From: an uncultured Coriobacteriaceae bacterium
GTDB lineage: Bacteria; Actinomycetota; Coriobacteriia; Coriobacteriales; Coriobacteriaceae
Assembly (NCBI GenBank): GCA_944322175.1
Contig: CALUOB010000009.1
Location: 1 to 33,049 of the forward strand
Length of the DNA: 33,049 bases
Reading direction: 5' to 3'
Shown here: positions 1-33,049 of the stretch, one piece after another
How the letters are laid out: each line of letters opens with the position of its first letter
Numbering within the stretch: the stretch's first letter is position 1
Notes under the pieces: generated by a model
Databases searched by the model: none
Seen by the model: the letters and a program-made list of their open reading frames with translations, nothing else
What the model was told of the DNA's origin: nothing
Program-made: the position numbers and the translations under genes

Positions 1-1
1 G

Positions 2-253
2 GGCTTCGAGGCGGGCAAGATCGCCTTCTTGACCAACATCGCTCCCTCGCCGGGTTATACCGACGAGATCATCCGCATGTTTTTGGCCACGCATCTGACC
101 TTTGTGGGCGCCGATCCTGACGACGACGAGTTCCTGAACGTCGATCTCGTCGACGTCAACGAGCTTATCGACGCGGTTCTCGACGGCAAGATCGAGGACG
201 CCAAGACGGTGGTCGGCGCGCTGCTCTGCGACGCCATGGCGCACCGTCTGTAA
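2..253 (+). CDS. NUDIX hydrolase, ADP-ribose pyrophosphatase (C-terminal part)
   Basis: Only the last 83 codons are in the window; the frame is open from base 2 and stops at TAA 251-253. The stretch IAPSPGYTDEII followed by an acidic DPDDDEFLNV segment and a closing helix with DAKTVVGALL matches the C-terminal third of bacterial ADP-ribose pyrophosphatases. These enzymes split ADP-ribose into AMP and ribose-5-phosphate in the cytoplasm. The SPG(Y/F)TDEI motif lies just after the Nudix box in this family, so the Nudix box itself (GX5EX7REUXEEXGU) must be upstream of the window. The family assignment is by motif; the substrate is inferred. Confidence 0.8.
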   Translation, partial: GFEAGKIAFLTNIAPSPGYTDEIIRMFLATHLTFVGADPDDDEFLNVDLVDVNELIDAVLDGKIEDAKTVVGALLCDAMAHRL

Positions 254-310
254 GGGCTTTCCCGCCGAGTTTCTCGGCTGTGGCATATAGGACAAGCACC
301 GATTATGTGG

Positions 311-348
311 GGAGCGCCCGTGCGTGTTGCGCGGGCGCTCCTGTTTTG
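311..348 (+). terminator. Rho-independent terminator after the NUDIX gene
   Basis: GGAGCGCCCG (311-320) pairs perfectly with CGGGCGCTCC (332-341) across an 11-base loop, followed by TGTTTTGTAT. The hairpin ends the NUDIX transcript about 60 bases after its stop codon. A smaller GCCGAG/CTCGGC hairpin lies nearer the stop at about 265-280. Confidence 0.85.
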
Positions 349-354
349 TATACT
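327..354 (+). promoter_or_regulatory. Candidate promoter of the ABC exporter gene
   Basis: A TATACT -10 box (349-354) lies 16 bases after TTGCGC (327-332), a weak -35. It overlaps the upstream terminator stem, and the start codon is 41 bases further on. Prediction from consensus only. Confidence 0.4.
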
Positions 355-395
355 GCCGTTCGGTTACGACGCAAGCGTATACAGTGAGGACTCTT

Positions 396-2189
396 ATGAG
401 CAGCAAAAAGCAAACTATGTTCCGACGTTTTCTGGCCTACTACGGCCCGCAGAAGCACCTCTTTATCGCCGATACCCTCTGCGCCCTGGCGATTGCCGGC
501 GCCGACTTGGCGTTCCCGAGCATCCTGCGCTCGCTGACCAACGGGCTCTTCACCGAGGGCTCCGAGGCCATCATGGGCGCGCTGGGCGTTATCGCGCTCG
601 GCCTCGTGGCCATGTACGCCGTTCGTACCGCATGCAAGTACTTCGTGTCGGCGCAGGGTCACATCATGGGCGCCCGCATGGAGTCCAAGATGCGCGAGGA
701 CCTGTTCGACCAGTACGAGCGCTTCTCGTTCAGCTACTTTGACCGCGTGAGCTCGGGCGACATGATGAGCCGCGTGGTCAACGACCTTTTTGACATCTGC
801 GAGGCCGCCCACCACGTACCCGAGTGGATCATCATCTGCGGCATCGAGATCGTCGGCGCCTTCGTGATTCTCTTCACCATCTCGCCGGTGCTCGCCGCGG
901 TCATGGCGGTGGTCGCCGCGTTCTTCGTGGTGGTCATGGTGCGCCAGAACTTCCGCATGCGCGCGGTCTTCAGCGACAACCGCCGCAAGATCTCCGACGT
1001 CAACTCTCAGCTTCAGGATTCGCTCTCGGGCATGCGCGTGGTCAAGTCGTTTGCCAACGAGCGCACCGAGCGCGCCAAGTTCCGCGACTCCAACGACCGT
1101 TACCTCGACTCCAAGGTCAACCAGTACCACGCCATGGGCGCCTACCAGGCAACGAGCGCGCTCATGACCGGCACGCTGTTCACGGTCATCGTGGTTCTCG
1201 GCGGCTACCTGGTGGCCCAGGGTCAGATGAGCGCCATCGACATGGCTACGTTCGCGCTCTACATCAGCCTCTTCACCACGCCGGTCGAGACGCTCGTCAA
1301 CTCAACCGAGAACATCCAGAAGGCCATCGCGGGCTTCCGCCGCATGGACGAGGTCATGCAGACCCTTCCCGATATCGAGGACGCGCCCAACGCTCGTCCG
1401 CTCGAGGTCACGGCGGGTGCCATCGAGTACCGCGACGTGTGCTTCAGCTACGAGAACGCCGAGCTCGGCGGCCGCGGTCACGCAGGCGAGCGCCCGGTTA
1501 TCGACCATCTGTCGCTCTCCATCAAGCCCGGCGAGACCATCGCGCTCGTGGGTCCCTCGGGCGGCGGCAAGACCACGACCTGCTCGCTCCTTCCGCGCTT
1601 CTACGACGTTGACGCCGGCTCCGTGACCATCGACGGCCAGGATGTGCGCTCCGTCACGCAGGAGAGCCTGCGCCGCGCCATCGGACTCGTGCAGCAGGAC
1701 GTGTACCTCTTCGACGGCACTATCGGCGAGAACATCGCCTACGGCCGCCCCGGTGCGAACCTCTCCGAGATCGAGGAAGCCGCCCGCCGCGCCAATATCC
1801 ACGACTTTATCGTGAGCCTGCCCGACGGGTACGACACGGTGGTCGGTGAGCGCGGCAGCCGTCTTTCGGGTGGTCAGAAGCAGCGCGTGGCCATTGCGCG
1901 CGTCTTCTTGAAGAACCCCAAGATCCTCATCCTCGACGAGGCAACCTCGGCGCTCGACAACGAGAGCGAAGAGGCCGTGCAGGCGTCGCTCGAGGAGCTC
2001 GCGCGCGACCGCACCACGCTCGTCATCGCGCATCGCCTCTCGACCATCAAGAACGCCGACGAGATCGCCACGGTTGAGGAGGGCCACGTCGTCGAGCGCG
2101 GCACGCACGAGGAGCTTCTCGCTCGCGGCGGCACCTACGCGCGCTATTACCGCATGCAGTTCGAGGGCAAGCGCGCCCACGAGCTGTAG
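396..2189 (+). CDS. ABC transporter, fused permease and ATP-binding domains (exporter type)
   Basis: A 597-residue half-transporter of the exporter (MsbA/LmrA-like) class. The N-terminal ~330 residues form a six-helix transmembrane domain. The C-terminal nucleotide-binding domain shows Walker A GPSGGGKT (from residue 386), signature LSGGQ (490-494), Walker B ILILDE ending at D514/E515, and the switch histidine in AHRLS (H546). Two subunits would dimerise in the membrane and use ATP to extrude a lipid, drug or peptide; the substrate cannot be read from the sequence. The start at 396 is chosen because GTGAGGA lies just upstream, whereas the longer frame from 324 has no ribosome site and would overlap the promoter. 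No adjacent partner half-transporter is present, so a homodimer is likely. Confidence 0.93.
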   Translation: MSSKKQTMFRRFLAYYGPQKHLFIADTLCALAIAGADLAFPSILRSLTNGLFTEGSEAIMGALGVIALGLVAMYAVRTACKYFVSAQGHIMGARMESKMREDLFDQYERFSFSYFDRVSSGDMMSRVVNDLFDICEAAHHVPEWIIICGIEIVGAFVILFTISPVLAAVMAVVAAFFVVVMVRQNFRMRAVFSDNRRKISDVNSQLQDSLSGMRVVKSFANERTERAKFRDSNDRYLDSKVNQYHAMGAYQATSALMTGTLFTVIVVLGGYLVAQGQMSAIDMATFALYISLFTTPVETLVNSTENIQKAIAGFRRMDEVMQTLPDIEDAPNARPLEVTAGAIEYRDVCFSYENAELGGRGHAGERPVIDHLSLSIKPGETIALVGPSGGGKTTTCSLLPRFYDVDAGSVTIDGQDVRSVTQESLRRAIGLVQQDVYLFDGTIGENIAYGRPGANLSEIEEAARRANIHDFIVSLPDGYDTVVGERGSRLSGGQKQRVAIARVFLKNPKILILDEATSALDNESEEAVQASLEELARDRTTLVIAHRLSTIKNADEIATVEEGHVVERGTHEELLARGGTYARYYRMQFEGKRAHEL

Positions 2190-2210
2190 ACACTTGCAAG
2201 CAGTACGCAA

Positions 2211-2254
2211 GAAGGGCGTCGCCTCGCTTTGCGCGGGCGGCGCCCTTCTCTTTG
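2211..2254 (+). terminator. Rho-independent terminator after the ABC exporter
   Basis: GAAGGGCGTCGCC (2211-2223) pairs with GGCGGCGCCCTTC (2236-2248) with one mismatch, followed by TCTTTG. It starts 21 bases after the stop codon. Confidence 0.85.
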
Positions 2255-2261
2255 CCCCGGA

Positions 2262-2365
2262 GTTCTACGCATCCGCTAACGCTTTACGCATTTGCTAACG
2301 CCTGGGAGCCGATTTGGCCCGATAAGCGTTAGTGCCTGCGTAAAGCGTTAACATCTGCGTAGAAC
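2262..2365. repeat. Palindromic four-copy element, TACGCA-N5-TAACGC
   Basis: Two direct copies of TACGCA-N5-TAACGC (2267-2301) are followed, after a 24-base spacer, by two inverted copies (2326-2360). Together with flanking GTTC/GAAC they form 40-base arms that match at 32 of 40 positions. The hexamers and linking bases are constant; the mismatches fall inside the 5-base spacers, which differ in all four copies (TCCGC, TTTGC, GATGT, GGCAC on the motif strand). It lies between the exporter terminator and the next promoter. It may be a cluster of protein-binding sites or a dispersed intergenic repeat. Confidence 0.75.
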
Positions 2366-2474
2366 GCGGCTGCTCGGACGCGATGCGGCTTGCGAAGCGC
2401 GCGTCGGCGCCCATGCACTTTTGCCGTTATGCGAACTTTAAGCTCCGACCCACGTATTCTGCATCCCTGCCGCG

Positions 2475-2480
2475 TATAAT
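2475..2480 (+). promoter_or_regulatory. Candidate -10 box for the membrane-protein gene
   Basis: A perfect TATAAT hexamer lies about 58 bases before the chosen start. No good -35 is seen at the right spacing. Transcription from here would begin near 2486, which argues against the more upstream TTG start at 2490. Confidence 0.45.
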
Positions 2481-2537
2481 CTCAGGCTGTTGCATGCGAG
2501 AAGGGCCCCGAGTCGGATGTTGGGCTCAAAGGGGCAA

Positions 2538-3446
2538 ATGGGTTTGCGTATGGGTAAAAAACAACAACTGACGCCTGAGCAGGTCACCGAGATCTTTGCC
2601 TCGCTCGATTCCTCGGGCGTTCTTGACCCGAGTGACGCCGCGCGCGCCCTTTCGGGCAAGTCCAAGCGCCGGCCCAAGCGCGCTGCCCGCGTGGTCGACC
2701 CGCTGTCTGAAGAGGACCCGTCGGGCTCTGACGTAAGCGGCCGCATCACCAAGTTCTCCGTGGCGTTTTTGATCATCGTGCTCGGGGTCGTGGTGGGGCT
2801 GCAGTTTGGCTACGGCATCCTGCGCCGCGTAAACACCACCCGCCTGTCCGAGGAGGTTACGTTCCGCTCGGTGTACAACGCGCTGTCGGGCGGCGTGGAA
2901 TGGGGCTCGGGCTACACGGAGTTCCCTTCTGACTTCACGATCAACCGTGCGAGTGAGCGCGCCGGCGAGGTCGAGGTCACTGTCGTGGACACCTCGGCGA
3001 GCGGCGAGCTCGAGCTCTTGTCGTCTTCGCAGATCCAAGCCACGGCGCTTGCCACCAACGCGTTTCTGAACGAGAAGATCAACCGCGTGGTCTACAACGT
3101 CTCGGTCGTAACCGGCAAAGACGGCAGCTTCCAGAACAGTTCGTTCTTTGGGTTTGCCGAGCCCGAGGGTATCGTGACGCCCAAGTTTACCTTTACCTGG
3201 ACCAAGCACCAGGCGAGCGGCCCCAACGGCATCGACTGGGAGTGCCGCATCACGGCGGCCGACGCCGAGGTGGCCTCGCGCATCGAGGAGCAGATCAACT
3301 CCATGCCGCTCGGCATCGGCGACGTCGAGGTCGACCCCGACGCCTACCTGTCGCAGGAGGAGCTCCAGGGCGTCGGGCGCTATCAGCCGCGCGTGGGCAA
3401 AAACGCCCCTAAGGACGACGCGCAAGACGCTGACAGCGCGGAGTAG
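2538..3446 (+). CDS. Hypothetical single-pass membrane protein
   Basis: I do not recognise the family. The 302-residue product has a charged, cytoplasm-like N-terminus with an Arg/Lys-rich patch (residues 41-51), one strong transmembrane helix at about 73-95 (VAFLIIVLGVVVGLQFGYGI), and a soluble ~205-residue C-terminal region rich in beta-type sequence, probably outside the membrane. That orientation fits the positive-inside rule. The start is uncertain: ATG 2538 has AAAGGGG close upstream, ATG 2550 would drop only four residues, and TTG 2490 would sit too close to the predicted transcription start. It stands alone, with its own promoter and terminator. The tail ends in an Asp/Ala-rich stretch. 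Confidence 0.75.
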   Translation: MGLRMGKKQQLTPEQVTEIFASLDSSGVLDPSDAARALSGKSKRRPKRAARVVDPLSEEDPSGSDVSGRITKFSVAFLIIVLGVVVGLQFGYGILRRVNTTRLSEEVTFRSVYNALSGGVEWGSGYTEFPSDFTINRASERAGEVEVTVVDTSASGELELLSSSQIQATALATNAFLNEKINRVVYNVSVVTGKDGSFQNSSFFGFAEPEGIVTPKFTFTWTKHQASGPNGIDWECRITAADAEVASRIEEQINSMPLGIGDVEVDPDAYLSQEELQGVGRYQPRVGKNAPKDDAQDADSAE

Positions 3447-3473
3447 CGCCGCGCCTCCCCATAGCAAACGCAG

Positions 3474-3509
3474 CGAGCCCCCTCGGCCAGCGCCGAAGGG
3501 GCTCGTTTT
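3474..3509. terminator. Terminator between convergent genes
   Basis: CGAGCCCCCTCGGC (3474-3487) pairs with GCCGAAGGGGCTCG (3492-3505) with one mismatch, followed on the plus strand by TTTTG. The sequence GCAAAACG flanks it on the other strand, so it may serve both the membrane-protein gene and the convergent pyridoxamine kinase gene. Confidence 0.85.
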
Positions 3510-3536
3510 GCAATCAGGTGCGGTACCTGAGGGCTT

Positions 3537-4418
3537 TTATGCCTCGAGCAGCTGGGCGATGCGACCCAGAAGCGGCTCGAAGCTCACGCCGCGCGCTTCG
3601 AACTCAGGCTGCTTGGAGCTCACGATCATGGCGTCGTGCACAAAGTCGCCGGCAAAGCGCACGGCTTCCTCAACGGTGCGGCCGGCCATAACGGCAGCAA
3701 GGAGGCACGAGCAGTACAGATCGCCGGTGCCGTGGAGCATGTAGGGCAGCAGCTCGTTGTTGACCTCGAAGAACTCGCCGTCGTGCGTGCCTACGAAATT
3801 GCGGATGAGGCCGTCGCCGCGCTGGATGCCCTTGAGCACCACGGTACGCGTGCCCTTGGCGAGAAGCGCGTCCACCAAGCGGTGCGCCTCGTCGTCGGAG
3901 ATGTTCTCGCCCGCCCAAGCGTCGCCGATGGGCTCGCCGAGGATAATGGCGGCCTCGGTGAGGTTGGGCGTGAGAATGTCGGCACCTTCGGCGAGCTCGG
4001 CCATGGCCTGGCAGAGCTCAGGGGTGTAGGTGGGGTACACGGCGCCGTGGTCGGCCATGACGGGGTCCACCACGCGCAGGGCCTTGGGGTAGGCGGCGTA
4101 GAGGTCGCGGATGCGGTCGACCTGCTCGGGCGCGCCGAGGAAGCCGGAGTACACAGCGTCGATCTCAACGCCGATATTGGCCCAGGCTGCCAGGTAGTCG
4201 GAGAGGATCTCGGTGGTGTCGTGCATGTACCAGCCGGGGAAGGCCGTGTGGCTCGAGAAGATGCCCGTGGGGACCGGGCAGACGTCGCAGCCGGCGGCGG
4301 AGAGCACCGGAATGGCTACGCCGAGAGAGCACTTGCCGTAGCCGCACAGGTCGTGAACGGCGGCGACGCGGGGAATATAGGCGCCTTGTCGTGTGTAAAG
4401 GGCGGTGTTGGTGGTCAT
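3537..4418 (-). CDS. pdxY: Pyridoxamine/pyridoxal kinase, PfkB superfamily
   Basis: The enzyme phosphorylates B6 vitamers (pyridoxal, pyridoxamine) at the 5' hydroxyl with ATP, salvaging them toward pyridoxal phosphate. The 293-residue length is usual for the PdxK/PdxY group. Landmarks are VHDLCGYGKCS near the N-terminus (21-31), VVDPVMADHG (117-125), TPNLTEA (150-156), and the HGTGDLYCSC anion-hole and catalytic-base motif with D233 as the probable base. ATG at 4418 is preceded by AAGAAGGA at good spacing; longer readings lack a ribosome site. It is a single gene. Vitamer preference cannot be settled from sequence, so the pdxY symbol is by general resemblance. A 16-base palindrome lies about 55 bases upstream. 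Confidence 0.88.
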   Translation of the reverse strand: MTTNTALYTRQGAYIPRVAAVHDLCGYGKCSLGVAIPVLSAAGCDVCPVPTGIFSSHTAFPGWYMHDTTEILSDYLAAWANIGVEIDAVYSGFLGAPEQVDRIRDLYAAYPKALRVVDPVMADHGAVYPTYTPELCQAMAELAEGADILTPNLTEAAIILGEPIGDAWAGENISDDEAHRLVDALLAKGTRTVVLKGIQRGDGLIRNFVGTHDGEFFEVNNELLPYMLHGTGDLYCSCLLAAVMAGRTVEEAVRFAGDFVHDAMIVSSKQPEFEARGVSFEPLLGRIAQLLEA

Positions 4419-4763
4419 GGTTCCTTCTTTCTTCGCGGACTTATGGACCAACGAACTCGAACCACCATAGTGCTTGCGCGCGCAAGCCGCACGCACAATT
4501 TGCCGGATGTGCGAATGCACACAGAGGCGTAACACCGCCGTTACATGCGCCGCGCCGCCGCTGGCCGGTGTCTCTTCTCGCCATGAGCTGCAAGACGGAG
4601 CTTGGGGCGCGCAAGAGGTGCTCGCGCTGCCAGACGACGCGTGACGGCGCGATGTTTTGGCGCTTGTCACAAGCAATTAACGCGCCGCGCGCAGCTCGCG
4701 CGCTATAATCTACGGAGTTATGCCTTTAAACCGGTACCGAGAGACCGAGAAGGAGCGTGAAAG
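4419..4763. other. Divergent intergenic region between pdxY and carA
   Basis: This 345-base stretch holds no credible gene. It contains the carA -10 box (4702-4707) and three short inverted repeats: a perfect 16-base palindrome GCTTGCGCGCGCAAGC (4472-4487), TGTGC-GAAT-GCACA (4508-4521), and GTAAC/GTTAC arms at 4529-4544. The first lies next to the pdxY side and could be an operator. No pyrimidine attenuator or PyrR-type leader was recognised upstream of carA. Confidence 0.5.
4702..4707 (+). promoter_or_regulatory. Candidate carAB -10 box
   Basis: A perfect TATAAT lies 57 bases before the carA start. The expected -35 position is GC-rich and does not match consensus, so an activator or extended contacts may be needed. 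Consensus-based prediction only. Confidence 0.5.
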
Positions 4764-6150
4764 ATGCAGCATTCTGCAGTAGCGCAGCCTATGGCTTCGA
4801 AAAACGAGATGCCTTTGGCCGAGCGCATCCTTTCCCAAACATCTAAATCAGCCCAGCGGCCCTGTATGCTCGTTTTGGCAGACGGGGCCGTTTTTTACGG
4901 ACGCGCCTGCGGCGCGCGTGGCGAGGCGGTGGGCGAGATCTGCTTCAACACCTCGCTCGAGGGCTACCTTGAGGTGCTGACCGACCCCTCGTACGCCGGC
5001 CAGATCATCACCATGACGTATCCGCAGATCGGCAACTACGGCGTTAACCTCGAGGACGTGCAGTCGGGTACGCCCGCCCTGCGCGGTATGGTCGTGCACG
5101 ACATGTGCCGCACACCGAGCAACTGGCGCTCCGACATGAGCCTGCCGGAGTTTCTCGAGAGCCGCGGCATCGTGGCCATCGAGGGCATCGACACCCGCGC
5201 CCTTACGCGCCACATTCGCGACTACGGCGCCCAGCAGGCCATCATCTCCACGGAGGACCTCGACATCGCCTCGCTCAAGGCCAAAGTCGACGCGGCGCCC
5301 TCTATCGTGGGCGTCAACCTCGCCCGCACGGTGAGCTGCCCGGTTGAGCACTCCTTCGGCACGTGCGACCTGCCGCAGAGCCAGGCGTTTGCGGTGGCCG
5401 ACCCCGCCGAGGGGCGCTTCCGCGTTGTGGCCTACGACTGCGGCGTCAAGCACTCCATCCTGCAGGGACTCGTGCGCGCTGGCTGCGAGCTCACCGTGGT
5501 TCCGTGGGACACGCCTGCCGAGAAGGTGCTCGCCAAGAACCCCGACGGCGTGTTTCTCTCCAACGGCCCGGGTGACCCCGACGCCGTTGAGGAGACCTAC
5601 GCGCAGGTGCGCGAGCTTATCGGCAAGGTGCCGATCTTTGGCATCTGCCTCGGTCACCAGATGGTGAGCCTCGCTTGCGGCGGTCAGATGGAGAAGCTCA
5701 AGTTCGGTCACCGCGGCGGCAACCAGCCCGTCATGAACCTCGTTTCGGGACGTGTGGAGATCACGGCGCAGAACCACGGCTTCGGCCTCGTGTTCCCGAG
5801 CCTGGGCGCGCTTGTGCCCGAGGAGTCGGGCGGCGTTGCCGAGCACCCGGCCGACGGCGACCTGCGCTTCTGGAGCGAGCGCCACATTGCCCCCGTGGTC
5901 ATGAACGAGCGCTTCGGCCGCATTCGCCTCACGCACGTCAATCTCAACGACGGCACCTGCGAGGGCATTCAGCTGCTTGACCAGCCGTGCTTCTGCGTGC
6001 AGTACCACCCTGAGGCCTCGCCCGGACCCACCGACGCGCACTACCTGTTCACGGCGTTCACGCGGCTCATGGCCGGTGATTCCGACTACCTGAACATCGA
6101 TATCTCGAAGGACCGCCTTGCCGGCTGGAAGTTCGGAGGAGAGGTCACCA

Positions 6151-6158
<8 letters not shown>
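4764..6158 (+). CDS. carA: Carbamoyl-phosphate synthase small (glutaminase) subunit
   Basis: CarA hydrolyses glutamine and passes ammonia to CarB for carbamoyl phosphate synthesis, feeding pyrimidine and arginine pathways. The N-terminal CPSase small-chain domain ([21 protein letters not shown]) is followed by a class I glutamine amidotransferase domain with nucleophile C295 in FGICLGHQM and H415/E417 in YHPEASPG. At 464 residues it is about 80 longer than E. coli CarA: roughly 30 extra N-terminal residues, an extra segment at 341-387 between QNHGF and [11 protein letters not shown], and a C-terminal tail. The ATG at 4764 follows AAGGAGCGTG. A later start within the N-terminal extension cannot be excluded. 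It overlaps carB by 8 bases (ATGCCTAA), implying coupled translation. Confidence 0.97.
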
Positions 6159-9408
<3,250 letters not shown>

Positions 9409-9540
9409 AGTTCGACGCTGCGGCCGCGGCTGGCGGGCGTCTCGGGCTTCACTCGTCGGGCATGACCACGAGGTCTATGCCCTCCTCGTTCGGCCCGATC
9501 CGCCTCGCCACACACGCCCTCGCTTTCGCGCAGGTAACTT
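9409..9540. other. Region just after carB, no gene seen
   Basis: Nothing resembling a gene or a T-tailed terminator was found directly after the carB stop. Reading frames crossing this stretch have no ribosome sites or recognisable domains and continue into the downstream repeats, so I treat them as chance high-GC frames. carB termination may rely on the hairpins at 9551-9630 or on Rho. Confidence 0.5.
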
Positions 9541-9651
9541 GCACCGCATTGGCCAGCCCCTTTTGGGGCTGGCCTCGCTGTGCTTGTGGTCAACCTGCGT
9601 CGCACTGGCCCGCCCACCTCTGGGCGGGCCTTGCTGTGCTATGGGCGACCT
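9541..9651. repeat. Tandem 56/55-base repeat, each unit with a perfect 10-bp hairpin
   Basis: Unit 1 (9541-9596) and unit 2 (9597-9651) align throughout. Each holds a perfect 10-bp stem with a 4-base loop: GGCCAGCCCC/GGGGCTGGCC (9551-9574) and GGCCCGCCCA/TGGGCGGGCC (9607-9630). Stem differences between the units are compensated on the opposite arm, while the loops are free (TTTT versus CCTC). The shared flank after each stem is GCTGTGCT, with ACCTGCG further on. There is no T-tract, so these are not classical terminators. Confidence 0.8.
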
Positions 9652-9749
9652 GCGGGGGCGGGTTTCTCGTTCGGGCTAACCTGCTCTGCCGGCCGCGCAC
9701 TCGCTTTTTTGGACGTCCTGGCTGGCGGTCTGACTATCGACGACGATTG

Positions 9750-9840
9750 TTCATGAACTTTCGTCTACGAAAGTCGGGAAGCCCCAGGATCGGGCCTGGT
9801 GAGGGTGCGAAAGTTCATGAACTTTCGCGATCGAAAGTCG
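9750..9840. repeat. Repeated TTCATGAACTTTCG-N4-CGAAAGTCGG units with a 22-base palindrome
   Basis: The unit TTCATGAACTTTCG-N4-CGAAAGTCGG occurs at 9750-9777 (N4 = TCTA) and 9813-9840 (N4 = CGAT), 63 bases apart. Each can fold an ACTTTCG/CGAAAGT hairpin around the N4 loop. In the second copy a perfect 22-base palindrome at 9807-9828, centred on TTCATGAA, competes with that hairpin. Confidence 0.8.
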
Positions 9841-9874
9841 GCTCCTCTTCCCTCGGTGAGGCGCGGGCGGGGAT

Positions 9875-9992
9875 CTTCTGCAAACCGAAGCCGGGTTGCA
9901 CTTGAAAAGCGAAGCCGGTTTGCAGAAGGACCTGCGGATACGTCAAACCCGGCGCCGCTTTTCAGCGACAACCCGAACACGGTTTGCAGAAG
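9875..9992. repeat. Three copies of CTTCTGCAAACCG, one direct and two inverted
   Basis: CTTCTGCAAACCG at 9875-9887 faces perfect inverted copies at 9916-9928 and 9980-9992. The first pair makes a 13-bp stem around a 28-base loop that contains GAAGCCGGGTTGCA, itself echoed by GAAGCCGGTTTGCA. A 9-base inverted pair (TGAAAAGCG 9903-9911, CGCTTTTCA 9956-9964) is nested among them. Confidence 0.75.
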
Positions 9993-10120
9993 GGCCGGGC
10001 GCGTGGTCGCAGGACGGATCCGCACGGGGCCGATGTTGGGATATGGTGCCAGCGCGCATGCGCGGCGTTTCCGCCCGGAGGTCACGCGCCCGGCCCGGCG
10101 GGATCGGGCCTCACATACGA

Positions 10121-10245
10121 CCGACGCCACGGTTCCGACAAAATGAGGAGTCAAAGTGTCGGAAACGTGGCGTTGGTGGTTGCGGAGTGTCGGATACACG
10201 ACACGCGTGATCGGGATTTCTCGGTGTTACCGGGAATGTTCCCGG
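10121..10245. repeat. Chain of three inverted repeats upstream of the nitroreductase stop
   Basis: A 20-base stem (10121-10140 with 10157-10176, 18 of 20 identical plus one possible G-U pair) encloses a 16-base loop. It is followed by GTGTCG/CGACAC (10187-10204) and by CCGGGAA-TG-TTCCCGG (10230-10245). The last lies 10 bases beyond the minus-strand nitroreductase stop and could help end that transcript, although it has no T-tract. Confidence 0.7.
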
Positions 10246-10254
10246 GAGCGGGAA

Positions 10255-10779
10255 TTACTCCTCAAAGGCGTCTTCGGCAAAGAAAAGCTCTTCGGTCGGC
10301 AGGTTAACCTCGTGCATGGGGCCGGGTTGGCTGGCGTCGCTCGGGTATCCCATGGGCATAACCGAGATAATGCGGTACTTCTTGGGAATATGGAACTGGC
10401 GGCGCAGTTCCGGCGGATCAATGAGGCCAACCCAGCAGGTGTGGATGCCGAGTTCCTGCGCCTGGAGCATCATGTGCGTGGCAACGATCGACGTGTCAAT
10501 GACGCCAAAGTCAACCACATCGGGGTTGCGGCTCGCAATGCTCAGGTCGTATGCGAGAATCATGACGCACGGTGCGCCAAACCGGCACTTGGTTGCCTTG
10601 TCGATCTTGGTGAGCCCCTCAGGCGACTGCACTACGATAATGCGCTCGGGCTGCAGGTTACGCGCGGTGGGTGCAACGCGCCCCGCCTCCATAATGAGCT
10701 CGAGCTTCTCCTGCTCGATGGGCGTGTCTGCAAAGTAGCGCTCCGAGTACCGTTCGCGGGCCAAATCGATAAATGCCAT
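10255..10779 (-). CDS. Nitroreductase family protein (FMN-dependent)
   Basis: A 174-residue member of the NADH/FMN nitroreductase fold. The N-terminal RERYSERYF motif and EAGRVAPTARNLQPERIIVV carry residues that contact the FMN phosphate and ring, and VIDTSIVATHMMLQAQELGIHTCWVG is the typical central helix. Such enzymes reduce nitroaromatics, quinones or flavin-like compounds in the cytoplasm as homodimers; the natural substrate is unknown. ATG 10779 is preceded by AAGGGAGC at proper spacing, so the TTG five codons upstream is rejected. The YbjQ-like gene on the same strand lies 56 bases upstream, so the two may be co-transcribed. Confidence 0.9.
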   Translation of the reverse strand: MAFIDLARERYSERYFADTPIEQEKLELIMEAGRVAPTARNLQPERIIVVQSPEGLTKIDKATKCRFGAPCVMILAYDLSIASRNPDVVDFGVIDTSIVATHMMLQAQELGIHTCWVGLIDPPELRRQFHIPKKYRIISVMPMGYPSDASQPGPMHEVNLPTEELFFAEDAFEE

Positions 10780-10835
10780 ATGTGCTCCCTTCAATTGGTC
10801 GATCTGCTGCTTGGTGAGCTGTCAATAGTTTGAGT

Positions 10836-11147
10836 CTACGAGATCTTGACCGCCGTTCCCGTTGCGCTCGTCATGATCATGCCCTCAAACGTCTCGTATC
10901 CGAGGGAAATGCCCACAACAGCGTCGGCACCCAGGGAGGCCGCCCGTTCGCACATCTCACTCAGCGCCTCATTACGCGCGGTCTGCATCTCCTCCTCATA
11001 GCCGGCGGAGCGCCCGCCCACAAGATTACGAAACCCGGCGCCGATGTCGCGAAACATATTGATGCCCGAGACGGTCTCGCCGGTAACGATGCCCAGGTAC
11101 GCGGTGATACGATGGCCTTCGATATTGGGAGTGGTGGTTACGATCAT
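10836..11147 (-). CDS. YbjQ family protein (UPF0145, putative heavy-metal-binding domain)
   Basis: The 103-residue product matches the YbjQ/UPF0145 family. The start is MIVTTTPNIEGHRI, followed by YLGIVTGETVSGINMFRDIGAGFRN, a GGRSAGYEEEM helix region, and ASLGADAVVGISLGYE. Family members form small pentameric beta barrels; the often quoted heavy-metal-binding role is weakly supported, and no Cys/His cluster is visible here. ATG 11147 follows GAGGGGC; the longer reading from 11180 is not supported by a ribosome site. It lies just upstream of the nitroreductase gene on the same strand. Confidence 0.9.
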   Translation of the reverse strand: MIVTTTPNIEGHRITAYLGIVTGETVSGINMFRDIGAGFRNLVGGRSAGYEEEMQTARNEALSEMCERAASLGADAVVGISLGYETFEGMIMTSATGTAVKIS

Positions 11148-11227
11148 AAGAGCCCCTCTCATCCTGAGGAATAGCATCACCGATGCTTATACCCGCCCAG
11201 AGGATGGCTTTCTCCGATGGATCGGTT

Positions 11228-11327
11228 GCAAGATTACGCAGATGACCGTATCAGCCGCAAGATTACGCATGGAGACGTGTTTGTCGAAAGATCGAGGCAG
11301 ATTAGTACGTTGAGCTGCGCAATCTTG
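11228..11327. repeat. GCAAGATTACGCA repeats, two direct and one inverted
   Basis: GCAAGATTACGCA occurs exactly at 11228-11240 and 11257-11269 (period 29). A 12-base inverted relative, TGCGCAATCTTG, lies at 11316-11327 with one mismatch. They sit in the intergenic stretch between the YbjQ gene and the duplicated tRNA-Ser flank. This may be an operator cluster or short repeat debris. Confidence 0.6.
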
Positions 11328-11332
11328 TGTAC

Positions 11333-11622
11333 GCCCCCCCCAGTAGGGGTCGAATCCCTTGGAGAATGTAAGGGCAGCTGGTATTGCATTGTTGTCACAT
11401 AAGGTAAGGCTAGCATGGCGGAGAGAGGGATTCGGCACGTGCCTTCGGTACCTGCCCCCGCTCAGGCGCTCCGCGCCCTCGCGCGCTCGCTACAAACGCT
11501 CCGCGTTTGCTTGACGCTCGCGCCCCCAGTGGGGTTCGAATCCCTCTGAGGAATGCAAGGGCAACTGATATTGCATTGCGGCTGGATAAAGAGAAATTCA
11601 CATGGCGGAGAGAGAGGGATTC
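11333..11622. repeat. Direct duplication of the tRNA-Ser 3' end and its flank
   Basis: Block A (11333-11434) and block B (11521-11622) align over about 100 bases. Each has a T-arm-like GGGGTTCGAATCCC or degraded version, then AATG(T/C)AAGGGCA(G/A)CTG(G/A)TATTGCATTG, then a diverged A-rich stretch, then ATGGCGGAGAGAG...GGATTCG. In block B that last part is the 3' end of the real tRNA-Ser; in block A it is a stranded copy. The 86 bases between the blocks are very GC-rich with small hairpins (GCGCTCCGCGC, AAACGCTCCGCGTTT). Confidence 0.75.
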
Positions 11623-11692
11623 GAACCCTCGAGACGCTTGCGCGCCTAACGGTTTTCAAGACCGCCGCATTCAACCGCTCTGCCATCTCTCC
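11603..11692 (-). tRNA. tRNA-Ser (anticodon TGA)
   Basis: On the minus strand the sequence folds as a long-variable-arm tRNA of 90 bases. The acceptor GGAGAGA pairs with TCTCTCC, the anticodon loop is CTTGAAA (TGA, bases 56-58 of line 11641), the variable arm is rich in GC, the T-arm is GAGGGTTCGAATCCCTC, and CCA is encoded (11603-11605 as TGG on plus). It reads UCN serine codons, chiefly UCA. Degenerate copies of its 3' end lie downstream. Confidence 0.96.
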
Positions 11693-11740
11693 GTAACTGC
11701 TAATGATACCCTATGTCAAAAGCCAAGGGAAAGGAAACGC

Positions 11741-12313
11741 GTGGCAATCGAACAGGCCGCTGCCGCATCTGTCGGCGAGAAAGACGGTTCGCTCGCACAA
11801 GAGGACGAGCGTTTTATGCGCGAGGCGCTTGCCGAGGCAGAGCGCGCCGCCGAGTTGGGCGAAGTCCCTATAGGCGCGGTTGTTGTACACGAGGGCAGGG
11901 TAATCGCCCGTGCCCATAATCGCCGCGAGCTCGACGCCGATCCTTCGGCGCATGCGGAGTTTCGCGCCATGCTCGAAGCTTCCCGCGCGCTCGACCGTTG
12001 GCGTCTTACCGGTTGCACGGTGTACGTGACGCTCGAACCGTGCCTCATGTGCGCCGGCCTCATGGTGAACGCGCGCATCGACCGTTGCGTGTACGGCGCC
12101 CCTGACCCCAAGGGCGGTGCACTCGGCACGCTCTATGACGTGAGCCATGACGAGCGTCTCAATCACGAGTTTGAGGTGGTGTCCGGCGTGCTCCAAGACG
12201 AATGCGCCGCGCAGCTCACCTCGTTCTTTGCCGCCTTGCGAGAAAAACGCCGAGCCGCCAAGCAGGCGCGTCGGCGTGAACGAGAGGTTCTCGAGGGAGA
12301 AGATCACCGGTAA
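11741..12313 (+). CDS. tadA: tRNA-specific adenosine deaminase
   Basis: TadA converts the wobble adenosine of tRNA-Arg(ACG) to inosine. The 190-residue protein carries the zinc deaminase signatures: HAE (H71, proton-shuttling E73) and PCLMCAG with zinc ligands C101 and C104. Further family features are EVPIGAVVV, the ARIDRCVYGAPDPKGGA segment and the Arg/Lys-rich C-terminal helix. The start is taken as GTG 11741 because AAGGA lies 5 bases upstream; the same frame is open for about 230 bases further but runs across the antisense of the tRNA gene. It diverges from tRNA-Ser, with only 48 bases between. Confidence 0.94.
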   Translation: MAIEQAAAASVGEKDGSLAQEDERFMREALAEAERAAELGEVPIGAVVVHEGRVIARAHNRRELDADPSAHAEFRAMLEASRALDRWRLTGCTVYVTLEPCLMCAGLMVNARIDRCVYGAPDPKGGALGTLYDVSHDERLNHEFEVVSGVLQDECAAQLTSFFAALREKRRAAKQARRREREVLEGEDHR

Positions 12314-12404
12314 AAGTGGGCACGTGACGACTGTGAGCGTGTGCCCATCTGTCTTTCGCGCTGCGATTCACGCGAGCGCCGCACCCCACCCCAGACCTGA
12401 TCGA

Positions 12405-12430
12405 AGAAAAAAGCCGGTTTTCGCCGACTT
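12405..12430 (-). terminator. Terminator of the DedA gene
   Basis: On the minus strand AAGTCGG pairs with CCGGCTT (one G-U) around a CGAAAA loop, followed by TTTTTTC. It begins 9 bases after the DedA stop codon and faces the convergent tadA gene. Confidence 0.8.
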
Positions 12431-12438
12431 TCCGTATC

Positions 12439-13074
12439 CTACTCGTTGTTCTCGCCGCGCAGGTTGGGAATGATGCGCTTGACGATCCAGTACACGGCAA
12501 CAACGGCAACGATCGCGATGATCACGTACTTCACCACGTCGGAGATCCATTCAGCCTGAGCCGCGACCTGCTCCCAAGCCTCGCCGGCGGCGGCGCCGAG
12601 CGAGCACAGGATGGAGTTCCACACCGCGGAACCAAGAAGCGTGAACAGAGTGAACTTGGCGACGTTCATGCGTGCCACGCCGGCGGGAATGGAGATCAGG
12701 CTGCGCACCACGGGAATGCAGCGGCAAATGAGAACCGACGCCTGCCCCTTGCGGTCAAACCAGTCGATGGCGCTCGAGATATCGGAGCCCTTGAACCCGA
12801 GCAAGCGCATGGGGCGCGTGTTAAAGAAGCGCATAAGACGCTCGCGGTTGAGCACGTAGCCGATGCCGTACAGGATAAACGCGCCGGTGACCGAGCCGAT
12901 CGTAGCGGACACAATCACGAGCGGCAGCACCATGTCGGTCGTGGTGGTAAAAAAGCCCGAGAGCGGCAGGATGAGTTCGCTCGGAATGGGCGGAAAGACG
13001 TTCTCGGTAAAAATAAGGGCACCAACGGCAAAGTAGCCGAACTGGCTGATGAAGTCGAAGAAAGCGGCTTCCAT
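12439..13074 (-). CDS. DedA family membrane protein
   Basis: A 211-residue polytopic inner-membrane protein of the DedA/VTT superfamily, some members of which act as undecaprenyl-phosphate or lipid scramblases and support envelope homeostasis. Diagnostic motifs are ENVFPPIPSELILPLSGF near the N-terminus (residues 24-41), the Gly-rich helix TIGSVTGAFILYGIGY, and RCIPVVRSLISIPAGVARM, which contains the conserved Arg residues of the family. A C-terminal helix (IIAIVAVVAVYWIV) ends in a basic tail. ATG 13074 has AGAGGAGGAAC directly upstream. Specific substrate is unknown. Confidence 0.92.
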   Translation of the reverse strand: MEAAFFDFISQFGYFAVGALIFTENVFPPIPSELILPLSGFFTTTTDMVLPLVIVSATIGSVTGAFILYGIGYVLNRERLMRFFNTRPMRLLGFKGSDISSAIDWFDRKGQASVLICRCIPVVRSLISIPAGVARMNVAKFTLFTLLGSAVWNSILCSLGAAAGEAWEQVAAQAEWISDVVKYVIIAIVAVVAVYWIVKRIIPNLRGENNE

Positions 13075-13401
13075 GTTCCTCCTCTGGCGGGCGCGGGGCG
13101 CCCTGCGGCAACGTTGGGCATCAGCTCCAAGCGGCGCGCCTCACGCGCAACCAACCAGTATAGAGGGGCGCTTCGCTCTTGCCGTGCTGTCGGCACCGGT
13201 TCTTTCAACCTCCATGGAGGGCAGTGCCCAGCGCGGCGAGCCTCAAAGCGCTGCGACCTTTACCTGCGCAACCTAAACACTACATGTTGGTAATATTGCC
13301 GTCTCTATACCCTAAGGAGCGGCAACGTACTAAGATAGTGCAAGTTGTGCGAACACAATGCCGCCTTCCCGCGAGCAATCGATGCAAATAAAGGAGTTCC
13401 G
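13075..13401. other. Divergent intergenic region, DedA gene and PLP-enzyme gene
   Basis: No credible gene is present in these 327 bases. A minus-strand TATACT (13157-13162) is a candidate -10 for the DedA gene. A perfect 12-base palindrome CCTCCATGGAGG sits at 13209-13220. Closer to the PLP-enzyme gene, TTGCCG and CGGCAA arms lie about 18 bases apart near 13297-13326. No operator can be named with confidence. Confidence 0.4.
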
Positions 13402-14619
13402 ATGGCCGCCGTGTACAACTTCGACGAGGTTATCGACCGTCGTCACGAGCCGTATAGCTATTCCGCCAAGTGGAACGCATCTCCCGCTACGGCCGAGCAT
13501 TGCGGCGTGAGGCAGATCACCGACGAGCACCTGGCTCTGTTCACGGCCGACATGGACTTCCGTTGCGCCGAACCCATCATCGAGGCGCTGCACAAGACCG
13601 TTGACCACGGCATTTTTGGTTACTCGACCCTCGACGGCAACGTGCGCTACTTCCGGGCGATTCGCGACTGGTTTGCCACGCGCGACGGCTGGGACATCGA
13701 CATGGACCGCGTCGTGTACGCCCCCGGTACGGTTTCTGCGCTCAACAAGATCGTGCAGACCTTCACCAAGCCCGGAGACTCGGTCATTGTGCAGACGCCG
13801 GTGTACCCGCCGTTTTTCTCGGCGGTCACGAACAACGGGCGCACGGTGGCCAACAACCATCTGGTTGCGGACGAGAATCTCCACTACACCATCGACTTCG
13901 AGAATTTCGAGAAGCTCGCCGCGCAAAAGCGCACGACTATGTTCATCCTCTGCAACCCGCACAACCCGGTGGGTCGTGTGTGGACGCCCGAGGAGCTCCA
14001 GCGCCTGGCCGATATCTGCGCGCGCCATCGCGTGCTCATCGTGGCGGACGAGATCCATGGCGACCTCGTGCGCCGCGGGCAGCACATGCATCATATGGCG
14101 GAGGTTGCCCCGGAAGCGCGGGTCATTACGTGCACGGCGATCAACAAGACGTTCAATCTGGCGGGCCTGGCTGCCACGAACCTGGTGTTCTCGTCGGCCG
14201 ACGACCGCGACCGCTATACCGCGGCGGTGGGTCATGTGAGCCCGAGCCCGTTTGCCATCAGCGCGGTGGTGGCAGCGTATGAGGAAGGCGAAGACTGGCT
14301 CGAGCAGTGCCTCGACTATCTCGACGGCACCATCGATGCAGTTATGGAGCTCTTTGCGGCGCATCTGCCCGAGGTGCGCGTGTGCCGGCCCGAGGGCACG
14401 TACGTTATGTGGTTCGACTTCGGCCCCTTCTGCCGTCGCTACGGCATCTCGCCCGAGGATCTGCACCAGCGCATCTACGAGGAAGCCAAAGTGCTGCTGC
14501 AAGACGGAACGCATTTTGATCCCGACCAGGGCTCGTACTTCCAGCGCATGTGCGTGCCGAGTGCGCGCTCGCTTGTGCTCGAGGCGTGCATGCGTATCGT
14601 GCGCGTTCTCAGCCGGTAA
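13402..14619 (+). CDS. MalY/PatB family PLP-dependent aminotransferase or cystathionine beta-lyase
   Basis: A 405-residue fold type I PLP enzyme. The N-terminus (YNFDEVIDRRHEPYSYSAKW) and LFTADMDFRCAEPIIEAL are typical of the MalY/PatB subgroup, as are GYSTLD, CNPHNPVGRVW and VADEIHGDL. The cofactor-binding lysine is K249 in TAINKTFNLAGL. This subgroup includes C-S lyases that release homocysteine from cystathionine, or thiols and H2S from cysteine conjugates, and the E. coli regulator MalY. ATG 13402 follows AAAGGAG. It stands alone, convergent with treR. Whether it is mainly a beta-lyase or a transaminase cannot be told from sequence. Confidence 0.9.
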   Translation: MAAVYNFDEVIDRRHEPYSYSAKWNASPATAEHCGVRQITDEHLALFTADMDFRCAEPIIEALHKTVDHGIFGYSTLDGNVRYFRAIRDWFATRDGWDIDMDRVVYAPGTVSALNKIVQTFTKPGDSVIVQTPVYPPFFSAVTNNGRTVANNHLVADENLHYTIDFENFEKLAAQKRTTMFILCNPHNPVGRVWTPEELQRLADICARHRVLIVADEIHGDLVRRGQHMHHMAEVAPEARVITCTAINKTFNLAGLAATNLVFSSADDRDRYTAAVGHVSPSPFAISAVVAAYEEGEDWLEQCLDYLDGTIDAVMELFAAHLPEVRVCRPEGTYVMWFDFGPFCRRYGISPEDLHQRIYEEAKVLLQDGTHFDPDQGSYFQRMCVPSARSLVLEACMRIVRVLSR

Positions 14620-14742
14620 CGCTCGTATCTGCTGGTTTCACGGCTGAGAACGCAGATACCCGGTCGAGAATAACCAGGAAACACCGTGAAATAACCGTCC
14701 TGATTTACTCGGTCTTTGCGTCGACGCTACCGGTAACGCTCG
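14613..14742. repeat. 13-base direct repeat and inverted arms between convergent genes
   Basis: CCGGTAACGCTCG occurs at 14613-14625, over the PLP-enzyme stop, and at 14730-14742, in the treR tail. Between them GTATCTGC/GCAGATAC (14625-14632, 14652-14659) and TTTCACGG/CCGTGAAA arms could form a shared terminator-like structure, but no clear T-tract follows. Confidence 0.45.
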
Positions 14743-15452
14743 CGCACCGCGGTATCGCGGAAGCAGAACATGTCGGGCCGGTGCCGCGACTGCGTGTACT
14801 CGAACATGATGCCCTGCGCGTTAAACGCCTGCGTGGTCATGACGGCAACGTAGTCGATGCCTTCGAGGTCGAGAAGCTCTGCGTCGCGCTTCTCGACGGG
14901 CTCTACGGTAATGGTGCGCTTGCCCATGGCAACGATAATGCCGAGGTCCTGCTCCAGGTGGTCGTATATCGAGCGCTCCGCGATCTCTGCCGTGAGGTCG
15001 CCGACGATGCTCTTAAGAAAGTAGCTGCGGTCGAGGATAGCGGCGGTGCCGTTGAGCCGCCGCACGCGCTCGATGTAGATGAGCTCGTCTCCTTGAGCGT
15101 AGCCGGTCAAGCGCGCAATGTGCTCGTCGGCCACAACGTTGCTAAGCGCCGCAACCTCCGTTGCGTACGAGAAATTGTTGCGCTCGCTCGTCTCCTTAAA
15201 AGACTCGATGCCGCCTACGGTAAACGACGCGCGCTGCACGGGCTGGTATATAACCCTGACGCCTTTGCCGTGCACCGGATGCACGTAGCCTTGGTCGCGC
15301 AGCAGGGCAAGGGCTCGCCGCAGGGTGTTGTGCGAGCAGTCGTACGTCGAGGTCAGGGCGTTTTCTGAGGGAAGAAACGACTGGTACGGGTAGGTGCCGT
15401 CTTTGATTCGGGCGAGAAGGTCCTGGTAGATGGTATCGTAACGTGCTTTCAT
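14727..15452 (-). CDS. treR: Trehalose operon repressor, GntR family
   Basis: The 241-residue protein has a GntR winged helix at the N-terminus (residues 1-70: YDTIYQDLLARIKDGTYPYQSFLPSE, then LTSTYDCSHNTLRRALALLRDQGY), followed by a UTRA effector domain (about 85-235). The HTH beginning and UTRA motifs closely resemble TreR, which binds trehalose-6-phosphate and releases its operators when sugar is present. ATG 15452 is preceded by AAGGAT. It is divergent from the trehalose PTS gene, with four operator-like boxes between, so it probably controls that gene and itself. This context makes TreR the best choice over other GntR/UTRA regulators. Confidence 0.9.
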   Translation of the reverse strand: MKARYDTIYQDLLARIKDGTYPYQSFLPSENALTSTYDCSHNTLRRALALLRDQGYVHPVHGKGVRVIYQPVQRASFTVGGIESFKETSERNNFSYATEVAALSNVVADEHIARLTGYAQGDELIYIERVRRLNGTAAILDRSYFLKSIVGDLTAEIAERSIYDHLEQDLGIIVAMGKRTITVEPVEKRDAELLDLEGIDYVAVMTTQAFNAQGIMFEYTQSRHRPDMFCFRDTAVRERYR

Positions 15453-15512
15453 GCAGATCCTTCGCTACGCGTGCTCGTGTATGGTTACTATCATAGGGCC
15501 CTTTTCGCACAA

Positions 15513-15630
15513 AGTCATTTGAATAAGTTACCGCTCACCGTCAGAGATCGACCGTTTACCGAACTTATCTGAATAAGTAACTCATTCAGATAAGTTCGGT
15601 CCATACTGAAGCCAGCTTATTCAAATAAGT
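15513..15630. promoter_or_regulatory. TreR operator region with four ACTTATTYGAATAAGT-like boxes
   Basis: Boxes with consensus ACTTAT-N4-ATAAGT lie at 15513-15528 (degenerate left half), 15563-15578 (perfect arms), 15580-15595 (one change) and 15615-15630. The middle two fuse into a 43-base near-palindrome (15558-15600) with 21-base arms differing at one position around a single A. The last box ends 18 bases before the permease start codon. The layout suits cooperative repression of both divergent genes. The binding protein is inferred from context. Confidence 0.8.
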
Positions 15631-15648
15631 TGCCAAGGAGGTAGCTGC

Positions 15649-17631
15649 ATGGCAAAGTACACCGAGGATGCGAGCCGGCTCTTGGAGCTGGTAGGCGGTA
15701 AGGAGAACATCTCCGCCGTTACGCATTGCATGACGCGCATGCGATTCGTGCTCGTGGACCCCGACAAGGCCGACGTTAAGGCGATCGAGGACCTGCCCGC
15801 CGCAAAGGGAACCTTCACCCAAGCGGGACAGTTCCAGGTCATCATCGGCAACGACGTGGCCGACTTCTACCAGGAGTTCACGGCCGTGAGCGGCATCGAG
15901 GGCGTCTCCAAGGAGGCCGCCAAGGCCGCGGCGGGCGCTAACCAGAACCCGCTGCAGCGTGCCATGGGCGTGCTCGGCGAGATCTTTGCCCCGCTCATCC
16001 CGGCCCTTATCTGCGGCGGTTTGATTCTCGGCTTCCGCAACATCATCGGCGAGGTCAACTTCTTTGACGACACGGGCGCGTTCAACCTCGAGCACGGCAC
16101 CCAGTCAATCGCCGACATGTCGCAGTTCTGGATGACCATGTTCAACTTCCTGTGGGTCATCGGCGAGGCCGTCTTCCACATGCTGCCCGTGGGTATCTGC
16201 TGGTCGGTTACCCGCAAGATGGGCACCACACCCATTCTCGGCATCATCCTCGGCCTGACGCTCGTGTCGCCGCAGCTTCTTAACGGCTTCTCGGTGGCTA
16301 CCGCCACGTCGGAGGACATTGCGGCCCATACCTACGACCTCGGGTTCTTCTCGTTCTTGGGCACCGGCTACCAGGGCCAGGTCATCGCCTCCCTCATGGC
16401 GGCCTTCGTGCTCGTGTACCTCGAGAAGTTCTTCACCAAGATCTGCCCCGAGGTCGTGCGCATGATCGTTGTGCCGTTCATGTCGCTCGTGCCGGCCGTG
16501 TTCATAGCGCACATCGTCGTGGGACCCATCGGCTGGGCAATCGGCAACGCCATCGCCGAGGCGGTCAACTGGGGTCTCAGCTCTGACATCCGCGTTGTCT
16601 TTGCGGCGATCTTCGGCGCCGTGTACGCTCCGCTCGTCATGACCGGTCTGCATCACATGACCAACGCCATCGATACCCAGATGGTCAACAACCTCGGCTA
16701 CACCACCCTGTGGCCCATGATCGCGCTTTCCAACATCGCTCAGGGTTCTGCGGTGCTCGCCATGACCGTGCTGCAGAAGAAGAACGAGCGTGCCCAGCAG
16801 GTCAACATCCCCGCGTGCATCTCGTGCTACCTCGGCGTTACCGAGCCCGCGCTCTTCGGTGTCAACCTCAAGTACAAGTTCCCGCTGGTCTGCGGCATGA
16901 TCGGTTCCGCGCTCGCTGCCATGGTCTGCACGGGCACGAGCACCAAGGCCCTCTCGGTCGGCGTCGGCGGTATTCCCGGCATCCTGTCCATCATGTTCGA
17001 GTACTGGGGCATCTTCGCGATCTGTATGCTCATCGCCATCGTGGTGCCGTTCGCACTCACCTACTTCGTCGGCCTGAAGCGTCTCTCGGGCTCCGAGCGT
17101 GGCCTTGCTGCCCTTGAGGCTGCTCCCGCCGCTGCGCCTGAGGCTGCCGCTCCGGTTGCCACCTCTGTTGGCGCGTCCCTCGTCTGCCCGGTCTCCGGCA
17201 CCGTTAAGCCCATCGACGACATGCCCGACCCGGTCTTCTCGAGCAAATGCATGGGCGACGGTCTGTGCATCGAGCCCGCCCCCGGCGCCGATACCGTGGT
17301 CGCTCCCGCCGATGCCATGGTAACGGTGACCATGCCCGCCTCCAACCACGCCGTGGGCCTCACGCTTGCCAACGGCATGGAGCTGCTCATTCACGTGGGC
17401 ATCGACACGGTCGACATGGGCGGAGACGGCTTTGCCTGCTACGTGAAGCAAGGCGACACCGTCAAGGCCGGCCAAAAGCTCCTGACCTTCTCGCAGGACA
17501 AGATCAAGGCCGCCGGACATCCCACGGCCACGGCGTTCGTGGTCTCGGCTCCCGGCAGCGCCAAGGACGTCGCATACCAAAGCGGTATGGACGCCGAGGC
17601 TGGAACCACCGAAGTCGTAACCTTTGCCTAG
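15649..17631 (+). CDS. treP: PTS trehalose transporter, EIIBCA fusion
   Basis: This membrane permease takes up trehalose and phosphorylates it to trehalose-6-phosphate using phosphate from HPr. The 660 residues contain an EIIB domain (1-85, phosphocysteine C27 in AVTHCMTRMRF), an EIIC domain with about ten membrane helices (110-480, including GLHHMTNAIDTQM and GVTEPALFGVNLK of the glucoside family), an Ala/Pro linker (485-505), and a glucose-type EIIA domain with phosphohistidine H582 in ELLIHVGIDTV. E. coli TreB lacks the EIIA part, so this protein is self-sufficient after HPr. ATG 15649 follows AAGGAGGT. Trehalose specificity is inferred from treR and treC beside it. Confidence 0.94.
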   Translation: MAKYTEDASRLLELVGGKENISAVTHCMTRMRFVLVDPDKADVKAIEDLPAAKGTFTQAGQFQVIIGNDVADFYQEFTAVSGIEGVSKEAAKAAAGANQNPLQRAMGVLGEIFAPLIPALICGGLILGFRNIIGEVNFFDDTGAFNLEHGTQSIADMSQFWMTMFNFLWVIGEAVFHMLPVGICWSVTRKMGTTPILGIILGLTLVSPQLLNGFSVATATSEDIAAHTYDLGFFSFLGTGYQGQVIASLMAAFVLVYLEKFFTKICPEVVRMIVVPFMSLVPAVFIAHIVVGPIGWAIGNAIAEAVNWGLSSDIRVVFAAIFGAVYAPLVMTGLHHMTNAIDTQMVNNLGYTTLWPMIALSNIAQGSAVLAMTVLQKKNERAQQVNIPACISCYLGVTEPALFGVNLKYKFPLVCGMIGSALAAMVCTGTSTKALSVGVGGIPGILSIMFEYWGIFAICMLIAIVVPFALTYFVGLKRLSGSERGLAALEAAPAAAPEAAAPVATSVGASLVCPVSGTVKPIDDMPDPVFSSKCMGDGLCIEPAPGADTVVAPADAMVTVTMPASNHAVGLTLANGMELLIHVGIDTVDMGGDGFACYVKQGDTVKAGQKLLTFSQDKIKAAGHPTATAFVVSAPGSAKDVAYQSGMDAEAGTTEVVTFA

Positions 17632-17661
17632 TCCCCATCTCGGGTAGACTCTGTGCCGATC

Positions 17662-17686
17662 CCGCCCGCCCGACAGGGGCGGGCGG
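17662..17686 (+). terminator. GC-rich hairpin after the trehalose permease gene
   Basis: CCGCCCGCCC (17662-17671) pairs perfectly with GGGCGGGCGG (17677-17686) around GACAG, 30 bases past the stop. No T-tract follows, so it may act as a 3'-stabilising or partial-termination hairpin that lowers treC expression relative to the permease. Confidence 0.5.
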
Positions 17687-17751
17687 GGCGCCTGTTAGGC
17701 GGTCCGGCGGTGCAGCAGACCGTTTGCTGTCTGCCCGGCTGGCACTAAAGT

Positions 17752-17896
17752 CCTAATGATTGCGTTTTATCCGGAGATCTGCGAGTACGAGCTCAGGGGA
17801 ACAGCGCGTTACCTGGGGTTTTACGGCAGTAACCGCGCGCGCTACAAGGGCGTAAGCGCATGAAACGCAATCATTGGGGTTTTGCGTGCAGTTACC
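17752..17896. repeat. Palindrome-bounded intergenic element between treP and treC
   Basis: Nineteen-base arms at 17752-17770 and 17860-17878 match at 17 of 19 (core AATGATTGCGTTT) and enclose about 90 bases. Inside, GCGCGTTAC (17804-17812) and GTAACCGCGC form a bulged stem. GGGGTTTTACGGCAGTAACC (from 17815) is echoed outside the right arm by GGGGTTTTGCGTGCAGTTACC (from 17875). No target-site duplication is obvious. The remaining bases to the treC start hold no gene. Confidence 0.7.
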
Positions 17897-17962
17897 TGAC
17901 CATTGCCCCGCAAATCAAGCGAACATACGGGTCGCAGCACCCGCCAAAGCAAGGAGCGTGCC

Positions 17963-19810
17963 ATGAAGACCATCGAGCGCAACATCAAGAAAGCCGTCGT
18001 GTACCAGATCTACGTCAAAAGCTTCTGCGATAGTAACGGCGACGGCATCGGCGACATCCCGGGCATTATCAGCAAGCTCGACTATCTCGAGAACCTGGGC
18101 GTTGATTACCTGTGGCTGACGCCGATCTACCCATCGCCGCAGCGCGACAACGGCTACGACGTGAGCGACTACTGCGCCATTGACCCTGTGTACGGCACAA
18201 TGGCAGACTTTGGCGAGCTTGTTGAGCTCGCACGCGAGCGCGGCATGGGCATTATGCTCGACATGGTGCTCTGCCACACGTCGAGCGAGCATGCGTGGTT
18301 TAAGCAGGCGCTCGCAGGCAGCGAGAAGTACCGCAAGTACTACATTCTGCGCGACGGCCGCAACTCCACAGGCGCGGGCGACCCTGGCGAGCCTCCCACA
18401 AACTGGCAGTGCGCGTTCGGCGGCAGCGCCTGGGAGTGGGAGCCGCGCTTGGGCAAGTGGTACCTGCATCTGCACGATGTGAGCCAGCCCGATCTTGACT
18501 GGACCAATCCCGAGGTACGCGCGGAGGCCTCCCGCGTCGTGCGGTTCTGGAAGTCGCGCGGTGTCATGGGTTTCCGCTTTGACGTGGTGAACCTCATGTC
18601 CAAACCAGAGAAATTCGAGGATGACACCAAGGGCCTCGGCCGCCGTCTGTTTGCCGACGGACCGCATATCCACGAATATCTCCGCGAGCTTGTGGAGCAG
18701 GCGGGCATCGACGGCATGATCACGGTCGGCGAGATGGCCTCTACCGACCTCGAGAACTGTATCCGCTACACGCGTCCCGAAGACCACGAGCTCTCGATGA
18801 GCTTCAGCTTCCATCATCTCAAGGTCGACTACAAAAACGGCAAGAAATGGGAGCTCATGGAGCCCGACATTGCCGAGCTGCGCCGAATCTTTTGCACGTG
18901 GCAAGAAGGCATGCAGGCAGGCGGCGGCTGGAACGCCCTCTTCTGGGATAACCACGACCAGCCCCGTGCGATCACGCGCTTTGGCGGGCGCGACGGAGCG
19001 GGCGATCGGGATACCGACTGGGATCACGTTGGTAAGATGCTCGCACTCTGCATACACCTCATGCAGGGAACGCCGTATATCTACCAGGGCGATGAGCTGG
19101 GCATGACCAACCCCGGGTACAGCTCGATCGCCCAGTTCAGAGACGTGGAGAGTCTCAACGCCTACCGCGCCCTCACTGGCGAGGGCAGCACGGCCGCTCG
19201 CGAGATCGGGGGCCAGCACACAAGCGACATGGCAGGCGGGAGCGCGCCGGATGAGGCCGTCGCTGTTCTTAACGAGCGATCGCGCGACAACGGCCGCACG
19301 CCGATGCAGTGGACCTCGGACGATCAAGCCGGCTTCAGCACGGGCACGTCTTGGATCGAGGTGCCCGAGAACAGCGTGCTTATCAACGCGCGCGCCGAGG
19401 TGGCCGTTGAGGGCTCCATGTTCGAGTTTTACAAGAAGCTCGTTGGCTTGCGCAAACGGTGCAGGGTCATCAGCGAGGGAACAGTTCGCTTTCTGGATGC
19501 GGGTGAAGCGGCGTCCAAGGTCATTGCGTACGAGCGCGTTCTTGCCGATAATGGAGACGTGCAATCGGTCTCAGGTGCCCCGAGCGGGAGCGGCGCGCCC
19601 GAGGCCGGTGCTGAGCAGCCCCAGCGCCTGATTGTTGTGTGCTCGTTCGACAGACGCGCGTGCGAGGCGCACCTTACGTGCGAGGGTCGCGCTGTTGGGC
19701 TGGATAACCCCGATATTCTCATAGCCAATTACCCGGATGCGCCGCAACGCGGGCACGAGACGGACTCCGTGCTGCTTCGTCCGTACGAAGCGGTGGCGTT
19801 TATCGCGTAG
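17963..19810 (+). CDS. treC: Alpha,alpha-phosphotrehalase, GH13 family
   Basis: TreC hydrolyses trehalose-6-phosphate in the cytoplasm to glucose and glucose-6-phosphate. The 615-residue GH13 enzyme shows DGIGDIPGII, NGYDVSDY (conserved region I neighbourhood), the nucleophile D207 in GFRFDVVN, the acid/base E257 in TVGEMAS, and the transition-state stabiliser D332 in WDNHDQPR. Length is somewhat above the ~550 of E. coli TreC. ATG 17963 is preceded by AAGGAG; the longer frame from 17903 has no such site. The permease ends 331 bases upstream and no TreR box is seen before treC, so it is either read through from the permease promoter or has its own. Oligo-1,6-glucosidase is the nearest alternative, disfavoured by the locus. 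Confidence 0.92.
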   Translation: MKTIERNIKKAVVYQIYVKSFCDSNGDGIGDIPGIISKLDYLENLGVDYLWLTPIYPSPQRDNGYDVSDYCAIDPVYGTMADFGELVELARERGMGIMLDMVLCHTSSEHAWFKQALAGSEKYRKYYILRDGRNSTGAGDPGEPPTNWQCAFGGSAWEWEPRLGKWYLHLHDVSQPDLDWTNPEVRAEASRVVRFWKSRGVMGFRFDVVNLMSKPEKFEDDTKGLGRRLFADGPHIHEYLRELVEQAGIDGMITVGEMASTDLENCIRYTRPEDHELSMSFSFHHLKVDYKNGKKWELMEPDIAELRRIFCTWQEGMQAGGGWNALFWDNHDQPRAITRFGGRDGAGDRDTDWDHVGKMLALCIHLMQGTPYIYQGDELGMTNPGYSSIAQFRDVESLNAYRALTGEGSTAAREIGGQHTSDMAGGSAPDEAVAVLNERSRDNGRTPMQWTSDDQAGFSTGTSWIEVPENSVLINARAEVAVEGSMFEFYKKLVGLRKRCRVISEGTVRFLDAGEAASKVIAYERVLADNGDVQSVSGAPSGSGAPEAGAEQPQRLIVVCSFDRRACEAHLTCEGRAVGLDNPDILIANYPDAPQRGHETDSVLLRPYEAVAFIA

Positions 19811-19837
19811 CGCGGTCACGTAGACAAATGAAGAGAA

Positions 19838-19872
19838 GCGCCCCGCCGCACGAAAGGTGGGCGGCGGGGCGC
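19838..19872. terminator. Terminator between treC and the convergent lipoprotein-like gene
   Basis: GCGCCCCGCCGC (19838-19849) pairs perfectly with GCGGCGGGGCGC (19861-19872). On the minus strand it is followed by TTCTCTTCATTT, so it mainly serves the minus-strand gene, though it lies 28 bases past the treC stop as well. Confidence 0.75.
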
Positions 19873-19877
19873 AGCTG

Positions 19878-20258
19878 TTACGGCAGCAGATCCTGGAGTG
19901 CGTCGGAAGTGGCTGTCTCGAGGTCCGAGAGATCGCTGGCGGCCTCGTCAAGCTTGGACGAGGCATCGTCCAGCGCGTCTTGCATGCTGGTACTCGCGAG
20001 GTCGCCAAGCGCGCTGCCAGCCTGGTCAAAGGCTGCGCAGCCGGGCAATCCGCCAAGCGTGAGCGCGCAACATCCCATGAGCATGAGGGCTGGCAGGCGC
20101 CGCGACGCGCGGTGCGGCTTGGGAGAGCGCTTGCGCAGCGCTGCGTACGCCGACTCGAGCTCGGTGTAGTCGGGCAGATGGCCGGTGTTGCCGGATTGGG
20201 GAGAAACTGGCTGCTTGGGTTCGTGTGGTACTGGGGTAGCCGGGTTCGTTGGTTCCAT
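19878..20258 (-). CDS. Hypothetical protein with lipobox-like hydrophobic segment
   Basis: I do not recognise this 126-residue protein. It has a Pro/Gln-rich polar N-terminus (1-50), a basic patch (RKRSPKPHRASRR), then a hydrophobic stretch LPALMLMGCCALTLGGLPGC that ends in a lipobox-like LPGC, and an acidic helical C-terminus rich in Ser, Asp and Leu with heptad-like spacing (DALDDASSKLDEAASDLSDLE). As annotated, the signal would start unusually far from the N-terminus. ATG 20258 has TGAGGAGCACCC upstream, so it is a convincing start. It may be a membrane-anchored protein with an outward coiled coil. It is convergent with treC and divergent from the importer operon. Confidence 0.7.
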   Translation of the reverse strand: MEPTNPATPVPHEPKQPVSPQSGNTGHLPDYTELESAYAALRKRSPKPHRASRRLPALMLMGCCALTLGGLPGCAAFDQAGSALGDLASTSMQDALDDASSKLDEAASDLSDLETATSDALQDLLP

Positions 20259-20393
20259 GGGTGCTCCTCAGGTTGCGGTGCGACGCGCATCGGCACGCAC
20301 GGGCGCAAAAGGGTGCGCCTCGACCTTTACTCTACCGGCAGGTAGTGCAGCTCACGGCGGCGCGAATACGGTTTAAGTGCGAATTAAGAGACC

Positions 20394-20439
20394 TGCGCAG
20401 TAGCTGTGCGCATAAGGGGTCCTTATAGGGCATGGCCCT
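20394..20439. repeat. Three consecutive small inverted repeats
   Basis: TGCGCA/TGCGCA (20394-20399, 20407-20412), ATAAGG-GGT-CCTTAT (20412-20426) and AGGGC-ATG-GCCCT (20427-20439) lie end to end, 20 bases before the importer -35 box. They may be operator half-sites or hairpins on the leader of the divergent minus-strand gene. Confidence 0.55.
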
Positions 20440-20458
20440 TTGTTTGGGTTCGGGCACC

Positions 20459-20487
20459 TTGTTCTTGCGCGTGCTGAGGGATATAGT
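20459..20487 (+). promoter_or_regulatory. Promoter of the nickel/peptide-type importer operon
   Basis: TTGTTC (20459-20464) and TATAGT (20482-20487) are separated by 17 bases, a good housekeeping-sigma layout. Start is expected near 20494. Just downstream, GTAACACT is directly repeated at 20498-20505 and 20519-20526, 21 bases apart (two helical turns), with a GCAGT-AAC-ACTGC palindrome over the second copy. Position and phasing suggest a repressor operator. Confidence 0.65.
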
Positions 20488-20551
20488 GTGCTGTTGCGTA
20501 ACACTAATGACCTGAGCAGTAACACTGCAAGAGCACGCAATGGAGTTGAGC

Positions 20552-22279
20552 ATGCCGCATCAGAGTGCGCAAACCGAGAAATACGCGGTAAAACCGGGAA
20601 TGTATTCAGCCGAGAAGCACGGCCGATCAAAGCGCTCGGTGCACGATTACCCGCTTTCTCGTCGCGGTGCGGTGGCTCTTGCCGGTGCCGGGTGCAGTGC
20701 GCTGGCGCTGAGCGGGTGCGGCGCGGCGCAGCCGGGCGACCAGGGCTCCGCTGCAGGTTCGTCGTCGCGGGCAGCGTCGCAGGTCGTTATCGCTATGACG
20801 CACGAGAGCGAGCCGGCTCAGGGTTTCAACCCCATTTACGCATGGGGTTGCGGCGAGCACGTGCACGAACCCCTCATCCAGTCCACGCTGGTAACAACCG
20901 ATGCCGACATGCAGATCGTGGGAGATCTTGCCACGGAATGGCTTTGCTCGGACGACGGGCTTACCTGGACGTTCACGCTTCGCGACGACGTGGTGTTCTC
21001 GGACGGCGAGCCGTTGTCTGCGGCGGACGTTGCGTTTACTATCAACACGGTTCGCTCCACGGCAGGCTCCCAGGCCGATCTGTCCATGGTCGAAGACGCC
21101 GCCGCGGTTAACGACACTACGCTCGAGATCCAGCTCACCAAGCCCTTCAACGTGCTGCTCTACACGCTTGCGGTGCTGGGCATTGTGCCCGAGCACGCTT
21201 ATGACGACAACTACGGTGCGCGTCCTATTGGCTCGGGGCGCTACGTGCTTGCGCAGTGGGATCAGGGCCAGCAGGCGATCTTTGAGGCAAATCCGCACTA
21301 CTACGGCGAAAAGCCCAAGATGGACCGCGTGGTAGTGGTCTTTATGGACGAGGATGCCGCGCTCGCTGCGGCTCGCGCTGGCGAGGTTGATGTTGCCTAT
21401 GTCAACGCGCCCAATGCGGGGCAGCAAATTGCCGGGTACGTTCTTACGAGCTACCCCACTGTCGACAGCCGAGGCATTGCGCTGCCGGCGGTGCCGGCAG
21501 GCGAGACGCGCACGGTCGAGGGCGACATGGCGTACGAGACGGGAAACGACGTAACGGCCGACGAGGCGGTGCGTCAGGCGATCAACTTAGCCGTGAACCG
21601 TCAGGCACTCATCGAGAACGTGCTCGGCGGCTACGGAAAGCCGGCATACAGCGTGTGCGACGGCATGCCCTGGGGCACTGACGACATGCAGGTTGCAACC
21701 GATGCAGACGCTGCGCGCGCATTGCTGGACGATGCGGGTTGGAGCCTCGGCGAGGACGGCGTGCGCGAGAAAGACGGCACGCGTGCCGAGGTGGTGCTGT
21801 GGTACGCGTCGAGCGATTCGGCGCGCCAAGCGCTTGCGAACGAGTTTGCCAACCAAATGGCCGAGATCGGCATCAAGGTCACGCTCTCGGGCGGCAACTG
21901 GGACGAGATCTACGCCCGCCAATACGCCGACCTGGTGATGTGGGGCTGGGGCGCCAACTCCCCCAACGAGCTGTACTCCCTCACCTACTCGTCGTCGGCG
22001 AGCAACTATGCCTGCTACGAAAGCGATGTGCTCGACGCGTACGAGGACCAGGCGCTCGCCGCAGGCGAGCTCGAAGCGTCGTACGGGCTGTGGAAAAAAG
22101 CCCAGTGGGACGGCGAGGAGGGCATCGCACCGCAGGGTGCCGCCACATGGGTGTGGCTCGCCAACGTCGACCACCTATACTTTGTGCGAGAAGGACTCAC
22201 CATAGCCGAACAGAAACCGCATCCTCATGGTCACGGGTGGTCGCTCGCCAACAATGTGGACCAGTGGAGCTGGGAATGA
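20552..22279 (+). CDS. ABC importer substrate-binding lipoprotein (nickel/oligopeptide class)
   Basis: The 575-residue protein belongs to the SBP_bac_5 family (NikA/DppA/OppA). It has a polar N-terminus, a twin-arginine-like SRRG segment, and a lipobox LSGC with lipidated C56, so it is anchored outside the membrane. Family motifs include LATEWLCSDDGLTWTFTLRDDVVFSDGEPLSAADVAFT and RQAINLAVNRQALI. His residues at 105 and 107 (GCGEHVHEPL) and a C-terminal HPHGHGW (557-563) fit metal or metal-chelate binding. ATG 20552 is preferred because GGAG lies 6 bases upstream; ATG 20540 would add four residues. It overlaps the next gene by ATGA. Nickel is favoured by the His clusters; a peptide ligand remains possible. 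Confidence 0.88.
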   Translation: MPHQSAQTEKYAVKPGMYSAEKHGRSKRSVHDYPLSRRGAVALAGAGCSALALSGCGAAQPGDQGSAAGSSSRAASQVVIAMTHESEPAQGFNPIYAWGCGEHVHEPLIQSTLVTTDADMQIVGDLATEWLCSDDGLTWTFTLRDDVVFSDGEPLSAADVAFTINTVRSTAGSQADLSMVEDAAAVNDTTLEIQLTKPFNVLLYTLAVLGIVPEHAYDDNYGARPIGSGRYVLAQWDQGQQAIFEANPHYYGEKPKMDRVVVVFMDEDAALAAARAGEVDVAYVNAPNAGQQIAGYVLTSYPTVDSRGIALPAVPAGETRTVEGDMAYETGNDVTADEAVRQAINLAVNRQALIENVLGGYGKPAYSVCDGMPWGTDDMQVATDADAARALLDDAGWSLGEDGVREKDGTRAEVVLWYASSDSARQALANEFANQMAEIGIKVTLSGGNWDEIYARQYADLVMWGWGANSPNELYSLTYSSSASNYACYESDVLDAYEDQALAAGELEASYGLWKKAQWDGEEGIAPQGAATWVWLANVDHLYFVREGLTIAEQKPHPHGHGWSLANNVDQWSWE

Positions 22280-23265
22280 GGTTCCCGGTTATCGTGCGCG
22301 GTTTTGCGCGGTTTGCGGTCCTCATGGTCGCGGTAAGCATCGTGACCTTCTGGCTTGTGAGCTCGTCTCCTATAGACCCGGTGCAAGCCAACGTCGGTCA
22401 GGCGGCGTACGCGGGCATGAGTGCGGCAAAGCGCGCTCAGCTCGAGGCGTTTTGGGGCAGCGATCTTTCGTTTTGGGAGCGCTGTCTCGGTTGGGCGTCT
22501 CTTGCGGTCACGGGTGACCTCGGCACGAGCCTGCGGTTCAATGCTCCGGTGACCGAGGTAATTGCCAGCCGTGCAACGGGCTCGCTCGCGCTCATGGCGT
22601 GCGCCTGGGTGCTCGCGGGCGTGCTCGGATGCGTTCTCGGCATCGTTGCGGGGGCGTGCTCGGGGCGGATGCCGGACCGTGTGATCCGTGGCTGCGCCTA
22701 CGTGCTCAGCGCCACGCCGACGTTTTGGCTTGGTCTCGTTGCGCTCATGGTGTTCTCGGTGTTTCTCGGTTGGTTCCCGGCGGGTTTCTCGGTTCCTATC
22801 GGTATGTCAGCGTCGGACGTTACGCTTGTCGACCGCGCGTACCACCTCGTGCTCCCGGCGTTGGTGCTGAGCGTTACCGGCGTGGCAAACATCGCGCTCC
22901 ATACGCGCGAGAAAACCATCGACGTGCTGGCAAGCGACTACGCGCGGTTCGCGCGAGCCCGCGGCGAGCGTACGGCGGGTATCGTGCTGCACCATGGCCT
23001 GCGCAATCTCATGCTGCCTGCCTTGACGCTGCAATGCGCCTCTATCAGCGAGATCTTCGGCGGCTCCGTTCTCGTGGAGCAGGTGTTCTCTTATCCCGGT
23101 CTCGGGCAAGCTGCGGTAACCGCTGGCTTGGGCGGAGACGCTCCGCTGCTCGTGGGCATCGCGCTTGCTTCGGCGGCGCTGGTCTTTGCGGGCAACCTGC
23201 TGGCAAACGTGCTCTACGGCGTGGTTGACCCGCGCATGAAGGGGGCAACGGCGCATGTGGCATAA
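22276..23265 (+). CDS. ABC importer permease 1 (NikB/DppB type)
   Basis: The 329-residue membrane subunit pairs with the next gene product to form the translocation pore. It begins with the usual N-terminal helix (FAVLMVAVSIVTFWLVSSSPIDPV), a feature of DppB/NikB permeases. It ends with the EAA-loop region (ARARGERTAGIVLHHGLRNLMLPALTLQ) that docks on the ATPase, and GGSVLVEQVFSYPGLGQAAV. ATG 22276 overlaps the preceding stop as ATGA, indicating coupled translation; the much longer open frame upstream lies inside the binding-protein gene and is a shadow. It overlaps the next permease gene by 11 bases. Confidence 0.92.
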   Translation: MRFPVIVRGFARFAVLMVAVSIVTFWLVSSSPIDPVQANVGQAAYAGMSAAKRAQLEAFWGSDLSFWERCLGWASLAVTGDLGTSLRFNAPVTEVIASRATGSLALMACAWVLAGVLGCVLGIVAGACSGRMPDRVIRGCAYVLSATPTFWLGLVALMVFSVFLGWFPAGFSVPIGMSASDVTLVDRAYHLVLPALVLSVTGVANIALHTREKTIDVLASDYARFARARGERTAGIVLHHGLRNLMLPALTLQCASISEIFGGSVLVEQVFSYPGLGQAAVTAGLGGDAPLLVGIALASAALVFAGNLLANVLYGVVDPRMKGATAHVA

Positions 23266-24145
23266 CAAGATCGCCGCATCCTCGTTCGGAGCCTTTCAGA
23301 CGGCTCAAGAGGATGCGGCAACGCGGTTGCCCAACAACCGTCGGCGTATGCTCGTAGCAATCATCGCGGGTCTTGCTGTGCTTGCGGCGATTGTGATCGC
23401 AGGTGCGCTCGCAGCGGAGGCTGCGCAGACCACGGACTTCTCGGTTAAGAACCTCGCGCCTTCGTTTGCCCATCCGTTCGGAACGGACTGGATGGGCCGC
23501 GACATGCTCGCCCGTACCGTTGCCGGGCTTTCAACGTCGGTGCTGGTGGGGTTGCTGTCGGCTGCGGTCTCGTCCGTCATCGCACTTGTGCTCGCCCTCC
23601 TCGCCGCCCTCGGAGGCCCGCGCGCCGACGCGTTCGTGTCGTGGCTTATCGACCTGGTGATGGGAATACCGCATATCGTGCTGCTCATCCTTATCAGCTA
23701 CGCCCTGGGCAGGGGCGCCCTGGGTGTAACCGTTGGCGTTGCCGTTACGCACTGGCCGAGCCTCGCCCGCGTTCTGAGGGCCGAGATCCTGCAGTGCCGC
23801 GCTCAGCCCTACGTTGCCATGTCGCGCGCGCTCGGCGTGAGCGGCGTGCGGCTCGCGCGCGACCATATGCTGCCGCACGTTTTGCCTCAGTACGTGGTGG
23901 GGCTGGTGCTCATGTTTCCCCATGCCATTCTTCACGAGGCGTCGGTTACCTTCCTCGGCTTCGGCCTTCCTCCCGAGCAGCCGGCTATTGGCGTTATCCT
24001 CTCGGAGTCGATGAACTATCTCTCGGCTGGTATGTGGTGGCTCGCGGTCTTTCCGGGCTTGGCGCTCCTTGGCGTGGTGCTGCTGTTTGACCGCATGGGA
24101 TCGCTGGTGCGCCGCTTGCTCGACGCGCGCACCGCGCAGGAGTAA
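23255..24145 (+). CDS. ABC importer permease 2 (NikC/DppC type)
   Basis: The second pore subunit, 296 residues. A polar N-terminus leads into helix VAIIAGLAVLAAIVIAGALA, then HPFGTDWMGRDMLARTVAG, the hallmark motif of DppC/NikC permeases. The EAA loop is EILQCRAQPYVAMSRALGVSGVRLARDHMLPHVLPQ, and EASVTFLGFGLPPEQPAIGVIL closes the conserved core. ATG 23255 has a G-rich ribosome site upstream (AAGGGGGC) inside the previous gene. A 108-base gap without another gene separates it from the first ATPase gene, the only sizeable gap in this operon. Confidence 0.93.
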   Translation: MWHNKIAASSFGAFQTAQEDAATRLPNNRRRMLVAIIAGLAVLAAIVIAGALAAEAAQTTDFSVKNLAPSFAHPFGTDWMGRDMLARTVAGLSTSVLVGLLSAAVSSVIALVLALLAALGGPRADAFVSWLIDLVMGIPHIVLLILISYALGRGALGVTVGVAVTHWPSLARVLRAEILQCRAQPYVAMSRALGVSGVRLARDHMLPHVLPQYVVGLVLMFPHAILHEASVTFLGFGLPPEQPAIGVILSESMNYLSAGMWWLAVFPGLALLGVVLLFDRMGSLVRRLLDARTAQE

Positions 24146-24253
24146 TTCTTGGGGCCCGGCAGACGCATGCTGTGGGCGACAGTGCCGGAGGAGACGGGCG
24201 CTGGATTTTGAGCGAGCGAGCGGCAGGCAAAGAGGCAAAGGTGGTGACGACAC

Positions 24254-25267
24254 ATGAAGGAACGCGCAAACCGGGAAACCGACCGAGAAAACCGTGAAAC
24301 AGCTGCTGGCGAGGCTCGTATCGAGTGTGCGACGCATGCGGCGGGAGTCTCTCATCATGCCTCCGAGAAGCACCACCATCACACGCACGCAACAGGTTCT
24401 CACCATCCCGGCGGCCATCATCTGCTCACGGTCGAGCACCTCGGCGTGTCGTTTACCATGTACGACCCCGCCGCTCCGTTCTTCTCGGGCAAACGCATGG
24501 TGAGCAGGGCCATTCGCGATCTCAGCATCTCGGTCCACGTGGGAGAGGTGCTTGCGGTTGTGGGCGCCAGCGGCTCGGGTAAGACGCTCCTCGCGGATGC
24601 CATCCTCGGGCTCAGCGAGCCAAACGCCCGCGTGACCGGCTCTATCTGGTTTGACGGGGTCCCGCAGGATGCGGCATCGCTTGCGCGCCTGAGGGGCAAC
24701 GGCATCGCGCTCGTCCCTCAGAGCGTTTCTCATCTGGATCCGCTCATGCGCGTGGGCGACCAGATCGTGGGCTTCAAGGCGCGCAGCCGTGCCGAGAAGC
24801 ACGCGCGTCGTGCGCGTATGCGCGGGCTTATGGAGGCGTACGGTCTCGACCGCAGCGTCGAGCGGCTGTATCCGCACGAGCTCTCGGGCGGTATGGCCCG
24901 CCGCGTGCTGCTCCTCAGCGCTCTTATCGACGATCCCCGCCTCATCATGGCCGACGAGCCCACGCCGGGCTTGGACCTCGACCTTGCCGTGCAGGCGCTC
25001 GGCGACCTCCGGTCGTTTGCCAACCGGGGCGGCGGCGTGCTGCTCATCACCCATGACTTGGAGCTTGCATTGCGCATTGCCGACCGGGTTGCCGTGTTTC
25101 GCGACGGAACCGTGGTGGAGGAGACCGCCGTGGAGAACTTCGCCCGTCCCGAGCTTCTCGAGCATCCGTTTAGCCGCGCGCTTTGGCATGCCATGCCCGA
25201 GCACGGCTTTGACGTGCCCGCAAAGAGCGCCGAGCAGCTTGCCGAAACCGTAGGGAGCATGTTGTGA
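24254..25267 (+). CDS. ABC importer ATPase 1 (NikD/DppD type) with His-rich N-terminus
   Basis: The 337-residue ATPase powers import with its partner. Walker A GASGSGKT (104-111), Q-loop VPQSV, signature LSGGM (210-214), Walker B LIMADEP (230-236) and the H-loop LLITHD are intact. Unusually, about 57 residues precede the core and hold 12 histidines between 28 and 56, including four in a row at 40-43. Such tracts are known metal-binding features of nickel and zinc proteins, so this supports a transition-metal substrate or metal-sensing regulation. ATG 24254 is the first possible start, since an in-frame stop lies three codons upstream; AAAGGTGG precedes it. The stop overlaps the next start as GTGA. 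Confidence 0.92.
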   Translation: MKERANRETDRENRETAAGEARIECATHAAGVSHHASEKHHHHTHATGSHHPGGHHLLTVEHLGVSFTMYDPAAPFFSGKRMVSRAIRDLSISVHVGEVLAVVGASGSGKTLLADAILGLSEPNARVTGSIWFDGVPQDAASLARLRGNGIALVPQSVSHLDPLMRVGDQIVGFKARSRAEKHARRARMRGLMEAYGLDRSVERLYPHELSGGMARRVLLLSALIDDPRLIMADEPTPGLDLDLAVQALGDLRSFANRGGGVLLITHDLELALRIADRVAVFRDGTVVEETAVENFARPELLEHPFSRALWHAMPEHGFDVPAKSAEQLAETVGSML

Positions 25268-25899
25268 GCCTTGTTGCCGAGAACATCTCGTACGCCTACC
25301 CCGGCGGTGACGACCTGTACCGAGGGCTGTCGTTAGAGGTCGGCCCGCAGGAGCGCGTTGCGCTCGTGGCGCCTTCGGGCAGAGGCAAAACCACGCTTTG
25401 CCGTATCCTCGCCGGGCACCTTGAGCCTAGGCGCGGCTCGGTTGCTGCGGACGGCGTGCCCGTGGCGCCGCCTGACCGCAGGGCGCGCAGGCACGCGCGC
25501 GGCCCGCGTCCGGTGCAGCTGCTCGCCCAGCATCCTGAGCAGGCGTTCGACCCGCTTATGCGCCTCTCAAAAAGCCTCGCCGAGGCAGGTCCGGTCGAGA
25601 CGGACGAGGCTTCGGCGCTCTATGAGCTCTTTGGGGTGCGCACGGCATGGCTCACGCGTCTGCCGCACGAGCTTTCGGGCGGCGAGCTTATGCGCCTCGC
25701 CATGGTGCGCGCCCTGCTTGCCCGCCCGCGCTACCTGGTGGCCGACGAGTCAACCGCCATGCTCGACGCAGTGACGCAGGCAGAGATCTGGCGCGCGCTC
25801 ATGGGCATCGCAGACAAGCGCGCCATGGGCTTGGTCGTGGTGTCGCACTCCCCGGCCCTGCTCACCCGGGTTGCCACGCGCGAGGTGCGCCTGCCTTAG
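25264..25899 (+). CDS. ABC importer ATPase 2 (NikE/DppF type)
   Basis: The 211-residue second ATPase has Walker A APSGRGKTT (36-44), a Q-loop region QLLAQHPEQAFDP, signature LSGGE, Walker B YLVADEST and the H-loop VVVSHS. It starts at GTG 25264, overlapping the previous TGA, so it is the last gene of a tightly coupled operon. It is short for the family because the C-terminal oligopeptide/dipeptide extension of DppF-type ATPases is missing and the protein ends just after the ATPase core. The paired ATPases with two permeases and one lipoprotein make a complete importer. Confidence 0.9.
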   Translation: MSLVAENISYAYPGGDDLYRGLSLEVGPQERVALVAPSGRGKTTLCRILAGHLEPRRGSVAADGVPVAPPDRRARRHARGPRPVQLLAQHPEQAFDPLMRLSKSLAEAGPVETDEASALYELFGVRTAWLTRLPHELSGGELMRLAMVRALLARPRYLVADESTAMLDAVTQAEIWRALMGIADKRAMGLVVVSHSPALLTRVATREVRLP

Positions 25900-26005
25900 C
25901 AGGCGACGCCTCGTCCTAGAAGGCCCGGCAAGACCGAGCGGCTGGCGAGAAGCGCGACATCATCGCCACCGCCTTCGACCGAAGCGCCGCTTTGGTCTCG
26001 GGACC

Positions 26006-26021
26006 ATGGTCTTCAGACCAT
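26006..26021. repeat. ATGGTCT-TC-AGACCAT inverted repeat
   Basis: Seven-base perfect arms around TC, located just before a TACTAT hexamer (26025-26030) that could be the -10 of the RDD gene. It could be an operator for that gene; the 220-base gap has no other clear feature. Confidence 0.5.
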
Positions 26022-26119
26022 AGGTACTATAGGGTATCGACACGGCAGCACACGATGCGCTCCGGACTCGGCAGACCGTGCGGGAGACGGCGCCGCCCGA
26101 GCGCATGAAGGGATTATCC

Positions 26120-26752
26120 ATGGCAAAGAAGAAGCGCGACCACAGCCGCCAGAGCGCGGCGGCAAAAGAGGCCAACTCCGGGCAGCCCAAGCGCAAGCAG
26201 AAGCCCCGCACCGACGACGAGAAGCGCGCGGCGGAGCTCCAGAAGTACATCGCAAGCGTGCAGCACTACCTCAAGACGCACCCTGCCCCGACGGACCTGG
26301 GCTTTACGCTGCGGAAGCTTGCCGCGTGGGCGGTCGACTACCTGCTCGGCATGGGCTTGGCGTTTGTCTTCGGTCTGAGTGCCTGGCATCAGTACCAAAA
26401 CGGCGGGTCGCAGAGCCAGGCCATCCTTATGGTCGCCCTCGCCGTAACCGCCGTGATCGTGCTCACCGTGCTTTACCCGGTTACGAGCTGGGGCAACCAG
26501 ACCGTGGGCGCGGCGCTTCTGCGCGTAACCGTGGTCAACCGCAGCGGCGAGGCGCGCACCTACCCGCAGTGCTTCTTGTACGAGTGCCTCTGCAAGCTCA
26601 TTCTCGGTCCGGTACTTGCCGTGGCGTGCATCGTGCACTACATCGCCGCTGGCCTTATCGGCAACAGCGGCAAGGGCGTCGAGCTGCTGATCGACCGTCT
26701 GTTCAACACAGTCGAGATGCCGGTGAACGAGGCCGCGCGTCCCAAGAGCTAG
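26120..26752 (+). CDS. RDD family membrane protein
   Basis: The 210-residue product has a long basic, hydrophilic N-terminus (about 65 residues rich in Lys, Arg and Gln), then an RDD domain. The first membrane helix carries the conserved Arg and Asp (RKLAAWAVDYLLGMGLAFVFG), and two or three further helices follow (ILMVALAVTAVIVLTVLYPVTSW and LILGPVLAVACIVHYIAAGLIG). The family is widespread and mostly uncharacterised; transport or membrane-associated roles have been proposed for some members. ATG 26120 is preceded by AAGGGA. The longer frame from 26078 lacks a ribosome site. The SRP RNA gene follows 115 bases after the stop. Confidence 0.85.
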   Translation: MAKKKRDHSRQSAAAKEANSGQPKRKQKPRTDDEKRAAELQKYIASVQHYLKTHPAPTDLGFTLRKLAAWAVDYLLGMGLAFVFGLSAWHQYQNGGSQSQAILMVALAVTAVIVLTVLYPVTSWGNQTVGAALLRVTVVNRSGEARTYPQCFLYECLCKLILGPVLAVACIVHYIAAGLIGNSGKGVELLIDRLFNTVEMPVNEAARPKS

Positions 26753-26880
26753 GCGGGATCGGCATCCGCGCGTCTCCGCTGACATGGAGGGGACGTGCGG
26801 CGGAATCTCGTGGAGTTGCTCTGCGCACTCGACGTGTGTCGCAAAACACGCTAGGATAAACAACCAGACGCCGCAGGCGC

Positions 26881-26978
26881 GCTTGAGGGGTTCGGGTGAC
26901 GGTATGTTCCGAACCTGGTCAGGTCCGGGAGGAAGCAGCCATAAGGAGCCTCTTCCGGGCACCCGGATCCCTCAAACG
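26881..26978 (+). ncRNA. ffs: Signal recognition particle RNA, small bacterial type
   Basis: The apical domain carries the universal GGTCAGGTCCGGGAGGAAGC core, with the GGAA-type tetraloop variant GGGAGGAAGCAGCC and the asymmetric loop that binds Ffh. The arms TTGAGGG/CCCTCAA and TTCGGGTG/CACCCGGA close a ~98-base hairpin. Outside it, ACGCCGC (26868-26874) pairs with GCGGCGT (26984-26990), followed by TTTTTT, so the primary transcript probably spans 26868-26996 and is trimmed. A TAGGAT hexamer at 26852-26857 is a candidate -10. Its place shortly before dnaX is conserved in many Gram-positive genomes. Confidence 0.95.
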
Positions 26979-26983
26979 TACCC

Positions 26984-26997
26984 GCGGCGTTTTTTTC
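26984..26997 (+). terminator. Terminator of the SRP RNA transcript
   Basis: GCGGCGT followed by a run of T (26990-26996) pairs with ACGCCGC upstream of the mature RNA, so the terminator stem is the basal extension of the SRP RNA hairpin itself. Confidence 0.8.
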
Positions 26998-27055
26998 GTG
27001 CGCGCATGCCCTCTGGCAGCGGCATGGATCACGGCTGGCTGCCCGGACGACCTGT

Positions 27056-27637
27056 TTAGCGGCGCGCGTGCTTCTTTTCGTCCAAAAAGCGGGCAAACTC
27101 CTCGGCGGTTCCCTTGATGAAGCTGTCCTGGGGCACCGTTACGCCGGCATCGTCAAAAACGGCCACAAAGATGCGGTCGTTGCGCCCCACCGAGCGGAGC
27201 TTCTCAAACGGAAAGTACTGCGAGCGGCCGTCGGCGCCAAAGACCATAAGGCCGCCGTCGTTTACGGCTACGCGGCGGTAGCGGCCGTTGAGCGCGCCTT
27301 GGTTCTTCTCGACGGCGTCTACGTAGTGGCGCGACAGGATGTAGCGCAGGTTCGCGCGATACCAGAGCAAAAAGACGCCCGCCAGTCCGGCAAAAAGCGC
27401 GACCCAGCTCGTGGCGTGCGACGTGAAGAGCGACACAACGGCAATGCCGAGAAACACAACCGCGGATACGAGCAGCACCTGCCTGCGCCCCTCGGTTTCG
27501 ATGCGCGCGAAGTCGGCTACGAGGTCGTTGGTGTACTCGTATTCGTTGAGGAAGAGAATGTCGTCGGGAATGGTCGAGGCGGCATCAACGGCGGCTTCAT
27601 GCGGTTCTGGGGTATAACGCGCCTCGTCCTGGGACAT
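27056..27637 (-). CDS. YcxB-like membrane protein
   Basis: A 193-residue protein with an acidic polar N-terminus (residues 1-45), two adjacent membrane helices (VLLVSAVVFLGIAVVSLFTS and WVALFAGLAGVFLLWYRANL) and a C-terminal beta-rich domain. That domain holds the pattern FEKLRSVGRNDRIFVAVFDDAGVTVPQDSF, typical of the YcxB-like C-terminal domain. Function is unknown. ATG 27637 follows GGAGAAG; the longer frame upstream lacks a ribosome site. It runs opposite to the SRP RNA gene and is divergent from the dnaX operon, whose promoter must lie in the 83 bases between them. Confidence 0.78.
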   Translation of the reverse strand: MSQDEARYTPEPHEAAVDAASTIPDDILFLNEYEYTNDLVADFARIETEGRRQVLLVSAVVFLGIAVVSLFTSHATSWVALFAGLAGVFLLWYRANLRYILSRHYVDAVEKNQGALNGRYRRVAVNDGGLMVFGADGRSQYFPFEKLRSVGRNDRIFVAVFDDAGVTVPQDSFIKGTAEEFARFLDEKKHARR

Positions 27638-27720
27638 GGCTTCTCCGATCCTCTTGGCCGCCGGTTCCAGCGCCGCGCGGCACGGTATCATAGAGCAACC
27701 AGTATACCCGAGGAGGAACC

Positions 27721-27915
27721 ATGACCGACTCCGAGCGCTTGGCGGCATACGAGGCGTTTGCAGCCGACGTGCGCGCCGAGTACGAGCGCACCCAGCAGCA
27801 GATGGACGAGCTCTCCCGCGCCAACAAGGTGAAGACGGCAACGTACCGCCAGCTCTTTGCCGCGCGGATCACGCTCAAAGAGATCATGAACCGCCTCCGG
27901 GAACGCGGCTTGTAG
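27721..27915 (+). CDS. Small conserved-looking coiled-coil protein
   Basis: The 64-residue product is nearly all predicted helix (ERLAAYEAFAADVRAEYERTQQQMDELSRANKVKTATYRQLFAARITLKEI), acidic in the first half and basic in the second. No family is recognised. The case for a real gene is a very strong ribosome site (GAGGAGGAACC directly before ATG 27721), codon use like its neighbours, and tight spacing: only 8 bases separate its stop from the dnaX start, with dnaX's own GGAGGA overlapping. It is probably the first gene of the dnaX operon. TATCAT at 27686-27691 is a possible -10 box. Confidence 0.7.
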   Translation: MTDSERLAAYEAFAADVRAEYERTQQQMDELSRANKVKTATYRQLFAARITLKEIMNRLRERGL

Positions 27916-27923
27916 GAGGACGC

Positions 27924-30602
27924 ATGGAGTCCCTGTACCGAAAGTACCGCCCGCAGACGTTTGACGACGTGGTGGGCCAACAGCATATCGTCTCGACGCT
28001 CAAGAACGCGGTTGCCGAGGGCCGTCTGTCGCACGCGTACCTGTTCTGCGGCCCGCGCGGCACCGGCAAGACCACCATGGCGCGCATTCTGGCCAAGAGC
28101 CTCTTGTGCGCGCACCCGCATGACCATATGCCGTGCGGCACCTGTGCCGAGTGCGTTGAGATCGCGCAGGGCGCGCACCCCGACGTCTTCGAGCTCGACG
28201 CGGCGTCGCGCACCGGCGTCGACAACGTGCGCGAGGAGATCATCAACTCGGTGAGCTTCGCGCCGGTTCGCGGCGGCTACAAGATCTATATCATCGACGA
28301 GGTCCACATGCTCACCACGGCGGCGTTCAACGCGCTGCTCAAGACGCTCGAGGAGCCCCCGGAGCACGTGGTCTTCGTTCTTGCCACAACCGATCCGCAG
28401 AAGGTTCCCGAGACCATTCTGAGCCGCTGCCAGCGCTTTGACTTCCATCGCATCGGCATGGAGGACATCGAGCGCAGGCTCGCGTACGTGTGCGAATCCG
28501 AAGGGTTCGCCACCGAGCCCGAGGCGCTCGCGCTCGTGGCCAAGCACGCGCGCGGCGGCATGCGCGACGCGCTTTCGACCCTCGAGCAGCTCAGCGTCTT
28601 CGGGAACGGCTCCGTGCGCCTGTCCGACGCGCAGTCGCTGCTCGGCGAGGTAGCGAGCTCGGTACTGGCCGAGTTTGCCGCAGCCGTTGCCCGCCGCGAC
28701 GTGGTGGCGCTCTTCCGTCAGATCAGCTCCCAGGTCGAAGAGGGCAACGATCTTCTCGAGCTGACGCGCGACCTGGTTGCGCACATACGCGACGTGTACA
28801 TGGTGCGCGTAGCGGGCGCGGTTCCCGAGCTGTTTGAGAACGGCACGCCCGAGGAGCTCGATGCCCTTGCGCGCGAGGCGGAGCTGTTTGAGGGCGCGGA
28901 CCGCCTGAGCCGCGTGCTCATGGTGCTCGACGATGCGGCAATCGAGATGCGTACGGCGTCCGATCCGCGCTTGGTGCTCGAGGTAGCCTGCACGCGCCTT
29001 GCGCGTCCTGAGTCCGACCTTACGCTCGAGGCGTTGGCCGAGCGCGTCAGCAAGCTCGAGCACCAGCTCGCGGCGGGTACGTTCCCGGTTCAGCGCGCAA
29101 CGGCGCACGAAGGTGCGGCTGCTCCGTCGGCCGCCTCGGCGCCGGCGTCCCCGCGTTTGTCTTCCGATGCCAAGCCCGCGCGTTCCGCTCAAGCAGGCGT
29201 GCCGTGGGCGCGCCCGCAGGCGAACGCACCTGCTGCGGAGCCTGCCAAACCTGCCGCGCCCACTCCGACCATGTCCAGCGCCGCCGAGCAGTACCGGGAA
29301 CCTGCCGAGGAAAAGCCCGCGTCTCCCGAGCCTGCCGAGCGCGCGCCTGAGCCTGCTGCTCCGTCGTCCGAGCCTGCTGCGCCCGCACCCGAGCCCGCAG
29401 CGCCTGAGCCCTCGCACACCGAGAGCGCGCAGCCCGAACCCGCGCCCGTGGCAGCGGATCAGGGCGCGCTCCAGCGCAAGTGGAAGCAGGCGGTAAAGGC
29501 CATCGTGGCTGCCCAGCCGTCGCGCGGCGCGTTGCTCCAGAGCGCTCGCGCCCTCTCGGATGACGGCGAGAGGCTCGTTATCGGGTTCCCCGCTGGCTCC
29601 AACTTCGCCATCAAGATGCTCGGCCGCGCCGACTCGCAGGCGCTGATCCCGCCCATCGTGGCGCAGGTCTTTGGTCCGCGCGTGCTCGAGTACACCATGG
29701 GTAAGGCTGAGCCCGCCGCGGCACGGCCCGCGGCTCCCAAACCTGTTCCTCAGATTGACGTTCCCGGTTTTACCGGTAACACCGAGAACCGAGAAACACC
29801 CGCCGCAACGCCCGAAAAGCCGTCCGAGGCTGCGAAGCACGCGCAGGCAGCGCCGGAATCTAGGCGGGCCGGGACGACGCATGCGGATGCTGCCGCCCCC
29901 GAGCATGGCGCCTCGGCGGAACAGCCGGTTCCGAGTGCCCCAGAAGCGCCTTCCGCACAGGTAGGCGCGGCTCCAGCGAGCGCGCAGGCGGCACCTGAGG
30001 CCGACCAGAGCTCGGCGCCTACGCCCATGCCCGCCGCTCCAAGCGACGACGGCCCTGGTAGCGTGTGGGAAGACGACGCGGTTCCCTACGACGACGCCGA
30101 AATCGCAGCGCTCACGGGCGAGGACGCACCCGCAGCGCCCGCCCCCGCTCCTGCGGCACCCGCGCCCCGCACCGCGGGCGGGCTGCCTTGGAACGCCCCG
30201 GGCAATCCCGGTGCCGGTGTTGCTCCGACGGTCCCCTCTTCGTCGTCTGCGCCCGCTCCCGCGTACGACTTGCCGTGGGAGGCGCCAGCGGCTTCCGCTG
30301 GGGCTTCCGCGCAGAGCACCGCGCAGGCCGCGCCCGAAGCCCCCGCCCCACGACCGTGGGAGAAGGCCGCGGCGCCGAGCGCAGCTCCGGCCCCCGCCTC
30401 CGCGCCTGCGCCTTCTGCGCCCGCGGAGCCTGTCGAGCACGCCCGACCCGACATCACCGCCGCCAACCCCTTTGCGGCGTTCACGCCGACCGAATCGACG
30501 CCGGCGGATGCCAGCGAGATCGCCGCGGTGCTCGGCAACGTATGGGGCGGCGACGTGGTTCTCCACGAGGGCGAGGAGCCCAAGGGGCCGGCAAACGGCT
30601 AG
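27924..30602 (+). CDS. dnaX: DNA polymerase III subunit gamma/tau
   Basis: DnaX is the clamp-loader ATPase and holoenzyme organiser. The AAA+ core begins at residue 1 (MESLYRKYRPQTFDDVVGQ). It has Walker A GPRGTGKTT (43-51), zinc-ligand cysteines C62, C71, C74 and C77, Walker B IYIIDEVH (D125, E126) and the sensor motif SRCQRF (167-172). At 892 residues it is far longer than the usual 550-650. The excess is two Ala/Pro/Glu-rich linkers, about 393-512 and 594-845, flanking a compact domain (513-593, ending FGPRVLEYTMGK) that looks like the tau C-terminal module. ATG 27924 follows TAGGAGGA. No A-rich slippery heptamer for a shorter gamma form was seen. Large frames on the opposite strand are shadows. 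Confidence 0.95.
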   Translation: MESLYRKYRPQTFDDVVGQQHIVSTLKNAVAEGRLSHAYLFCGPRGTGKTTMARILAKSLLCAHPHDHMPCGTCAECVEIAQGAHPDVFELDAASRTGVDNVREEIINSVSFAPVRGGYKIYIIDEVHMLTTAAFNALLKTLEEPPEHVVFVLATTDPQKVPETILSRCQRFDFHRIGMEDIERRLAYVCESEGFATEPEALALVAKHARGGMRDALSTLEQLSVFGNGSVRLSDAQSLLGEVASSVLAEFAAAVARRDVVALFRQISSQVEEGNDLLELTRDLVAHIRDVYMVRVAGAVPELFENGTPEELDALAREAELFEGADRLSRVLMVLDDAAIEMRTASDPRLVLEVACTRLARPESDLTLEALAERVSKLEHQLAAGTFPVQRATAHEGAAAPSAASAPASPRLSSDAKPARSAQAGVPWARPQANAPAAEPAKPAAPTPTMSSAAEQYREPAEEKPASPEPAERAPEPAAPSSEPAAPAPEPAAPEPSHTESAQPEPAPVAADQGALQRKWKQAVKAIVAAQPSRGALLQSARALSDDGERLVIGFPAGSNFAIKMLGRADSQALIPPIVAQVFGPRVLEYTMGKAEPAAARPAAPKPVPQIDVPGFTGNTENRETPAATPEKPSEAAKHAQAAPESRRAGTTHADAAAPEHGASAEQPVPSAPEAPSAQVGAAPASAQAAPEADQSSAPTPMPAAPSDDGPGSVWEDDAVPYDDAEIAALTGEDAPAAPAPAPAAPAPRTAGGLPWNAPGNPGAGVAPTVPSSSSAPAPAYDLPWEAPAASAGASAQSTAQAAPEAPAPRPWEKAAAPSAAPAPASAPAPSAPAEPVEHARPDITAANPFAAFTPTESTPADASEIAAVLGNVWGGDVVLHEGEEPKGPANG

Positions 30603-30689
30603 GTCCCAAAGCGCCCCTTCGGGTATCATGAAGAGCGCTCAGACGCAAAAGACCGCGCCCACAGGGCGCATGCGAGAAAGGCTGACCCC

Positions 30690-31013
30690 ATGGGTATGAA
30701 CATGGCTCAGATGATGAAGCAGGCCCGCAAGATGCAGGAGCAGCTCGCAGCTGCTCAGGAGAGCCTGAAGGAGGTCTCGGTCGATGCGAGCGCCGGCGGC
30801 GGCATGGTCAAGGTCACCGCAAACGGCGACATGCAGCTCACCTCCCTCACCATCGACCCCGAGGCCGTTGACCCCGAGGACGTCGACATGCTGCAGGACA
30901 TGCTCCTCGCCGCGGTGAACGAGGCTCTGCGCGGTGTCAACGAGGCTGCCAACCAGCAGATGAGCGCCGTGACCTCGGGCCTCAACATCCCCGGTATGCC
31001 GGGCATGTTCTAA
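30690..31013 (+). CDS. ybaB: YbaB/EbfC family nucleoid-associated protein
   Basis: A 107-residue small DNA-binding protein that dimerises into a tweezer shape and coats the nucleoid. It starts [27 protein letters not shown], a helix highly characteristic of the family. [50 protein letters not shown] and a Met/Gly-rich tail ([11 protein letters not shown]) follow. ATG 30690 is used with GAAAGG upstream; the ATG two codons later is equally possible. It lies between dnaX and recR, the usual order, and 25 bases separate it from recR. Confidence 0.95.
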
Positions 31014-31038
31014 AAGACCGCTCCGCAAGGCTGCATCC

Positions 31039-31635
31039 ATGAGCACCGACCGCAATCTGCAGAGGCTCCTCGACGAGCTGGGACGACTTCCGGGCATCGG
31101 CCCCAAGTCGGCCCAGCGCATTGCCTATTACCTGCTCGAAGCCGACGCCGAGGAGTCCCGCCGCTTGGCCGAGGCCATTCTCGACGTCAAGGCGCAGGTG
31201 CATTTTTGCCGTCGGTGCTTCAACTACGCTACGGCCGACGAGTGCTCCATCTGTTCGGATCCGGCGCGCGACGTCGCTACTATCTGCGTGGTCTCGGAGC
31301 CGCGCGACGTGAGCGCCATCGAGCGCACGGGCACCTACCATGGTCTCTACCACGTCCTCGGCGGCGTGATCTCGCCCATGGACAAGATCGGGCCCGACCA
31401 GCTGCATATCCGCGAGCTTCTCGCCCGCTTGGGCTCGGAGCCGGTGACCGAGGTCATCATCGCCACGAACCCCAACATCGAGGGCGAGACCACGGCGAGC
31501 TATCTCGCTCGCACCATCAAGCCGCTCGGCGTGAGCGTCACGCGCTTGGCGAGCGGTCTTCCGGTGGGCGGCGACCTGGAATACGCCGACGAGCTGACGC
31601 TCGGCCGCGCCATCGAGGCGCGCCGTGCGCTGTGA
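31039..31635 (+). CDS. recR: Recombination mediator protein RecR
   Basis: RecR loads RecA on gapped DNA with RecO and RecF in recombinational repair. The 198-residue length is standard. The N-terminal helix-hairpin-helix ([24 protein letters not shown]) is followed by a four-cysteine zinc finger (C57, C60, C69, C72). The Toprim domain begins with [10 protein letters not shown] and contains [30 protein letters not shown] and the C-terminal [28 protein letters not shown] motif. ATG 31039 follows AAGG at about 9 bases. It closes the ffs-dnaX-ybaB-recR cluster; no T-tailed terminator was found directly after it. Confidence 0.97.
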
Positions 31636-31736
31636 TCGGTTCCAAGCCGTGCGCGTGTTGCCAAAGGCTTAAAACACTGCTTGCCAAGGGCGGCAAACGG
31701 TGCCTAAACAGGCTTCCGTACCAAGGTTCACACAGC

Positions 31737-31765
31737 CTGTGACCTGCTCTTTTATCTCTTATACT
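31737..31765 (+). promoter_or_regulatory. Candidate nifJ promoter with a long leader
   Basis: TGTGAC (31737-31742) and TATACT (31760-31765) are 17 bases apart. A start near 31772 would give a leader of about 260 bases before nifJ. A second hexamer TACAAT (31829-31834) lacks a matching -35. The 395-base recR-nifJ gap holds no gene; the leader can fold several short GC-rich stems, but no known riboswitch class was recognised. Confidence 0.5.
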
Positions 31766-31973
31766 CAAAAACATCCTACCTGCGGCCGATTAGCTCGTTT
31801 TTTCGGCTCCCTTGTGCGTGCGCAGTCGTACAATGATGGTGTTCGCGTGTGCCGATAGCGCTTGAAGAGCGCAGGAGACGGCGTTCCCGCGTTGCCGTTG
31901 CGCAGCGCTGGGTACCATCTCCCACGTGCTTCAGACGCAGCCGGTGCAGGCGGGCGTCGTGGCATTCTGGTAG

Positions 31974-33049
<1,076 letters not shown>

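Follow-up and report, generated by a model that had tools for sequence, protein, structure and literature searches.

BOX and ERIC elements measure 100-200 bp, are composite or form long imperfect palindromes, and lie in transcribed intergenic regions. BOX has been described as a composite, imperfectly palindromic intergenic element (PMC3049150). The pneumococcal SPRITE is also dispersed and enriched 3' of genes, and its stem is followed by a tract with about 48% U (PMC3049150). The Collinsella-1 RNA motif (RF01700) is a candidate structured RNA from Actinobacteria and the human gut (PMC2864571), and the main text of another study gives one Collinsella candidate, upstream of ribosomal protein L7/L12 (PMC8040213).

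The window, that is the whole stretch of 33,049 nucleotides analysed here, comes from an uncultured Coriobacteriaceae bacterium and contains behind carB an element that as a kind is one of the dispersed palindromic repeats. It is set apart by its adjacency to stop codons, by an internal loop that is conserved while the arms change, and by its copy number throughout the family. Comparison with Rfam 15 gave no gathering-level match, neither in the window region nor for the element at 14 related loci, and RF01700 gave no match in either; matches to twister-sister, CRISPR and microRNA families were below threshold and none was convincing. A literature search with partial coverage found no paper on such an intergenic repeat in Collinsella. 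The element is conserved, structured and outside Rfam; in one of the major groups of bacteria in the human gut it follows dozens of ordinary genes, and it may define how the mRNAs of Collinsella relatives end.

Structure of the element at the carB stop codon

The gene carB, encoding the large chain of carbamoyl-phosphate synthase (6118-9408, plus strand, putative start; Pfam CPSase_L_D1/D2/D3 and MGS), ends with the stop codon TAA at 9406-9408, and the composite element begins directly 3' of it. On its other side the hairpin region is flanked by a convergent gene of the nitroreductase family (10255-10794, minus strand). Two hairpins on the plus strand are the distal part of the element. Hairpin 1 (9551-9574; GGCCAGCCCC-TTTT-GGGGCTGGCC, then TCGCTGTGCTTG) and hairpin 2 (9607-9630; GGCCCGCCCA-CCTC-TGGGCGGGCC, then TTGCTGTGCTAT) are spaced 56 bases apart, each with a perfect 10-bp stem and a 4-base loop, and the two adjacent stem-loops described in an earlier note on this DNA were thus recovered exactly. 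The other features listed there were also found: the stems differ at pair 5 (A-T in hairpin 1, C-G in hairpin 2) and at pair 10 (C-G and A-T) with both arms altered together, the common flanks GCTGTGCT...ACCTGCG occur exactly twice in the window against 0.00 expected from shuffling, and no uninterrupted T-tract follows either hairpin. Compared with dinucleotide shuffles, folding gave z -4.6 for 9530-9660 and z -7.2 for 9409-9660. The sister species, an uncultured Collinsella (G002), has no hairpin 2 at its orthologous site. A degenerate extra unit (AACCTGCTCTGCCGGCCGCGCACTCGCTTTTTT) is seen 3' of both hairpins at 9664-9720, and the sister species is without it.

The proximal part is an imperfect long hairpin of about 116 nt (9413-9528, plus strand) with the arms GACGCTGCGGCCGCGGCTGGCGGGC... 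and ...GCCACACACGCCCTCGCTTTC. Its consensus structure, obtained with RNAalifold from 24 copies, has 48 pairs, 16 of them with double changes. Upstream, most well-preserved copies reach to about 10 nt from the preceding stop codon, with starts 0-10 nt after it. Within the long hairpin the core R2 (9435-9501, plus strand) comprises an inner helix, a conserved internal loop and an apical stem-loop. The 5' side of the loop (TCANTCGTC, 9449-9457) was placed by column conservation over 97 copies and its 3' side (9483-9491) reads TCCTCYTTC, in the window TCCTCGTTC; between them lies the apical stem-loop (9458-9482; GGGCATGACC-ACGA-GGTC(T)ATGCCC), which has a one-base bulge and covarying pairs, all on the plus strand. 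The covariation score of R2 was 0.311, compared with 0.154 in shuffled and at most 0.083 in slid alignments, and no control reached 0.311.

The core also occurs outside the source species. Among named genomes, a search with the core pattern gave matches in Collinsella aerofaciens, Collinsella sp. An307 and others, in which the arm sequences differ yet remain complementary. The R2 model matched in 54 of the 67 genomes of the family (Collinsella relatives), commonly with 20-30 copies per genome and with 44-45 in one; at the threshold used, some genomes of the family had no match at all. In one locus of the C. aerofaciens group (L214) a match above threshold to RF02838 (Ref55, an Enterococcus sRNA) was found at 937-990, about 230 nt 3' of the core.

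One-sided departures from pairing in the long hairpin (54 G.T, 75 A.C) do not favour the sense strand, and the reverse complement is predicted to be the more stable in 90 of the 97 copies. The preference for the sense strand is accordingly absent or reversed in this part. In its reverse strand the core has runs of the GAAAGAGGAGGG type, similar to a Shine-Dalgarno sequence (window 9435-9501), so that its sense strand resembles the 3' tail of 16S rRNA. The reverse strand could also be read as the 3' end of a coding sequence (KEE......DD-stop), the conservation being that of a protein. The window and many other copies do read ...EEGIDLVVMPDE-stop in reverse, and few triplets are more strongly conserved than TCA, which is the stop; only 46 of 93 copies, however, stay in frame from one conserved part to the other, and open frames are mostly shorter than 70 codons. 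With the reading frame not kept across copies, a coding origin was rejected as very improbable.

Further dispersed sequences are found between the element and the nitroreductase-family gene. Element B (9744-9841) is built around a 20-bp palindrome (CGAAAGTTCATGAACTTTCG), has 12 BLAST matches when both strands are counted and trails the first element on C47, C75, C40, C52 and C8. Element C (9862-10000) is self-complementary, matching itself on both strands, has about 10 copies in the genome and is often located 3' of element B. An inverted repeat at 10110-10180 (CCACGGTTCCGACA...TGTCGGAAACGTGG) could be one more element, the fourth, or else a bidirectional structure. In G003 (L284), a core copy occupies the carB site of the window's element in an orientation opposite to carB.

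Distal copies and the origin of paired stem changes

The window segment has 15 BLAST matches in its own genome, itself included. A covariance model of the distal hairpin, built from 16 copies that had been collected by their similarity to the window, gave 28 matches in the same genome (E<=1.3e-5) and 25 in the sister species. Among the 28, the second unit of the window has no entry of its own because of its overlap with the first match. Two further genomes of the genus had no match, and elsewhere there were only isolated weak ones. The distal stem-loops, with 10-12 bp, GC-rich stems and mostly tetraloops, are specific to the source species and its sister; in a few of the matches the copy is compact and lacks the hairpin.

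A structure-blind alignment of the 16 copies had standard pairs in 160 of 160 pair cells, with 15 double changes. For both genomes together, in an alignment that was fitted to the structure and takes in three antisense self-matches, 98.1% of 485 cells pair and 42 cells have double changes, compared with 13.7 in shuffles. One-sided departures on the sense strand comprise 20 G.T and 4 A.C, an excess consistent with folding of the sense RNA, in a count that is no formal test since the copies are related. The pairing is kept in the genomic copies, and in so far as the earlier note proposed that the hairpin was retained, its proposal is upheld.

The paired changes themselves need not be compensation after duplication. 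The two most common stems switch pairs 5 and 8 jointly, forming linked haplotypes (Fisher P=4e-6): 13 copies have C-G at both pairs, 23 have G-C with T-A or T-G and 6 are mixed. Of the stem differences at loci common to both species, 19 are double and 18 single, with some loci entered twice in this comparison. At the carB site of the sister species there is a single unit with a third stem variant, having G-C at pair 5. From the linked haplotypes and this third variant it follows that exchange of entire stem types accounts for a good part of the differences in pairing. The argument that paired changes prove compensation is weakened by the haplotype linkage, by the third variant and by swaps of entire elements, and as the sole cause of the paired changes compensation is contradicted by the linkage and the whole-module swaps.

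An origin by mutation, without selection, is a real possibility, if somewhat short of even odds. In one step, template switching (quasipalindrome correction) or gene conversion among copies would copy a change from one arm into its partner or would transfer an entire stem. Template switching has been proposed to create and maintain hairpins, and could yield paired changes in a single step (PMC8794818). The stem types do form linked haplotypes, flips from G-C to C-G are common with wobble intermediates rare, and at fixed loci whole-hairpin versions alternate. This explanation does not, however, account for the conservation of the unpaired internal loop across genera or for the spacing to the stop codon, and it is compatible with a function at gene 3' ends, for which it would be a source of variants. 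The element also illustrates how exchange of whole hairpins can give rise to paired differences between the stems of repeat copies, which calls for caution in taking covariation as selection.

Placement behind genes and exchange between loci

Core copies are located 3' of a gene on the same strand in 89 of the 97 cases examined in detail (P=2e-18 assuming independence, the copies not being fully independent), and 48 of 54 distal copies are placed in the same way. A few of the 97 cores have the opposite orientation. The gene following the 89 core copies is co-directional in 61 cases and convergent in 18; the reading frames behind these counts were predicted by a codon model trained with the window's sequence, so that single predictions may be wrong. 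The core starts at most 35 nt from the stop codon in 57 of the 97 copies and 36-60 nt from it in another 15, mostly from G041, where the longer spacing is due to an extra short hairpin. In the C. aerofaciens group (L214-L238, G041) a short hairpin, for example GTTACGCGGTTTTACCAAACCGCGTAAC, was seen between stop codon and long hairpin, and it differs between versions at one locus. The genes upstream of the core are varied, few of them being common to different genera; most element loci are common to the source species and its sister.

Exchange was followed at tyrS and between pheS and pheT, gene names which we take from the encoded sequences. At the 3' end of tyrS about ten genomes of the C. 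aerofaciens group have a canonical terminator (hairpin and T-tract) after the stop codon, and in other genomes of the group the element stands there instead and exists as three distinct versions. At the tyrS locus of G047 (L301), an IS-like sequence of about 1.4 kb is inserted 3' of the element. The pheS-pheT gap of most group genomes has the element after the pheS stop codon, and three versions of it occur here as well. G062, G045 and G044, and by match coordinates G050, lack it; in these the flanks are otherwise conserved and 15 other bases are found instead. Entire modules are gained, lost and exchanged between loci; the exchange is seen at tyrS and pheS-pheT and its mechanism we infer. The genes pheS and pheT are normally co-transcribed, and with the element located inside this unit, the long hairpin is probably not sufficient by itself for complete termination.

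The distal hairpins have several features of terminators. They are GC-rich stem-loops with a stable stem, just 3' of a gene and in sense orientation. Across the distal family, the 12 bases after the stem contain 48% T, compared with 18% in the window, with T at positions 1, 5, 7, 9 and 10 and about 3-4 T in the first 8 bases of most copies. In Streptomyces clavuligerus a 3' end was regarded as U-rich with at least 3 U in 8 nt (PMC8269248), and by this measure the distal tails would count as U-rich. An uninterrupted U-tract after the stem was not found in the distal hairpins, the T-rich tail being interrupted (TCGCTNTGTTYY). The earlier statement that they are not simple terminators is too strong in view of the tails. 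Canonical terminators were found at 28 of 95 element-bearing gene ends and at 19 of 108 control ends, several of the 28 being hairpins of the element itself; gene ends with the element did not generally lack canonical terminators.

The reading preferred here, with a probability of roughly 55%, is an exchangeable composite RNA module of the 3' end, placed at stop codons, with distal hairpins that are terminator-like and have interrupted T-rich tails. The module forms a sequence family with a common orientation, adjacency to stop codons and a conserved structure. In favour of a 3'-end module are the family of 28 and 25 matches in the two genomes, the same-strand orientation, the stop adjacency of the core, covariation in both parts, the element at tyrS in a position held in relatives by a canonical terminator, its varying presence and versions after pheS, its absence from Rfam, and the T-rich tail and the G.T excess of the distal part; against it are the location between pheS and pheT, the canonical terminators not being depleted, the lack of a sense preference in the long hairpin and a few copies with the opposite orientation. 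The module would belong to the transcript of the upstream gene, as its 3' untranslated region, in which the long hairpin may fold and act as a barrier or as a processing or protein-binding signal. The distal stem-loops would probably either act as intrinsic terminators of a weak or imperfect kind or protect the 3' end, and with gain, loss and exchange of modules between loci the stem variants would spread as units.

A processing signal could also be the principal function, with the long hairpin being cut by an RNase III-type enzyme or bound by a protein, so that it sets the 3' end of the mRNA or separates cistrons. The long duplex with its conserved internal loop and the position between cistrons such as pheS and pheT would agree with this, but no known recognition motif was identified and it is judged unlikely. 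More tentatively than the 3'-end module, a class of family-wide modules targeted to stop codons and not described before is suggested, in which a structured hairpin with a conserved internal loop is moved and exchanged as a unit, precisely to the 3' side of stop codons, and is able to replace terminators. If this is true, such modules would give their host genes a common 3'-end control. With the many close Collinsella genomes available, exchange and effect are directly testable.

Comparison with dispersed repeats and terminators

Selfish dispersed repeats of the MITE, BOX or ERIC type would be palindromic DNA spread behind genes, where it does least harm, by an unknown enzyme, the RNA structure being a by-product of the palindromy. 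Close relatives do differ in presence or version at the same loci, similar and recently amplified subfamilies occur in G041 and its relatives, and three types of palindromic element are stacked 3' of carB. The long hairpin is an imperfect palindrome from end to end and thus has the terminal inverted repeats of a MITE. The two loci compared as target sites show replacement rather than clean insertion, of a terminator at tyrS and against 15 bp at pheS-pheT, with no target-site duplication seen at either. The strong orientation and stop-codon spacing also argue against a selfish origin, as do the conservation of the internal loop across genera and the variation of the arms by paired substitutions, and this origin is considered doubtful. 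Integron attC sites were rejected, judged by copy locations, as the copies are dispersed on many contigs behind unrelated genes without a cassette array. Viral contigs had no match to one strict element pattern, which is a weak test.

REP and BIME are likewise extragenic palindromes, intercistronic or 3' of genes. The Y1 (RAYT-type) transposase that goes with them (PF01797) had no match in the source genome, though control genomes matched; on this ground a REP/RAYT system was rejected, and it also counts against the selfish reading. Compared by description with BOX and ERIC, the element is distinguished by its tight adjacency to stop codons and by arms that still pair despite sequence change between genera. 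An intrinsic (Rho-independent) terminator is, like the distal part, a GC-rich hairpin 3' of a gene with a T-enriched tail, and a related element replaces one at tyrS; unlike in such a terminator, the T-tract is interrupted here and the long hairpin is also found inside the pheS-pheT unit. The 3'-end module is favoured by this terminator resemblance of the distal hairpins together with SPRITE as the nearest described repeat, the tail of the distal hairpin having 48% T as SPRITE has about 48% U. SPRITE differs in belonging to another phylum and in having an 18-bp stem and a long tract, compared with 10-12 bp in the distal hairpins, and unlike SPRITE the element described here is a composite that starts at the stop codon and includes a hairpin with a conserved internal loop.
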